NCBI GenBank assembly: GCA_036268055.1
Contig: DATAUW010000001.1
Coordinates: 124,001-188,000, forward strand
Reading direction: 5' to 3'
DNA from: Verrucomicrobiia bacterium
GTDB lineage: Bacteria > Verrucomicrobiota > Verrucomicrobiia > Limisphaerales > Pedosphaeraceae
DNA: 64,000 nucleotides
A program made the position numbers and the translations under genes. Of this stretch, positions 1 to 64,000 are shown in pieces. The notes below the pieces were generated by a model. That model searched no databases and was not told the DNA's origin. It saw only the letters and a program-made list of their open reading frames with translations. How positions within the stretch are numbered: position 1 is the first letter of the stretch; every line of letters starts with the position of its first letter.

Positions 1-3000
1 AAGCTTCCGAACCCGTCCCTAGTTTCGCCGCCATGGGAATCAACCCGATCAGCGTCGCCAGCGAAGTCATCAGCACTGGACGCAACCGCACGCGGCACGC
101 TGTGGCTACCGCTTCACGCAACGGCATCCCATCCGCCCGCAGGCGATGAGTAAATTCCACGATGAGAATACTGTTGGAAACCACGATGCCCACCATCATC
201 ACCACGCCCATCAACGACATCACGTTCAGCGTCGTCCCCGTGAGCAGCATGATCAACAACGCGCCGGTGAGCCCGGTCGGAACCGCCAACAAAATCAGCG
301 AAGGGTCAACGAACGATTTGAATTGCGCGACCAGAATTAAATAAACCAGCGCCACGGACAAAATCAATCCCAACCCAAACTTTTGAAAGGACGCATACAT
401 GCTCTCGACCTGCCCGCGCAAGTTGATGCGCACACCGGTCGGCAGATGAGTGTCCTTCATGATCTTATCAATCCCGCGCGTCACTATGCCCAGGTCTTCT
501 CCCTTGGTCGAAACATACACGTCAATCACGCGGCCCAGTTGGTAATGGTCCACTTCGGTCGGCGAATCAATCTGATGAATCTTCACCACCGAATCGAGCC
601 GCGTGGCGTCTTTGAATTTCGGCCCGCGAATCGGAATGGCGCGCAGGCCTTCCAAATCCTTCACCTCGTTCTCGGGAAATTGCACCGTGAGCATGTATTC
701 ATTGCCGCTGCGCGGGTCCACCCAAAAGCTCGGCGCGATCATGCCGTCGGAATTCACCGCCGTGACCACATTGTCCATCACTTCTTTCGACGACAAGCCC
801 AGTTCACCCGCGCGATAACGATCCACGTCGAGTTGCAGCGCAGGATAATCCAGGTCCTGCGGAATCAAGACATCGCTTACGCCCGGCAATTTTTTGACCT
901 CCGCCGCGATTTCCTGCGCGGTCTTGTAAGAGTCGGCGAGCTTCGAGCCGCGGACTTGAATATCAATCGGCGCGGGCAAGCCCAGGTTCAACACCGCATC
1001 CACCAAACCACCTGACTGAAAATACGTGCTGAGTTCCGGCACTTCCACATTCAACTTTTTGCGCACGCGTTCCATGTATTCATAGCTGCCGACGCGATGG
1101 CCTTCCTTGAGGCTCGTTTGCACGAAGGCGGTGTGCTGTCCCGAGTTTGGCGTGTAGATCGCGGAGAAATCCGGCGTGATGCCGATGTTCGCAACGACCA
1201 CATCCAGGTCATTCGTGTTCACCACTTCGCGCACGACTTTCTCCACTTTCTCGACCAGTTGCTTTGTTACTTCGAGCCGCGTGCCGGTGGGCGCTTTTAG
1301 ATTAACGACGAATTGGCCGGGGTCAGTCCGCGGAAAATAGGAAAGCCCCATCCACGGCATCAGCGCGAGGCTGAGAACAAAAATTCCCGTGATGCCAACC
1401 ACCGTCGCCACGGGCCGCAACAACGACCGGTTCAACACGCGCCCATAATCATCCAGCATGCGGTTGAATTTATCGTTGAACCACGCGTTGAAACGTCCGC
1501 CCCACGAGCGTGGTTTTTCGGACGTGGCGCCGTGACCGGCGTGGCCCTTGATGTACCTCGCGCAAAAAAGTGGCACGACCGTCATCGCCACGAAATACGA
1601 CGCAAACAAGGACAACACCACCGCAAGCGCAAGCGCGCTGAAAAGATAACGGCTCGCGCCATAGAGAAATGTGACCGGAAAGAAAACGACGACCGTCGTG
1701 AGCGTCGCCGCAAGCACGGGCAATGCGACTTCCTCGCCGCCCTTCTCGGCCGCGACGGCCGGCGTCTCGCCATGTTCGAGATGCCGGAAAATATTTTCGA
1801 GCACGACCACCGAATTATCAATCAAGCGCGAGAATGCCAGGGCGAGTCCGCCTAGCACCATCGAGTTCACCGTATTCCCGCCCATGTAAAGCGCGATGAA
1901 CGCCGCCAGTGCCGAAAGCGGAATGGAAAGGAAAACGGCCACCGTCGCGCGCATGCTTCCCAGAAAAACCAGAATCATCAATCCCGTCAGCACCAATCCG
2001 ATCGCGCCTTCATGCAGCAAATTTTCAATCGCCGTCTTCACGAACACGGATTGATCGAACACCACTTTCGTGACCAATCCCTTTGGCAGATCCACGAGAT
2101 GCGCGATGGCGTCCTTGATGCCGTTGACCACGGAGATGGTGTTGGCATCGCCGCCCTGCTTCATGATCGGAAGATAAACCGAATCCTGCCCGTCCACGCG
2201 CACGACATTGTATTGAATCCACGAAGCGTCCACCGCATGGCCGACGTCGCCCACCATCACCGCGGCGTTGCCGACAGTTTTCAACGGCACATGATTGAGC
2301 GCGTCCATGTCCGGCACCTGGCTGTTGGAATACAGATTGTAATCGCGCGTGCCGATGCGCACGTCGCCCGCCGGCAGGATCAAATTGGAATCATTCACCG
2401 CGCGCACGATGTCCATCACGCTCAGTTGATGCGCCTCAAGTTTCAGCGGGTCCACATACACCATGATTTGCCGGTAGCGACCACCGAACGGCTGCGGCAC
2501 CGACGAGCCGGGCACGCTGGCGATTTGATTGCGCACGGTGTATTGGCCAGTGTCGCGAAGTTGCGCCTCGGTCATGCCTTCGCCTTTCAATGTGATCAGG
2601 CAAACCGGCAAACTCGAAGCGTCGAACTTCAACACCACCGGCGGCAAAGTCCCCGGCGGCAAACGGCGCAAGTCGGCGGCGGCAAGATTCGCGATGGTGG
2701 TGGCCGCCGCATCGGCGTCCGTGCCGGGTTGAAAATAAACCTTGATCAAACTCACGCCCGGCAGCGAGCGCGACTCGATATGATTGATGCCGCTGCCCAA
2801 AGTGAAGAACCGCTCGAATGGCCCGGTGATGTCGGTTTCAATTTGTTCCGGCGGCATGCCGGAATAAAATGTCGCCACCACCACCACGGGAATTTTCACC
2901 GCCGGAAACAAATCCACCGGCATGCGCACGAGGCTCGTGATTCCAATGACGCAGGTGATCAGGCAAATGACGATGATGAAATAAGGATAGCGAAGGGCAA

Positions 3001-3010
3001 ATTTTGTCAT
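1..3010 (-). CDS. RND-family efflux transporter permease (3' end beyond window)
   Basis: Inner-membrane, proton-driven pump subunit of a tripartite RND exporter; substrate unknown. The frame is open for 1003 codons from an ATG at 3010 to the window edge, so only the last few dozen residues are missing (family about 1020-1060). The N-terminus shows the usual first membrane helix followed by a long periplasmic porter domain, and TM4 carries the family segment LIDNSVVVLENI near residues 396-407. AcrB-type pumps have two adjacent aspartates there; this protein has D398-N399, so one proton-relay carboxylate is replaced by Asn. The adaptor gene lies just upstream with a 20-bp gap, making an operon. 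HAE1-like is more likely than a heavy-metal exporter, but this is not settled. Confidence 0.93.
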   Translation of the reverse strand, partial: MTKFALRYPYFIIVICLITCVIGITSLVRMPVDLFPAVKIPVVVVATFYSGMPPEQIETDITGPFERFFTLGSGINHIESRSLPGVSLIKVYFQPGTDADAAATTIANLAAADLRRLPPGTLPPVVLKFDASSLPVCLITLKGEGMTEAQLRDTGQYTVRNQIASVPGSSVPQPFGGRYRQIMVYVDPLKLEAHQLSVMDIVRAVNDSNLILPAGDVRIGTRDYNLYSNSQVPDMDALNHVPLKTVGNAAVMVGDVGHAVDASWIQYNVVRVDGQDSVYLPIMKQGGDANTISVVNGIKDAIAHLVDLPKGLVTKVVFDQSVFVKTAIENLLHEGAIGLVLTGLMILVFLGSMRATVAVFLSIPLSALAAFIALYMGGNTVNSMVLGGLALAFSRLIDNSVVVLENIFRHLEHGETPAVAAEKGGEEVALPVLAATLTTVVVFFPVTFLYGASRYLFSALALAVVLSLFASYFVAMTVVPLFCARYIKGHAGHGATSEKPRSWGGRFNAWFNDKFNRMLDDYGRVLNRSLLRPVATVVGITGIFVLSLALMPWMGLSYFPRTDPGQFVVNLKAPTGTRLEVTKQLVEKVEKVVREVVNTNDLDVVVANIGITPDFSAIYTPNSGQHTAFVQTSLKEGHRVGSYEYMERVRKKLNVEVPELSTYFQSGGLVDAVLNLGLPAPIDIQVRGSKLADSYKTAQEIAAEVKKLPGVSDVLIPQDLDYPALQLDVDRYRAGELGLSSKEVMDNVVTAVNSDGMIAPSFWVDPRSGNEYMLTVQFPENEVKDLEGLRAIPIRGPKFKDATRLDSVVKIHQIDSPTEVDHYQLGRVIDVYVSTKGEDLGIVTRGIDKIMKDTHLPTGVRINLRGQVESMYASFQKFGLGLILSVALVYLILVAQFKSFVDPSLILLAVPTGLTGALLIMLLTGTTLNVMSLMGVVMMVGIVVSNSILIVEFTHRLRADGMPLREAVATACRVRLRPVLMTSLATLIGLIPMAAKLGTGSEA

Positions 3011-3030
3011 GATGGTTCCGGTAAGATTCC

Positions 3031-4287
3031 CTATTGCACCGCGCCCAACTCCACCACCTTCGGCTGCACTTTCTGGCCCACTTTGATTTGGCCGCGGCTG
3101 CCAATCATCACGAGTTGATTTTCATTGAGGCCCGCGACGACCTCAATTTTATTCGCGGTTTCCAAGCCGAGCGTGACCGGGCGTTCCTCCACTTGATTGT
3201 CGCCGTCCAGAACGAACACCGTCGGCGCTTTCCGATTGGCGATGGCGCCAATCGGCACAGCCAGCACGTTCTCGCGGCGATCGAGCGTAAGATTCGCCGT
3301 GGCATAAATTCCCGGCGTCAACGAAAGGTCGGCGTTGGTCACATCCACTTCCGCCTCCATCGTGCGCGTCTCGGAATTCACCTTGCGGGTGAAACGCGAA
3401 ATTTTTCCGGAAATATCCTTGCCCAGCGCCGGCAGATGAATTTCCACTGGATCACCAACCCTGATCTTCTCCACGTAGGAAACCGAAACCGGAAAATCCA
3501 AACGCAGCCGGTCGTTTTGCGAGAGGCGCACCAGCGGCATCGCCGTCGCGCTCGGAGTAACACCACCCTGCACCAGCGCGCCTTCGTCCGCATAGCGTTT
3601 GGTGATGACACCCGCAAATGGCGCAGTGATTTTGCAATAATCCAATCTCGCATTGAGCTTGTCCACCTCGGCTTTGGCGACGGCCACTTCCTCCTTGGCG
3701 GCGGCAAGCGTGGCGTCCGCGGCGCTGTCGCGTTCCAACGCGGTATCCAAATCCTGTTGAGCCACGAGATTGGGATGAGATTTGTTCACCTCGCCCAAAC
3801 GCGTGTAAGCAAGATGCGCATCATCGTAAGCAGCAGAAGCGCTTTTGATTTGTTTTTCCGCGCGCGTCTGTTGCGCCTGGGCGTGTTCGATGTCTTCTTT
3901 AAGCTCGGGAATTTCCAGCGTCGCCAGCAGTTGGCCTTGCTTGACCACGTCGCCGATATCCACGTTGATGCTTTGCACAAAGCCCGCGACCTTCGCGTGC
4001 AAATCAATTTCCTGGTACGGCCTGAACTCCGCCTCGAACGATTCAGCCTGCGACAAATTTTCGCGCGCCACTCGCGCAACGGCGACACTGACCGGCGCAG
4101 CCGATTGGCTGGTCCGAGTATAGGAGTGGCGCGAAGTCAGCAGCAGCAGACACGCAACGGCAATCACCAGAATGGTAATGATCCTCCAGTTGAAAAGACG
4201 GGACATCTTCGGTGGTGGCGCGTCCTCGTCCACGAACGGTTCGCTTGGCGGGACGGGATTTGACTGTGGTTCTTTGTTCGATTCCAT
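3031..4287 (-). CDS. RND efflux periplasmic adaptor (membrane fusion protein)
   Basis: 418-residue HlyD/AcrA-type adaptor that links the inner-membrane pump to an outer-membrane channel. Residues 1-30 are polar and Pro-rich, and a single membrane anchor spans about residues 33-50 (ITILVIAVACLLLL). The split biotinyl-lipoyl domain (AKVAGFVQSINVDIGDVVKQ, and later ITAPFAGVITKR) flanks a coiled-coil hairpin; beta-barrel and membrane-proximal domains follow. The start is ATG at 4287. The permease follows after 20 bp. No outer-membrane factor is encoded beside it; the one at 23.3 kb belongs to a different exporter but could be shared. No regulator gene is visible upstream. Confidence 0.93.
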   Translation of the reverse strand: MESNKEPQSNPVPPSEPFVDEDAPPPKMSRLFNWRIITILVIAVACLLLLTSRHSYTRTSQSAAPVSVAVARVARENLSQAESFEAEFRPYQEIDLHAKVAGFVQSINVDIGDVVKQGQLLATLEIPELKEDIEHAQAQQTRAEKQIKSASAAYDDAHLAYTRLGEVNKSHPNLVAQQDLDTALERDSAADATLAAAKEEVAVAKAEVDKLNARLDYCKITAPFAGVITKRYADEGALVQGGVTPSATAMPLVRLSQNDRLRLDFPVSVSYVEKIRVGDPVEIHLPALGKDISGKISRFTRKVNSETRTMEAEVDVTNADLSLTPGIYATANLTLDRRENVLAVPIGAIANRKAPTVFVLDGDNQVEERPVTLGLETANKIEVVAGLNENQLVMIGSRGQIKVGQKVQPKVVELGAVQ

Positions 4288-4450
4288 ATATAGACCCTAT
4301 CCATTCGACCAAGCGGACATTAGGGGTTGATGAAGCGAACATTAAAATTGATTCAGAATCGGGATTTGTCCAATGATTTTGGCGTTTTAAAGGGCAAACC
4401 GCCCTTGCGAAAGGCGTATTGGTTCCACACTGAAGAAGACGGCGAAAGCC

Positions 4451-5359
4451 TTATGCTTCAAACAACGCCTGCGCGTACTGTTTGGCATCAAACGGTTGCA
4501 AGTCGTCCGCCTGTTCGCCAAGGCCAATGAATTTAATCGGCAAGCCCAGTTCCTTTTGAATCGCCACCACCATGCCGCCTTTGCTCGTGCCGTCGAGCTT
4601 CGTCACCACCAATCCGGTCAGCGGCACCGTCTTGTGAAATTCGCGCGCCTGCGTCAGCGCATTCATGCCGGTCGTGGCATCGAGCACCAAAAGAACCTCG
4701 TGCGGCGCACCGGGAAGTTGCTTCGCCATGACGCGATGCAACTTCTGTAACTCCTGCATCAAATTGTGCTTCGTATGCAAACGTCCCGCGGTGTCCACGA
4801 ACAAATAATTCGCGTGCCGCGCCGTCGCGGCGGTGATGGCGTCATGCGCGACCGAAGCGGGATCGGCTTTGTCCGCGCCCGCGACGACTGGCACTTTCAA
4901 CCGCTGCCCCCACAATTTTAATTGCTCAATCGCCGCCGCGCGAAACGTATCGCACGCCGCGAGCACCGCCGTTTCGCCGCGCAGTTGAATCATGTGCGCC
5001 ATCTTCGCCGAGGTGGTCGTCTTGCCCGTGCCGTTCACGCCGACGACCGATACGACCGTCAACCCGGGAGCGCGATGCAACGCTGCGTTACTGGAGGAAA
5101 GACTTTTTTCCACTTCGCTGCTCGCAATCGCAAAGACATCCATGCCCGCGTCGCCCTGAGTTTCGTAAGCCTTCTTCACGGCGGCGACAATTTGATTCGT
5201 CATCGCCATGCCGAGATCCGCGGCGATCAATGCCGCTTCAAGTTCTTCAATGCCGCCCGACGTCAGCCTCGGCGAACGCGTGACGATGCGTTTGATTTCA
5301 TGTGTGAGCTTGGCTTGCGTTTTTTGCAGGCCCGCCTTGAATTTTTCGAAGAAGCCCAT
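4451..5359 (-). CDS. ftsY: Signal recognition particle receptor FtsY
   Basis: SRP receptor GTPase that docks ribosome-SRP complexes at the inner membrane for co-translational insertion. At 302 residues it is the short form: an N domain of about 85 residues and a G domain, without the long acidic A domain of E. coli FtsY. Motifs are G1 GVNGTGKTTTSAKMA, DTFRAAAIEQL, the G3 VDTAGRLHTK, and G4 TKLDGTSKGG. The ATG at 5359 lies 1 bp after the stop of the PHP gene, so the two are co-transcribed and probably coupled. The product should sit on the cytoplasmic face of the membrane. Confidence 0.97.
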   Translation of the reverse strand: MGFFEKFKAGLQKTQAKLTHEIKRIVTRSPRLTSGGIEELEAALIAADLGMAMTNQIVAAVKKAYETQGDAGMDVFAIASSEVEKSLSSSNAALHRAPGLTVVSVVGVNGTGKTTTSAKMAHMIQLRGETAVLAACDTFRAAAIEQLKLWGQRLKVPVVAGADKADPASVAHDAITAATARHANYLFVDTAGRLHTKHNLMQELQKLHRVMAKQLPGAPHEVLLVLDATTGMNALTQAREFHKTVPLTGLVVTKLDGTSKGGMVVAIQKELGLPIKFIGLGEQADDLQPFDAKQYAQALFEA

Positions 5360-5360
5360 G

Positions 5361-6221
5361 TTATTGCGAACCGCGCGCGGCGGCGGACGCAGCCAATTTC
5401 GCCCGCTGCTCAGCCGCTTTTTCTTTCAATTTAACGACGTGCTGATACGGCAGTTTGATCGAACCGATAAGCGGACGTCCCTTATTCATGCCGTGGCAAT
5501 CCGAGCCGCCGGTCACGAGCAAATGATATTTATCGGCCATCTGCAAATAATGATTCGCCGTCGCGGAAGAATGCCGGGAGTGAAAACATTCGATGCCGTC
5601 CAACCCGCTCGCCACCATATCGGGAATAATTTCGTCGGACCGATTCAGCCCCGGATGCGCCATCACTGCCACGCCGCCCGCCTGATGCACCAGCGCAATC
5701 GCATCCGTCGCGGACATCTTCACTTTCGGAACCCACGCGGGGCGATTCATTTTCAAAAAACGATCAAAGGCTTCGTCAAGGTTCGCGCAAAAACCGGCCT
5801 GCACTAAAGCGCGCGCGACATGCGGACGCCCGGGCGATCGGCAATTCGCGATCTTAAATACCGCTTCAGCCTGCAACGGGACATTTAATTGGTTCAACCG
5901 CTCGACCATTTCGCGAATGCGATTTTGCCGCACGAGTTGAAACCGATTTATTTCGGTCAGCAATTTTTGATTGTCGAGATCAAGGCAATAACCCAGCAGG
6001 TGCAGTTCGATGCCATTGGTTTCGGCGGTCAATTCCGTTCCCGGAATAAATTCGATGCCCTGCGACTCGCAAGCCACGGTCATGCGCGCGCAACCTTCGA
6101 CGGTGTCATGGTCGGTCAAGGCCATCGCCGCAAGTTCATAGCGTTTGCCTTCGGCGGCCAATTCCTCCGGCGTGTAAGTGCCGTCGGAAAAATTCGTGTG
6201 CAAATGAAGATCAGCGAACAT
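5361..6221 (-). CDS. PHP-domain phosphoesterase (RNase AM/YciV-like)
   Basis: 286-residue protein of the PHP superfamily, closest in layout to the TrpH/YciV family (in E. coli, RNase AM, a 5'-3' exonuclease on short RNAs and on rRNA 5' ends). The metal-binding pattern is clear: DLHLHTNFSDG at the N-terminus, ALTDHDTVEGC around residue 40, then GTELTAE, a middle AHPG and a C-terminal TGGSDCHG. It sits between nusB (44-bp gap) and ftsY (1-bp gap), an RNA/translation context that fits an RNA-processing role. The exact substrate is inferred from the family, not shown. Confidence 0.9.
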   Translation of the reverse strand: MFADLHLHTNFSDGTYTPEELAAEGKRYELAAMALTDHDTVEGCARMTVACESQGIEFIPGTELTAETNGIELHLLGYCLDLDNQKLLTEINRFQLVRQNRIREMVERLNQLNVPLQAEAVFKIANCRSPGRPHVARALVQAGFCANLDEAFDRFLKMNRPAWVPKVKMSATDAIALVHQAGGVAVMAHPGLNRSDEIIPDMVASGLDGIECFHSRHSSATANHYLQMADKYHLLVTGGSDCHGMNKGRPLIGSIKLPYQHVVKLKEKAAEQRAKLAASAAARGSQ

Positions 6222-6265
6222 CTAAAATTTTGGTTTGCGGCTGGCGATGGAACATTGGGCGCGGC

Positions 6266-6766
6266 TCATTTGACGATGCGCGCCGGACGCATGAGGCCTT
6301 CCTTCACCTTGTCGAGGATGCCATTGACGAATTTGCCGCTGTCCTGCGTGGAAAATTTTTTGGCGATGTCCACCGCTTCGTTGATGCTCACCACCGGCGG
6401 GATGTCGTCACGATGCAGCATTTCAAAAATCGCCAGCCGCAAAATATTCCGGTCCACCGCCGCGATGCGGTGCAAATCCCAATTCTGCGCGTGCTTCTTG
6501 ATGAGTTCATCGGACTCACTGCGATGCTCCAATGTGCCGCGAATCAGCGGATCGGCGAACAACCGCACCGCCGCCTCTTCGACCGTGGGCGCGGGCAGTT
6601 CAACTTTTTCACCCCAAGTGGCGTCAGCCTTGTCCTCCGCGATTGCCGCGGTGCGCTGCGAGTTCCAGAAATGGTCCAGCGCGTCATCCAGCTTTTCGGC
6701 TGGATTCAAATCGTACTGAAATAAAAATTGCACGGCGCGTTCGCGCGCCTCACGTCGCTTGCCCAT
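6266..6766 (-). CDS. nusB: Transcription antitermination factor NusB
   Basis: 166-residue all-helical NusB, which pairs with NusE (ribosomal protein S10) on boxA RNA to support antitermination, notably in rRNA operons. The start MGKRREARERAVQFLFQYD and the C-terminal stretch INEAVDIAKKFSTQDSGKFV match the family. It is about 25 residues longer than E. coli NusB because of an insert around residues 30-60. It is the first gene of the nusB-PHP-ftsY group. The usual partner ribH is not upstream; 195 bp without a gene separates it from the heme protein. Confidence 0.95.
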   Translation of the reverse strand: MGKRREARERAVQFLFQYDLNPAEKLDDALDHFWNSQRTAAIAEDKADATWGEKVELPAPTVEEAAVRLFADPLIRGTLEHRSESDELIKKHAQNWDLHRIAAVDRNILRLAIFEMLHRDDIPPVVSINEAVDIAKKFSTQDSGKFVNGILDKVKEGLMRPARIVK

Positions 6767-6961
6767 AAATCCAATGATGACGGAGAAAGTCCGTTTGGGA
6801 AAAGGAAATTTTCAAGCCGCAGCCGTTGCCGCGCTGAACATCGTTTAAATCAATGACGCGCCGAACTTTTTTCGATTAACGGCTTCCACGCTTCGCGCAG
6901 TAACGTCACGACGGTGAACCTACACCAGACCACCACGTTTCGCCAGTGACCGGTTCGCGGG

Positions 6962-9853
6962 CTATTGCGCTCCGTTCGTCGTGATGAACTCCAACAGGTC
7001 GGCCATGTCCTGCTGGCTCAATCCCGCCTGAAGGCCGGACGGCATGCCGGAAAGTCCCAGGCTGTTTTGAACCATATTATTCGCGCGCCCAACCGTGCGC
7101 TCGACGCCGTTCGGATCTATCAACGTCGTGCTGCGCGTATCTTCGCGGGCAATAAAACCCATGACCGCCTGGCGATCACTCGTCTCGATGACAACTTCAG
7201 GATGCGCTGGATTAGCCTCGCGGTTCGGATCAAGTGTCTTTATCAGCAACACTTCCTTGCTCAAGTGCGATGCCGCATCAAGACTGACGCCAATGAGTTT
7301 TCCCTGTCCCGCAAGTTGATGGCACGCCGCGCAACGCGCCTCATAAATTCTCCGCCCGCGTTCGGCGCTGCCCGGCAATCGCAACGCCGTCTGATATTCA
7401 TTCACCACTGCCGCGCGTGAAGCCGTCGGTTCTTTGCCGTACACCGCGACCGTTGACTCGTGAACCGGCTTGTCATCGTAATCGAACAAAAATCGTATCT
7501 GCAGCGGCGTTAGTTCCGTTGTGGGAATATAACCTGCCTGAAGTGAAGAAACCAATGCCGTCATGTGAGTGTAGCGCGAAAGATAATACATCATGACCTC
7601 GCTGCGCACTTGCGGTCGTAAGCTCGGCCATTCATTCACCAACCCGCCACTCAGGCGCGCGTCCACATTGGTGACCGAGCACAACAAACGCAACGCCGCT
7701 ATCCGCGCCGAGTCCGCCGTGTTCATATCGAGCACGAGATTTTCCGCGCGAATATAAAGCGCGGTGAACACGCCACCGGCATCGGCAGTAGTCAAAGATT
7801 CGTTCGCGCGTTGCAATGAATTTTCGAGCGCCAGCGCGAGCGTGAAGGCCACTTGCGGTTCAGGAACATTTCGCAGGCTGTTCAAGACCTGGTTCACTTC
7901 CGCGCGGCGATTTTCCTGGCCAACAATCCCCAGCACCGACTTCAAAAATTCCTGGCCGTTCGGGTCGTTGCGAAAATTCGCATCAGATACCAGCACGCTA
8001 AACATCTCCGCCGCGCCCTCATTCAGCCCGCTCAACACCGCCGCTTGCAGCCAGCGGCTTTTCACATCAGTGCGGATGATTTGCGCGAGCGTTTGCACGC
8101 GTTCGGTCTGGTGGATTTGGGCAAGAAACAAAGCAAATTGATAACGCACGCGCGGCGACGGATCGGCGGCGAGCGGCGCAAGCTGGTCCCACAATTTCTC
8201 AGGGATCAATCCGCTGGGCGCGATGAATCTCGCGGCGGTCAACACCCCTTGTTCGCGCACGCCTTCGTACGGATCACTGAGTGCCTTGGCGGTGTGCGGC
8301 TCCATCAATGCCTTGCCCGCGCGGCCATCGGCAGTGACTTGCAAGCCGTCCAGAGCCCGTAACGCATGCATTCGCGCCAGCGGCGGCACGGTCATGTCGA
8401 AGAGCAACCGAATCAGTGGAACAATCGCCGTGCGATCCTGCCGTTCAAACAACAATCGCGCGGCGGTATCGCGCTGCCAGCCGTTTGGATGCCGCAGGTT
8501 CAGTACGAGCAAATCTGTCGTGGCCTTCCCAAGTTGTGGTGCTCGCGGTTGTTTGAAGTTGAGCGGCACGATGCGATAGATGCGGCCCGGCGCGGGCCCA
8601 CCGGCGGCGAGAGAATTGGTTTTTCCAGCTTTGCCAGCGGACAATTTTGCGCGAGCGGTCCCGGCGACGTAAAGCGTCCCGTCCGGCGCATTCGCGATGC
8701 ACCGCAGTTGAAACGATTCATCTTTGACGGCGAAAAATTCCCGATCCAGTTCGGTGTCAGGCCGCGACGCCATCCATCCGACTCCGTCGGATTTGAGTTT
8801 ATCGCGATGAATGACATTGCCGCCCGTATCAATCTCGAAAGCATCTCCTGAGAAGTCCGGCGGAAACGCGCTGCCCCGATAAATGACCAGGCTGGTCGCC
8901 GCCGAAAAGCGCATGGCCGTCGCGCCATCGGGATAAAACGCCACCAAATTTTTTCGGTCGGGCGGATAAATGAAACTGTCGGGACCGGTCCCCGCCAGGT
9001 TTTCGACCGGCGGCGGCATTTCAAACCACGGATTACGCGCGGCATTGGCCGGATACATCACGGCCTGCAAATGCTTTCCCGGACTGCTGACGAACGTATG
9101 CCCGGTATTGTCGAACGCCATGCCCGACGGATCGGAACCGCTCTCGGACGTGAGCACAAACGAGCGCGGATCGAAGGCGAAATTTCCATTGCTCAAAATA
9201 ATGGATTGGATTGGCGAACTGCTCGAGATCACATCGCCGCCCGTTCCCGCTGTCGCGGCGTGGATGCGGTTGTCCAATCCCCACGCCAAACCGGTGATCG
9301 TCACATCGCCGCTCGTCCCGTTGGTGGTCTCGCCAAAACTCTTGAACACCTCGCGGCGCACGTCGGCCACGCCATCGCTCGTCGTGTCTTTCAAATATAA
9401 AATTTGCCCGCCCGCCCCCACGAATACGCCACCGCCATAACAAAGGATGCTGGTTGGATTGTACACGTTGGTCGCGTAGAGCGTGTTCGTGTGATAGACG
9501 CCGTTGGTGTCCGCGCCCGATAAAAGACGGATGCGCCCCAGCGAACCTTCACTCGCCTTGCCGGCTTCAAGCACGAACAAGCGGTCGTTCTCGTCAAAAG
9601 TCATCGCCACCGGTTCACTCACCAGCGATTCACCGGCAACGAGTTCAAGACGAAACCCGCGCTCAACATAAAATGCCTTCGCAATTTCCAACTGTCCGGG
9701 AGAAATAACCGCTGTTCGGCGGACAGCATTCGTGGAAGCGACAGTGGTGTTGGTAGCGATGCGAGAAGAATTAGTAAGCGTGGCCGTATTAGTTTGCGCG
9801 ACCGCAAAAAAGCAGGCGATGAACCAAATTACTGCGCACAGGCCGGGCTTCAT
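6962..9853 (-). CDS. Secreted PVC-type heme-binding CxxCH protein with HEAT-like repeats
   Basis: 963 residues from the ATG at 9853, chosen because it starts a clean signal peptide (MKPGLCAVIWFIACFFAVAQ). An in-frame TTG at 9925 would add 24 residues before it. The N-terminal half resembles the membrane-bound dehydrogenase/sugar dehydrogenase propeller (YERG-FRLELVAGE and MAFDNTGHTFVSS segments). The middle is helical and repeat-like (HEAT-type). The C-terminus is a cytochrome c domain with CAACH and a plausible distal Met in GLSGMPSGL. This architecture is typical of Planctomycetota/Verrucomicrobiota secretomes and is expected in the periplasm; redox substrate unknown. ResB/CcsA just upstream could attach its heme. 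Confidence 0.9.
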   Translation of the reverse strand: MKPGLCAVIWFIACFFAVAQTNTATLTNSSRIATNTTVASTNAVRRTAVISPGQLEIAKAFYVERGFRLELVAGESLVSEPVAMTFDENDRLFVLEAGKASEGSLGRIRLLSGADTNGVYHTNTLYATNVYNPTSILCYGGGVFVGAGGQILYLKDTTSDGVADVRREVFKSFGETTNGTSGDVTITGLAWGLDNRIHAATAGTGGDVISSSSPIQSIILSNGNFAFDPRSFVLTSESGSDPSGMAFDNTGHTFVSSPGKHLQAVMYPANAARNPWFEMPPPVENLAGTGPDSFIYPPDRKNLVAFYPDGATAMRFSAATSLVIYRGSAFPPDFSGDAFEIDTGGNVIHRDKLKSDGVGWMASRPDTELDREFFAVKDESFQLRCIANAPDGTLYVAGTARAKLSAGKAGKTNSLAAGGPAPGRIYRIVPLNFKQPRAPQLGKATTDLLVLNLRHPNGWQRDTAARLLFERQDRTAIVPLIRLLFDMTVPPLARMHALRALDGLQVTADGRAGKALMEPHTAKALSDPYEGVREQGVLTAARFIAPSGLIPEKLWDQLAPLAADPSPRVRYQFALFLAQIHQTERVQTLAQIIRTDVKSRWLQAAVLSGLNEGAAEMFSVLVSDANFRNDPNGQEFLKSVLGIVGQENRRAEVNQVLNSLRNVPEPQVAFTLALALENSLQRANESLTTADAGGVFTALYIRAENLVLDMNTADSARIAALRLLCSVTNVDARLSGGLVNEWPSLRPQVRSEVMMYYLSRYTHMTALVSSLQAGYIPTTELTPLQIRFLFDYDDKPVHESTVAVYGKEPTASRAAVVNEYQTALRLPGSAERGRRIYEARCAACHQLAGQGKLIGVSLDAASHLSKEVLLIKTLDPNREANPAHPEVVIETSDRQAVMGFIAREDTRSTTLIDPNGVERTVGRANNMVQNSLGLSGMPSGLQAGLSQQDMADLLEFITTNGAQ

Positions 9854-10162
9854 TATTGATAACATCATACAAAAACTGCCGTTGGCAAAGCCGGAAAATC
9901 CCCATGAATCCGAAAGCCCCTCCAAATAATTTTATAAATAGCCGCACTTATCCGCACTTAAGCGAGCCAACGCGAACTTATCCGAACCATCGTCCGCTTG
10001 AGCTTGCCCCTGATCGGTTGGACTGGCGTTTTGTGATCATTCATAGTGGAAACCACTTGGCCGATGTCAAAGAATACAACTCCTTTCAATGCCAGGAAGC
10101 TATCACACGTCCAAGCGGCGCGCAACCGGTCGAACTTCAAACAAATATACTTTCCGCCGTTA
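9854..10162. other. Intergenic region with short ACTTATCCG repeats
   Basis: 309 bp without a convincing gene, between the end of ccsA and the heme-protein start. It holds irregular copies of a 9-10 bp unit: two at 9942-9960 (CGCACTTA and TCCGCACTTA) and one at 9973-9988 (GAACTTATCCGAACC). An AT-rich stretch at 9926-9940 reads TATAAAATTAT on the minus strand and could hold the -10 of the heme-protein gene. I could not place a matching -35. Short open frames here look like noise. Confidence 0.4.
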
Positions 10163-12208
10163 TCAAGTCGCCGCCGAAATCGGCTTGCCGCCTTGGACTG
10201 ATCCGGACCCCGGCGTAAGCGGCTCGCGAAAACTCCGCCACATATTGCGCGGCAGGCAGCCGAGCACGATCAGAAAAACCTGGCTCAGCACGAACGCGAT
10301 CAGCCAATGAAACGCCGCGTCCATGAAACCGTACGAATGCAAACCGATGCCGAGCATATTCACGCCGAACCACGAAAAACTCGTCACGATATTTCCAAAA
10401 ATAGCCATGTTCATCAGCCCGCGCTCGCGCACCATGCCGCCCCAGCGCGCATGCAAAATCGTCGCGTTCCAAATCACGATCAACAACGCGCCATTCTCCT
10501 TCGGGTCCCAACCCCAAAACCGTCCCCACGATTGGTCCGCCCAAATTCCGCCCAGCACCGTGCCCACAAAACTGAACAACGTCGCAAAACAAACGATGCC
10601 ATAAACCATTTTGGCGAGCGCCTTGCCGATGTCCGGTTGCGTCGCAGTCGCGGAAACTTTCTTGGATTTGGGCGCGACCGCCTCCGCATTGCCCGCTCCG
10701 GCTTTCCGCGAAAGAATCGGCGTGAACATGCCGAGCGTGATGTAAGCCACCGCCAGCAAACCCGCCACAAATGTCGAAGCATAACCCAGCGTCACGATCA
10801 CCACGTGCGTGGCCAGCCAGAAATTCGTGTCCAACACCGCGCGCATCATCTCCATCGTGTCCGCGCCAATCGCCAGATTATGCGCGATCAACAGCGTCAC
10901 AAATCCCGCCACCGACGCCACCGCATTCCCGATTCCAATCTTATACACCCGTTCCAGCACGAGTCCCAGCACGCACGCGCCCCAGCCGATGAAAATCGCT
11001 GACGAATAAAGATTCGTCACTGGCGGACGCCCTTCAAGCACCATGCGGAAAATCAATCCCGACGTATGCACCACCCACGCCAGCAAAATCAAATAAAACG
11101 CCGAGCGGCGAAATGCCTCCGACAAATCCGGCACCACGCCGAAAGTCAGCAACCCACCCGCCGTCAACACGAACGCAAAAATGTACATGATCATCGCATG
11201 CAAAAACGCCTTGAGATCATTATAGAAAAATTCGTGGCGTCCTTTGGCCATTTCCGCGGGGAGATTTTTTTCGAGCCATTGCGTATAATCGGACACTGCT
11301 TGATTGAACGCCGCCGGGTTGCCATCGTGGTACGCGGCGGCAGCCGACGCCAGCCAACCCATCGGCGCAAATATTTCGCGTGCCTGAATGGATTCCGTGA
11401 CGCCCGTGCCGAGATTGCCCCAGTCATCTTTTGCCGCGGCCGGACGCATCGGCGGAATGATTAGCGGATACATCGTTCCCGCGCCCGGTTCTTCCTGCAA
11501 ATTCTTGAACTCGCCAAACACGCTCGTGATTTTGTCGAACGCGTCCTTGTCATAAGTCTTGCCATCCTCTTTCGCTTGCACCGCCGCGACACCCGGCTCA
11601 ATCGCCGCCTGGATCAAATCCAGGTCCGCCGCAAAGTCTTCGCGTCCCGGCGGGTTCAATGTGAATTTCAACCGCTGATAAAGCCCGACTGCATTTCCCA
11701 GTTTCAACACCTGCCGTTGCAACGGCGTGCGCAACTGATCATCCACCGTTTCCGCTTTGCCCGCCTGCGCCATGATTTCCGGCAGCAGCGGTTTGAGTTG
11801 GTTGAAAGTGTAATAACGCAAACCGGATTTTTCCACGCCCTTATCCTGAAGCTTCAACTCGCCCAGCAGGTCGGGATGATGAATCAAAAATATCGGCCGC
11901 TCGTCCGCCTGTTCCGGCTGCGTCATCACTTCCAGCAACCACTCGGTGGATTTCAGTTTCTTCGGATGATGCCAGAATTCCCACGACGGAACCATTTCCA
12001 GCGGCAGGTCGGCGGTGCTGCGCATCTGCAACAGCGAATTGCGCGCCACGGAATCGAACGGCTGCACGCGCCCGTTCATCAGCACCGGCAGCCGCCCAAA
12101 ATCGCGCACGTGATAAATGCCTTCGGGCTTCGGCGCGAGTACGGCGATGACTTCGCTGGCGAAAAGGGCCAGGAAGAACCACGGCATTACTTTATAGAGT
12201 ATTTTCAT
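10163..12208 (-). CDS. ccsA: System II cytochrome c biogenesis protein CcsA
   Basis: 681-residue membrane protein that, with ResB, carries heme across the membrane and ligates it to CxxCH apocytochromes. The start is ATG at 12208, inside an ATGA overlap with the resB stop, with AAGGAAAA just upstream; an in-frame ATG at 12286 is rejected because it lies inside resB. After an N-terminal helix comes a periplasmic region of about 330 residues, common in the long CcsA forms of PVC and Bacteroidetes, then about eight membrane helices. The heme-handling WWD signature is WGRFWGWDPKENGALL, with conserved His residues in flanking helices. Confidence 0.95.
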   Translation of the reverse strand: MKILYKVMPWFFLALFASEVIAVLAPKPEGIYHVRDFGRLPVLMNGRVQPFDSVARNSLLQMRSTADLPLEMVPSWEFWHHPKKLKSTEWLLEVMTQPEQADERPIFLIHHPDLLGELKLQDKGVEKSGLRYYTFNQLKPLLPEIMAQAGKAETVDDQLRTPLQRQVLKLGNAVGLYQRLKFTLNPPGREDFAADLDLIQAAIEPGVAAVQAKEDGKTYDKDAFDKITSVFGEFKNLQEEPGAGTMYPLIIPPMRPAAAKDDWGNLGTGVTESIQAREIFAPMGWLASAAAAYHDGNPAAFNQAVSDYTQWLEKNLPAEMAKGRHEFFYNDLKAFLHAMIMYIFAFVLTAGGLLTFGVVPDLSEAFRRSAFYLILLAWVVHTSGLIFRMVLEGRPPVTNLYSSAIFIGWGACVLGLVLERVYKIGIGNAVASVAGFVTLLIAHNLAIGADTMEMMRAVLDTNFWLATHVVIVTLGYASTFVAGLLAVAYITLGMFTPILSRKAGAGNAEAVAPKSKKVSATATQPDIGKALAKMVYGIVCFATLFSFVGTVLGGIWADQSWGRFWGWDPKENGALLIVIWNATILHARWGGMVRERGLMNMAIFGNIVTSFSWFGVNMLGIGLHSYGFMDAAFHWLIAFVLSQVFLIVLGCLPRNMWRSFREPLTPGSGSVQGGKPISAAT

Positions 12209-13767
12209 GCGTTTTTCCTTTTCACAGCAAATCCAATTAAATGAGACATGAACTGGATAATCAACCCCAAAGCGATCATGATGCACGCCAGATAAGGCGT
12301 CAGCCAGCCCGGGTTTTTCACCACTTGCAACACCGTCGCCGGTTTCTTCGGCATCCTCTCATCAAAACTTGCCTGATAATAAGTGATACCCCGGTAGCGC
12401 AACGGATAGTTCATCTTAATCAGCACCTCACGGTCCTCGTTGTCCGTCGGATTGACCAGGCGGATGCGGCTGGAAAAATTCTTCGGGATGTCCGTGCCTT
12501 TATAAATGTCGTGGTTGAATTTCAACAGGCTGATGGTGTAAGGCTCATAATAGCGCTTGAATTGAAACGCCATCTGATAAGTCTTGTTCCCCACGCTGAT
12601 GGTTTCGCCCGGATTTTCCGGCGTCGCCCACAGCAGCCACGTCCCGAGCGAACCCTGATTATTAAGCAACTCGACCACCACGCCGGGAAAATTGCGACGT
12701 TCAGTATCCGTCACCGTTGGTTCCGGCGTGACGATCGTGCCCGCCAGCATTCCCTGATTTGCATGCACGTCTATCGCGTTCCCGCCCGGGCGACTAAATA
12801 ACTGGCACTTCGCCCAATAGTTTTTCACGCGAATCGTGAACGGCAATTTCTCGTCCTTCAATTCCCCCTTCTTCACCAGGACATCTTCGGGAAACGTAGC
12901 CATGCTCGCGCCGCCCATATCGCCCGCCAGCGAAACCGCCAGCAAATTACCACCCATCATCGGCGCGAACAAAAACGAAAGCGAATATTGTTTGCCATCC
13001 AGCGAAAATGTTTGCGGGCTTTGTTCCTTGCTCGGCACTAAATACGTTCCGAAAGTTTTTCCGCCGGAAACAATTTCCACCAGCGCCGCCGAGCGCACCG
13101 CATCGTTGTCACCCGCCGTTTCCGGCAACGCCAGCAGCGAAAAATTCGTGTACGCGCCATGATCCGCCGCCACAGGAACCGCCATCGGCGGCGGCATTTC
13201 TTCGACATCGCAATTCGGCCAGTAATTTTTCACGCGAATCGTCACGGGCAGCGCGGCATTTTGGATTTCGCCCTTGCGCGCGAGCAATGATTCGGGAATC
13301 GAAACAATCTGGTCGCTCTTGGGGTCGGATGAATCCACCATCACCAGTTCATTCGCGCGAAAATCCTCGGAGTAATTGCGCGTCGTGCCCTCGAACAATT
13401 TCATGGAACTTTCGCGCGCGAGCAAATCCGTCAGCAACTGCCCGAGCAGCAGCAAAATCAATCCCAGATGGATAAGCTGAATGCCGATTTTTTTCGTCGT
13501 GAATTGAAACCGCTTGATGTGCGCGACGATCAAATTGACCAGCAGCAACCCGCCCAGCAAATAACCGCCGGGCAGCAAAATCGGCCAGGTGCTGTCGCCG
13601 ATGGTAGGCCGCCAGATATACCAGCTTTTGAAATAGCGCACCTGCGCCGCATAAAGCCCTTCATGCACCTGCGCGAGTGTGCCGACAAAAATCAGCACCA
13701 GCCCGGCGCACAACAGCACCACGGTCAGCCGCAGTGAACAAAGAAATTTGACGACGCGATTAACCAT
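12205..13767 (-). CDS. resB: System II cytochrome c biogenesis protein ResB
   Basis: 520-residue partner of CcsA in holocytochrome c synthesis. Membrane helices occur near residues 7-27 and about 65-110 (GGYLLGGLLLVNLIVAHI, IQLIHLGLILLLLGQLL), with a final helix near the C-terminus (YLACIMIALGLIIQFMSHL); a large periplasmic domain lies between. The stretch LLCAGLVLIFVGTLAQVHEG near the start is typical of ResB. It overlaps the upstream lipoprotein gene by 8 bp and ccsA by 4 bp, so the three genes form a tight operon. Within the periplasmic part, RVKNYWPNCDVEE and RVKNYWAKCQLFS suggest an internal duplication. Confidence 0.94.
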   Translation of the reverse strand: MVNRVVKFLCSLRLTVVLLCAGLVLIFVGTLAQVHEGLYAAQVRYFKSWYIWRPTIGDSTWPILLPGGYLLGGLLLVNLIVAHIKRFQFTTKKIGIQLIHLGLILLLLGQLLTDLLARESSMKLFEGTTRNYSEDFRANELVMVDSSDPKSDQIVSIPESLLARKGEIQNAALPVTIRVKNYWPNCDVEEMPPPMAVPVAADHGAYTNFSLLALPETAGDNDAVRSAALVEIVSGGKTFGTYLVPSKEQSPQTFSLDGKQYSLSFLFAPMMGGNLLAVSLAGDMGGASMATFPEDVLVKKGELKDEKLPFTIRVKNYWAKCQLFSRPGGNAIDVHANQGMLAGTIVTPEPTVTDTERRNFPGVVVELLNNQGSLGTWLLWATPENPGETISVGNKTYQMAFQFKRYYEPYTISLLKFNHDIYKGTDIPKNFSSRIRLVNPTDNEDREVLIKMNYPLRYRGITYYQASFDERMPKKPATVLQVVKNPGWLTPYLACIMIALGLIIQFMSHLIGFAVKRKNA

Positions 13768-14863
13768 TGGGATAGCGAACGGATTGCACGAATTTCAGGA
13801 AATCATCTTTGACGCGCGCCGCCGCCGGCGTATCGCCCGTCAATTTGTAAAACCAGGTCTGCCCATCGCGCGGCCAAATGATTCCGACGATGCGCGTGTC
13901 TTTGCCGTTTTTGCCTTTGCCATTCACATCCACCAGCATCGCCTTGCCGCCCGGCACATCCAGCGGCGTGAATGCCTTGCTCGTTTCGTCATCGCCCAGC
14001 GGAGCTAAACCGACCTGCCCGCGCCAGCGATTGATGTTCATCAAAAATCCGCCGCCCTCGCCCGCCAGTTGGCTCACCGTCACACTCGCGTCACCGTCCG
14101 GACCGTTAGCAACATATTTCGCAAGCACGAACTGTGGAGTCTCGGCTTCGTGCCAGCCGGTGGGAACGATCCATGCCGGTTTGTCCGGTTCCGGTGATGG
14201 AATATTTACCGGCGCGGCGCCGGTGTTATCTTGCGGCATTTGCCCCGTGTCACCCGCGCTGGACATCTCGACGTGCGGCGAAGGAATTTCCGCGCCGCTC
14301 ACGAACGAAACCGATTTCAGAAAATCAATCATCGCCGGTTTCTGCGCCGCGACAGTTTGCGCATTGCCGATGAGTTTGAAAAACCAGGTCGTGCCCTCGT
14401 GCGGAACCACCGCCACGAGCACTTCATTGGAAGAAGTTGAATTACCGGTGGTCGAACCCGTCAAATTGACCAGCGAACCTTTGGCATCGCCGACCGTGAC
14501 GGGTTCCGTAAGCTTCGCCAGTTCGGCATCGCTCAACGGCGGCAAGCCGGAAGTATCGCGGACGACATTGATCAAGCTAAGCTGGCTCGCGCCTTCGCCG
14601 GGAAAAGACATCACCGACAATTCGGCTTTATGATCGGCGATGGAAAAAAGCGCGACGCTCATTTTCGCCGCCGGCACTTCCGTCCAGCCGGAAGGTAACT
14701 GGAACCGGATCGGCGACGGCGCAGGCGGCTCGGCAACTTTCGGAACACGAACCACGCTGATTTCCTCGCGATGGCAACCCGCGCCGAGCATTGCCAATAA
14801 AACAAGGATGGAGAGACACCGCGAGAGCGATGTTGGGTTGGCAACGGAAGACAGAAAATTCAC
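13760..14863 (-). CDS. Predicted lipoprotein with two tandem homologous domains, linked to resB-ccsA
   Basis: 367 residues from a GTG at 14863. The N-terminus is a signal sequence ending in a plausible, slightly unusual lipobox (LGAGC). The body is two similar halves of about 140 residues. Each begins with a P-x-GW element (LPSGWTEVPAAKMSVALFSI; VPTGWHEAETPQFVLAKYVA), then a strand with SVMSFPGEG or TVSQLAGEG, a variable link, a TWFFKL or TWFYKL strand, and a final helix FLKSVSF or FLKFVQSVRY. I know no function. The 8-bp overlap with resB suggests a role in cytochrome maturation or in the envelope redox system it serves. Confidence 0.85.
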   Translation of the reverse strand: MNFLSSVANPTSLSRCLSILVLLAMLGAGCHREEISVVRVPKVAEPPAPSPIRFQLPSGWTEVPAAKMSVALFSIADHKAELSVMSFPGEGASQLSLINVVRDTSGLPPLSDAELAKLTEPVTVGDAKGSLVNLTGSTTGNSTSSNEVLVAVVPHEGTTWFFKLIGNAQTVAAQKPAMIDFLKSVSFVSGAEIPSPHVEMSSAGDTGQMPQDNTGAAPVNIPSPEPDKPAWIVPTGWHEAETPQFVLAKYVANGPDGDASVTVSQLAGEGGGFLMNINRWRGQVGLAPLGDDETSKAFTPLDVPGGKAMLVDVNGKGKNGKDTRIVGIIWPRDGQTWFYKLTGDTPAAARVKDDFLKFVQSVRYPNG

Positions 14864-14986
14864 TTTAGCTTGTTACGTTTTGCTGACCGACAACTGTTTC
14901 AGAATATCTAATACAAATTTGGACTGAATGGAAAGAGGTTTTGTTCAAGCGAAGGATGGCGGGTAATAATTGCGCATCAAAAAATA

Positions 14987-15017
14987 AAGCCGCCTCGAAT
15001 TCATTCAAAGGCGGCTT
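14987..15017 (-). terminator. Rho-independent terminator downstream of rho
   Basis: Perfect 9-bp inverted repeat AAGCCGCCT/AGGCGGCTT (14987-14995 with 15009-15017) with a 13-nt loop. Read on the minus strand it is followed by TTTATTTTTT. It lies 42 bp past the rho stop, so it closes the rho transcript before the next operon. Confidence 0.9.
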
Positions 15018-15058
15018 CATTGACATTGCATTGGTCGCCACTCGCGGCGACTGGCCGA

Positions 15059-16597
15059 TTAACCCACCGGCCCCATGCCCAGCAGGAACTCAATATTGCT
15101 GCCGGTTTTCTTGAGCTTATTGAGCATCAATTCCATCGCTTCAACCGGCGGCACGCCCGTGAGCGCGCGGCGCAGGACAACGACTTTGTTGTACTCGTCC
15201 GGGTGATAGAGCAATTCCTCTTTGCGCGTGCCGGAAAGCTCGATGTTGATCGAAGGGAAAATGCGGCGGTCCACCAAATGGCGGTCGAGATGCACTTCCA
15301 TGTTGCCGGTGCCCTTGAACTCTTCAAAGATAACTTCATCCATGCGCGAACCGGTGTCCACGAGCGCCGTCGCAATGATCGTGAGCGAACCGCCTTCTTC
15401 AATATTGCGGGCCGCGCCAAAAAAGCGCTTGGGTTTGTGCAGCGCGTTTGCGTCCACACCGCCGGAAAGAATTTTTCCCGAGTGCGGCTGCACCGTGTTA
15501 TAGGCGCGCGCGAGACGCGTAATAGAATCGAGCAGGATGACGACATCGCGTTTGTGCTCGACCATGCGCTTGGCTTTTTCGATGACCATTTCCGCGACCT
15601 GCACATGGCGTTCGGGCGGTTCGTCGAAGGTCGAACTGATCACTTCCGCGGGCTTGCAACTCCGCTCCATGTCCGTCACTTCCTCGGGGCGTTCGTCAAT
15701 CAGCAGAATGAATAGATACGCGCCGGGATCGTTTTTCAAAATCGCATTGGCGAGCTTCTGCATCAAAACCGTCTTGCCCGTGCGCGGCGGCGCGACGATC
15801 AATCCGCGAGTGCCTTTGCCGATCGGACAAACGAGATCCAGCACGCGCGTGGATAATTCGTCCGGCTGCGTCTCCAAAATAAAACGGCGATTCGGAAACA
15901 GCGGCGTCAAATTATCAAAATGCGTCTTGTCCTTGGCCTTGTCCGGTTCTTCCGTGTCAACCGCTTCAACTTTCAGCAGCGCGAAAAAACGCTCCTTGTC
16001 CTTGGGCGGACGGATTTGCCCGGCGACCAGGTTGCCCGTCTGCAAATCGAAACGGCGGATTTGCGAAGGCGAAACGTAAATGTCTTCCGGGCACGGCAGG
16101 TAATTGAAACTCTGCGACCGCAAAAATCCGAAACCTTCCGTAAGCACTTCCAGCACGCCCTCGGAGAAGAGGACACCGCTGCGCTCGGCATTTTTTTGCA
16201 GGATATGAAAAATGACTTCGTGCTTGCGCATCGTGCCGAAATTTTCCACGCCCAAATCCTTCGCCATCTGGTTCAGGTCGGACATGGTCATCGCCTGGAG
16301 CTTCGCGATATTCAGCGAAGTGGCGATGACGTCGCGCTTGCCGGGGGGACGCGCAGGTTCATCACGCTCGTCTTCGTCATGAGCCTCGACCGGCCGCGTG
16401 GGAGGTTCGAGCTTCATGGGCGCGGGCTGCGACGGCGGCTGCGGAGGTTCGGGATCGGAAACGGGAGTGGAACCGACGCCGTCCACCGGCGCGCCATCAC
16501 CATCAAATGGGAGACCGTCGGGAGGAATTCTTCCGGCCGCCTTGAGCTTGCCCGGAACTTTGGGCTTCGCGGCCTTCTTTGCACTGACTTTAGCCAT
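15059..16597 (-). CDS. rho: Transcription termination factor Rho
   Basis: Hexameric RNA helicase/ATPase that ends transcription. It is 512 residues against 419 in E. coli; the extra length is an N-terminal, Pro-rich and charged extension of about 90 residues ([15 protein letters not shown], then [12 protein letters not shown]). The Rho N domain begins near [20 protein letters not shown], the RNA-binding cold-shock-like domain follows ([20 protein letters not shown]), and the ATPase core has Walker A APPRTGKT and the arginine-finger-bearing C-terminal half. The start is ATG at 16597, 159 bp after the upstream fusion gene. Such disordered extensions occur in other bacterial Rho proteins and can change RNA binding. 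Confidence 0.97.
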
Positions 16598-16756
16598 AAA
16601 CTTTAAAATGTAATTTGTTAAATTCGCCGCGATGTGGAGACAACCTTTCCAATCACTCCTTCGCGACGACGGGTTGGACGACCCAGAACTGGATTAATTT
16701 AAAAAATCTCGAGACGGCTTACCAACCGGGGTTACCGAAAGATTTATTAACTCTTC

Positions 16757-18931
16757 TCAATACGGCAAGGGAAATCTTGCAGTCAATTCATGGACACGTT
16801 GCCGGACTTTGGCCACGGTGTCAACATTCTTGATGTCCATCAAAACTTCACTGATCATGTCCGCGATGGCCGCCATCTCCGGCTCCTTCATTCCACGCGT
16901 CGTCACCGCGGGCGTGCCCAGACGGATGCCGCTGGCCTGGAATGGCGAGCGCGTCTCAAACGGGATGGTGTTTTTGTTCACCGTGATTCCCGCTTCGTCG
17001 AGTATGATCTGACAATCCTTGCCAGTGAGCCCGCGCGCGCCCACGTCCACCAGCATCAAGTGGTTGTCCGTGCCGCCGCTGACCAACCGATAGCTGTTGC
17101 GCCGCATGCCTTCGGCCAACGCCGCGGCGTTGCGAACGATCTGCTGCTGGTAATTGCGAAACGCCGGTTGCAGCGCTTCGTGAAAACAAACCGCCTTGGC
17201 CGCAATGACGTGCATCAACGGCCCGCCCTGGATTCCGGGAAATGCCTGCGAATCAATTTCCTTCGCGTAACGCTCCTTGCACAGGATGAGTCCGCCGCGC
17301 GGCCCACGCAACGTCTTGTGCGTCGTGGTCGTCACAAAATCCGCGTGCTCAATCGGGCTCGGATGCAACCCCGTCGCCACCAAACCCGCGATGTGCGCGA
17401 TGTCCGCCAGCATCAACGCGCCAACTTCGCGCGCAATCGCGCCCATTCGCTCAAAATCAATGATCCGCGGGTACGCGCTCGCGCCAACGGTGATCATTTT
17501 GGGCCGATGTTCCCGCGCCATCCGCGCAAGTTGATCGTAATCAATGCGCTCGTTTTCTTTGTTCACGCCGTAGTGAACGATCTCAAAAAATTTGCCGGAG
17601 AAATTCGCCTTGTTGCCGTGCGTCAGATGGCCGCCGTGGGTCAAATCCATCGTAAGCATCTTGTCGCCGGGCTTAAGGAAAGCGAAATAAACCGCCATGT
17701 TCGCGCCGCTGCCGGAGTGCGGCTGGACGTTCGCGTGTTCGGCGCCAAACAATTTGCGCGCGCGGTTGATCGCCAACTGCTCGACCGTATCCACGTTTTC
17801 GCAACCGCCGTACCAGCGCTTCTTGGGATAACCCTCGGCATACTTATTCGTGAGCACGGAACCCTGCGCTTCCATCACCGCCGGACTGGTGAAATTTTCG
17901 CTGGCGATGAGTTCGATATTTTCCTGCTGGCGATGAAGCTCAAGGTCAATGGCGTCGGCAATTTCCGGGTCAACGGCTTTGAGTCCAAGTTCGTTATAAG
18001 AAGCGATGTTTTCCATTTTATTTACGCGGCGTTCGTGGCGGCCGCCTTCGAAATGCGCGCTGCGAAAGGCGTCCACGATTTTTTTGGCTAGTTCGGGCGG
18101 GGTCACGTTGGCCCCAAGACAAATCACATTGGCATCATTATGCTGGCGCGCCAGCGATGCCATTGGCTCACTGAAAACCTGCGCGGCACGAATGCCGGGA
18201 ATCTTATTGGCGGACATGCAGATGCCCGCTCCGGTGCTGCAAACCAGAATACCCAGTTCGGCCCGGTGCGAAAGCAAACTTTGCCCCACCGCTAACGCGT
18301 AATCGGGATAATCGGTGGACGCCGTCGAATGCGTGCCCAAATCCACGAGGCTGACGCCTTCATCAAGCAAATAATTTTTCAGCGTTTCCTTGAGCGCAAA
18401 TCCGGCATGGTCCGCGCCCAGCGCGAAAGTGACGCGCTCGCCAAATTCCTCCTGCTCTTCCGCCGCTACTTCCTGGTCCTGGTCCACAAACCGGATCAAG
18501 GTCGCAATCCCCTGCTCGATCTGGTCGCGGCAATTCATATAGACCTCGTACGAACCACCGATGGGATCGCTGATGTCCTTCTCGAAAATATCCAGCGTGT
18601 CGTCGAACTCGCGAAGCAAAAAAGTTTTTTCCGCCGCCTGCGGATACAATAGAAAAACTGTATCCACATGACTGTGAGTCATTCCAAAAATATAATCCGC
18701 TTCAGCGACCAACTCGCCGGTAAGCTGGCGGCTGCGTTGCCGGGAAATATCTATGCCCAATTCCTTGACCGCCTGCACCGCGTACGGGCTGGGAGCCTGT
18801 CCTTCCATCGCGCCGATGCCCGCCGACAGCACGCGGATGTCGCGGCGGCCCTTCATCACATGGCGAAAGATGCCTTCAGCCATGGGGCTGCGGCAAATAT
18901 TTCCAGTGCAGACGAAAAGGATGGTTTTCAT
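16757..18931 (-). CDS. glyA: Three-domain fusion: LMW protein phosphatase - RpiB isomerase - serine hydroxymethyltransferase
   Basis: One uninterrupted 724-residue frame. Residues 1-~152 are a low-molecular-weight protein Tyr/Arg phosphatase: the CX5R loop CTGNICR starts at C8, and the acid loop is [12 protein letters not shown]. Residues ~163-300 are RpiB (ribose-5-phosphate isomerase B): [19 protein letters not shown], the catalytic Cys in ILVCSTGAG and His in RQHNDANVI. Residues 306-724 are GlyA, with the PLP-lysine motif [14 protein letters not shown]. No Met lies at the phosphatase-RpiB junction, so those two must be made together. M306 (ATG at 18016) could start GlyA alone but lacks a Shine-Dalgarno. 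Catalytic residues look intact in all three domains. rpiB-glyA adjacency is common; a triple fusion is not something I recognise as standard. Confidence 0.93.
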
Positions 18932-18986
18932 GGATGCTTAACCTGTCTCAACTTGCGGCGGGTGAGAGAAATCGTCAACCGCGAAA

Positions 18987-20084
18987 TCAGGGGGCCTGCG
19001 CCCGATTGATAAGTGATAGACCTTTGATCAAATCCAGCGCGCGTCCCAGCACGGGATCACGCATGATGCGCGGCTCGTTTTCGATTTCCTTCTCGGTCAT
19101 CGGCGGCGCGACTTCATCCAGTTCCATGCCCGGACGTTCCCGGCGTTCGCGCATCAACTCGGCTTCATTGATCTGATGCTGGCGTACCGGACGGTTCGTG
19201 ACCGACATAGGTGTGGTCACGGAATCACCTATGAGGCTGGCGATCAATCCTGAAGAACTCGCAATCTCTTTGTAGGGATCGGCATAATAGGACCGTTCAT
19301 CTTCCGGCTTCACGTTCACTTGAATGTCCGGTTTGACGCCCTTGGTCGAAATCGCTTCGCCACCGCCCAACTTGATCGCCGAAGTCGCGATGCGCAAAAA
19401 CTGGCCGTTCTTCAAAGGATATTCCTGGCTCATGGCCGCTTCACCGGCTGTGGTGGCGCCCAGCAAAATTGCCCGGTCATCACCGCGCAAAATTGCCGCG
19501 AGCGCTTCAGCCGCAGCAGCCGTTTCCTGATTCACGAGAATGGCGAGCGGAACCGTCACGGCATCCGTCTTGGTCTTGGATTGCACCACGCCGTTACCCC
19601 AATCAAGCAAAGGCCGTTCTTTCGCGATAAATAAATCCGCCGCCGAAACCGCCGCTGAATAATCCGTCCCTCCAGCGAAACGCAAATCCAGCACCACACC
19701 TTTCAACTGGTTCGTTCCCGGCAAGTCTTTCAACGCTTTGGAAATCTGTGCCGACAATCCCTCGCCCACATGGCCCACGCGCAAATACGCCACGCCGTCG
19801 TCATACAAAACCGTCTTGGACAACACCGTGGCGTTAGTGGCATCCGGCATGGGCATGGAGCCGCCAGTAAGGGACACCCGACCGTGTAATTCATGCAACA
19901 GGCCAAGCACCGAATCGCGATTCAAATCAGTGGCGCTTTCACCCGCGAGATGTTCGCTGATGAGTTTCTTGACTTCCAGGTAATCAGGCGTGGCGTTCGT
20001 GTCCTCGGCCACGCGGGCGCGCAACGGTTGTGCCATCAGCATCACCGCTGCCGAGCCAAAAAGGATTTGTCGTAACAACATCAT
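18987..20084 (-). CDS. Exported S41 (C-terminal processing peptidase)-like protein lacking catalytic residues
   Basis: About 365 residues from the ATG at 20084, which begins a signal peptide (MMLLRQILFGSAAVMLMAQ); in-frame ATGs at 20111 and 20132 are alternatives. The core matches the tail-specific protease fold: VAYLRVGHVGEGLSAQI, VVLDLRFAGGTDY, LAILVNQETAAAAEALAAIL, RAILLGATTAGEAAM and GVKPDIQV. In active enzymes the nucleophile lies in S-A-S-A-S-E and the lysine in T-F-G-K-G; here these read T-A-A-A-A-E and T-A-G-E-A, so both members of the dyad are missing. No PDZ domain is evident. It is probably a periplasmic non-enzymatic binder or scaffold. The fusion gene follows after 55 bp. Confidence 0.83.
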   Translation of the reverse strand: MMLLRQILFGSAAVMLMAQPLRARVAEDTNATPDYLEVKKLISEHLAGESATDLNRDSVLGLLHELHGRVSLTGGSMPMPDATNATVLSKTVLYDDGVAYLRVGHVGEGLSAQISKALKDLPGTNQLKGVVLDLRFAGGTDYSAAVSAADLFIAKERPLLDWGNGVVQSKTKTDAVTVPLAILVNQETAAAAEALAAILRGDDRAILLGATTAGEAAMSQEYPLKNGQFLRIATSAIKLGGGEAISTKGVKPDIQVNVKPEDERSYYADPYKEIASSSGLIASLIGDSVTTPMSVTNRPVRQHQINEAELMRERRERPGMELDEVAPPMTEKEIENEPRIMRDPVLGRALDLIKGLSLINRAQAP

Positions 20085-20286
20085 AGTTATTCGATTCGCC
20101 GGGCGGAACATCCGTGTTTCTGCGGCGCTCATTTGGAAATATGATGCCGAACCCGCGCGGCGTCGAATGGAAATTGCAACGCATAATCCCCCGCTTGTCC
20201 AGCTTTTGTATAATGGGCGCGATGGCGGGCTTTAATATTTCATATAAAGCTAATTGAAGCGCCACCAGATTTCACCCGGGCAACCA

Positions 20287-21426
20287 TTAAGCCAGGACTT
20301 TCCCGATGGGGTTTCTCAATCCGGCCGCGACGGGAATGGAACTGAGAAATGCGCCGGCATTGACGCAGAGTAAAAGCATGCCGATTTCCAGGCTGCAATA
20401 AGGGTTGGTCCCGTCGAATTGAATGACGGATGGTGGGAAACCCAGGGCGGCGAAGATCATCGGATGGCAAAAGTATAGCAGGCCGATCACCGTGAGCGCG
20501 GCCAGGTTGGCTATGAACGCGCTTTCCTGCCATTGACGGAACCAAAGCCATCTCGCGGGCACACCGAAGCTGCGCAGCAGCGCCGTGACATATAAATTCT
20601 GGCGAAATTCCAAAACCGCGATGGCGCCAAAAACCAAAGCCAGGGTGAATCCCAACCCAATGGCGAGCCCGGCCCGCCACTGGCGTTGCCGCTCCTTGAG
20701 TGATTCCCATGCGCGGATCAATTCGAGCGGGCTTTGGATTTGCGGCGTAAGCTGCTCCATCGAGAATAAAATTTGCACGGCTTCCACCGTTTGGGCCATC
20801 GGCGGGGCATCCTCACGCCGCTGGAAAATCAGCGTGTCAACGTATCCCATCCGTTGCTCTTCAGTCAGCCAGTCTTGTGGCACGATCAAAATGTTTTCCA
20901 AAGCCAGGGGGCGCAGGAAATCGTTTGGACGCCGGACCATCGCCAATCCGCGGCGATGATTCACCGTTACCTCCACCAAAGTGTTTTCTGGTAAAGATTC
21001 GCTCAGGCAAATCAAGGGAGTTTCAAGGGAAAGCAAATTCGTTATCGGCCCCAGCGTCGTCGTGGAGTAACTGAACACGGCAAGGTCATTTCGCCACTCG
21101 GTTTGACCGCGAACGTAGAGTTGCCGCAAGCGAAGAAAAGAACCGTACCTCGATAATTCCGCCATGCGGTTCATGCGCTCGCTGACCAGTAAATCCTGAT
21201 CCACCGGCGATACCGTTTCCCGCACCAGCAATGTGTTAAGGCCAAAATGCTCCAACCGCTCCCGCAAACTTCGCTCAAGCAAGTTCAGGGAGATGAGCAT
21301 CACCGTGGCCACCGCAACCAGCATTGCGGTCACGAACCAGCGGGCCAGAGGACTTCCCGGCTGTTCAAACCAGCGCGAGCAGGTGTCTTTCCAAAGGTAG
21401 GAAACGATTAAAATCAAGGATTTCAT
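20287..21426 (-). CDS. FtsX/MacB-like ABC transporter permease
   Basis: About 379 residues from the ATG at 21426 (MKSLILIVSYLWKD); in-frame ATGs up to 21468 exist. There are four predicted membrane segments: one at the N-terminus (WFVTAMLVAVATVMLISLNLL), then a periplasmic domain of about 210 residues, then three near the C-terminus (GLAIGLGFTLALVFGAIAVL; FIANLAALTVIGLLYF; LEIGMLLLCVNAGAFLSSI). This is the mechanotransmitting MacB/LolC/FtsX topology. The gene overlaps the ATPase gene by about 60 bp. With the ATPase, adaptor and outer-membrane factor it should form a complete envelope exporter; substrate unknown. Confidence 0.87.
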   Translation of the reverse strand: MKSLILIVSYLWKDTCSRWFEQPGSPLARWFVTAMLVAVATVMLISLNLLERSLRERLEHFGLNTLLVRETVSPVDQDLLVSERMNRMAELSRYGSFLRLRQLYVRGQTEWRNDLAVFSYSTTTLGPITNLLSLETPLICLSESLPENTLVEVTVNHRRGLAMVRRPNDFLRPLALENILIVPQDWLTEEQRMGYVDTLIFQRREDAPPMAQTVEAVQILFSMEQLTPQIQSPLELIRAWESLKERQRQWRAGLAIGLGFTLALVFGAIAVLEFRQNLYVTALLRSFGVPARWLWFRQWQESAFIANLAALTVIGLLYFCHPMIFAALGFPPSVIQFDGTNPYCSLEIGMLLLCVNAGAFLSSIPVAAGLRNPIGKVLA

Positions 21427-22033
21427 GGGCCAATGGTTGCAAACGGTGGTCATGCGAACTGACCACACAAATGCGATCGCCTTGCACGAATTCCCTCAGC
21501 GCCCCGGCTATGACCTGGGTGTTGAGGTCATCGAGGCCTGAGGTGGGTTCGTCCAGCAGAAGCACAGTGGGCGATTTCACCAATGCTCTCGCGATGGCCG
21601 CGCGTTGTTGTTGTCCGCCGGAAAGGGTTTGCGGCAACCGCCGGGCAAATGGTTCCAGCCCCAGCCGTCCGAGCCAGCGTTCTGAGTTCTCGCGGATCTC
21701 CTTTCGGGAAAGTCCGGCCAGGCTTCCCGCCAATTCCAGGTTGCGGCTGACGTTTGCCAGCGGCAGGAGATTTAATTGTTGAAAGACGTAGCCGACCTTG
21801 CACCGTTGAAAATCCGGCTGGGTTGGCCGTCCGCCATTTGGAACCACGATCTCTCCGGCTTGCGGTTCCAGATAACCCGCGAGAAGTCTTAACAAGGTGG
21901 ATTTGCCACAGCCCGAAGCGCCCTTGACCCAAATGATTCCCGGTGAAAATGAGTGAGTAAAATGATTGATCACCCATTGAGAGGATGAATGATAACGATA
22001 ACAAATCTGCGAACACGTCAAAGAGGAAGTCAT
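21365..22033 (-). CDS. ABC transporter ATP-binding protein (LolD/MacB type)
   Basis: 222-residue ATPase. Walker A GASGCGKS, Q-loop in VGYVFQQLNLLP, signature LSGGQQQRAAIARAL, Walker B VLLLDEPTSGLD and the H-switch VVSSHDHR are all present, so it should hydrolyse ATP. The length and the QLNLLP segment fit the LolD/MacB/FtsE group that works with four-helix permeases. Its ATG at 22033 overlaps the stop of the adaptor gene (ATGA). It powers the exporter encoded by the neighbouring permease. Confidence 0.95.
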   Translation of the reverse strand: MTSSLTCSQICYRYHSSSQWVINHFTHSFSPGIIWVKGASGCGKSTLLRLLAGYLEPQAGEIVVPNGGRPTQPDFQRCKVGYVFQQLNLLPLANVSRNLELAGSLAGLSRKEIRENSERWLGRLGLEPFARRLPQTLSGGQQQRAAIARALVKSPTVLLLDEPTSGLDDLNTQVIAGALREFVQGDRICVVSSHDHRLQPLAHEILDFNRFLPLERHLLALV

Positions 22034-23322
22034 GGTTCCCTCACCTCGGAAATATCAATGGCCACATCCGCCTGGCCTTCGGCAACGACCTTCGCCCCGG
22101 GACAAATGTGAGTCACTCCTTCCGTCCAGTTACGCCGTTGAAAATAAGCCGGACAATACAGGATCAAAGCCAGCTTTGGAACAATGCGCATCGGTTTTTC
22201 CAGCTTTAACCAAAGCGCTCCCGGAACCTCCATGCCCACCATCGGGCCAGCCCTGGCCACATCCTCGGGGCGGATTACAAAGTACGCCGCCGGTTCTTCG
22301 CGGAATTGCGCGCGTTCAATTTTCTTGCACGCAAAGGTGGCTTCCAATTCGACATTGGCGGATTCCTGAATGGTCGCCCGCAACGAACTCGGCGGCAAAG
22401 CCGCCCACGCCGAATCGTACAGCGCGACCCGGACTTGAATCTGGCTTAAGTCGCGCGCGACCCCCAATTCCTGCCCCGAACTCACGGGGTATTGAGTCAC
22501 TCCGTCGGCCAGCAGCAGGCTCACGGTTAATTGCCCGGAAAACGGCATCTTGATTTGTGACATCTCCTGCTTGCGCTTGAACTCCAGTTCCCGGCGGTCC
22601 CATTCTGCCCGCTGCTCATCAAGGTCCACTCCCGATAATACCAGGTTGGTCTTGGCCAATTCCTCCAGGCCGCGCCGGAGCAGGAGCGATTCCTCATGCG
22701 CCAGGGACAAACTTTCGCTCCGCAAATCCGGGGTTTTCAAATCCGAAACCGAGGCGGCCAGATCCTGATTGGTTAACAACCAACCCGTCAGGGCCTCCTG
22801 CCGTTCGGCTTCCCAAAGATCGCGAGTCAATTTCAACTTTTGCCGCGGCAACTCCAGTTCCTGCAAAGTTTTTTCGCGCTGTTCCATTTTGGATTTTGCC
22901 TCCGCCAATGCGTTGCTCTCGGAGATCAGTAAATCGGACTCCATTTCCGCCCACACCTCCCCGACCGCCAGGTTGGTTTGAAAGGTTGCGACATGCAGGC
23001 GGAGCAACCCAGACATCGGCGACACCATGACAAAACTATTTTTGGCCTGAACTTTGCAGGATAAGGTCGCCAGTTGAAGTTGATCACTCAACGGATAGTT
23101 TTCCCATTGCCACGCCGGAAGAGGCTGCGTCATCTGTCTCGCGGAATCTTTTGCCCGTTGTGGCGAACATCCTGAAAATAATATTTCCGCCGTGGCGACG
23201 CCAAAAACCAAACCGCAGGTGATCAATGCGGCGAACCATCTTCGGACAACCGGCGGCCATTTTGAAATCGCCGGGTTAATCCATAGCTGAAAAAAACCGC
23301 CCTTAGAATTTCCAGTTGTCAT
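22030..23322 (-). CDS. HlyD-like periplasmic adaptor of the ABC exporter
   Basis: About 430 residues from ATG 23322; an in-frame ATG at 23370 is less likely as it lies deeper in the upstream gene. One N-terminal membrane anchor is visible (WFAALITCGLVFGVATAEIL), then a helical-hairpin region rich in Glu, Leu and Gln (about residues 125-260) between two lipoyl-like halves; the second half appears in MSQIKMPFSGQLTVSLLLAD. This is the MacA/HlyD layout. It overlaps the outer-membrane gene by 20 bp and the ATPase by 4 bp. Sequence divergence from MacA is large, so the assignment rests on layout and context. Confidence 0.82.
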   Translation of the reverse strand: MTTGNSKGGFFQLWINPAISKWPPVVRRWFAALITCGLVFGVATAEILFSGCSPQRAKDSARQMTQPLPAWQWENYPLSDQLQLATLSCKVQAKNSFVMVSPMSGLLRLHVATFQTNLAVGEVWAEMESDLLISESNALAEAKSKMEQREKTLQELELPRQKLKLTRDLWEAERQEALTGWLLTNQDLAASVSDLKTPDLRSESLSLAHEESLLLRRGLEELAKTNLVLSGVDLDEQRAEWDRRELEFKRKQEMSQIKMPFSGQLTVSLLLADGVTQYPVSSGQELGVARDLSQIQVRVALYDSAWAALPPSSLRATIQESANVELEATFACKKIERAQFREEPAAYFVIRPEDVARAGPMVGMEVPGALWLKLEKPMRIVPKLALILYCPAYFQRRNWTEGVTHICPGAKVVAEGQADVAIDISEVREP

Positions 23323-24580
23323 TATCAAGAAACCAAAAAAGCGTTTCCAATTCTGCCCGCTCGCTTGCAAGTTTTTGTTGTTCTCGTCTTAACTTCTGGC
23401 GGGTTTTGAATTCTCGCTGCCAATCCTCGAAATTGGCCGGCGGAGGCAGAAATGCCAGCAGGTTCAGTTGGCGTTTGATTTGATTTTCCTGTCCGCGGAT
23501 CTCGGGAAAGACATGTTGCGCTCCCACTAACTGGCCGATTAAAGCCTGCGATTCCAACTCGAACTGGCGGCGCTCTAATTGCTGGCTTCTCCGTTCCTGC
23601 CGAAGCTGGCGCGAGACATATCCCCGCGTGTCAATTTGCCAAAAAAAATCCGCGTTCGCCTGCACCGCGCTCGTCTGGAAAAATTGTCCGCCGTTTCCAT
23701 ATTGCTGGTAAAGCGGCGGCGCGGTGACTGACAAATATAATTCCGGCCAATATTGCAATTTGATTCCCTGAACGCGGGCGCGGGCTCCGGCCAGTTCAAT
23801 CGCCGCCATTCGCATCTGTAATTGTCCCACGCGATGAGTGTCGCCCAGGGAAAGTGCTTCATAATCCAGCGAAGGCAGCCCCGCGCTCGTGAGCTGCCAG
23901 CGCCGGCTGCGATCGCCGAAGAGAGTGCTGGCTTGTTCACTCAATTCGTCTTCCTCTTTCGCCAGGGCGCTTTTTTCCAGCGCAACTTCCGTCAAGGCAT
24001 TTTGACCGAGAACAGGGTCGAGCAACACCCACTGGCGGGCGGCGCGCTCTTGCGCCTCCATTTCGTCCATTCGTTCGCGCCAATCTTTTTCCGCATAAAA
24101 AACTTTGATCAGGTTGATGAGTTCCGTGCGTTCCGTCAATGCCAGCGCCGTCTGCGCGCGTAACAAAGAAAGGTGGGCGGCGAACAACCGGGCGTTAAAA
24201 CCCACCACACCGGGAACATTGATAAAACTGTCCGCGCTGAAGGTGACATCACCGGGAGTGGTGCTGGGAATATCGGTGAGGCTCCGGCTCAAGCCGGAAC
24301 GCAGGCTCAGTATGGGAAGCAAATCGCGGTAAACCGCGCGCACCTCCTCCTGCGCGTTGGTCACTTCGATGCGCGCCGACCACAGCTTGAGATTGCCCAG
24401 GCGAACCTTCGCCACCGCTTCCGGCCAGTCCAGTAGTTGCCCGGGCAATTCTGTCTGGCCTTTCAAATTCGCGAGCCATTCCCGCTGCACTTCGGGCATC
24501 TCTTTATGCACCCGTTTGGGAGCGGAAAGACACCCGCTCAGCATCACGGCCAATCCGATAAATAGCAGCGAGCGAAACAT
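23303..24580 (-). CDS. TolC-like outer-membrane factor lipoprotein
   Basis: About 425 residues from ATG 24580, chosen because it gives a lipoprotein signal (MFRSLLFIGLAVMLSGC) with lipobox LSGC; the ATG at 24613 would add 11 residues. The body has two long alpha-helical repeats with heptad-like segments (NLKLWSARIEVTNAQEEVRA; AAIELAGARARVQGIKLQYW) typical of TolC/OprM factors, and a short beta insert such as PGDVTFSADSF. It is the first gene of the four-gene exporter operon and should form the outer-membrane duct. A lipidated outer-membrane factor is closer to OprM than to TolC. Confidence 0.85.
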   Translation of the reverse strand: MFRSLLFIGLAVMLSGCLSAPKRVHKEMPEVQREWLANLKGQTELPGQLLDWPEAVAKVRLGNLKLWSARIEVTNAQEEVRAVYRDLLPILSLRSGLSRSLTDIPSTTPGDVTFSADSFINVPGVVGFNARLFAAHLSLLRAQTALALTERTELINLIKVFYAEKDWRERMDEMEAQERAARQWVLLDPVLGQNALTEVALEKSALAKEEDELSEQASTLFGDRSRRWQLTSAGLPSLDYEALSLGDTHRVGQLQMRMAAIELAGARARVQGIKLQYWPELYLSVTAPPLYQQYGNGGQFFQTSAVQANADFFWQIDTRGYVSRQLRQERRSQQLERRQFELESQALIGQLVGAQHVFPEIRGQENQIKRQLNLLAFLPPPANFEDWQREFKTRQKLRREQQKLASERAELETLFWFLDNDNWKF

Positions 24581-24595
24581 GTTGGAAAAAGTAAA

Positions 24596-24627
24596 AGCCC
24601 GCCTGTGCCCCACGCACGAGGCGGGCT
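24596..24627 (-). terminator. Intrinsic terminator between lipoprotein gene and exporter operon
   Basis: Perfect 9-bp stem AGCCCGCCT/AGGCGGGCT (24596-24604 with 24619-24627), 14-nt loop, followed on the minus strand by TTTTAC and then TTTTT. It lies 24 bp after the stop of the 165-residue lipoprotein gene and upstream of the exporter, so the two units are probably transcribed separately. Confidence 0.88.
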
Positions 24628-24650
24628 GTAATGCGCAAGTTTAAAAATGC

Positions 24651-25148
24651 TCAGTAGAGCATGGCATAGCTGCCGGACACCGCGAATGCGGAAACGCCGG
24701 GAGCGTCTAGAGTCCCCGTAAATGTCCCCGCCGTGGCGCTCGAAGCGTTAAAGGTAATATCGCCCGTCGCGCTGCCTGGAACCGTCTGAACGAAATGATA
24801 AGTAGCGGACGTGGGTGAATTGATTGTATAGGTATAAGTGCCCGATCCGTTTCCAGACAAGCCTCCGGCGCTGATGGATGCCGTCCAGGCGGTATCAGAA
24901 GTGTAAGTAAAGGTAGTCGTTTGCGGCAGCGGCACCTGGGCATTGGGGGGCGCGCTGGCACTGGTGACGACTATCTGAATACTATGTCCCGTCAAGGGCG
25001 CGGGCGGCACAGCGGGCGCGCCGGAGTCACCACTACTGCTCCCTCCGCCTCCGCCGCCACCGCCGCAGCCGGAAGTCATCATCAACATGGTAGCCAAGAG
25101 GCAGCCCGCCATCGCGGCCGTCAGCTTTTTTAGTTTAATCATTTTCAT
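24651..25148 (-). CDS. Small predicted lipoprotein with Gly/Ser linker
   Basis: 165 residues with a lipoprotein signal (CLLATMLMMTSGC); the lipobox TSGC is followed by eight glycines and a Ser/Gly/Pro linker, then about 115 residues of Thr/Ser-rich beta-type sequence (TTTFTYTSDTAWTASISAGG). Such a flexible leash followed by a small beta domain suggests a surface-exposed or periplasmic module anchored by lipid. I recognise no family. It is the last of three consecutive lipoprotein genes and is followed by a strong terminator. Confidence 0.75.
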   Translation of the reverse strand: MKMIKLKKLTAAMAGCLLATMLMMTSGCGGGGGGGGSSSGDSGAPAVPPAPLTGHSIQIVVTSASAPPNAQVPLPQTTTFTYTSDTAWTASISAGGLSGNGSGTYTYTINSPTSATYHFVQTVPGSATGDITFNASSATAGTFTGTLDAPGVSAFAVSGSYAMLY

Positions 25149-25213
25149 TTTTAGTTTGTTGGTTTTTGTTTATTGCCTTCCGAATTAGAACGAATGGTTG
25201 ATGCTTGGCGGTC

Positions 25214-25660
25214 TTACGGTAATGAACCGGTTTTCCCAGTGAAGTGGCAGTCCTTGATGTCCTTCTCGGCTTTTTCATTCTCAATCAATTCCGGCCATAC
25301 GTGCCCCACAAAAAATCCCATCGCCATATTGAGCCGCACATAGCGTTCCTGGCCGGGTTCCAATACCAGGCTGGCGCTGCGGGTTACTTCCGTGGTGGTG
25401 CTGATCTTGTAATTGCCCGCCGGGCGGTCTATGAAGAAATATCCCTGGGGCACGGCATTCCCCACGGTTTCATCGTTCACCTTGACCGCCGGTTGAACTG
25501 CCGCGCCCAACACAGCTTTCCGGTAAACATAAATACGCCCATCACCAGGTGGAATGGGCCCTTCGGTACTGTGCAGTGCGCTGTATTGGGGACCGCCGGC
25601 ACAACCCGCGACAAGAATTACGGTCGCCAGCAATAGCAGGACTAATCGAATATTTTTCAT
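25214..25660 (-). CDS. DUF2846-type lipoprotein
   Basis: 148 residues with signal peptide and lipobox (LLLLATVILVAGC). The mature part resembles DUF2846: GRIYVYRKAVLGAAVQPAVK, a turn NDETVGNAVPQGYFFID, then RPAGNYKIST and a final strand EPGQERYVRLNM. The family is a beta-sandwich lipoprotein of unknown function, common in Gram-negative envelopes. It sits 19 bp after the next lipoprotein gene and 65 bp before the following one, all on the same strand, which suggests one transcript. Confidence 0.82.
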   Translation of the reverse strand: MKNIRLVLLLLATVILVAGCAGGPQYSALHSTEGPIPPGDGRIYVYRKAVLGAAVQPAVKVNDETVGNAVPQGYFFIDRPAGNYKISTTTEVTRSASLVLEPGQERYVRLNMAMGFFVGHVWPELIENEKAEKDIKDCHFTGKTGSLP

Positions 25661-25679
25661 AAGTTAAGTGATGAATTTT

Positions 25680-26090
25680 TTAATGGTTGTTTTTGGTTTC
25701 TAATGGAATAGCTGTGGATAAGCGCACGAAGCTTTGTTCGACGGGGAGATAGAACCCGACCAGGGAACCATCAGCCACCACGAGATCGGCTTCGTAAATA
25801 TTGGAACCTTCGACTTTGACGATTTGATCTTGCGTGTGGAATACCTTGCCCAAGCGGATTGATCCCGACTCGCGCCAGGTCGTCCCGGCTTTAAGCACCG
25901 TGAGATAGGTCGTTCCCAAACTGGCTCTCACTTCCTTAACTAATTCAAAGGAAGCGCCGGAAGCGGGAGTGAAGGAATCCACCGGCGTTTGTTTCAAATG
26001 CACCACATCAAAGGCGCATCCGGTGAACCATGCGACCGCGCTCGCAAGCAAAACAAAAATGGCGGCGCGGCGAATTGAAAAGATAATCAT
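25680..26090 (-). CDS. Small predicted lipoprotein, function unknown
   Basis: 136 residues. The N-terminus is a lipoprotein signal (IFVLLASAVAWFTGC), followed by about 110 residues of mostly beta-type sequence (VVHLKQTPVDSFTP; ASLGTTYLTVLKAGTTWRES; GSLVGFYLPVEQSFV). I recognise no family. It is first in a run of three lipoprotein genes lying between a beta-barrel protein and an ABC exporter, which points to an outer-envelope role. Confidence 0.78.
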   Translation of the reverse strand: MIIFSIRRAAIFVLLASAVAWFTGCAFDVVHLKQTPVDSFTPASGASFELVKEVRASLGTTYLTVLKAGTTWRESGSIRLGKVFHTQDQIVKVEGSNIYEADLVVADGSLVGFYLPVEQSFVRLSTAIPLETKNNH

Positions 26091-26126
26091 TTGGATTTTC
26101 CTATCGGGAGGTGGCCTTGGAGAAGT

Positions 26127-26156
26127 CCCCTGTCCTGCTAACTTTCAGGACAGGGG
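26127..26156. other. Strong stem-loop between beta-barrel and lipoprotein genes
   Basis: Perfect 11-bp inverted repeat CCCCTGTCCTG/CAGGACAGGGG with an 8-nt loop. It lies past the end of the beta-barrel gene on the minus strand but is followed there by ACTTCTCC, not a T-run. It may be an mRNA-stabilising or processing hairpin, or a weak terminator, rather than a classical intrinsic terminator. Confidence 0.6.
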
Positions 26157-26241
26157 TGTGATGCGCACTCAATGTCTCAAGCAGGACGGGCTTGAGTTAA
26201 GTGGCAATCCTGCGGGTTCCCCATAAGGAATAAAAAGCTTC

Positions 26242-26877
26242 TTAAAAATGCAACGTATAAGACGCCGACAGGGAGTGCGTGCCGACGTGGCTGATACCGT
26301 CCGGGAAGGTGGCAAGGTACTTGTATCCCACCCCGATTTCACTGCGCTCACCCAACTTGTAGCGCAAGCCCGCCATGACTTGAACCGCAGGATCAACCTC
26401 GCTGCTGCTCGCGCCCAGGGAGAAGCCGCCAACCGAATCCACGGACAGGCTGCTGTAAACCATGCCGCCACCTACCCCGACATACGGATTCCAATGCGAG
26501 TCGGGAAAGAGCGTCAGCACGGCATTTCCAAGGATTGGAACTTGATAGTACGAACCAGACAACGAGGCGGACGCGCCACCAGCGGAAGCGGAATCCAGCG
26601 AATTATAAATCAAGCCCGTTTCAATCTCACCGCTCAGGCTTAAAGTGGCCGAGGAGTAAAATGTGTAGCCGCCGGCCATGCTAAACCGCGCGCCGGGATT
26701 GAATTTGATTTTGCCGGTGACGCCGCCCACGCTGGTCGTGATGTCTTCCACGAGGGAAACGCCGGCATCGGCATTGAAATAAGACCCGGTTTGCCCGGCC
26801 TGGAGCGCGGTCGGAATGACCGCAATGCCCGCGAGCAATGCAATAAACAAGGGCGGATTGAGTAAGTTTTTCTTCAT
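26242..26877 (-). CDS. Outer-membrane beta-barrel protein (OmpW/OmpA-like, 8-stranded)
   Basis: About 211 residues from ATG 26877, which gives a clean signal peptide (PLFIALLAGIAVIPTALQAG). The mature part has alternating polar/aromatic strands (GSYFNADAGVSLVEDI; SMAGGYTFYSSATLSLSGE; SHWNPYVGVGGGMVYSSL; SEIGVGYKYLATFPDG) and ends SASYTLHF, with the C-terminal Phe used by the BAM insertion signal. This is typical of small outer-membrane barrels. There are no clues to ligand. An ATG at 26946 in frame would put 23 charged residues before the signal and is rejected. Confidence 0.85.
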   Translation of the reverse strand: MKKNLLNPPLFIALLAGIAVIPTALQAGQTGSYFNADAGVSLVEDITTSVGGVTGKIKFNPGARFSMAGGYTFYSSATLSLSGEIETGLIYNSLDSASAGGASASLSGSYYQVPILGNAVLTLFPDSHWNPYVGVGGGMVYSSLSVDSVGGFSLGASSSEVDPAVQVMAGLRYKLGERSEIGVGYKYLATFPDGISHVGTHSLSASYTLHF

Positions 26878-27050
26878 GAGTTTATTCTTTGTTTGCTGGT
26901 TAACTTCTGGATCTACTGGCCGGGGTATTTTCTCCCCGACACCCAAGCAACGCGGATTTCGGCGGAAGGTTACGAAGTTTTTTTCCCTTTATGCGCTCAC
27001 CTGACTTTTGCGGCGCGGGAACGAAGACGGACTCTTTTCAACCAGGCAGT

Positions 27051-27899
27051 TTACCAGCACTCGGGATGGGAAAGGTTATCACAGTTCCAAAGCTGTTTGC
27101 TCGACGCGTCCGCCGCCATCCAGATTGACTGTTTTTTAAACTCAGTGTGGCCATCGCAAAACACCATGTTGGCGTCGTCATCATGCCAGTTGCCGACTCC
27201 ATAATAACCCGTAGGCTGAAGAATAAAGGGATAGGAGATATAAATAGGATCGTCGGGAGTAATAGTAGAGAGAGAAGAATTCGGCGGACGCACAAAGGTC
27301 GGGCTGTCACCCACAGCTACCATTTGATCGGGGTGGCATACCAGCGTCTCATGTTCCGGCATATAGCTTCCGCCGCCGGAATCGTCCCAGACAAAATTCC
27401 CTCCCAGGCCGAGATTTTGCGGCGGCGGATTGCGCTGCACAGCGCCGAAGGAATTATATCCATAATGAGGAAAGATAAAGGTGTTTGAAGGAAAGAATTG
27501 CAGAAATTGATCCGAGGCCGACGCCAGTTGCGGGCAATGAAAAACATCATTACCCGCCGCGGGTCGCAAGGCGCGCTGCCAGTTGCCGAGTCCATCCCCG
27601 GCGGTGGCCATCGGATAATAATGATCATCTATCTCATAAATACCCAGGGCGACGCCGATCTGATGCAGGTTTGCAACGCAATTTATTCGCTTCGCCTTGC
27701 GCTTGGCGCTATTAAGCGCGGGTAAAAGCAGGCATGACAATAGGGTAATGACTCCGACAACCACGAGAACTTCCAATAGAGTAAAACCTGCTCCGGGCAC
27801 TGATGAAAAAACTTCCCTGCCGGGCCGTCTCCGCCCCTGGAGCTGAAGAAAAGGCAGCCGTCGTCGGCGATCCGTTGGCGACTGCCCGCGCCATCCCAA
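27051..27899 (-). CDS. Type II-like pseudopilin with H-X9-DG motif (start uncertain)
   Basis: A prepilin N-terminus is clear: GAG then FTLLEVLVVVGVITLL, with Glu at position +5 after the predicted cleavage. The C-terminal H-X9-DG motif (NWHDDDANMVFCDGHTEF) marks the PVC-type processing-associated family. No ATG sits at a sensible place: the only in-frame ATG (28025) is inside the upstream gene. The TTG at 27899 or GTG at 27800 could serve. An ATG at 27903 starts a different frame that stays open across the prepilin leader, so a small indel is possible. The product should be exported and assembled or surface-displayed; its partners are not in the window. Confidence 0.8.
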   Translation of the reverse strand: MGWRGQSPTDRRRRLPFLQLQGRRRPGREVFSSVPGAGFTLLEVLVVVGVITLLSCLLLPALNSAKRKAKRINCVANLHQIGVALGIYEIDDHYYPMATAGDGLGNWQRALRPAAGNDVFHCPQLASASDQFLQFFPSNTFIFPHYGYNSFGAVQRNPPPQNLGLGGNFVWDDSGGGSYMPEHETLVCHPDQMVAVGDSPTFVRPPNSSLSTITPDDPIYISYPFILQPTGYYGVGNWHDDDANMVFCDGHTEFKKQSIWMAADASSKQLWNCDNLSHPECW

Positions 27900-27934
27900 C
27901 CATTCTTTATGAAATATTCGTGATGTCTTCAGCT

Positions 27935-29002
27935 TTAGTGGGTGCCAACAACACGAAAGAAGCGCTGTGTTGTTATCCCAGTATTGGTCCAGGAACGATT
28001 GGTTGTCGAGCCCAATGACTGCCAATTTGTCGGTGGCAACGAATTTGCCATATCCACCCGGTAGCTGGTGGCATTAGTGAACACGTCCCAGTTCAGGACT
28101 GCGGCTCCGCTGTGCAACTGGATATGCAAATTACCGGAACTGGTCGTCGTCATATTTGTGGCGGGAGAATTGGTAAAATAATTGTCTGCAAACATGCGCA
28201 TCACTGCATTCGTTTCCGTCAGGCCAAGGGGAAACACAGTATTATCACCAAATAAGGTGATCTGCACAGCCACCCCCAGTCCTGGAACCAACCAGTAATA
28301 ATATTGGTTTTGATGTGAATCAACCACCCCATACGGGGGTACAGTGGCTTGGTAATTATGAACTTCATGCACGCGCAATGCAGGAACCGGGCCAATAGTC
28401 GGGAGGGCTAAAGTTCCGAATGCATCCACCGTGGCGCTCGCGGTGAAATGGTAGCTCGCTCCAAATTGGTCTCCATAAATTAATCCCTGCCAGGTTACCG
28501 TGCGATTCCAAGTCTGCAGGTATCGGACCGTGTTGGTTATATCCAGTGTGGAACTGTTAAAAACCACCAAAGAGCTTGCATCCACGTCCGCATCCACCGC
28601 AAAGCCATAATAGAACCGACCTTGGTTCGTCAGACTGTAGTATCGCCAGGCATTTTCATCGCTGGGTTCGATGGTATCCTGTTCCGCCCACCCGGCGCTG
28701 GGAAAAGATCCTCCGTCCAAACCACTGGAAGGCGAAATGATATCGGTGCGCAGTATTACTTCATTGCCTTGCTTCGATTGTGAAAAATTCCAGGACTGAG
28801 GGCCGTTGGTCGCCGGGGAGCCTGGTACGCCAGGCGATGTCGTCAAAGCCAGCATGGCCGCGACCCCCGTATTGTTGGTGCTGGAATAGGAGCGATTATA
28901 TTGGCCACTCTGATGCGGCAGATCGTTGGCGCTAAAAACCGGTTGGGCCGAGGCGGAACTGGCTAACAGAGTGCTTAAGCAAAGGTAATGGAATAATTTC
29001 AT
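27935..29002 (-). CDS. Secreted protein with C-terminal FN3-like/sorting-type domain
   Basis: 355 residues with a signal peptide (LFHYLCLSTLLASSASAQ). The body is rich in Asn, Ser, Thr and aromatic residues (NVSSTNNTGVAAM-like segments, WNRTVTWQGLIYG), as in extracellular beta proteins. The last 80 residues (LNWDVFTNATSYRVDMANSL; TNWQSLGS; FFRVVGTH) match the fibronectin-like end seen in many Verrucomicrobia secreted proteins. No enzymatic motif is seen. It lies 45 bp from the kinase gene on the same strand, and its 3' end abuts the pseudopilin gene, so it may share their regulation. Confidence 0.78.
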   Translation of the reverse strand: MKLFHYLCLSTLLASSASAQPVFSANDLPHQSGQYNRSYSSTNNTGVAAMLALTTSPGVPGSPATNGPQSWNFSQSKQGNEVILRTDIISPSSGLDGGSFPSAGWAEQDTIEPSDENAWRYYSLTNQGRFYYGFAVDADVDASSLVVFNSSTLDITNTVRYLQTWNRTVTWQGLIYGDQFGASYHFTASATVDAFGTLALPTIGPVPALRVHEVHNYQATVPPYGVVDSHQNQYYYWLVPGLGVAVQITLFGDNTVFPLGLTETNAVMRMFADNYFTNSPATNMTTTSSGNLHIQLHSGAAVLNWDVFTNATSYRVDMANSLPPTNWQSLGSTTNRSWTNTGITTQRFFRVVGTH

Positions 29003-29046
29003 AATTGTTGGTGGGTTATTAAAACGGTACAGGGACGTGGTGGAGG

Positions 29047-31833
29047 TTAAGGTTTGGTACGGAAAGCAGCGCCGGTTGAATCAATAAGTTTATTCACGCC
29101 GTCCAACGCTGTCTGCCGGTGTTCCAAAGCCCAGGCATCCGCCGGGTCTTTGGTTAATAGCTGGTCTATCAATTTGAGAGCCGGACCATAGGCTCCGGCA
29201 GAGATTTCCACTTCAGCCCGGCTTCGGAGGACTGAAAGATCACTTGGCTTTCGCTGTTCCCAGATGGTTATTAGCTGGCGCGCAAGGTCAGGGTTTTTTA
29301 ACTCCAAAGCGAACTGGCAATAGGCCTGGCACTCCGCGGCGGAAGTCTCGGGCGATGCCACCACCCGCTGCATATTGGCAAGACAATTTGTGCCCGCCCA
29401 GGGCGAGTCGCTTACGGAACGGGCGCTCAAATCCAATTCCGCACGTGTGGCAAGATATCGCGCAAGCCGCCCAAGGCCAGGCATCATCGAAGGAGAATCG
29501 GACGCCATTTGATATAATTGGCATTGCATCCGCATGAGCGCCAAATCAATGACACCCCGCGGCGGCTGCCGATTCTGGAGGAGCATGCCGCCCAGCAGAG
29601 GGATCAGTGCCTCCGGGTGATGCTGCCAACTGGATTTGATCTGTTTGACGGCGGTCACGGGGTTGCCCAAAAACGGAAGCAGCAAATCTCTCAGTCCGTC
29701 CGTAGCTTCCAGCACGCCCTGTTCAAGACACGGAAGCCGCGGCATCCGCAGATTTCCAGATAATTTCATCAAGGCTGGAGAACCCCCGGAGAGTGGTATA
29801 AAAGCAGCAGTAAATGGTTCAGCCTGAAGCCGGCTTAGATTTGTTTTACCCGCGGATTGATCTTTCAACAACGAGTCAAGATCGTAAAAAGTTGCCGTGT
29901 TGGCATAGACTTCACAGGCCAGATTAATCTGTTCCCAGGTATTTGAATTTACCTCGTTATGAAGGGGCTTAAGTTGATCCCGGGCGTCGGCCAGGCGGCC
30001 TTGCATGGCTAATTGGGCAGCCGTAAGAAAAATCGGAGAGGGATCGTCCGGATAGAGCACCTTGAAAACTGCGATATGATTGGACATCTCCTGGTGCCGC
30101 CCCAATAGAAATTCCAAACCCAGGCTGTGCCGGTGGGCGCCATGATGATAAGGATCAAGTTGGATAGCCTGATTGAAAAATTTGAGCGCTTCGGGCGTTG
30201 AATCCGCCAGCAACCCCCGGGCAAAAGCGTTGTCCGCCTCATTTAAATTATTCGTCAATGATTCGCGGACATGAAGCACTCCTTGATTAAAAGTTCGCGC
30301 ATCAAATAATTCATGCTCCCCCAGGCGCACCAGCGCCGCGCCGCGCTGGGAGCCTAAATCAGAACGCCGCATCAGGGCGTCCAATTCCATTTGCGCATGA
30401 CGCGGTTCGGTCAACACCGTCCACGCTTGCGCCCGTTGCAGGCCCAGAAAAATCGGATCCTTGAAACCCTCGGCCTCGGCCTCTCCCCATAATCGAAGAG
30501 CATCACGCCAGCGACCGCCGCGCGCGGCAAGTTCGGCGTCACGCAAGGAAGTGATTTGGCGGGCCGAATCCCGTTCGGTCTTCAACGCATAATCAATGGA
30601 AATTCCCAGTGAGGCGATAGCCACCAGGCAACTTCCCATGAGCACGAGAGGGACATTCCGCTGGGCCAGCTTTTGCAATTTCAAAAACGGCCCCGGACGC
30701 CGTGCCTGAACGGGGCGGACTTCAAGAACCGCGCGTATCTCATCGGCAAGCTCCATCATGGAGGAGTAACGCTTGTCAATATCTTGCGCCATTGCCTTGG
30801 CGCAAACCGCAGCCAGATCGCGGGAAACATTCGGCGCCACACTTCGAACCGGCGCAGGCGCGCCGCCTAAAACTAAATCACGCAACTGACTTGACGGCGG
30901 CAGTGACCCGCCTGCCTGCGAATAAGGCATCCGACCGGTAAGCAAAGCGTAAAGCATTACTCCCAGCGAATAAACTTCCGTCTGTGGACCTGCTTGCTTG
31001 GTTTCACCGCGTAAAATTTCCGGCGGCATGAAAGGGATGGTTATCGGCTGGCCGGTTTGACCAGTAGCAAGCGGTGAATTGGGGTCCGCCCACATGGATT
31101 CCCCCCGTTCGGTTTGAACTAATTCTTCCTTCAGGGGAAAAGGGAACACTTGGAAATCCTTTTGCGCGCTCTTCAGAACATGGGCCGATCCCCAGTCAAT
31201 GACACGCACATCACCAAATGAACCAACCAGGATATTCGCAGGCTTGAGGTCGCGATGAATGACTCCCCGGCTATGGGCATGTGCCATCACATCACAAACA
31301 TGCAGGAGAAGTTCCAAAGCTCGCGGAATGGTCCATTCGGAATTCTTCGAGTCATGCACTTTCGCCCATATATCACCCAAAGTAAGTCCCGGAAGAAGTT
31401 GCGTCGTGTAAAATGGACGCCCGTCTGGGTCCAGCCCCATATCAAATATCGGAAGTATGCCGGGATGCTGCAACTGGCTGGCAATCTGCGCTTCGGCCAG
31501 GAATCGGTGCAATGCGGAAGGAGATTCCAGAGCCTTATGCCCTAATCGTTTCATCGCGACCTGGCGGCGGAAATCAAAATCCCAGACCTTCCAGACGACG
31601 CCTTGCCCGCCTCCACCGATACGCTCTATGAGTTCGTATTTCTGGAAAAAATCGGGCCGCGCAATCAACCCGGGGATCAAAACTTGCGCCGGCGTATCGG
31701 ATGGCTCGGGCATCGGCTCAGCCGGCGTTGAATGCCCCCGCATACCCAGCGCCTCCCCGAACAAACATTTCGGGCAAACGCGGTACGGGTGATTCGCCTC
31801 AATCGGGCAGCCACAAGTATCGCACGTAATCAT
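29047..31833 (-). CDS. Membrane Ser/Thr protein kinase with zinc-ribbon and TPR-rich C-terminus
   Basis: 928 residues. An N-terminal zinc ribbon (C4, C7, C20, C23) precedes a PknB-type kinase domain (about 65-370): P-loop IGGGGQG, K95 in AMKRL, catalytic HRDLKPAN (193-200), activation segment start D213-W-G in place of DFG, and PPE. A membrane helix follows (about 395-418, PLVLMGSCLVAIASLGISI), then about 500 residues of helical TPR-like repeats (FARGLLADSTPEALKFFNQA; DPYHHGAHRHSLGLEFLLG), presumably extracytoplasmic. The ECF sigma gene lies 70 bp upstream, a pairing known in Verrucomicrobiota/Planctomycetota, so the kinase may control that sigma factor. Confidence 0.92.
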   Translation of the reverse strand: MITCDTCGCPIEANHPYRVCPKCLFGEALGMRGHSTPAEPMPEPSDTPAQVLIPGLIARPDFFQKYELIERIGGGGQGVVWKVWDFDFRRQVAMKRLGHKALESPSALHRFLAEAQIASQLQHPGILPIFDMGLDPDGRPFYTTQLLPGLTLGDIWAKVHDSKNSEWTIPRALELLLHVCDVMAHAHSRGVIHRDLKPANILVGSFGDVRVIDWGSAHVLKSAQKDFQVFPFPLKEELVQTERGESMWADPNSPLATGQTGQPITIPFMPPEILRGETKQAGPQTEVYSLGVMLYALLTGRMPYSQAGGSLPPSSQLRDLVLGGAPAPVRSVAPNVSRDLAAVCAKAMAQDIDKRYSSMMELADEIRAVLEVRPVQARRPGPFLKLQKLAQRNVPLVLMGSCLVAIASLGISIDYALKTERDSARQITSLRDAELAARGGRWRDALRLWGEAEAEGFKDPIFLGLQRAQAWTVLTEPRHAQMELDALMRRSDLGSQRGAALVRLGEHELFDARTFNQGVLHVRESLTNNLNEADNAFARGLLADSTPEALKFFNQAIQLDPYHHGAHRHSLGLEFLLGRHQEMSNHIAVFKVLYPDDPSPIFLTAAQLAMQGRLADARDQLKPLHNEVNSNTWEQINLACEVYANTATFYDLDSLLKDQSAGKTNLSRLQAEPFTAAFIPLSGGSPALMKLSGNLRMPRLPCLEQGVLEATDGLRDLLLPFLGNPVTAVKQIKSSWQHHPEALIPLLGGMLLQNRQPPRGVIDLALMRMQCQLYQMASDSPSMMPGLGRLARYLATRAELDLSARSVSDSPWAGTNCLANMQRVVASPETSAAECQAYCQFALELKNPDLARQLITIWEQRKPSDLSVLRSRAEVEISAGAYGPALKLIDQLLTKDPADAWALEHRQTALDGVNKLIDSTGAAFRTKP

Positions 31834-31903
31834 GAGACTCGCTATTCACGGGCCGCACCGGCACAGCGGCCCACACCTTTGATACGAGATTTAACTCCCA
31901 AGG

Positions 31904-32653
31904 TTACGTTAACGAGTCAGGAAAAAGGGAGAGCAGGTATTTTATTTCATCCTCGATTTCATCCTCGCCCGGGCCGGCATACTGGGCGACTTCCTTCCAG
32001 AGTTCTTTTCTTAATCGCGCGCGAAATTCGTGATACCCCTTTTTAAAGGAAGCAACGGTCATGTCCAGTTCCGCGGCTATTTCTTTTTGCGCCGCTTCGT
32101 CACCATCTCGCTCCTTTCGGACGAAGTAAGCCATGAACACTTCGGAATGCGTGGATCGTTTTGCGGCATTCTTGATGGCCTCAACCGCAAATAATTGATC
32201 GAACTCTCGTCCGAACTTTTTAAAAGCCGCCTGGTCGGCGCTGCCACTTGCGTCTCCTATGTCCTCAAAGGATACATGCTCGATCTTTCCTCCTGCTTTC
32301 TGGGTATGGGCGGCCCGCCATTGATCCTTGAGAAATGACCACAGGCAGACGGCTAGAAAGACGCGAAACTTTCTTTTATCATTGCGTTGAACATCGTGCA
32401 GCAAACTATCCCGTTCCTCCCAGCAACCAAGAATACGGCTGTGAAAAAAACTCTGCGTATAATCCTGGGCCCGGTCATGGCTGCACTTCCGCCGAAGAAA
32501 AAAATTATAGATCGCGTGCCAATACCGCTGGCAAAAAAGATCCAAGGCCATGCGGGCAGCTTTGTCATCCCCGTTTTGAATGACATCGAGGATAAGCGTC
32601 CATTGGGTCGTGGGAAAGCAATTTGGCACTACACTATCCTTAGGCTCGCTCAT
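31904..32653 (-). CDS. ECF-type RNA polymerase sigma factor linked to a Ser/Thr kinase
   Basis: About 249 residues from ATG 32653; an in-frame ATG at 32716 would add 21. Region 2 is visible around ALDLFCQRYWHAIYNFFLRR and AQDYTQSFFHSRIL, and region 4 as a helix-turn-helix EIAAELDMTVASFKKGYHEF. The acidic end (EDEIEDEIKYLLSLF) is the extra C-terminal tail typical of the kinase-associated ECF groups in PVC bacteria. It has no anti-sigma factor nearby; the downstream kinase probably takes over that role. Likely targets would include the adjacent secreted cassette, but I see no promoter consensus to prove that. Confidence 0.88.
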   Translation of the reverse strand: MSEPKDSVVPNCFPTTQWTLILDVIQNGDDKAARMALDLFCQRYWHAIYNFFLRRKCSHDRAQDYTQSFFHSRILGCWEERDSLLHDVQRNDKRKFRVFLAVCLWSFLKDQWRAAHTQKAGGKIEHVSFEDIGDASGSADQAAFKKFGREFDQLFAVEAIKNAAKRSTHSEVFMAYFVRKERDGDEAAQKEIAAELDMTVASFKKGYHEFRARLRKELWKEVAQYAGPGEDEIEDEIKYLLSLFPDSLT

Positions 32654-32780
32654 AGGATTAATGATGGATGAAAAAGATGCGCATGTCGGACCTTCTTTCG
32701 CAAGGACAATGTTCAACCTTCCAACGTATCGAGATCAGGCAAACAAGATTTCGCGGGCGTATATAAACCGGTTGAATAAT

Positions 32781-32870
32781 TGGCGGAAGGGGAGGGATTC
32801 GAACCCCCGGTGACGCAAGCGCCACGGCAGTTTAGTAAACTGCAGCTTTAAACCACTCAGCCACCCTTCC
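32781..32870 (-). tRNA. tRNA-Ser with anticodon ACU
   Basis: 90 nt on the minus strand, including an encoded CCA at 32783-32781. The acceptor stem GGAAGGG/CCCTTCC, D arm GCTGAGTGGTTTAAAGC, anticodon stem GCAGT/ACTGC, T arm GGGGG-TTCGAAT-CCCTC and a long variable arm (about 18 nt, self-pairing GTGGCGC/GCGTCAC) all fold. The long arm plus G73 mark it as tRNA-Ser. The anticodon loop is TTACTAA, so the anticodon (32836-32834) is ACU rather than the usual GCU for AGC/AGU codons. All else in the loop matches the expected GCU tRNA, so a single G34-to-A change is the simplest reading. Confidence 0.9.
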
Positions 32871-32966
32871 ACACATTTTTACTGTCCTTGCTCTTCATTA
32901 TGGCTTCGCTGATTTAGGAGGCAAGCAGGTTCTTTGAGTTCGCGCTCATGACGCCGCCCACTCCAC

Positions 32967-33626
32967 CTATTTGAACAGGCCCAGCAGGAAGCCCAGCACA
33001 AATAACGCAATACTCGCACCCGCGATGACCACTTGCGTCACCGAACAGATTTGCATGATGACTTCGCCGCGCTCGCGGCCTTCGTCGGCATTGTATTTCA
33101 TCACCCGCTCAGCGGTGGATTTATAGACGCGGTACGACGGGACCAATGATGTCTTAAAAAGTTCGCGGGCTTGGGCTTCTTCGCGTTGATCCAGTAAAGC
33201 CAGTGTTTGCTTACGAACTTCCATATACACGCGCCGCGAACGCAGCAACGAATTATAATTGGCCAGATCCTCCGCGGAAAATACCGAACGCGCGTAGGCC
33301 GCGATGGACGAATTCACTTGTTGATTGTAAGCCGCGCTTTCGCTCACATAACGCTCGCGCTCGGTGGGAGAATCGCTCGTCAGCGCCAGCACAGTCCGAT
33401 TGAAACCTTCGACCAGATTGGCATTGGCAAGACTCGAATCGCTCAACCCCGCCAGCGTGTCGTACACGATCCAGCGCGCATTGTTTTTGAGATATTCAAT
33501 GCTGAGGAAACCCGCCGTGCCGATGAGGCATATCAATACCAACCCAGCCGCCAATCCCCGCGCGGGAAAATTCCGCCGGGACATTTTTCTGACCACAAAG
33601 GGAAGCGATTGAGAGCCGCTTGACAT
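32967..33626 (-). CDS. Two-helix membrane protein with MCP-type four-helix-bundle sensor, no output domain
   Basis: About 219 residues from ATG 33626. TM1 (RGLAAGLVLICLIGTAGFLS) is followed by about 140 residues of helical periplasmic sequence with the 4HB_MCP look (LNSSL-like turns, YVSESAAYNQQVNSSIAAYA, SLLRSRRVYMEVRKQTLALL), then TM2 (QVVIAGASIALFVLGFLLGLF) right at the C-terminus. It lacks HAMP, kinase or MCP signalling domains. It therefore looks like a free-standing ligand-binding or membrane-stress module. GGAGGT directly abuts the ATG at 33626, which is too close for an ideal ribosome site; ATG 33584 is the alternative. Confidence 0.8.
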   Translation of the reverse strand: MSSGSQSLPFVVRKMSRRNFPARGLAAGLVLICLIGTAGFLSIEYLKNNARWIVYDTLAGLSDSSLANANLVEGFNRTVLALTSDSPTERERYVSESAAYNQQVNSSIAAYARSVFSAEDLANYNSLLRSRRVYMEVRKQTLALLDQREEAQARELFKTSLVPSYRVYKSTAERVMKYNADEGRERGEVIMQICSVTQVVIAGASIALFVLGFLLGLFK

Positions 33627-33694
33627 ACCTCCAGCGATGCTTGCCCGAACCTTCGCAAAATGCAAGCTCGCTACATGTCCACGTGCGGCAGAAT

Positions 33695-33898
33695 TTACTC
33701 ATGTTTCCGATCATTGGGCCGGTCAACTGAGAAAGCTTTGCGCGCGCGGCGAAAAGCTTTTTTGGCCTCGGCGCGGCGTTTCGCATCCCGCGCATCTGCA
33801 ACGAATATCGCGATAAAAAAACCTCCGGCCAGCAAGCCCAGCAAGGCGCAGACAGCCAGCAAAACCAAATCCGTGGTGCTCCAAATGATGGCGGTCAT
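33695..33898 (-). CDS. Small single-pass membrane protein with basic tail
   Basis: 67 residues from ATG 33898. One hydrophobic helix (TTDLVLLAVCALLGLLAGGFFIAIFV) is followed by a Lys/Arg-rich cytoplasmic tail (KRRAEAKKAFRRARKAF). No family is recognised. Gene-like features are the well-placed membrane helix and positive-inside charge; there is no Shine-Dalgarno. It lies 69 bp from the sensor-like gene on the same strand. It is small, so a chance ORF cannot be ruled out. Confidence 0.5.
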   Translation of the reverse strand: MTAIIWSTTDLVLLAVCALLGLLAGGFFIAIFVADARDAKRRAEAKKAFRRARKAFSVDRPNDRKHE

Positions 33899-34013
33899 CA
33901 ATCCGAATAAAAATGACCGGCATCACCCGATGCCGGCCACTCTTACCATCGGAACACAAATAAGATGCGCGGGCGAAAAGATTGTTCCCGAAAATATCGC
34001 GAAAAAAAACGGC

Positions 34014-35216
34014 TTAAAGCTGCTCCGGCTTGGTCAGCAACGCCGCGATCCGCGCCAGCAGTCGCCCCGCCGCGCCGCCGTCCAGCACGCGATGATCGAA
34101 ACTAAGCGTCAAGTTCGCCTCCATGACCGGCACAAATTGGCCTTTCGCCGCGTCCCAGCTTGGCACAAGCCGACCCGCGCCCATGCCCAGCACGAGCGTT
34201 TGTTCCGGCAGCGGAATCGGCGTGGCCCAAGTCAGGCCGAACGTACCGAAGTTAGTGACGGTCGCAATCGAACCGCCGGTCGCATCGGCGGGCAAACGCC
34301 GTTGCCGCGCAAGTTCAACCAATTCATTGTAACGCCCGACCATTTCCTTGAGCGAGCGTTTGTCGGCGTTGCGAATCACCGGAACCAGCACACCGTCCTC
34401 AGCTTCCACAGCAAAGCCCACATCAATCGCCGATGGATGAACAATTTTATTGCCAACCAACCGTCCCGCCGGCGCGCTGTTTTCCGCAAGGGCGAGCGCC
34501 AATGCGCGCATCGCGTAAAGCGCAGGGCCGGGTTTGGGATCGGAACTTTTACGATGCGCCAGCACCGGGTCAAGGCACACAGGCAGCGCGACGGTCGCGA
34601 TGGGCCGCGTCCAACTGCGCCGCATGGCATCGGCCACGGCCACGCGCATCGTCGAAGCCGAACTCAATTTATTGCGCTCGAGGTTGACGAGAAATTTTTC
34701 AAAATCCTGGATCGTCAATCGTCCCGCCGCGCCGCTGCCCGCAATCCCTGAAAGGTCCGCTGCGTGCAGCCCCAACTCCGCCATGCGCGCTTTCATGCGT
34801 GGCGACATATAACTCGCGCCCGCCGCGTTCGCTGGGACGGGCAAGCCGCGCACCGTCGGCTCCACGTCGTGCGCCTTGCCGTCAGCGGTGGATTTGCCGA
34901 CATTTCCCGCCGCGTCGCCATTGCCCTGGATGGATTGCACCGGCTGGTCGAGTCCCAAACGCTCCATGTTTTCCTGGCTGACTTCAAGATAACCCAGCAC
35001 GGCGCCGACGACATAACTTTCGTTGAGCTTGACGAGCAATTTTTCAATCCGCCCCGCGCACGGTGACGAGACATTCATCGTCGCTTTGTTTGTCTCGACT
35101 TCAAACACATCCTGATCGGCTTCCACTTCGTCGCCGGGCTTGACGAGTAATTGCACGATGGTGGCTTCGGCGATGGATTCGCCGAGTTGCGGCATGATGA
35201 TGGGTATCTGCGGCAT
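34014..35216 (-). CDS. pdhC: Dihydrolipoamide acyltransferase (E2) of the pyruvate dehydrogenase complex
   Basis: 400-residue E2 core of a 2-oxoacid dehydrogenase complex, cytoplasmic. It has one N-terminal lipoyl domain (about 1-78; lipoyl-Lys in VETNKATM, where ETDKA is more usual), a peripheral-subunit-binding domain (about 130-165, YMSPRMKARMAELGLHAADL) and a catalytic domain with the active-site DHRVLDGG near the end. A single lipoyl domain is on the short side. It follows E1 beta by 3 bp. No E3 (lipoamide dehydrogenase) gene is in the window. Substrate could be pyruvate or another 2-oxoacid; acetyl transfer is inferred from the E1 neighbours. Confidence 0.93.
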   Translation of the reverse strand: MPQIPIIMPQLGESIAEATIVQLLVKPGDEVEADQDVFEVETNKATMNVSSPCAGRIEKLLVKLNESYVVGAVLGYLEVSQENMERLGLDQPVQSIQGNGDAAGNVGKSTADGKAHDVEPTVRGLPVPANAAGASYMSPRMKARMAELGLHAADLSGIAGSGAAGRLTIQDFEKFLVNLERNKLSSASTMRVAVADAMRRSWTRPIATVALPVCLDPVLAHRKSSDPKPGPALYAMRALALALAENSAPAGRLVGNKIVHPSAIDVGFAVEAEDGVLVPVIRNADKRSLKEMVGRYNELVELARQRRLPADATGGSIATVTNFGTFGLTWATPIPLPEQTLVLGMGAGRLVPSWDAAKGQFVPVMEANLTLSFDHRVLDGGAAGRLLARIAALLTKPEQL

Positions 35217-35219
35217 AGG

Positions 35220-36185
35220 TCAAAGTCGAATCAGGTTGCGGGCGGCGATGGCGATGCTTTGGGTGGTGGGACGATGCACGGCCCATAAACTCGGATGATA
35301 CGGCACGGGAGTGTCTTTGGCGTTGAGGCGTTGCGGCGGCGCGTCGAGCAGGCCAAAACCTTCCGTTGCTACGCGTGCGATCACTTCCGCCGTCACCCCG
35401 CCCCACGGCCACGCTTCACCGACGCAAAGCAAGCGTCCCGTGCGCGCGACCGATGCCATCACGGTATCGGTATCCAGCGGTTTGACCGAACGCAAATCAA
35501 CGACTTCGACTTCCATGCCTTCCGTCGCCAATTCTTCCGCCACCGCCAGCGCATCGTGAACCATCGCACTATAAGCCACGATAGTCATGTCACGCCCCGG
35601 TCGCGCGATGCGCGCTTTGCCCGTGGGCATCGCCTCGGTCGGCAGATGTTCCGCCTTCAAGTGATTATAAAGATGTTTGTGCTCGCAAAAAATCACCGGG
35701 TCATCAATCGCCACCGCTTCAAGCAACATGCTATACGCGTCTTCAACCGTTGCCGGAGTCATCACGACTAGGCCGGGATAATGCGCGTAAATCGCCTCAA
35801 GACTTTGGCTGTGGTACGGCCCGCCGCCCGCGATTCCGCCGCTCGGCAATCGTATGGTAATCGGACAAGGCACATTCGTGCGCCAGTAAAATGCCGCGGC
35901 GTTATTAACAATTTGATTGAACCCCGGCAGCGAAAAATCCGCATACTGCATTTCCACGATCGGACGCATGCCGCCAATCGCCGCTCCAATCGCCGCGCCA
36001 ACCATCGCGTCTTCGCTGATGGGCGAATCGAGAACGCGCCCCGGATATTCGCGCGCGAGATTTTTCGTGGCCTTGAATGCGCCGCCGAACGCGCCCACGT
36101 CCTGCCCGTAAATGAACACGCGCGGATCATCGGCAAGCGCCTTGGCTTGCGCCGCGCGAATGGCTTCGAGATAGGTGATGCTCAC
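35220..36185 (-). CDS. pdhB: 2-oxoacid/pyruvate dehydrogenase E1 component, beta subunit
   Basis: 321 residues from the GTG at 36185, which overlaps the E1 alpha stop as GTGA. An upstream in-frame ATG at 36230 would force a 49-bp overlap and is not needed. Family features are VFIYGQDVGAFGG, SPISEDAMVGAAIGAA, MQYADFSLPGFNQIVNNAA and the C-terminal transketolase-like domain (VVDLRSVKPLDTDTVMAS). It pairs with the alpha subunit to make the thiamine-diphosphate heterotetramer that decarboxylates the oxoacid and loads the E2 lipoyl arm. The order alpha-beta-E2 is standard. Confidence 0.95.
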   Translation of the reverse strand: MSITYLEAIRAAQAKALADDPRVFIYGQDVGAFGGAFKATKNLAREYPGRVLDSPISEDAMVGAAIGAAIGGMRPIVEMQYADFSLPGFNQIVNNAAAFYWRTNVPCPITIRLPSGGIAGGGPYHSQSLEAIYAHYPGLVVMTPATVEDAYSMLLEAVAIDDPVIFCEHKHLYNHLKAEHLPTEAMPTGKARIARPGRDMTIVAYSAMVHDALAVAEELATEGMEVEVVDLRSVKPLDTDTVMASVARTGRLLCVGEAWPWGGVTAEVIARVATEGFGLLDAPPQRLNAKDTPVPYHPSLWAVHRPTTQSIAIAARNLIRL

Positions 36186-37225
36186 TGGTTCTGGCCCTCG
36201 ATAAGATGCCGCGAAGAGAGCGCGCTCCAATCTTCGCTGTATGGGTCCGGCCCCGCTTCCCGGCGGACGGTGGCAAGCGCCTCCTCGATTTCATGCACAC
36301 ACTCATTGCGCCACGCATCCAGCAGCGTTTGGTCTGCCCAATCTTCTTTCAGCAAATGCTCCTCCGCCAGCTTCAGGCAATCGCGCCCGTAACCCACCGT
36401 TCTCAACAGTGGATCAATGTAATTGGAATCATCATGTTCGCCGTGACCGCAAAGGCGAAGCAGTCGTCCGACGATTAGTTGCGGGCCATTTCCGCGGCGC
36501 GCGGATTCAATCGCCTCACCCACGATTTTCAAACAGGCCGTCAAATCATTGCCATCGAACGAATGGCCTTGCACGCCGTAGCCCACGGCGCGATCCACTA
36601 AATCTTCACAGGCGAATTGTCGCGAGGTGGGCGTCGAATAAGCATATTGATTATTCGCCACCATGAGCACGAGCGGAAGTTTTTCGATGGCCGCCTGGTT
36701 GAGCCCCTCGTGAAACGCTCCCGTCGAAGTCGCGCCATCGCCCAGACACGCGACGCCAACCGTGCCTTTGATTTTTTTGAACCGATGCGCCAGCAACGCG
36801 CCGTTCACCACTGAAACCATCGCGCCCAGATGGCTCACCATCGGTAAATAACCGGCGCGCGGGTTGCCACGATGAACATTCCCATCACGACCGCGCATCG
36901 GCCCGGCAGCCGAACCAAGGTAAGTGCGGATGGCATCGAAAATCGTTTCGCCAAAAGCCAGTCGCCCCGCGGCATCGCGAATGAGCGGCGCAAAGATGTC
37001 CCCCTGCCGCAAATTCAACCCAGCCGCCACACTGAAAGCCTCCTGCCCGCGCCCCAGGAACACGCCGCCGGCGATTTTGCCCGTTCGATAAAGGCTCGCG
37101 AATTTATCGTCCAAAACGCGCGCCAGCAACATACCACGGTAAGCTTTCAGGTATGTATCGCGGAAGGAGGAGACTTCGCCAATAGTTTGAGCCATGTAGG
37201 GAAATTTATGCGCCTTTTCTGCCAT
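36182..37225 (-). CDS. pdhA: 2-oxoacid/pyruvate dehydrogenase E1 component, alpha subunit
   Basis: 347 residues from ATG 37225. The thiamine-diphosphate and Mg2+ site is clear: GDGATSTGAFHEGLNQAA and LMVANNQYAYSTP, together with VFLGRGQEAFSVAAGLNL near the N-terminus and RLLRLCGHGEHDD in the phosphorylation-loop region. It is the first gene of the three-gene E1 alpha-E1 beta-E2 operon. The last residues of a small upstream ORF overlap its start. It is cytoplasmic and supplies acetyl-CoA from pyruvate, if the substrate assignment holds. Confidence 0.95.
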   Translation of the reverse strand: MAEKAHKFPYMAQTIGEVSSFRDTYLKAYRGMLLARVLDDKFASLYRTGKIAGGVFLGRGQEAFSVAAGLNLRQGDIFAPLIRDAAGRLAFGETIFDAIRTYLGSAAGPMRGRDGNVHRGNPRAGYLPMVSHLGAMVSVVNGALLAHRFKKIKGTVGVACLGDGATSTGAFHEGLNQAAIEKLPLVLMVANNQYAYSTPTSRQFACEDLVDRAVGYGVQGHSFDGNDLTACLKIVGEAIESARRGNGPQLIVGRLLRLCGHGEHDDSNYIDPLLRTVGYGRDCLKLAEEHLLKEDWADQTLLDAWRNECVHEIEEALATVRREAGPDPYSEDWSALSSRHLIEGQNQ

Positions 37226-37445
37226 GATGCAATATTTCTTTGAAGCTCCGCCGCAGTTGAACGGAGCTAATTGCCCCGATTATGCCATGCTCGACCAGCG
37301 TGTCTAACAATTCGCAGCTCCGTGACCGATAATAGGTCAGAAATTGAGCAAGAGCCAATGCCCAATGATCATCGAAAAAATTGGGTAAACCTGAATTGTC
37401 CCAAAAACGCCGAAGTTCGCTTGGCTGCGCGACTTGGGCATTCAT
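37206..37445 (-). CDS. Possible small hypothetical protein upstream of pdhA
   Basis: 79 residues from ATG 37445 (MNAQVAQPSELRRFWDNSG); an in-frame start at 37520 is possible. The sequence is non-repetitive, with mixed helical character (ALALAQFLTYYRSRSCELLD; LRRSFKEILHHGRKGA). It overlaps pdhA by 20 bp, as a leader gene might. I recognise no family, and only length and overlap support it. It may be spurious, with the region serving as the divergent promoter zone between pdhA and the histidine kinase. Confidence 0.35.
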   Translation of the reverse strand: MNAQVAQPSELRRFWDNSGLPNFFDDHWALALAQFLTYYRSRSCELLDTLVEHGIIGAISSVQLRRSFKEILHHGRKGA

Positions 37446-37550
37446 TTTAAAATGAAATTTGCCTTTCCCATTTATTGGTGTTGAATGTGCTAAATACCTG
37501 GAAGGTAATTGACGATACATACGTCAAATGGACATCGAAATTGCCGTTTT

Positions 37551-40034
<2,484 letters not shown>

Positions 40035-40035
40035 C

Positions 40036-41250
40036 ATGAACAAAAAGATTTTACTCATCGAAGACGACCAGCTCGTCGCCAATATTTATCGCAACAAGTT
40101 TTGCTGCGATAATTTTGACGTGGAAGTGGCGCATGACGGCGCAGCGGGCTTTGATGCCATCCTGACCTTCAAACCCAACGTGGTCATTTTGGATTTGATG
40201 CTGCCGACCATCACCGGGCTCGATCTCCTCAAAAAAATCCGCGCCCAGGAAGAACTGAAGCAGTTGCCGGTCATCGTTTTTTCCAACACCTACCTTAGCA
40301 ATATGGTGCAGGAAGCCTGGAAAGCCGGTGCCACCAAATGTCTTTCCAAGGCTAGTTGCACGCCCAAGCAGGTGATTGACGTCGTGCGCTCGCTCGTGGG
40401 CTCGTCCGATCCCGCCCCGGCCTCGGCGCCCGCGCGCACGGTTCCCACCGCCGCTCCCGTCGCGGACCCGGAAGCCGACGCCGCCTTTCAGGACGATCTT
40501 CGCCGCTCCTTTTTGGAAGCGCTGCCCGCGTGCATCGCCGCGTGCCGCGCGCATCTGCAATCGGCCATCCGCAGCGCCAGCGAAGAACAGCGCGTCAAAT
40601 ATTTGCAGGAGCTTTATCGCCGCGTCCACACCATCACTGGCAATGCCGGCATGGCGGGCGTCGTGACCATCGCGCAAATGACCGACGCCCTCGAAGCCCT
40701 GATCAAGGAGCTTTACGAGAAACCGAAAAACATCAACGCCTCCACCCTTCGCACCGTCGCGCTCACCGTTGATTTTCTCAACTTGCTTTTCGAGCGCACG
40801 CCCATCGCCGAGCCGAAACTGATGCCTTCGCCCGCGAAGCCGAATATCCTCGTCGTGGATGACGAAGCCATCTCGCGCCGCGCCATCACTTATGCGCTGG
40901 AAAAAGCGAAGCTCGCGAGTAGCAGCGTGGAAAATCCCGAGGCTGCGTTGACGTTGCTCGCCGAAAATAAATACGATCTGGTTTTTCTCGACGTGGACAT
41001 GCCGGGAATGAACGGCTTCGAGCTTTGCACCAAGCTGCGCGGATTCCAGCGCAACCACGCCACCCCCGTCGTCTTCGTCACCGGACTCACCGATTTCGAG
41101 AGCCGCGCGAACTCCACCATGAGCGGCGGAAACGACCTTATCGCCAAGCCCTTTCTCTTCATGGAACTCGCCGTCAAAGCGCTCGTTTACGTCCTGCGCG
41201 GCCGCATGGCCCCCGCGGCAAAAGCTACCCCCACCCTCGCCGCCGCATAA
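40036..41250 (+). CDS. Response-regulator protein REC-HPT-REC without DNA-binding output
   Basis: 404 residues from ATG 40036, directly after the kinase stop (TAAC-ATG). The first receiver has D53 in ILDLMLPTITG. The middle (about 150-260) is an HPT-like helical domain with the phosphorylatable His in RRVHTITGNAGMAGV. The third part is a second receiver (FLDVDMPGMNG) with a conserved K in IAKPF. There is no effector domain such as HTH or GGDEF, so it looks like a phosphotransfer hub. It should act with the adjacent kinase in a multi-step relay whose final target is not in the window. Confidence 0.93.
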   Translation: MNKKILLIEDDQLVANIYRNKFCCDNFDVEVAHDGAAGFDAILTFKPNVVILDLMLPTITGLDLLKKIRAQEELKQLPVIVFSNTYLSNMVQEAWKAGATKCLSKASCTPKQVIDVVRSLVGSSDPAPASAPARTVPTAAPVADPEADAAFQDDLRRSFLEALPACIAACRAHLQSAIRSASEEQRVKYLQELYRRVHTITGNAGMAGVVTIAQMTDALEALIKELYEKPKNINASTLRTVALTVDFLNLLFERTPIAEPKLMPSPAKPNILVVDDEAISRRAITYALEKAKLASSSVENPEAALTLLAENKYDLVFLDVDMPGMNGFELCTKLRGFQRNHATPVVFVTGLTDFESRANSTMSGGNDLIAKPFLFMELAVKALVYVLRGRMAPAAKATPTLAAA

Positions 41251-41302
41251 AAGCGCCGCGGCGCGACAGCGCCGTCCACCCCTTCCTCTAATTTGGTAGG
41301 GC

Positions 41303-41316
41303 TGCGCTGCCACGCA
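41303..41316 (+). repeat. Left copy of 14-bp target-site duplication
   Basis: TGCGCTGCCACGCA, identical to 42689-42702, directly flanking the insertion sequence. The duplication is itself partly palindromic (TGCG...CGCA). A perfect match implies a recent insertion. Confidence 0.88.
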
Positions 41317-42688
41317 CTAGTGTCCAGCTATATCTATTGGAACTGGAATGACTTCTGGTTTTCCGGATAAGAGTTGTTCGAATCGTTTTGTGATATTTGT
41401 TGCGCAAAGAGTTCAATGGCAGGCATTTGTTCGAAGATGCTCACGCTGGAAATTTGCAAAATTTCATTCAAATTTTTTTCGATTCCATTTTGCTTTTTAA
41501 AAATCGCCACCATTAAATACGCGCAGATGGCGCTCCAGATCTGGCAGCGCACCGCATTCTCCGAGCGCCCGTAAAACGCCCGCAACCGCAAATGTTGTTT
41601 GATCCATTTGAAAAATAATTCGACCTGCCAGCGCCGCTTATAGAGTTGGCCCACGGTCTCGGCGCTCAGTGAAAAATTATTCGTCAACAGCACCAGCCCG
41701 ACTTGGTTTTCCGAATCATAGAGCCGGATTTTTCGCAAAGCCTCGGGAAAGGATTTGGCTGACCAATTACTTTTGAGGCGCACCGTCTGATCGCACTTAT
41801 AACCGTTTTCCTTGGCCACCGGTCGGCTGGCCAAAACCTTGAGACTCACCGGCTCCTTGCAGCGAACGACAAAGAACGCGCCCCGTTGCTGGAGGCGATA
41901 GAGCCGCAGAAAATCCATGTAGCCCCGGTCCATGATGTAGTGCGCTCCCGGGTGGATGGGGATTTGATCGAGCAGGCGCATATCTCCGATTTTGGTGCCG
42001 GTGATCGCCGCCCAGGCGGGCAGATTGCCCTGCAAAGACAGCAGCAAATGCAGTTTGAGCGCGCTGCGCCCGGTGCGGGAGTAGTAACCCCAGGGGAAAA
42101 CATCCAGCGCCAGCGAGATGATGGAGGAATCCAGGGCGAAGACCAACCCGGCCGCCTCGACCTCCGTGGGCGCCTGGCGATACAAGGAGGCGGCGCGCCG
42201 CATGAGAGTTTGGGCCAGGCTTTGAAACAATCGCCAATCCCGATGCTTGCCGGCGTAAGCCAGGTTGGTCCGGGTGACCCGGCCACGGAACCCCATATGA
42301 TAGAGCAGCCGGGGCTTGGAATTAAGGCAGGCCACGATATCACGCAGGCTTTCGCGATAAGTGAGCTGGCCAAAACAAAGGGCCAGAAAATGATCATAGC
42401 CCGCGAGTCCGCGGAACGGTTTGGCGGGAGGAAATTTTTCGGCGCAGCGGGAAAACTCCGCGGCATGGAGAGCGCTGGTGATTTGAGAGAACAGGGTGGC
42501 ATAGGGCTGCATCCGCAACGCTAGGCGAAAAAGCCGCCGTGAAAACCTTCAAAGTGTCAACTCTGGAATTGGGGAAAAGGAACAAAACTTTCCAGCCAAA
42601 CTCCATGTCGGTAACAGCCCCCACCTTCAGCTTACCCGCATAAAATATGAAGATTATGCCCGCCCTTTCAATTATAGCTGGACACGAG
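41317..42688 (-). mobile_element. IS4-family insertion sequence, complete, 1372 bp
   Basis: The ends are 16-bp terminal inverted repeats with one mismatch: CTAGTGTCCAGCTATA at 41317-41332 and, reading inward from the other end, CTCGTGTCCAGCTATA at 42688-42673. One transposase gene fills the element. A perfect 14-bp direct repeat flanks it. It sits between the REC-HPT-REC gene and the HIT gene, inside or next to an intergenic hairpin repeat, so it breaks no recognisable gene. The transposase frame and both ends are intact, so it may still be mobile. Confidence 0.92.
41334..42518 (-). CDS. IS4-family transposase (DUF4372-type N-terminus)
   Basis: 394 residues. The N-terminus (FRGLAGYDHFLALCFGQLTY; RESLRDIVACLN) matches the DUF4372 region of IS4-type transposases. 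The DDE triad is visible: D in VFALDSSIISLALD, D in YIMDRGYMDF, and E in the YKRRWQVELFFKWIKQH (Y-2-R-3-E-6-K) signature. The stop codon lies just inside the left terminal repeat. It catalyses cut-and-paste movement of its element. The frame is intact. Confidence 0.94.
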   Translation of the reverse strand: MRMQPYATLFSQITSALHAAEFSRCAEKFPPAKPFRGLAGYDHFLALCFGQLTYRESLRDIVACLNSKPRLLYHMGFRGRVTRTNLAYAGKHRDWRLFQSLAQTLMRRAASLYRQAPTEVEAAGLVFALDSSIISLALDVFPWGYYSRTGRSALKLHLLLSLQGNLPAWAAITGTKIGDMRLLDQIPIHPGAHYIMDRGYMDFLRLYRLQQRGAFFVVRCKEPVSLKVLASRPVAKENGYKCDQTVRLKSNWSAKSFPEALRKIRLYDSENQVGLVLLTNNFSLSAETVGQLYKRRWQVELFFKWIKQHLRLRAFYGRSENAVRCQIWSAICAYLMVAIFKKQNGIEKNLNEILQISSVSIFEQMPAIELFAQQISQNDSNNSYPENQKSFQFQ

Positions 42689-42702
42689 TGCGCTGCCACG
42701 CA
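42689..42702 (+). repeat. Right copy of 14-bp target-site duplication
   Basis: Same 14 bases as 41303-41316, directly after the right end of the insertion sequence and directly before the hairpin repeat copy that begins at 42704. Confidence 0.88.
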
Positions 42703-42703
42703 G

Positions 42704-42760
42704 CCGTCCGCAGTCCCGCAGGGATGGCAGATATTAACCCAGCAATTTATTGCTGGATTT
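42704..42760 (+). repeat. Intergenic hairpin repeat, copy A
   Basis: About 57 bp sharing roughly 85% identity with copy B at 46309-46364 by eye. It carries a small GTCCC-GC-GGGA hairpin and a larger one, CCAGCAA-TTTA-TTGCTGG (42739-42756). The stem differs from copy B by compensating changes. The rest of the gap to 42978 holds low-complexity and T/C-rich sequence with no gene that I can see. Confidence 0.75.
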
Positions 42761-42978
42761 CCATCCGCCACAGCCCCGCAACAATAAAAGTCACGCCCCA
42801 AACGCGATCCTTCGCCCATCGCCATCGCCTACCCACCGCCTTCCGTCTCTCTCTCCCCGCGACCGCGCGGGGCGAGAGCCGGAGAGAGGGGGCTTAATTC
42901 CCTATCGCAACGAGCTTACACCTCTTGCACGCCCCTCTCGCCTTTGACTTTCCTCTTGCCCCTCATTATGCTGCCCTC

Positions 42979-43470
42979 ATGGAAATGCTCCATGCGCCTT
43001 GGCGAATCCAATATATTCAAGCTCCCAAATCGGCCCCGGCCGGTGGTTCCATCTTTGCCGAAATCGGCCAATCCACCGATGACGAAGGCAATCTCGTCAT
43101 CGCGCGGGACCGCACCTGCTATGTCGTGTTGAATCGCTTTCCCTACACGGGTGGGCACCTCCTCGTGGTGCCTTACAAGCAAACCCCCGACTTTCACGGC
43201 CTCACCGACGGCGAACTCACCGACCTCATGAAAATGGTCCGCCGCTGTCAGGACGCCCTCACCGCCGTCATGAAACCCAACGGCTTCAACATCGGCGTCA
43301 ACCTCGGCCGCGCCGCCGGTGCCGGCATCGAGGAACATCTCCACATCCACATCGTCCCCCGCTGGGCCGGCGATACCAATTTCATGCCCGTCGTCGGTCA
43401 CACCATGGTCCTGCCCGAAGCGCTCACCGAACTCGCCGCCAAGCTCCGCGCTTCGCTGGCGCAATCATAA
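42979..43470 (+). CDS. HIT-family nucleotide phosphorylase/hydrolase
   Basis: 163 residues from ATG 42979 (MEMLHAPWRIQYIQAPK); an in-frame start at 42925 would add 18 residues that do not fit the family. The histidine triad is EHLHIHIVPRW. Further family segments are VVLNRFPYTGGHLLVVPYKQ and GFNIGVNLGRAAGAG. The N-terminus resembles bacterial Ap4A phosphorylases of the Rv2613c type, so breakdown of diadenosine polyphosphates is the best guess, with other nucleotide-cleaving HIT activities possible. It lies 26 bp before phoH on the same strand. Confidence 0.9.
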   Translation: MEMLHAPWRIQYIQAPKSAPAGGSIFAEIGQSTDDEGNLVIARDRTCYVVLNRFPYTGGHLLVVPYKQTPDFHGLTDGELTDLMKMVRRCQDALTAVMKPNGFNIGVNLGRAAGAGIEEHLHIHIVPRWAGDTNFMPVVGHTMVLPEALTELAAKLRASLAQS

Positions 43471-43496
43471 GTCAACGTCCCACCCGCAAAATTCTC

Positions 43497-44456
43497 ATGC
43501 CCACGGAAACCCTCCATTTCGAAAACGCTCGCCTCGCCCAGCAGCTTTTTAATAACGACCCGCAAAATTTGCTCGCCCTCGAACAAGCCCTCGGCGTCAA
43601 AGCTACTTCCCGCGAAGGCTGGATCAAGCTCGACGGCCCCGCCGAAGCCATCGAACGCGCCAAGCAACTTTTTCTGCTGCTCGAAAATTCCTTGAAGGCC
43701 GGCACCGCCATTCGCAATCGCGAATTCGCCAACGCGCTCAACGTGATCAATAACGAAGGCATCGGCGCGCTCAAAGATTTGATGTCCGAGCGCATCCAGA
43801 CCTCGGGCAAGAAACCCAGCGTCAGCCCGAAAACGCTCGGCCAGAAAAAATATGTGGATGCCATCCGCGTTCACGACGTTACCTTCGGCATCGGCCCCGC
43901 TGGCACCGGCAAAACCTATCTTGCGATGGCGATGGCCGTCTCCGCTCTCAAGGAGGAAAAGGTCAGCCGCATTATTTTGACGCGTCCCGCCGTCGAGGCC
44001 GGTGAAGCGCTCGGTTTTTTGCCCGGCGATCTTTACGAAAAAATCACGCCCTATCTGCGTCCGCTCCACGATGCCTTGCAGGACATGTTGCCCGCCGAGG
44101 AAATCCAAAAATACATGGAACGCAACGTCATTGAAATCGCTCCCCTCGCCTACATGCGCGGCCGCACGCTCAACAATGCCTTCATCATCCTCGACGAAGC
44201 GCAGAACGCCACCACCGAGCAGATGTTCATGTTCCTCACCCGCCTCGGCATGAATTCCAAAGCCGTGATCACCGGCGACGAAACCCAGATTGATTTGCCC
44301 ACGCAAAAACGCTCCGGGCTCGTCGAAGCGCATCGCGCCCTGCGCGGAACCGAGGGCATAGCAATCGTCGAGTTCAGCCGCCGCGATGTCGTGCGCCATC
44401 CGTTGGTCCAGCGCATCATCGCCGCTTACGAGGAACATCGCGGCAAAGCCCGATGA
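43497..44456 (+). CDS. phoH: PhoH-like P-loop ATPase
   Basis: 319-residue PhoH/YbeZ-type protein, with a KH-like N-terminal domain (about 15-90) and an ATPase domain: Walker [15 protein letters not shown], Walker [12 protein letters not shown] and sensor GDETQIDLP. In many bacteria PhoH (YbeZ) partners the RNase YbeY in rRNA maturation. Here the YbeY gene starts within its stop codon (ATGA), which supports that link. Cytoplasmic. Confidence 0.96.
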
Positions 44457-44929
44457 GCGCGCCGCAACAACTGTTCACCCTTCGTAATCGCCAGCGCACG
44501 CGCCCCCTTGACCTTCGCCTGCTTCGCCAAATCCTGCGCCATCATCTCGCCGAAGTTTGCGCCAACGATTTCGACCTCACGATCCATCTCGTCAACGCCG
44601 TCGAAATGGCGCGCCTGAATTTTGAATTGTTAAACCACAGCGGCTCGACCGATGTCATCACCCTGGATTATTCCGAACCCAATCTTCTCGCGGGCGAATT
44701 GTTCATTTGCGTGGACGAAGCCGTGTTGCAAGCCCGCCAATTTAATGTCACTTGGCCGGAGGAATTGATCCGTTATTTCGTCCATGGCATTTTGCACCTG
44801 CAAGGCCACGATGATCTGAAACCCGCGCCGCGCCGCCGCATGAAAATCGAGGAAGGCCGCCGCGTGCGAAAATTGGCGTGTGACTTTCACTTGAGCAAAC
44901 TCGCACGCAAACCTAAACTGAAAACGTGA
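44453..44929 (+). CDS. ybeY: Endoribonuclease YbeY (rRNA maturation factor)
   Basis: 158-residue zinc-dependent endoribonuclease involved in 16S rRNA 3'-end processing and ribosome quality control. The metal site is H-G-I-L-H-L-Q-G-H-D-D, with all three histidines, and the family's STDVITLDY stretch is present. The C-terminal basic tail is slightly longer than usual. It overlaps phoH by 4 bp and DUF502 by 4 bp (GTGA), so these genes should be translated together. Confidence 0.95.
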   Translation: MSAPQQLFTLRNRQRTRPLDLRLLRQILRHHLAEVCANDFDLTIHLVNAVEMARLNFELLNHSGSTDVITLDYSEPNLLAGELFICVDEAVLQARQFNVTWPEELIRYFVHGILHLQGHDDLKPAPRRRMKIEEGRRVRKLACDFHLSKLARKPKLKT

Positions 44930-45612
44930 GCAAAAGCATCCTCAGCAGTTGGCGCGCAAATTTCTTTACCGGTTTGGCCATCGTCCTGCCGGGGGTGATT
45001 TCCGTCGTCGTCATCTTCTGGCTGTTTTTCACCGCGTCGCGCATCACCGACACGCTGTTGATTTTCATCCCGCAGGACATCACGCACGAAAAACTCGGCG
45101 GTGAACCCGGCGCGGGACCGATGCACTGGTACTGGAGCCTCGTCGCGCTGGTGCTGGCGATAATTCTGACCTCCATCGTCGGCCTGCTCGCCCGAAATTA
45201 TCTCGGCAAAAAATTGATCGAATGGGTGGATACCTCGCTGCTCAATGTTCCCTTTCTCAATAAAATCTACGGCGCCACCAAGCAGATCAACGAGGCGTTC
45301 ACCTCCGGCAACAAAACCTCCTTCAAGACCGTCGTGCTGATCGAGTTCCCCCGCGAAGGCATGTATTCCGTCGGCTTCCTCACCAGCGAAGTCCATTCGG
45401 AACTCGAAAGCCGCATCCCCGGAAAAGCTGTTTGCGTTTTCATCCCCACGACGCCCAATCCGACCTCCGGCTTCATGGTGCTCGTCCCGCAAGACCACGT
45501 CACCAAGCTCGATATGTCCGTGGCCGACGGCATCAAATTCATCATCAGCCTCGGCTCCATCAGCCCGGAACATTCGCCGCTGCAGCGCATGAAATCGCTC
45601 ATCGAACGCTAA
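44926..45612 (+). CDS. DUF502 integral membrane protein
   Basis: 228 residues from GTG 44926. Two membrane helices lie near the N-terminus (NFFTGLAIVLPGVISVVVIF; YWSLVALVLAIILTSIVGLL). The family motifs follow: PFLNKIYGATKQI, VLIEFPREGMYSVGFLT and FIPTTPNPTSGFMVLVP, ending in MSVADGIKFIISLG. Function is unknown; the family occurs in many bacteria and in plants. It overlaps ybeY by 4 bp and recO follows after 8 bp, so it belongs to the phoH-ybeY-recO transcript. Confidence 0.92.
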   Translation: MSKSILSSWRANFFTGLAIVLPGVISVVVIFWLFFTASRITDTLLIFIPQDITHEKLGGEPGAGPMHWYWSLVALVLAIILTSIVGLLARNYLGKKLIEWVDTSLLNVPFLNKIYGATKQINEAFTSGNKTSFKTVVLIEFPREGMYSVGFLTSEVHSELESRIPGKAVCVFIPTTPNPTSGFMVLVPQDHVTKLDMSVADGIKFIISLGSISPEHSPLQRMKSLIER

Positions 45613-45620
45613 GGTTTCGC

Positions 45621-46259
45621 ATGACCGAAACCACTCACGGCTTGGTTTTGCGCACGCGCCCGCTGACGGAAACCAGCCTCATCGTCCACTGGCTCACGCC
45701 TGATTTCGGCCGACTCGCCACCGTTGCCAAAGGCGCGCGCCGCTCCAAATCCCCCTTCGCCGGCAAGCTCGATTTATTTTACCTCGCCGACTTCAGCTTC
45801 CAGCGCAGCCGCCGCTCCGAACTTCATGCGCTCCGCGAAGTCAGCCTCCGCGAAACCCACGCCGCGCTCCGCAACGAAATCGAATACCTCCAGCAAGCCT
45901 CCTATTGCATCGCGCTCATCGAGCAAACCACCGAAATGGAAGCGCCCATCCCGGAAATTTTTTCGCTCTTCGCCAATGTCCTCGCGCACCTCCCGAAACA
46001 ACCGCCCCAGCCGCAAACCCTCTTCGCCTTCGAGATAAAATTGCTAAGCGAACTCGGCCTCCAACCCGATTTGGAAAAAGACAATGTGAAGCCCGACCTC
46101 AAACAAATCCTCCGCATCCTCCTCGTCAGCGACTGGCCCGCCCTCGCCCGCCTGAAACTAAGCCCCGCCCAGGTCACCAGCCTCGCTCAATATCTCCACG
46201 CCTTCCTCCTCTATCACACCGGAAAAGTCCCCCTGTCCCGCCGCCGCCTGGACTCCTAA
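45621..46259 (+). CDS. recO: DNA repair protein RecO
   Basis: 212 residues from ATG 45621; an in-frame start at 45432 lies inside DUF502 and is rejected. The OB-fold N-terminus (HGLVLRTRPLTETSLIVHWL; GRLATVAKGARRSKS) is typical. RecO loads RecA with RecF and RecR in recombinational repair. The C-terminal helical domain ends LYHTGKVPLSRRRLDS; the zinc-binding cysteines found in some RecO proteins are not seen. It is last in the phoH operon. Confidence 0.92.
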   Translation: MTETTHGLVLRTRPLTETSLIVHWLTPDFGRLATVAKGARRSKSPFAGKLDLFYLADFSFQRSRRSELHALREVSLRETHAALRNEIEYLQQASYCIALIEQTTEMEAPIPEIFSLFANVLAHLPKQPPQPQTLFAFEIKLLSELGLQPDLEKDNVKPDLKQILRILLVSDWPALARLKLSPAQVTSLAQYLHAFLLYHTGKVPLSRRRLDS

Positions 46260-46588
46260 CCCGCGCCCCACACACAGCTCACCGATGGCGGCGCGTCGTA
46301 GCGCTTCGCCGTCCGAAGTCCCGCCGGGACGGCAGATCTTAGCCCAGCCATTTATGGCTGGGTTGGAGTCCTCTTTATATCAAGTCCCGCAGGGACGAAA
46401 GAAATTCCCGTATGGAACCAAAGCCCCCACACTCGCCCAACACTTCTCATTAATCCGTAATGTTAGTTAGGGGCAAACCAGGGCACGCGTGCAAGAAATG
46501 GTTTCAACCGTTTCTCGACTTTACCTGTCGCCCACTTATAATCCATTCCACGCTTGCGACGCCTTTCTTTCCGCGCTAACCTGAACCC
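46260..46588. other. Intergenic region with repeat sequences
   Basis: 329 bp without a gene. It contains hairpin repeat copy B (46309-46364), a second GTCCCGCAGGGAC hairpin at 46384-46396, and a spacer that then leads to the Uma2 gene start. No tRNA or other RNA gene is visible. A minus-strand ORF across 46463-46687 is considered chance. Confidence 0.6.
46309..46364 (+). repeat. Intergenic hairpin repeat, copy B
   Basis: About 56 bp, matching copy A (42704-42760) at about 48 of 56 positions by eye. The main hairpin is CCCAGCCA-TTTA-TGGCTGGG (46343-46362). Relative to copy A, an A-T pair has become C-G in the stem, keeping the pairing. Confidence 0.75.
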
Positions 46589-47106
46589 ATGAAAACGCTG
46601 ACCATCAGCGAAGCCTCCAGATGGGAAAATCTTTGCGACGACCCAAGTTTGGAAAACATCCCCTATCGTGTCGAACTTTCTCGTCACGGCCAGCTAATCA
46701 CGAGCCCGCATCAAAGCTATCACAGCATCTTTCAAAGCCGCATCATCCGCGCTCTTATTCAGTTGCTGCCGCAAGGCGAAGCCATGCCCGAATGTCCGAT
46801 CGAAACGGACGAAGGAATTTTTGTCGCGGACGTCGCCTGGGCATCGTCCGAAAAAGTGGAGCGCAATTTCAACCTCGCAATGTGGTCGGAATCACCGGAC
46901 ATTGTCATTGAAGTCTTGTCTCCTTCAAATTCCGATGAAGAAGTCCGCATTAAGCGCAATGCCGTTTTCGCCAAGGGCGCGACTGAGTTTTGCTGTGTGA
47001 CCGCCACGGAAAGATTCAATTTTTCAGCCGCCGCGGCGTTCTCTCAAAGTCCCGTCTTTGCCCCGAATTCCCCGCCAGCGTCAGCAAAACCTCTGCGAAA
47101 AAATAA
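46589..47106 (+). pseudogene. Uma2-family (DUF820) endonuclease-like gene with a single-base frameshift
   Basis: From ATG 46589 the frame reads as a Uma2 protein (PYRVELSRHGQLITSP; SPDIVIEVLSPSNSDEEVRI; AKGATEF), including the PD-(D/E)xK-like core. Near 46990-46993 it shifts. A second frame then gives the expected family ending, CDRHGKIQFFSRRGVLSKSR then LCPEFPASVSKTSAKK, with TAA at 47104-47106. TTTTG where TTTTGG would restore a Trp explains it. Read unshifted, the frame runs on to 47179 and overlaps ispG. It could be a real null allele or a sequencing error. Uma2 proteins are frequent in Cyanobacteria and PVC genomes; their role is unclear. Confidence 0.8.
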
Positions 47107-47120
47107 AACAAGTTTGGCGC

Positions 47121-48908
47121 TTACTGCACTTGAGCCACCTCAGCCACTTCCGGCTCCGCCCACTTATTGTGCTCTTTGATCAAATCCACCAAACGCTCCA
47201 CCGCTTCCGCTTCCGGAATATTAAATTTGATCGGCGTCTTGCCGACATAAAGATTGATCTTGTTCGGCGCGCCGCCGACGTAACCAAAATCCGCATCCGC
47301 CATTTCGCCCGGCCCGTTCACGATGCAACCCATGATCGCGATCTTCACGCCCTTCAAATGCTCCGTTCGCGCCTTGATCCGCGCCGTCACCGTCTGCAAA
47401 TTAAACAGCGTGCGCCCGCACGACGGGCACGCCACATAATCCGTCTTGAACGACCGGCAGCCCGCCGCCTGCAAAATATTGTACGCCAGTCGCAACGATT
47501 GTCCCCCGCCCGCCTCGCCGCGAATCAAAATCGCGTCGCCAATCCCATCCGCGAGCAATGACCCGATCACCACCGACGCCCGCAACAGCGCAATCTTCGG
47601 TTCCAGCGGCGTTGGCGTGAAACTCAAACAATCCTTCAGCAAAATCGGATTGTTCAACCCCAGCCGTTTCAACTTCGCCGCGAGCAATCGAAACGCCGTG
47701 ATCGCCGGCAACGCCACACCATCCTTCACCGTGACTAATTGCGTCTCGCAATTCACTGAAAAATCCTGCGTCGGATGCACCTCGAAAACATTCAAGTCCT
47801 CGTAAACCGCCTCCGGTTTCACATCGTCACGCGGCCGGATTTTCGGCGCGACCTTGTCCCACGTCCCACGTGTAACCACCACCCGAATCAACTGTTCGCC
47901 GCCGCATTTGCAATTCTCGTTCAGCTCGATCTCCGGAGTTTCGCGGCGCTCAAAATGAAATGGATCATACGAAACCGCCGCGTTGTCAACGCGCGCCTGC
48001 GTATTCGCCAGCGTCGGAATCTGCGCCAGCAAATCCCGGCACACCGCGATTTCATGCGGCGAATCTTCCGTCAACGAAACTCGGATCGTGTCCCCCAGCC
48101 CATCGCACAGCAGTGAACCAATTCCTATCGCGCTCTTGATGCGCCCATCCTCGCCCTCGCCCGCCTCCGTCACGCCCAGATGAATCGGATAATTCCAGTC
48201 CGGCCCAAGTTCGCTCAACCGCGCCACCAGCAGGCGATAACATTCGATCATCACCTTCGGATTGCTCGACTTCATCGAGAATTTAAAATTGTGATACCCA
48301 TTAGCGCGCGCGATGTGCGCAAATTCCAGCGCGCTCTCCACCATGCCCAGCGGCGTGTCGCCGAACCGGTTCATGATACGGTCGCTCAACGAACCGTGGT
48401 TGGTCCCGATGCGCATGGCACGGCCAAGTTCCTTGCAAAGTTTCACCAGCGGCGTGAACTTTTCCTCGATGCGTTTCAACTCCGCCGCGTATTGCTCGTC
48501 GGTATATTCCTTGATTGCAAATTTTTTTGAATCCGCGTAATTGCCGGGATTCACGCGCACCATCTCCACCCACTTGGCGGCTTCCATCGCGGCCTCCGGC
48601 TTGAAATGGATGTCCGCCACGATCGGCACTTCGCAACCGCGCGCGCGCAATTCCGTAACGATGTTCTTGAGGTTCGCCGCATCCTTAACCGTCGGCGCGG
48701 TGATGCGCACGATCTGGCAACCAACCGCCACGAGATCAAGCGTTTGCTGCACGCTCGCGGCGGTGTCCATCGTGTCGCACGTGATCATGGACTGCACAAC
48801 CACGGGATGTTCGCCGCCGATGATGACGCCGCCGCGCGCCGGATCGCCGACGACTACTTCGCGGGTTTTACGGCGATGAAACTGAAATGGTGATTCGCAA
48901 TACTGCAT
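47121..48908 (-). CDS. ispG: 4-hydroxy-3-methylbut-2-enyl diphosphate synthase (IspG), large form
   Basis: 595 residues from ATG 48908; an in-frame start at 48953 is rejected because it would overlap the RseP stop and adds no homology. This is the long type, with a central insert of about 200 residues between the TIM barrel (VVVQSMITCDTMDTAASVQQ; MRIGTNHGSLSDRIMNRFGD) and the iron-sulphur domain (YVACPSCGRTLFNL; IAIMGCIVNGPGEM). The three cluster cysteines are present. It makes HMBPP in the MEP isoprenoid pathway. It is downstream of rseP and dxr, another MEP gene. The large form is known from plants, Chlamydiae and Bacteroidetes. Confidence 0.95.
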   Translation of the reverse strand: MQYCESPFQFHRRKTREVVVGDPARGGVIIGGEHPVVVQSMITCDTMDTAASVQQTLDLVAVGCQIVRITAPTVKDAANLKNIVTELRARGCEVPIVADIHFKPEAAMEAAKWVEMVRVNPGNYADSKKFAIKEYTDEQYAAELKRIEEKFTPLVKLCKELGRAMRIGTNHGSLSDRIMNRFGDTPLGMVESALEFAHIARANGYHNFKFSMKSSNPKVMIECYRLLVARLSELGPDWNYPIHLGVTEAGEGEDGRIKSAIGIGSLLCDGLGDTIRVSLTEDSPHEIAVCRDLLAQIPTLANTQARVDNAAVSYDPFHFERRETPEIELNENCKCGGEQLIRVVVTRGTWDKVAPKIRPRDDVKPEAVYEDLNVFEVHPTQDFSVNCETQLVTVKDGVALPAITAFRLLAAKLKRLGLNNPILLKDCLSFTPTPLEPKIALLRASVVIGSLLADGIGDAILIRGEAGGGQSLRLAYNILQAAGCRSFKTDYVACPSCGRTLFNLQTVTARIKARTEHLKGVKIAIMGCIVNGPGEMADADFGYVGGAPNKINLYVGKTPIKFNIPEAEAVERLVDLIKEHNKWAEPEVAEVAQVQ

Positions 48909-48949
48909 ATAAATTGCCCTGCTGACTCCCCACTGGCCGCAACTTCGCG

Positions 48950-50368
48950 TCACTTTTTCGGCGCGAAAACTATCGGCTGATCGTGGTCATGGCGCGCGCT
49001 GCGCACCCAATCGCCGGTGTCAAAAAAGGCGATGAAGAGCATAAAGGCGATTAGAATCACCGCACAAGTACTTTGCAACCCATTCAGAAGCCGCGCGCTC
49101 ACCGGTCGGCGCCGCACCGTCTCCACCAGCGCCAGCGTGATATGCCCGCCGTCCAGCACCGGGAACGGCAGCAGATTCAAGAGCGCCAGGTTCACATTCA
49201 ACACCACGCTGAACCACAACACCCGCCGCCAACCATTGTCCGCGTCGAAAAAATTCTTATACGCGCGAATGATCATCACCGCGCCGCCAAGTTGCTGCAC
49301 GCCCACGTCCGAGTGCGGCGAAATCAAAGTCTTCACCGTCGCAAAAATTTGCCCCGCGCTCTCGGACACCTGGTCCACCGGCGAAGGATGCGTGAGCGTT
49401 TCGTCATTATTGATCAGCCACGCGGTGATGCCAAACGAAGGCGGAGCGTCTGCGGGAGCCACGGGTTTTTCTGCAAGTAATGTGCGGTCAAACGTGTTCG
49501 TGCCGCGCTGAATGGTAAAAGTCGCCGGCTTGATCGGCCCATTCGTCAGCATCAACTCCGCGTTCATCAACGCTTCCGGCGAATAAACTTTCTCCCCATT
49601 GAACGCGATGACTTCATCCCCGTCCTTCAACCCCGCCGCCGCCGCCGGGCTATTCGTGGCCACATCCGCGATGACCGACGGACTCGCCGCCGCGATCAAA
49701 ATTTTCCGCAGCGATTTGCGTTCATACCATTTCGTCGGTAATTTCACCGGCGTCACCTGGGTTGCCATTTCCTTGCCGTCGCGAATATATTTGATCTCAA
49801 TATTTTCGCCTTCGCTCGTGACGATGCGCCACGTCACACTGTCCCGCGCCGGTGGAGCAAATTGCGTCACGGTGTGTCCGTCCACCGCCACGATTTGATC
49901 GCCCGGCCGCAAACCTGCTTTCCACGCGGGCCCGTCTTGCTCCACCCAGCCGACCACGGTCGAATCCTTCGCCTTCGGTTCCGGTTTTCCCACGCCCCAA
50001 ACGATCACCGCAAACGCAAATGCCAGTCCAAAACTAAACAGCGGTCCCGCCACCGCCACGATGATTTTATCCAGCGCGGAAATGTTCGCCAGCGGCTCCG
50101 AACTTTTTTCGGTCTTGCCCTCGATGATTTCCATCGGCGCCATTTGCGGCAACTGCACGTAACCGCCCGCCGGGATCGTGCCCAGCACATATTCCACACC
50201 GTTGATTTTTTTCTTCCAGAGCGGCTTGCCGAACCAGACCGCGAACCGCTCGATCTTCAGCCCGCGCCAGCGCGCCGCCAGAAAATGCCCCAGCTCATGC
50301 ACAAAGATGAGCAAATTAAATAGGAGCAGAACCTCCAAAATCACAAACACCGTTTTAATAATATGCAT
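48950..50368 (-). CDS. rseP: Intramembrane zinc metalloprotease RseP (site-2 protease)
   Basis: 472-residue M50 protease. The zinc site is FVHELGHFLAARW in the first helix, and the second ligand lies in LLPFPVLDGGH in a late helix. Between them are two PDZ-like domains: one around AWKAGLRPGDQIVAVDGHTV, and another at NSPAAAAGLKDGDEVIAFNG. It cuts within the membrane, often activating an envelope stress response by cleaving an anti-sigma factor; the target here is unknown. It lies between dxr (132-bp gap) and ispG (41-bp gap), an arrangement common in Gram-negatives. Confidence 0.95.
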   Translation of the reverse strand: MHIIKTVFVILEVLLLFNLLIFVHELGHFLAARWRGLKIERFAVWFGKPLWKKKINGVEYVLGTIPAGGYVQLPQMAPMEIIEGKTEKSSEPLANISALDKIIVAVAGPLFSFGLAFAFAVIVWGVGKPEPKAKDSTVVGWVEQDGPAWKAGLRPGDQIVAVDGHTVTQFAPPARDSVTWRIVTSEGENIEIKYIRDGKEMATQVTPVKLPTKWYERKSLRKILIAAASPSVIADVATNSPAAAAGLKDGDEVIAFNGEKVYSPEALMNAELMLTNGPIKPATFTIQRGTNTFDRTLLAEKPVAPADAPPSFGITAWLINNDETLTHPSPVDQVSESAGQIFATVKTLISPHSDVGVQQLGGAVMIIRAYKNFFDADNGWRRVLWFSVVLNVNLALLNLLPFPVLDGGHITLALVETVRRRPVSARLLNGLQSTCAVILIAFMLFIAFFDTGDWVRSARHDHDQPIVFAPKK

Positions 50369-50500
50369 ATTTCCTAATTCGAGGCATTACGCGATGCCTG
50401 CCTAATATACCTAAATAGGCCGCAGTATCAATATTAGAACGGCAGAAGCCTTTCAAAAATGTAATGGTATTTAACGGTATTTTATGGGCCCAAACCGGCC

Positions 50501-51637
50501 TCATCGCCCGGCGTCCTGCCGCGCCCACGCATCCGCTTCCAAAATTTGCTCCAAGGTCGGATGCGATACCAACGCATGCCGGTCCATCGTGCGCCCGACA
50601 ATTTCCGTAATCTGCGGAAACGTGATTTTCCGGTTTACGTACGCTTCCACCGCGATTTCATTCGCCGCATTCAACACCGCCGGCAAAGTGCCGCCCACTT
50701 CACCCGCGCGCCGCGCAAGGTTCAACGACGGAAACCGCTCCACATCCGGATCCTCAAACGTCAACGTACCCAGCTTCGCCAAACTCGTCTGCACACGTGC
50801 GCTCGATGCCCGCTCCGGATACGTCAGCGCGTATTGAATCGGCAGGCACATGTCCGGCGTGGACATCTGCGCGATCATCGAGCCGTCCACAAATTCCACC
50901 AGCGAATGCACCACGCTTTGCGGATGCACCACCACCTTCACGCGCGCCATTTCAATGTTGAACAACCACCGCGCCTCGATCATTTCCAGCCCCTTGTTGA
51001 AAAGCGTCGCCGAATCAATCGTGATTTTTTTGCCCATCACCCACGACGGATGCTTCAATGCGCGCTCAACCGTGATGCCCGCAAATTCTTCTTTCGGCGT
51101 CTTGCGGAATGGGCCGCCCGATGCCGTCAGCCACAACGCGCGCACCGAGTCTTCCGGCTTGCCATCGAGGCATTGAAAAATCGCCGAGTGTTCGCTGTCC
51201 ACCGCCAGCACGCGCACGCCATACTTGCACGCCTCGTTCATCACGATTTCGCCGGCCATCACCAAAATTTCCTTCGACGCCACCGCAATATCTTTCCCCG
51301 CGCGAATCGCCGCCAGCGCCGGCTGCAATCCCGCCGTGCCCACGATCGCTATCAACACAATGTCCGCCGACGGCAGCGTCGCCAATTTCAACAAACCCTC
51401 CGCACCGCAATAAACATTCGCCGAAGTGCCGAGCGTATCCTGCGCCTCCTTCGCCTTCGCGGGATCGCTGATTGAAATCGCCTCCGGCTTATGCCGCCGC
51501 GTCTGCTCCAGCAACAACTCCAAATTATTCCCCGCCGCCATACCCACAATGCGAATCCGGTCCGGCAAATCATCCGCGACCTTGATCGTGCTGGTGCCGA
51601 TGGAACCCGTGCTGCCCAATAAAACCACTTTTTTCAT
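50501..51637 (-). CDS. dxr: 1-deoxy-D-xylulose 5-phosphate reductoisomerase
   Basis: 378-residue NADPH-dependent enzyme of the MEP pathway. The nucleotide site is GSTGSIGTSTI at the N-terminus. Further markers are VAVDSEHSAIFQCL (metal-binding region), LTASGGPFRKTPKEE, and HPSWVMGKKITIDSATLFNK. The length is slightly shorter than E. coli Dxr (398). It makes 2-C-methyl-D-erythritol 4-phosphate, feeding the isoprenoid chain later used by UppS. rseP and ispG follow on the same strand. A 221-bp gap separates it from cdsA. Confidence 0.96.
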   Translation of the reverse strand: MKKVVLLGSTGSIGTSTIKVADDLPDRIRIVGMAAGNNLELLLEQTRRHKPEAISISDPAKAKEAQDTLGTSANVYCGAEGLLKLATLPSADIVLIAIVGTAGLQPALAAIRAGKDIAVASKEILVMAGEIVMNEACKYGVRVLAVDSEHSAIFQCLDGKPEDSVRALWLTASGGPFRKTPKEEFAGITVERALKHPSWVMGKKITIDSATLFNKGLEMIEARWLFNIEMARVKVVVHPQSVVHSLVEFVDGSMIAQMSTPDMCLPIQYALTYPERASSARVQTSLAKLGTLTFEDPDVERFPSLNLARRAGEVGGTLPAVLNAANEIAVEAYVNRKITFPQITEIVGRTMDRHALVSHPTLEQILEADAWARQDAGR

Positions 51638-51757
51638 TTTAGATTTACGATTTACGACGACAACTCAATGGGAGGGCGAGCGTACTCGCGAGCCCTAAAA
51701 TTCCACACACACGCCATCTTCGTCCACAAGTCCACCAGACCCACCGCTTCTCATTAA

Positions 51758-51777
51758 CCCCCGGCTTCAGCCGGGGG
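51758..51777. other. Strong hairpin between cdsA and dxr
   Basis: CCCCCGGCT/AGCCGGGGG, 9 bp with a 2-nt loop. It sits in the 221-bp gap past the cdsA stop, a gap otherwise filled by low-information sequence. Neither strand shows a long T-run after it, so it may be a repeat of the intergenic hairpin type rather than an intrinsic terminator. Confidence 0.55.
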
Positions 51778-51858
51778 AGAATCCAACCCCAAAAATAACT
51801 ATCCCGAGCGAAGCGAGGCAAGCCCGTACCCTCGCACAAAACGAAACGAATGGTAGAT

Positions 51859-52782
51859 TCAAAAGCCCTTCAAAACGTGCCGCAAATACAAATACATAAT
51901 CGGCGCATTAAACAACAAACTATCGAGTAAATCCAAAATCCCACCGATACCGGGAAAAATTCTACCAGAATCCTTCACCCCAGCTTCACGTTTAAAAATA
52001 GACTCGATCAAATCTCCAATCACCGCCGTCGCACTAAGCACGATTCCCAAAATGACCGCATGCACCCAATTCATCGAAGGCATTCTGCTTCCCGCAAAAT
52101 GCACAAACACCACACTCGCGATTCCCGAAACCACAATCGCGCCCCCAAAACCTTCCCAGGTCTTTCCCGGGCTGATTCGCGGAATCATCTTGTGCTTTCC
52201 GATCAGCGAACCCACCGCGTACGCGCCCGCATCACTGAACTTGGTGATCAACACGAAATACAAAACATAAAAATGCCCGTCGCCATCCACGTGCCGGAAA
52301 TAATTTATTTTTTGAATGAAATTCAAAAGCCACGGCACATACATCAACCCAAACAAAGTCGCCGCGATGGAAAAGATGGCCGTGTTATTGATCTTGGAAA
52401 GAAATTGCCGCACGCACAAACCAAGCACGAACAAAATGAGAAACGTCGTTTCAAAATCATTCACGCGCGCGGGAGAATTATTCAACCCCAGCATCCCGTT
52501 CAAATTGAAAAATGTCCCGACCATCAACAGGCATCCACCCGCCAGCCCGGAATATTTGAAGCACGTCTGCCCGCATTTCTCGACCAGCCCGTAAAATTCC
52601 CAAAGCCCCGCGCCCGCGAGCAGCACCATGATCACCAGGAACACACAATCGGAAATAATCTTCTGCCCTGAAAATAATCCCGCCAGAATCACCGTCCACA
52701 ATACGACGAAGCTCAGCAACCTCCGAAAAAATATCTGCCGCTTGGAAAGCTTGGGCGCGGTTGGACTGATCTCATTCGGCAT
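51859..52782 (-). CDS. cdsA: Phosphatidate cytidylyltransferase CdsA
   Basis: 307-residue membrane enzyme that makes CDP-diacylglycerol for phospholipid synthesis. About seven to eight membrane helices are visible (FVVLWTVILAGLFSGQKIIS; FLVIMVLLAGAGLWEFYGLV). The family signature is TKFSDAGAYAVGSLIGKHKM and RISPGKTWEGFGGAIVVS, followed by DLIESIFKREAGVKDSGRIF with the metal-binding acidic residues. It lies 38 bp after uppS on the same strand, as in many bacteria (uppS-cdsA-dxr-rseP order). Confidence 0.95.
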   Translation of the reverse strand: MPNEISPTAPKLSKRQIFFRRLLSFVVLWTVILAGLFSGQKIISDCVFLVIMVLLAGAGLWEFYGLVEKCGQTCFKYSGLAGGCLLMVGTFFNLNGMLGLNNSPARVNDFETTFLILFVLGLCVRQFLSKINNTAIFSIAATLFGLMYVPWLLNFIQKINYFRHVDGDGHFYVLYFVLITKFSDAGAYAVGSLIGKHKMIPRISPGKTWEGFGGAIVVSGIASVVFVHFAGSRMPSMNWVHAVILGIVLSATAVIGDLIESIFKREAGVKDSGRIFPGIGGILDLLDSLLFNAPIMYLYLRHVLKGF

Positions 52783-52820
52783 ACGCGCACAAATTTAGCG
52801 CTTTGCCTCCGTTTCGGCTA

Positions 52821-53558
52821 TCACAAACCGCCGAATCGCCGATGCCGCTTCGCATAATCTTCCAGCGCCACGAAGAATTGCGGTTTGCGAAAATCCGGCC
52901 ACAACGTCGAAGTCACCACCAGTTCCGCGTAGGAAATTTGCCACAACAAAAAATTGCTCACGCGCATCTCGCCACTCGTGCGGATCAACACATCCGGGTC
53001 CGGCCATTTGCGCGTATATAAATGGTCGCCAAAAACCTGCTCGGTGATTTCTGCCGCATCCAACTCGCCCTTCTTGACCTTCGTCGCCACGCTGCGGACC
53101 GCCTCCACGATTTCCGTGCGGCCGCCATAACTCAACGCCATGATCAAAGTCAGGCCGTTATTTTTCGCCAGCGCTTCCTGCGTTTTTTTGAACTGCTTCT
53201 GCACGAACTCCGGCAACCGATGAAGCTGGCCGATAGCTTCGAGTTGCACGTTGTTGCGATTGAGTTCGGGAAGTTCGTTCTTGAGATAATGCGCCAGATA
53301 TTTCATCAGCGTATCCACCTCGTCCTTGGGCCGGTTCCAATTCTCCACCGAGAACGCGTAGAGCGTCAGATATTTGATGCCCAGTTCCCCCGCCGCGCGA
53401 ATGATCGCGCGCACGGATTCCGCGCCCATGCGATGCCCCTCGACGCGTGGCAAATGCCGTTGCTTTGCCCAGCGTCCGTTGCCGTCCATGATGATCGCCA
53501 CGTGGCGCGGCAGGCAGGCCATCGCCTCGGCGCTCAGATGAATGGCGGCCGCGCTCAT
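52821..53558 (-). CDS. uppS: Undecaprenyl diphosphate synthase UppS
   Basis: 245-residue cis-prenyltransferase that extends farnesyl diphosphate to the C55 lipid carrier for peptidoglycan and other envelope polymers. Motifs are IMDGNGRWAKQRHL (with the catalytic Asp), YLTLYAFSVENWNRP, LSYGGRTEIVEA and a C-terminal DVLIRTSGEMRVSNFLLWQ. The start is ATG 53558, 3 bp after the purA stop. It uses the isoprenoid units made by the dxr/ispG pathway and comes before cdsA. Confidence 0.97.
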   Translation of the reverse strand: MSAAAIHLSAEAMACLPRHVAIIMDGNGRWAKQRHLPRVEGHRMGAESVRAIIRAAGELGIKYLTLYAFSVENWNRPKDEVDTLMKYLAHYLKNELPELNRNNVQLEAIGQLHRLPEFVQKQFKKTQEALAKNNGLTLIMALSYGGRTEIVEAVRSVATKVKKGELDAAEITEQVFGDHLYTRKWPDPDVLIRTSGEMRVSNFLLWQISYAELVVTSTLWPDFRKPQFFVALEDYAKRHRRFGGL

Positions 53559-53561
53559 GGG

Positions 53562-54836
<1,275 letters not shown>

Positions 54837-54904
54837 TCAACCGAAAAACGCGCAGCCGCACTTTGCAACCGCCAGCGTCACGCGCGTAAAACTGCAATAA
54901 AAAT

Positions 54905-54925
54905 CCCCGAACTGTAAATTCGGGG
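54905..54925 (-). promoter_or_regulatory. Terminator-like hairpin in the purA leader (possible attenuator)
   Basis: On the minus strand, CCCCGAA-TTTACAG-TTCGGGG (7-bp stem, 7-nt loop) is followed by ATTTTTATTGC. It lies 75 nt before the purA ATG and about 20-40 nt after the likely transcription start. The sequence ATTTACAG in the loop (54912-54919) is fully complementary to CTGTAAAT at 54938-54945, at the very 5' end of the leader. Pairing there would open the terminator. It matches no riboswitch class that I recognise. Confidence 0.6.
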
Positions 54926-54949
54926 CGAACGCACGGTATTTACAGACAG

Positions 54950-54978
54950 AAACTAGAGAGACTCCCCCACCGTGTCAA
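54950..54978 (-). promoter_or_regulatory. Sigma-70-type promoter for purA
   Basis: Minus strand: -35 TTGACA (54978-54973), 17-bp spacer, -10 TAGTTT (54955-54950). The -35 is perfect; the -10 matches 3 of 6 (TATAAT). The predicted start is near 54943. The rest of the gap to 55219 shows only repeats. Confidence 0.65.
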
Positions 54979-55060
54979 CGCCCGATTCGCAACGAATCCA
55001 TGACAAATTATTTTCGCCAAAAAGCACCCGCCACCAACTCGCCCGAATAAACAAACCCCC

Positions 55061-55136
55061 ATTCCTCATCCCATCAAAATCCCTTCTTCATCCCCCTCTG
55101 CGCCTCTCGCGTCTCTGCGCCTCTGCGTCAAAATCC
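55061..55136 (+). repeat. Dispersed CTCTGCGT-type repeat, copy 1
   Basis: ATTCCTCATCC then AAAATCCCT then several CTCTGCG(T/C) units ending in GTCAAAATCC. The same pattern recurs at 56834-56890. The 8-9 bp units look like a degenerate microsatellite, upstream of the HisJ-like gene. Confidence 0.6.
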
Positions 55137-55218
55137 GCTCTCCAACCCACAGTTCGTGACCGCGTCCACCGCCACCAAAAAAACTTCCCCCCACCCCACA
55201 TTGCTTTATTCTATCCGC

Positions 55219-56019
55219 ATGTCTTGGCCCGCTGATTATCACATGCACACGCCCCTCTGCCAGCACGCAGTCGGGCAGCCGACCGAATACGCCGCTCACG
55301 CCGTCGCGCGCGGCTTGACCGAAATCGGCTTCTCCGACCATTCGCCCATGCGCAAAGACAACTTCGACGAATGGCGCATGAACACCGATAAACTCGGTGA
55401 ATACGTCGAAAACGTGCGCCGCGCCCAAAAAGATTTCCCCCAACTCACCATCAAGCTCGCGCTCGAAGTGGATTACCTGCCCGGCCAGGAAGATTGGATC
55501 CGCGAACTCGCCCGCATGCACCCGTGGGATTATTTCATCGGCTCCGTCCACTACGTTTCCGAATCATGGGCGATAGACAGCCCGCACCAACTCGCCGAAT
55601 GGAAAAAGCACGACGCTTACGAAGTCTGGTCCATGTATTTCGATTGGCTCACCCGCGCCGCCGACTCCGGTCTCTTTGAAATCATCGGCCACGCCGATCT
55701 TCCAAAAAAATTCGGCATCTATCCCGACCGCGATTGCACCTCGCTTTTCGAACGCTTCCTCGAAACCGCCTCGAAGAAAAATGTGGCCATCGAACTCAAC
55801 ACCGCCGGCCTGCGTAAAGATTGCAAAGAAATTTATCCCAGCCCAAAACTTCTCCGCCTCGCCCGCGAAAAAAATGTTCCCATCACCTTCGGCTCCGACG
55901 CCCACGCCCCCAGCGAAGTCGGCATGAATTTCACCGAAGCCATTCAACTTGCCCGCGAAATCGGTTACACCGAGTCCTGCCGCTTCACGCAAAGGAAACG
56001 CGAGTTCAAAAAATTTTAA
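55219..56019 (+). CDS. HisJ-type histidinol-phosphatase (PHP family)
   Basis: 266 residues from ATG 55219; an in-frame start at 55156 adds 21 residues that do not fit. The PHP metal-binding motifs are clear: DYHMHTPLCQHAVG, GFSDHSPM, ALEVDYLPG, FIGSVHYV and the late IGHADLPKK and FGSDAHAPSEVG. The N-terminal H-C-Q-H-A layout is typical of HisJ, which removes the phosphate from histidinol phosphate in histidine synthesis. No other his genes are nearby, so a related phosphoesterase role cannot be excluded. Confidence 0.88.
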   Translation: MSWPADYHMHTPLCQHAVGQPTEYAAHAVARGLTEIGFSDHSPMRKDNFDEWRMNTDKLGEYVENVRRAQKDFPQLTIKLALEVDYLPGQEDWIRELARMHPWDYFIGSVHYVSESWAIDSPHQLAEWKKHDAYEVWSMYFDWLTRAADSGLFEIIGHADLPKKFGIYPDRDCTSLFERFLETASKKNVAIELNTAGLRKDCKEIYPSPKLLRLAREKNVPITFGSDAHAPSEVGMNFTEAIQLAREIGYTESCRFTQRKREFKKF

Positions 56020-56050
56020 CGCACATCAGATTCCCATCTCCGAACGGACC

Positions 56051-56067
56051 GCGGCTCTGTGAGCCGC
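56051..56067. other. Small hairpin after the HisJ-like gene
   Basis: GCGGCTC-TGT-GAGCCGC, 7-bp perfect stem, 31 bp after the stop. There is no T-run, so it is not a clear terminator. It looks like another short intergenic palindromic repeat. Confidence 0.5.
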
Positions 56068-56197
56068 AGCAATGTACGCCAAGATTGCCGTTTCCAATTC
56101 AGCCCAACGCAGCCCCATAAGTCCATTTTTACGCCATCTCTTCGCATCGCACTGTGCCCACTAGACTTTTCCCCGTCACTTTGCAAAACTTCGCCCC

Positions 56198-56803
56198 GTG
56201 AAACAAACCATCGTCACTTTGGATCTTGAAGGCGTCCTCGTCCCGGAAATCTGGATCGCCGTCGCCGAAAAGACCGGCATCCGCGAACTCCGCCTCACCA
56301 CGCGCGACATCCCCGATTACGACGTCCTCATGAAAGGCCGCCTCCATCTGCTCGACCAGCACGGCCTCAAACTTTCCGACATCCAGCAAGTCATCTCCAC
56401 CCTGCGCCCCCTGCCCGGCGGCGCCGAATTTCTCGCCGAACTCCGTTCGCTCACCCAGGTCATTATCTTGTCCGATACCTTCGAGGAATTCGCGCAACCG
56501 CTCATGCGTCAACTCGATTGGCCCACGCTCTTTTGCCACAAACTCGAAGTCGTGAACGATCGCATCGTCAACTACAAGCTTCGGCAAACCAACCAAAAAG
56601 CCAAAGCCGTCGCCGCCTTCAAAGATTTAAATTACCACGTCGTCGCCGCCGGCGATTCCTTCAACGACACCGCAATGCTCATGGAAGCCAACCTCGGCTT
56701 CTTCTTCCACGCCCCCGTCCCCATCCAGCAACAATTCCCCCAATTCAAAGCCGTTGACGAATACGCTGATTTACTCCGTCTAATTAAAGAAGCGCTGAAA
56801 TAA
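56198..56803 (+). CDS. thrH: ThrH-type HAD phosphatase (phosphoserine/homoserine)
   Basis: 201 residues from GTG 56198. The HAD nucleophile loop is LDLEGVLVPEIW, the ThrH variant of DxDxT. Later loops are IILSDTFEEF, and VAAGDSFNDTAML with the metal-binding Asp residues. ThrH from Pseudomonas is a phosphoserine phosphatase that can also pass the phosphate to homoserine. The cap region (YDVLMKGRLHLL) matches. It is a stand-alone gene between the HisJ-like gene and the convergent gpsA, so serine or threonine synthesis is the likely role. Confidence 0.92.
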   Translation: MKQTIVTLDLEGVLVPEIWIAVAEKTGIRELRLTTRDIPDYDVLMKGRLHLLDQHGLKLSDIQQVISTLRPLPGGAEFLAELRSLTQVIILSDTFEEFAQPLMRQLDWPTLFCHKLEVVNDRIVNYKLRQTNQKAKAVAAFKDLNYHVVAAGDSFNDTAMLMEANLGFFFHAPVPIQQQFPQFKAVDEYADLLRLIKEALK

Positions 56804-56833
56804 AGAATTTTACCTGCCAATCCACGACCGGCT

Positions 56834-56890
56834 ATTCCTCATCCATTTCAACAAAATCCCTCTCCATTCTGCGTCTCTGCGTCAAAATCC
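56834..56890 (+). repeat. Dispersed CTCTGCGT-type repeat, copy 2
   Basis: ATTCCTCATCC, then CAAAATCCCT, then TCTGCGTCTCTGCGTC and AAAATCCC. It matches copy 1 (55061-55136) apart from length. It fills most of the gap between thrH and gpsA, which converge. Confidence 0.6.
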
Positions 56891-56905
56891 CCTTCACCAA
56901 AAATC

Positions 56906-57889
56906 TTAATCCTCCGCCTTCGAATCCCGCGACATCAAATCCCGCACGCCCTTCGCCACATCTTTCCCCTCGTAAAGCATCCGATAGACCTCATCAATCA
57001 CCGGCGTGCTCGCCTGATGTTTCCGCGCCAGTTGATACGCTGAGCGCGACGTCGGGTAACCTTCCGCCACCGTCACCATCGAGCCCAGCACCTTTTCGAG
57101 TTGTTCGCCCTTGCCCAGCCGTTCGCCAAATCCACGATTACGGCTCAGCTTGGAAAAACACGTCACCGTCAAATCCCCCAGCCCGCTCAAGCCGCTGAAA
57201 GTATCCGCCTGCGCGTTGCAAATCACGCCCAGGCGGCGCACCTCCGCCATCGCCCGCGTGATCAATGCCGCCTTTGAATTGTCCCCGAAACCGAGCCCGT
57301 CACAAACTCCCGCCGCGATCGCGATCACATTTTTCAACGCCCCGCCCAGCTCCACGCCCAGCACATCCGCAGTCGTGTAAACGCGGAACGCCGGGCGATG
57401 AAACAGTTGCTGGACCAGCGCCGCCGTCTCCGCGTCCGTGCTTGCCGCGACAATCGCCGTCGGCATGCCCCGCGCGACTTCCAGCGCAAACGTCGGCCCC
57501 GACAAGGCCGCGCACTTCGCCTTCGGTGCCGTCTCCCCCAGCACCCCGCACATGGTCAACCCCGTCTCAGGTTCAATTCCCTTCGTCACGCTGATGACCG
57601 TGCCCGTGAAGTCTGCAAAATTTTCCGTGACCGCCCGAAATGCCTTCGACGGCACCGCCGCAACGATCACTTCACTGTCGCCAATCGCTTTTTTCAAATC
57701 CGCTTCCACCCGCCAGCCTTGCGGCAATTCCACACCCGGCAAATAACGCTCGTTGCGATGCGTGCGGCCAAGTTCCTCAAGCCGTTTCGCGTCGTGTCCC
57801 CACAGCGCAATTTTATGCCCATTTTGATGTAGAATGATCGCAAGCGCCGTTCCCCAGGCGCCCGAGCCCAGCACAGTGATTTTGCTCAT
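56906..57889 (-). CDS. gpsA: Glycerol-3-phosphate dehydrogenase [NAD(P)+]
   Basis: 327-residue enzyme that reduces dihydroxyacetone phosphate to sn-glycerol 3-phosphate for phospholipid synthesis. The nucleotide site is VLGSGAWGTALAII, followed by NGHKIALWGHD. Other markers are ISVTKGIEPETG, ALSGPTFALEVARGMPTAI, ALKNVIAIAAGVCDGLGFGD (catalytic Lys) and LSGLGDLTVTCFS. The ATG at 57889 overlaps the plsY stop (ATGA), so GpsA and PlsY, successive steps of the same pathway, are made together. Confidence 0.97.
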   Translation of the reverse strand: MSKITVLGSGAWGTALAIILHQNGHKIALWGHDAKRLEELGRTHRNERYLPGVELPQGWRVEADLKKAIGDSEVIVAAVPSKAFRAVTENFADFTGTVISVTKGIEPETGLTMCGVLGETAPKAKCAALSGPTFALEVARGMPTAIVAASTDAETAALVQQLFHRPAFRVYTTADVLGVELGGALKNVIAIAAGVCDGLGFGDNSKAALITRAMAEVRRLGVICNAQADTFSGLSGLGDLTVTCFSKLSRNRGFGERLGKGEQLEKVLGSMVTVAEGYPTSRSAYQLARKHQASTPVIDEVYRMLYEGKDVAKGVRDLMSRDSKAED

Positions 57890-58554
57890 GACATTTCCTC
57901 CGCTTCCGGCTCCGCGCGTTTTTGTCCCATTTTATTTTCCGTCCCATTCATCAACCGCACGATGTTTGCCTTGTGTTTATAGATTGCCAGCACGCCCATC
58001 ACGGCGGTGATGACGACCATGCGCATGCTGTAGCGATGCACCAGCCAAGTGGCGAATGGCAGCACCGCCGACGCCGCGATGGACCCCACCGACACATAGC
58101 GCGTGAGTTTGCACACGATGATCCACGTGGACAAACTGATCACCAACGCCCACGGCACCAGCGCCAGCAACACACCCGCCGAAGTCGCGATTCCCTTGCC
58201 GCCCTTGAATTTCAACCAGCACGTATAATTATGGCCAAGGATCACCGAGATCGCCGCGATGATGTTCAAATAATCCCGCGACGCCTCCGGCACGTTTAAC
58301 AATGCCGGGTCAAAAATTTTGCACACGATCACCGGCAGCATCGCCGCCGCAAACCATCCCTTGAAAGCATCTGCCAGCAGCACCGCTGCGCCCCAGGTTT
58401 TGCCGAGAATGCGAAAGGCGTTCGTCGCGCCGATGTTCCCGCTGCCCATGGCGCGAATATCCAACCCCTTCGCTCGGCCCGCCAAATAGCCGCTCGGAAT
58501 CGAACCGAGTAAATACGCGGCGAACGCAGTTATCAGACAAACAGCAATATCCAC
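57886..58554 (-). CDS. plsY: Acyl-phosphate:glycerol-3-phosphate acyltransferase PlsY
   Basis: 222-residue membrane enzyme that transfers an acyl group from acyl-phosphate to glycerol 3-phosphate. The start is GTG 58554. Family loops are YLLGSIPSGYLAGRAKGLDI, GSGNIGATNAFRILGK, LGHNYTCWLKFKGGKGIATS and a later His in FATWLVHRYSMRMV. The C-terminus has a short charged tail (QKRAEPEAEE). It uses the product of the overlapping gpsA gene. A 177-bp divergent region separates it from the next gene. Confidence 0.95.
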   Translation of the reverse strand: MDIAVCLITAFAAYLLGSIPSGYLAGRAKGLDIRAMGSGNIGATNAFRILGKTWGAAVLLADAFKGWFAAAMLPVIVCKIFDPALLNVPEASRDYLNIIAAISVILGHNYTCWLKFKGGKGIATSAGVLLALVPWALVISLSTWIIVCKLTRYVSVGSIAASAVLPFATWLVHRYSMRMVVITAVMGVLAIYKHKANIVRLMNGTENKMGQKRAEPEAEEMS

Positions 58555-58731
58555 GCGGTCATTTTATGGAGATACTTTTGCGAAGTTCAAAGTTTAAAGT
58601 TCGGATAACGTCAAATGATATTAAATTTAATTCTGCATGTGAAAAAAACTTCCCAACTGAAAACTTGAAACTCCTACCCTAGCTCTCGGATAAACTTTGA
58701 ACTTCGGCCCACCACGCCGTATAAATTTCCC

Positions 58732-59751
58732 ATGTCATCCATTTTGAAAGTGGCGGTCATCGGCGCGGGTTCCCTCGGCAAGGAACACGTTCGCATCTAT
58801 GCCGAGATGGCGCGTGCCGGCCTGATCGAGTTCGTTGGGCTTTATGATTCCGTCATCGAGACAGCGCAAAAGATCGCCGCTAAAAACGACGTGCGCGCTT
58901 TTTCTTCCGTCAGCGAAGCCGCGCAGGCCAGCGACGCCCTCAGTCTCGTCACCCCCACGACCACGCATTACGAACTCGCCAAAATGCTGCTCCAACAAGG
59001 CAAGCATGTGCTCGTCGAAAAACCGATGACGGACGATGCCGCGCAAGCTGCCGACTTGGTCCAAATCGCGCAGCAAAAAAAATGTGTGCTCCAGGTCGGC
59101 CACATCGAACGCTTCAATCCAATTTTCAAATACCTTGAAAGTGTCGCCACCGAACCGCGTTTTATCGAGGCCCATCGCCTTTCGCCTTTTCCCGCGCGCA
59201 GCACAGACATCGGCGTGGTGCTCGACTTGATGATCCACGATTTGGACGTCGTGCTCGCCTTCGTTAAATCGCCGGTGACGAGCGTGGATGCCGTCGGCAT
59301 TCCTGTGCTCAGCAAATCCGAAGACATCGCGAACGCGCGGTTGCGCTTCGCCAACGGCTGCGTCGCCAATCTCACCGCGAGCCGCATCAGCCCCGAGCGC
59401 ATGCGCAAAATCCGCGTGTTCAGCGGCGGCGCAAACACCAGCTACGTCTCGCTCGATTATCGCGCGCAGGAGGGTTACATCGCCCGCATCGCCCGCGACG
59501 GCGAAGAGGAATCTTCGCTGCTGAAAAAATTATTTTCCGCCAAGGATTCGATGATTGTCAGCGAGTTCGCCGGCAAACGCATCGTGCGCGAGCCGGTGCC
59601 GATTCAAAAAGCCGAACCGCTTAAAGTGGAATTGCAAAGTTTCGTGGATTGCGTGCAGGCGCGCCAGACTCCCGTCGTCAGCGGTGAAGCCGCAAAACTC
59701 GCGCTCGACCTCGCGTTCGAAATCACCCGGCAGATTCAGCAGATTCGCTGA
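58732..59751 (+). CDS. Gfo/Idh/MocA-family NAD(P)-dependent oxidoreductase
   Basis: 339 residues. The Rossmann site is VAVIGAGSLGKEHVRIYAEM and the family's dinucleotide/active region reads GKHVLVEKPMTDDAAQA. A substrate-domain stretch, LDLMIHDLDVVLAF, carries the usual Asp/His. The gene lies 8 bp before a small membrane protein gene and 400 bp before lpxB. In bacteria with 3-amino lipid A, GnnA (UDP-GlcNAc 3-dehydrogenase) belongs to this family and is encoded near lpx genes. That role is possible, but its partner GnnB is not in the window. Confidence 0.88.
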   Translation: MSSILKVAVIGAGSLGKEHVRIYAEMARAGLIEFVGLYDSVIETAQKIAAKNDVRAFSSVSEAAQASDALSLVTPTTTHYELAKMLLQQGKHVLVEKPMTDDAAQAADLVQIAQQKKCVLQVGHIERFNPIFKYLESVATEPRFIEAHRLSPFPARSTDIGVVLDLMIHDLDVVLAFVKSPVTSVDAVGIPVLSKSEDIANARLRFANGCVANLTASRISPERMRKIRVFSGGANTSYVSLDYRAQEGYIARIARDGEEESSLLKKLFSAKDSMIVSEFAGKRIVREPVPIQKAEPLKVELQSFVDCVQARQTPVVSGEAAKLALDLAFEITRQIQQIR

Positions 59752-59759
59752 CCACACGC

Positions 59760-60155
59760 ATGGGCTTTATTTTTATTCTACCGTTGGCGGCGCTGGCAGC
59801 GTGGTCCATTTTTTCCATCTATCGCTGGCTGCGGCGCGGGGGATACGAGACGAAATGGTGGCGCGCCTTCGCGTCGCTCTCGGCGATTGGACTTGCTGTA
59901 GGAATCTGGCTCGCATTCTTTTTTCATTACACTGTCGCAAAAATTTCCATGCAGGGATTTCCCATTCCCGTCGTCGTCGTCACTCATTCGCAAACGGATG
60001 GCGCTCTCGTCACGTCCAACATGCCGTTCACCATTGAGTGGAGCGGACGCATCACTGACATCCTCAGCGGGATTGCCCTTTGCCTCGCGCCGATTGCAAT
60101 AGCGGCGTTCGTCCGCGAGAACCGCGGCAAGCTCATGCCCGAAGGCAAGCCATGA
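59760..60155 (+). CDS. Small membrane protein in the lpxB operon
   Basis: 131 residues with three predicted membrane helices: FIFILPLAALAAWSIFSIY, FASLSAIGLAVGIWLAFFFH and ITDILSGIALCLAPIAIAAF. Between the last two lies a short extracytoplasmic stretch (AKISMQGFPIPVVVVTHSQT). No family is recognised. It starts 8 bp after the oxidoreductase stop and overlaps lpxB by 4 bp (ATGA), so it is probably co-translated with lpxB and may have an envelope role. Confidence 0.75.
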   Translation: MGFIFILPLAALAAWSIFSIYRWLRRGGYETKWWRAFASLSAIGLAVGIWLAFFFHYTVAKISMQGFPIPVVVVTHSQTDGALVTSNMPFTIEWSGRITDILSGIALCLAPIAIAAFVRENRGKLMPEGKP

Positions 60156-61357
60156 TTCCCACGCGCTTCATGGTGATCGCCGGTGAAGCCAGCGGTGACG
60201 AACTCGCCGCCGAACTCGTCAGGGAACTGCGCGCCGGAATCGAACGCCGGGTTCACGCCAGCAACGATCTGCAACCTTGCAACTCCAGTCTTGCGCCCCG
60301 CTTTTTCGGCGCGGGCGGTCCGCGCATGGCTGAAGCCGGTGTGGAACTCGCCTTTGATCTTACCCAGCATTCGGTCATTGGCCTCGACTTGCTGCAAAAA
60401 TATTTTCAATTCCGCAAACTGTTCCATCGCTTGTTCGCCCTGGCGTTGGAGCGCGAGCCGCACGCCATCATCTGCGTGGATTTTTCTGTGTTCAACAGTA
60501 TGTTTGCCGCCGCGATCAAAAAGCACGTGCGCGCCCGGCGCGGCACGTTTAATAATTGGGAGCCGCGCGTCATCAAATATATTTCGCCGCAAGTCTGGGC
60601 GTCCCGCGAAGGCCGCGCTTATCAGATCGCGCGCGATTTTGATTTGTTGCTGAGCATTTTCCCGTTTGAGAAAAAATGGTACGCCTGTCGCGTGCCCAGC
60701 CTTCACGTTGAGTTTGTCGGACACCCCCTGCTCGACCGCTACGCCTTCGCCCAAAAAAATGACTCGAATTTAAGTCCGCAAAATCCTTCGATTGTCCTGC
60801 TGCCCGGCAGCCGCCAGCGTGAATTGGAACGCCACCTGCCCATCATGCTCGAAGCGTTCACCAAAATTCGCGCCGCGATTCCCTTCGCCTCGGCGACCGT
60901 CATTCTGCCCAGCGCCGAACTCTCCGGGAGCGCACGCCATCTGATTTCCTCCACGCCCTCGGTGCAGATTCAAACCGGTGGATTGCCGGAAGCCTTGCGC
61001 ACCGCGACCATTGCCATTTCCAAGACCGGCACGATCACGATGGAATGCGCCTGTTTCGGCCTGCCCACGGTCACGCTCTACAAAACTTCCTGGGCGACCT
61101 ACGAAATCGGCAAGCGCATCGTCAAAGTCAAATCACTGACGATGCCGAACCTGCTTGCCGGCGAACCAATTTTCCCCGAGTTCATTCAAAACGACGCCAC
61201 GCCCGAAAAAATTTCCACCGCCGCGCTCGAACTGCTGCGCAACGAATCCGCCCGCCAGCGCGTTCGCGCCCGGCTCGCTGAAATCATGACTTCGCTCGGC
61301 GGTCCCGGAGCCAGCCGCCGCGCGGCGGATGCCATATTGAATCTGTTGCCACGATGA
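60152..61357 (+). CDS. lpxB: Lipid-A-disaccharide synthase LpxB
   Basis: 401 residues from ATG 60152; an in-frame start at 60080 lies inside the upstream gene and is rejected. It begins with the family's VIAGEASGDELAAELVREL and has FFGAGGPRMAEAGVE. Later segments are IKYISPQVWASREGRAYQIA, VGHPLLDR, IVLLPGSRQRELERHLPIML and ISKTGTITMECACFGLPTV. It joins UDP-2,3-diacylglucosamine to lipid X to make the lipid A disaccharide. Its presence means the cell makes LPS-type lipid A, and it follows the Gfo/Idh oxidoreductase. Confidence 0.96.
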   Translation: MIPTRFMVIAGEASGDELAAELVRELRAGIERRVHASNDLQPCNSSLAPRFFGAGGPRMAEAGVELAFDLTQHSVIGLDLLQKYFQFRKLFHRLFALALEREPHAIICVDFSVFNSMFAAAIKKHVRARRGTFNNWEPRVIKYISPQVWASREGRAYQIARDFDLLLSIFPFEKKWYACRVPSLHVEFVGHPLLDRYAFAQKNDSNLSPQNPSIVLLPGSRQRELERHLPIMLEAFTKIRAAIPFASATVILPSAELSGSARHLISSTPSVQIQTGGLPEALRTATIAISKTGTITMECACFGLPTVTLYKTSWATYEIGKRIVKVKSLTMPNLLAGEPIFPEFIQNDATPEKISTAALELLRNESARQRVRARLAEIMTSLGGPGASRRAADAILNLLPR

Positions 61358-61527
61358 GTCGCGGCGCTCGCGCAAAGCCAGCAGATTGAACAAAAGACCC
61401 TCCTCGTTCGTCATTTTGTTATATATTTTGCGGAGAATCAAAAATTCCACCCGTAGCGGCGGTCTATTGCCACTGATCTTTGCGATAAAAAAGTTTGAGT
61501 AGTGAACACCAGCAGGTTCATATTTCC

Positions 61528-64000
61528 TTGTTGAAGCATCAACGCCCATCGCGGTCATTTCGTTTGTGTCCGATAATCATCGTGGCCATCGCGTGCGTCT
61601 TTGCGCTGAGCGCCCGCGCCGCGGACGATCCCGCCGGCATCGAATTTTTCGAAAATAAAATCCGCCCCATCCTCGTGGACGATTGTTACAAGTGCCACAG
61701 TCAGCAGAGTGCGAAGGTCAAAGGCGGCCTGTTGCTCGACACTCGCGAAGGCGTGCTCAAAGGCGGCGATACCGGCCCTGCCATCAAGCCCGGTGATCCC
61801 GATCAAAGTTTGCTCATCAAAGCCGTCCGCTATAGCGATCCCGATCTGGCGATGCCACCGAAAAATAAAAAACTCTCGCCGGAAAAAATCGCCGCGCTCG
61901 AAGCCTGGGTGAAAATGGGCGCACCCGATCCGCGCGCTGGCAGATCGCAAGCCGCTCTAATTTACGAAAAAGCCCGCACGCATTGGGCCTTTCAACCGGT
62001 CCATGAACCCGCGATTCCTGAAACAAAAAATGCGCGCCTGGTAAAGACGCCCGTGGATAATTTTGTCCTCGCGCGGCTTGAAGCTGCGAATCTTCATCCC
62101 TCGCCCGAGGCCGACAAACGCACTTTGATTCGCCGCGCGACTTTTGACCTGATCGGTTTGCCGCCGACGCCCGATGAAGTCACCGCGTTCGAGGCCGACC
62201 GGTCGCCCGAGGCTTTTGCCAAGGTCGTGGACCGCCTGCTCGCTTCACCGCGATACGGTGAGCGCTGGGGCCGCCACTGGCTCGACGTCGCGCGTTATGC
62301 CGACACGAAGGGCTACGTTTTCGAGGAAGACCGGCACTATCCCTATTCCTATACCTATCGCGATTACGTCATCCGCGCCTTCAACGAAGACCTGCCTTAC
62401 AACCAATTTCTCAAGGAACAAATCGCCGCCGACTTGATGACGAACACCGACAAACGTCCCCTCGCCGCGCTCGGCTATCTCACGCTGGGCCGGCGCTTCA
62501 TCAATAACATCCATGACATCATTGACGACCGCATTGACGTTGTTTGCCGCGGCATGATGGGTTTGACGGTCGAATGTGCGCGTTGCCACGACCACAAATA
62601 CGATCCCATCCCGACGCGCGATTACTATTCGCTCTACGGCATTTTCGACAGCTCGGAAGAACCCGCGCAAGAACAAGAGCCGCTGCTCGGCATGGATGCG
62701 CCCGCCAAAGCCCACGCGGAATATTTGGCGGAGCGCAAGAAGCGCGAAGACGAGCGCGATAATTACCGGCACAAGCAGGAAGTCGCGATGTCCGAACAAC
62801 TGCGCCATGAGGCGGGCGATTATCTTTTCGTCGCGTATCAGGCACAATCGCTTAAGGACAACGGGCAAATAGATGACCTCGCTCGCAAAGCCAAGCTTGA
62901 TCCCGAAGTGCTCCATCGCTGGCGGGATGGCCTCGCTCGCTGGCGTAAAAATTCGCAGCCAATCTTCGCGCCGTGGTTTGCTTTCGCCGCCTTGAACGAA
63001 ACCAATTTTTCCGCACAGGCTGGCAAAGTCACCGCCAAAATTTCCACGAACACCGATGGCTCGGTGAATCCCTTCGTTGCCAAAATATTCACGAACGCTC
63101 CCGCCTCAATGAAAAATGTAGCCGAACAATATGGCAAATTGTTCGTCGAGATTGATGAGGAATGGACTCGCGTCTCTCACGAGACGAATGCGCCCGCTCA
63201 CCTCACTGATCCGGCGCGCGAATCGCTCCGCCAAATATTATATGCCGCCGATGCGCCCGCGAATTTGCCTACGGGCGAGTTTGATCGCCTCTACGATACA
63301 CCCACCGGCCAAAAACTCCGCGCCTTGCAACGCAGCGTCGCGGAACTTGATGCCACCCACCCCGGCGCGCCGCCGCGTGCGATGGCTTTGCTGGACCGGC
63401 CCAATCCGCATGACGTCCATATCTTTATTCGTGGCAACAGCGATAATCAAGGCGCCGATGCGCCTCGCGAATTTTTGGAAATTCTCTCCGGCCCAAATCG
63501 CAAACCGTTTCGCCAGGGCAGCGGCCGCCTCGAATTGGCGGAAGCCATCGCCAGCCCGGACAATCCGCTCACCGCGCGCGTATTCGTCAACCGCGTTTGG
63601 CTCCATCATTTTGGAAGTGCGCTGGTGTCCACTCCGAGCGACTTCGGTCTGCGCTCCGACCCGCCAACGAATCCAGAACTGCTTGATTATCTCGCGGCGC
63701 GTTTCGTCGCGGACGGCTGGTCCATCAAAAAACTGCACCGTCTCATCATGCTCTCGTCCACCTATCAGCAATCGAGCGACAATAATCCGGTAAGCGAAAA
63801 AATTGATCCCGGCAACCAGCTCTACTGGCGCATGAATCGCCAGCGGCTGGAATTTGAGGCCATGCGCGATACTTTTCTCGACGTCTCCGGCAAGCTCGAC
63901 CTGACGATGGGCGGCCATGCCGTGGACATCACCGATGCCGATTCCACGCGCCGCACAGTCTACGGTTTCGTGGATCGCCAGAATCTTCCCGACCTTTTTC
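61528..64000 (+). CDS. Secreted PSD1 cytochrome (DUF1549/DUF1553), 3' end beyond window
   Basis: Over 820 codons from TTG 61528, chosen because it begins a signal peptide (FRLCPIIIVAIACVFALSA); TTG 61531 and unseen upstream starts are alternatives. Order: planctomycete cytochrome C domain (FFENKIRPILVDDCYKCHSQ, with CYKCH heme site, then MPPKNKKLSPEKI); DUF1549 (FVLARLEAANLHPSPEADKR; YGERWGRHWLDVARYADT) with a second CxxCH (CARCHDH); and the start of DUF1553 (NPLTARVFVNRVWLHHFG; STYQQSS). Function of this PVC-specific family is unknown; a role in redox-linked polymer degradation has been proposed. Frame is open to the window end. Confidence 0.92.
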   Translation, partial: MLKHQRPSRSFRLCPIIIVAIACVFALSARAADDPAGIEFFENKIRPILVDDCYKCHSQQSAKVKGGLLLDTREGVLKGGDTGPAIKPGDPDQSLLIKAVRYSDPDLAMPPKNKKLSPEKIAALEAWVKMGAPDPRAGRSQAALIYEKARTHWAFQPVHEPAIPETKNARLVKTPVDNFVLARLEAANLHPSPEADKRTLIRRATFDLIGLPPTPDEVTAFEADRSPEAFAKVVDRLLASPRYGERWGRHWLDVARYADTKGYVFEEDRHYPYSYTYRDYVIRAFNEDLPYNQFLKEQIAADLMTNTDKRPLAALGYLTLGRRFINNIHDIIDDRIDVVCRGMMGLTVECARCHDHKYDPIPTRDYYSLYGIFDSSEEPAQEQEPLLGMDAPAKAHAEYLAERKKREDERDNYRHKQEVAMSEQLRHEAGDYLFVAYQAQSLKDNGQIDDLARKAKLDPEVLHRWRDGLARWRKNSQPIFAPWFAFAALNETNFSAQAGKVTAKISTNTDGSVNPFVAKIFTNAPASMKNVAEQYGKLFVEIDEEWTRVSHETNAPAHLTDPARESLRQILYAADAPANLPTGEFDRLYDTPTGQKLRALQRSVAELDATHPGAPPRAMALLDRPNPHDVHIFIRGNSDNQGADAPREFLEILSGPNRKPFRQGSGRLELAEAIASPDNPLTARVFVNRVWLHHFGSALVSTPSDFGLRSDPPTNPELLDYLAARFVADGWSIKKLHRLIMLSSTYQQSSDNNPVSEKIDPGNQLYWRMNRQRLEFEAMRDTFLDVSGKLDLTMGGHAVDITDADSTRRTVYGFVDRQNLPDLF

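What the first reader, a model, noticed from the sequence alone, without database searches (positions are those of the whole stretch)
32834..32836. tRNA-Ser with ACU instead of GCU anticodon
All parts of a class II tRNA-Ser fold well, including the long arm, G73 and an encoded CCA, and the loop TTACTAA differs from the usual TTGCTAA by one base. A34 in a tRNA-Ser is rare. If deaminated to inosine it could also read AGA (Arg), which would be harmful; unmodified A would read AGU but AGC poorly. It is either a duplicate with a changed anticodon, a special adaptation, or an error.
Basis: partly seen in the sequence, partly recalled or inferred. Interest (0 to 1): 0.6.

Follow-up and report, generated by a model that had tools for sequence, protein, structure and literature searches.

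The report
Serine tRNA with "forbidden" ACU anticodon
This bacterium carries, besides its normal set, an extra serine tRNA whose anticodon (ACU) the literature describes as absent from all life; it is no sequencing error, because the same gene is conserved in four bacterial families and the same anticodon turns out to be common in phages.

Summary
Window 32781-32870 (-) is a well-formed class II tRNA-Ser with G73, encoded CCA and anticodon ACU at 32834-32836. It is not an error: four more genomes of the order (Pedosphaera-type Verrucomicrobia; four families in all) carry it at 84-96% identity, with paired substitutions in the stems and an invariant loop, although the flanks differ. All five also have a normal tRNA-Ser(GCU), so ACU is an accessory fifth serine tRNA. 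A 2021 review calls A34 tRNAs in split codon boxes universally missing (PMC8007984). I find tRNA-Ser(ACU) on 98 contigs among 84,980 species genomes and on at least 120 viral contigs. Most likely it is charged with serine, keeps an unmodified A34 and reads AGU: an engineered ACU tRNA in E. coli was not deaminated and read AGU but not AGC or AGA (PMC11066159). A phage origin is favoured by tRNA trees but not proven. Carrier genomes show no AGU enrichment.

The parts
32781..32870 (-). tRNA-Ser(ACU) gene, class II, 90 nt with encoded CCA
   Evidence: ARAGORN; Rfam RF00005; conserved in five genomes
32834..32836 (-). anticodon ACU (A34 C35 U36)
   Evidence: sequence; ARAGORN; invariant in five genomes
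32832..32838 (-). anticodon loop UUACUAA, with A37
   Evidence: sequence; alignment A1
32810..32825 (-). long variable arm (6 bp stem), the SerRS identity element; four of its six pairs show changes on both sides among five genomes
32784..32784 (-). discriminator base G73
   Evidence: sequence; alignment
32897..32924 (-). promoter-like site TTGCCT-16-CATAAT, 27 nt upstream of the tRNA (weak: 1 found, 0.4 expected)

Best explanation
The gene is a real, selectively maintained accessory tRNA-Ser. It is charged with serine by the ordinary SerRS, which recognises the long arm and G73 and not the anticodon. It keeps an unmodified A34 and reads AGU by Watson-Crick pairing beside the normal tRNA-Ser(GCU), which reads AGC and AGU. 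It belongs to a wider class of tRNA-Ser(ACU) genes that is common in phages and scattered in bacteria, and it was probably acquired from a phage or other mobile element by an ancestor of several Pedosphaera-type families. Shown: sequence, fold, conservation with compensatory changes, coexistence with GCU, a single ordinary TadA, wide occurrence in phages. Inferred: expression, charging, the state of A34, AGU reading in this organism, and the phage origin.
For: Structure and identity elements. Five genomes from four families carry it; the tRNA is conserved while the flanks are unrelated; 6 of 26 pairs show double changes, 0 of 500 shuffles reach this, and the loop is invariant. ACT identity across the five (84-96%) is of the same order as that of GCT (87-100%), as for a kept gene. 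G004 and G031, of different families, share three downstream genes in order beside it. All five carriers also have Ser(GCT). Pedosphaera-type carriers have one canonical TadA like their non-carrier relatives, and three Patescibacteria carriers show no canonical TadA match, so A34 there should stay A. Experiment by others: an ACU tRNA in E. coli was unmodified, read AGU 9.4%, AGC and AGA below detection, AGG 0.36% (PMC11066159). Phage link: at least 120 viral contigs with ACT against 91 with GCT in one fixed geometry; ACT and GCT nearly exclude each other (2 of 199 and 0 of 209 loci); ACT phages use more AGU, p 0.006 after correction for other NNT codons. With position 34 masked, the five tRNAs form one clade (0.90) inside a 67-tip clade (0.93) with 40 phage ACT rows.
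Against: There is no expression or charging data. Carrier genomes show no rise in AGU use over non-carriers. Carriage is patchy: 5 of 320 genomes in the order. The AU test does not reject descent from the host's own GCU (p 0.31) or CGA tRNAs (p 0.43); 84 columns are too few. The neighbours are ordinary chromosomal genes, with no prophage seen. The phage contigs are not independent of each other.
Confidence: 0.62

Rival explanations
1. The tRNA protects translation against nucleases: A34 in place of G34 makes it insensitive to an anticodon nuclease or toxin that cuts tRNA-Ser(GCU), first useful to phages and then kept by some bacteria as protection against phage- or plasmid-borne nucleases.
For: Phage tRNAs with anticodon-loop changes that escape nucleases are described (PMC10264068); a VapC toxin that cuts tRNA-Ser is known (PMC10945364, abstract). 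In phages ACT replaces GCT and does not accompany it. No AGU enrichment in carriers fits a role other than codon supply. In Polynucleobacter the tRNA lies in arrays on mobile-looking DNA near a HigBA-like pair.
Against: No anticodon nuclease was identified near the gene, and none was searched for by profile; PMC10264068 reports tRNA-Ser(gct) as not targeted in mycobacteria. No experiment. The higher AGU use of ACT phages fits codon supply.
Confidence: 0.15
2. It is a neutral leftover: a phage or duplicated tRNA that is transcribed little and tolerated because AGU is read correctly as serine.
For: Carriage is patchy in the order; no codon-usage signature; only a weak promoter match.
Against: Paired double changes, 100% pairing and an invariant loop over families whose flanks have fully diverged mean selection.
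Confidence: 0.13
3. A34 is deaminated to inosine by TadA, so the tRNA reads AGU, AGC and partly AGA as serine.
For: TadA is present in the order; the ACU loop shares A34 and C35 with the normal ACG substrate.
Against: An ACU tRNA in E. coli showed no inosine (PMC11066159). AGA as serine would be harmful; a tRNA-Arg(UCU) is present (L011) and AGA is still used, 1.7 per 1000. Patescibacteria carriers show no canonical TadA.
Confidence: 0.05
4. It is not used for translation but supplies serine for another reaction, such as cell-wall peptide bridges or amino-acid transfer.
For: Extra tRNAs with such roles exist (own knowledge: tRNA-Gly isoacceptors used by FemX in Staphylococcus). No codon-usage signature.
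Against: The tRNA keeps ordinary body, CCA and loop features; no transferase gene was noticed beside it; not searched further.
Confidence: 0.04
5. Sequencing or assembly error at 32836.
For: None beyond rarity.
Against: Independent assemblies carry the same base in the same loop.
Confidence: 0.01

Closest known systems
tRNA-Ser(GCU), the universal bacterial reader of AGU and AGC
   Same: class II fold, G73, CCA, U33, C35-U36, A37; serine identity expected
   Different: A34 for G34; body only 70-80% identical to the GCU tRNA of the same genome; accessory, not universal
Bacterial A34/I34 tRNAs: tRNA-Arg(ACG), and tRNA-Leu(AAG) of some Firmicutes
   Same: encoded A34
   Different: those serve four-codon boxes and are TadA substrates; this one sits in a split box where inosine would miscode (PMC8007984; PMC11066159)
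Phage-borne tRNAs, e.g. tRNA-Ser(act) of Salmonella phage Munch and Rhizobium phage RHph_TM30
   Same: the same ACU anticodon in a class II serine body
   Different: here a lone chromosomal gene among ordinary genes, kept over several families
tRNA-Ser(ACU) of chlorovirus ATCV-1 (listed in PMC4810235)
   Same: same isotype and anticodon
   Different: a eukaryotic algal virus; sequence not compared here

Membership tests
tRNA-Ser (class II) | cloverleaf with long variable arm | tested here: met
tRNA-Ser (class II) | G73 and CCA end | tested here: met
   alignment
tRNA-Ser (class II) | aminoacylated with serine by SerRS | not testable with these tools
   needs a charging assay
tRNA-Ser(GCU) isoacceptor | G34 in the anticodon | tested here: not met
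   A34; invariant in five genomes
I34 (TadA substrate) tRNA | encoded A34 | tested here: met
I34 (TadA substrate) tRNA | ACG-type loop, four-codon box | tested here: not met
   ACU in the Ser/Arg split box
I34 (TadA substrate) tRNA | deaminated in the cell | not testable with these tools
   published E. coli test of an ACU anticodon: not deaminated (PMC11066159)
Phage-derived tRNA | body groups with phage tRNAs to the exclusion of host tRNAs | tested here: inconclusive
   tree favours it; AU test does not reject host origin
Phage-derived tRNA | lies in a prophage or mobile element | tested here: not met
   ordinary neighbours in window and four relatives by reading of the ORFs; no family search was run on them
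tRNA pseudogene | stem mismatches or free drift | tested here: not met
   100% paired cells, paired double changes

The most novel reading that the evidence does not exclude
The 'universally missing' split-box anticodon ACU is a standard item of phage tRNA sets, where it replaces GCU, and has been taken over by several bacterial lineages, including this one, as a nuclease-resistant or AGU-dedicated serine tRNA; A34 in split boxes is thus not forbidden by decoding chemistry.
Probability: 0.3. Interest if true: 0.75.

Novelty: new variant of a known kind. Interest (0 to 1): 0.6.

Why it matters
A review treats A34 tRNAs in two-codon boxes as universally absent and extends this to phages (PMC8007984). 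A conserved bacterial gene and at least 120 viral contigs contradict the rule for serine. This makes the old question of why A34 is excluded directly testable with natural molecules, some in cultured hosts (Polynucleobacter strains) and cultured phages (Munch, RHph_TM30).

Tried and rejected
Sequencing error: rejected by independent genomes. A lost or replaced GCU gene: rejected, GCU is present in all five carriers. A first order-wide pattern had a wrong spacer and missed even the window gene; corrected. AGU codon adaptation in carrier genomes: not seen. Prophage context of the window gene: not seen. Special TadA copies in carriers: not seen, one canonical TadA as in relatives. Control for mutant anticodons: among the listed matches (list truncated), sequences with the full tRNA-Ser D-arm always had GCU; no serine body with UCU or CCU was seen, the other matches looked like chance or unrelated repeats. 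BLAST of the region against plasmids found nothing. The AU test could not separate phage from host origin. In Patescibacteria, lack of a GCU match by pattern in some genomes was not taken as absence, because the pattern is strict.

Full report
WHAT IS THERE. The window holds one tRNA gene, 32781-32870 on the minus strand, 90 nt: GGAAGGGTGGCTGAGTGGTTTAAAGCTGCAGTTTACTAAACTGCCGTGGCGCTTGCGTCACCGGGGGTTCGAATCCCTCCCCTTCCGCCA. It has a 7 bp acceptor stem, a 3 bp D stem, a 5 bp anticodon stem, a 6 bp variable arm, a 5 bp T stem, G73 and an encoded CCA. The loop is UUACUAA, so the anticodon is ACU at 32834-32836. Rfam scores it 55.4 bits.

THE GENOME'S SERINE SET. A whole-genome tRNA search gave 44 tRNAs. 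Reading them shows Ser(CGA), Ser(GCU), Ser(GGA), Ser(UGA) and this Ser(ACU), and an Arg(UCU) and Arg(ACG). The ACU tRNA is therefore an extra fifth serine tRNA, not a substitute for GCU.

NOT AN ERROR. Of 320 genomes in the order, five carry the gene: two of the window's family (G000, G004), and one each of three other families (G023, G028, G031). One of these records is named Pedosphaera sp., two others Verrucomicrobiales. All five also have GCU. The same pattern with GCU-type loops matched most genomes of the order, so the low count of ACU is not due to the pattern. The five ACU genes are 84-96% identical, GCU of the same genomes 87-100%. Six of 26 stem pairs have changed on both sides, none of 130 cells is unpaired, and the loop never varies. 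Outside the 90 nt the flanks are unrelated. In G004 and G031, of different families, three downstream genes are the same and in the same order, at 40-59% protein identity, so the gene has been inherited there for long. This is the signature of a kept gene.

HOW RARE, AND WHERE ELSE. A review of tRNA genes states that A34 tRNAs of split boxes, Ser-Arg included, are universally missing, and that phages lack the same genes (PMC8007984). A scan of 84,980 species genomes with a strict serine-body pattern gave 98 contigs; ARAGORN calls all 98 tRNA-Ser(ACU). Most are Patescibacteria by title (many Magasanikbacteria and Paceibacteria, often directly beside a Ser(GCU)); others are Planctomycetes, Polynucleobacter (cultured strains), Verrucomicrobia and Diapherotrites archaea. 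For 50 of these genomes a combined pattern was run; in nearly all of those that are not Patescibacteria a GCU gene was also found. In one fixed geometry ACU again reached the limit of 120 while GCU gave 91 in all. So in phages ACU is at least as common as GCU in that geometry; the true ratio is not known because the scan stops. ACU and GCU hardly occur together on one viral locus: 2 of 199 and 0 of 209. These loci are stretches of contigs, so a second tRNA further away could be missed. Named phages with it are Salmonella phage Munch, Klebsiella phage fENko-Kae01, Erwinia phage Hallingskeid and Rhizobium phage RHph_TM30, the last annotated tRNA-Ser(act) by its depositors. A chlorovirus case is listed in PMC4810235. 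So the anticodon has been annotated before, but I found no paper that discusses it; papers outside the held library were not searched.

ORIGIN. With position 34 masked, the five Pedosphaera-type genes form a clade inside a group of 67 that is mostly phage ACU. A second tree with the whole anticodon masked agrees in outline. But holding them with the host's GCU or CGA genes is not rejected (p 0.31 and 0.43). A phage origin is favoured, not shown. The gene lies among ordinary chromosomal genes in all five genomes as read from the ORFs. In Polynucleobacter it sits in small tRNA arrays on DNA with a VirD4-like protein, a recombinase and ParB-like genes, by my reading of the translations, which suggests that mobile DNA can carry it.

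MECHANISM. SerRS reads the long arm and G73, not the anticodon (established knowledge), so serine charging is expected. The question is A34. In E. coli an orthogonal tRNA with ACU was not deaminated; it reassigned AGU at 9.4%, AGG at 0.36%, and AGC and AGA below detection (PMC11066159). Pedosphaera-type carriers have one canonical TadA like non-carriers, and three Patescibacteria carriers show no canonical TadA match. I therefore think A34 stays A and the tRNA reads AGU only. Codon use gives mixed support: carrier bacteria show no excess of AGU over non-carriers (few genomes, simple ORF calls), while ACU phages use AGU more than GCU phages, also after correction for other NNT codons (p 0.006; contigs not independent).

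VERDICT. A confirmed, conserved and unexpected tRNA. It is a new variant of a known kind: an ordinary serine tRNA body with an anticodon that the literature calls missing. Its physiological advantage here is not known; AGU supply is the simplest reading, protection against tRNA nucleases the most interesting rival.

Noticed in passing
window 46317-46362 (-): Match to the Rfam family Acido-Lenti-1 (RF01687), a small RNA, 49 bits against a gathering score of 37.
   Followed up: no
L158, L160, L175 (Polynucleobacter sp. JS-Safj-400b-B2), L179 (AM-25C3): tRNA arrays Thr(CGU)-Gly(CCC)-Ser(ACU) in several copies; in L158 and L179 beside HigBA-like and Rrf2-like genes, on DNA that looks mobile (VirD4-like, recombinase, ParB-like).
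   Followed up: partly
L085, L097, L101, L103, L105 and about nine more (Planctomycetes contigs): Near-identical tRNA-Ser(ACU) without encoded CCA in many freshwater planctomycete bins; some record titles (e.g. Chitinophaga) look mislabelled.
   Followed up: no
L087, L100, L106, L113 and other Magasanikbacteria and Paceibacteria loci: Ser(ACU) and Ser(GCU) genes on the same short stretch in many Patescibacteria.
   Followed up: no
viral loci L269-L388, L389-L508, L509-L587, L588-L676: A few other A34 split-box tRNAs called by ARAGORN in phages: Asp(atc), Phe(aaa), Tyr(ata), Cys(aca), His(atg); each only once to three times.
   Followed up: no
L104, L124, L126, L148, L172: Ser(ACU) in Diapherotrites archaea, a domain in which all A34 anticodons are said to be missing; GCU also present in the three genomes checked.
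   Followed up: partly
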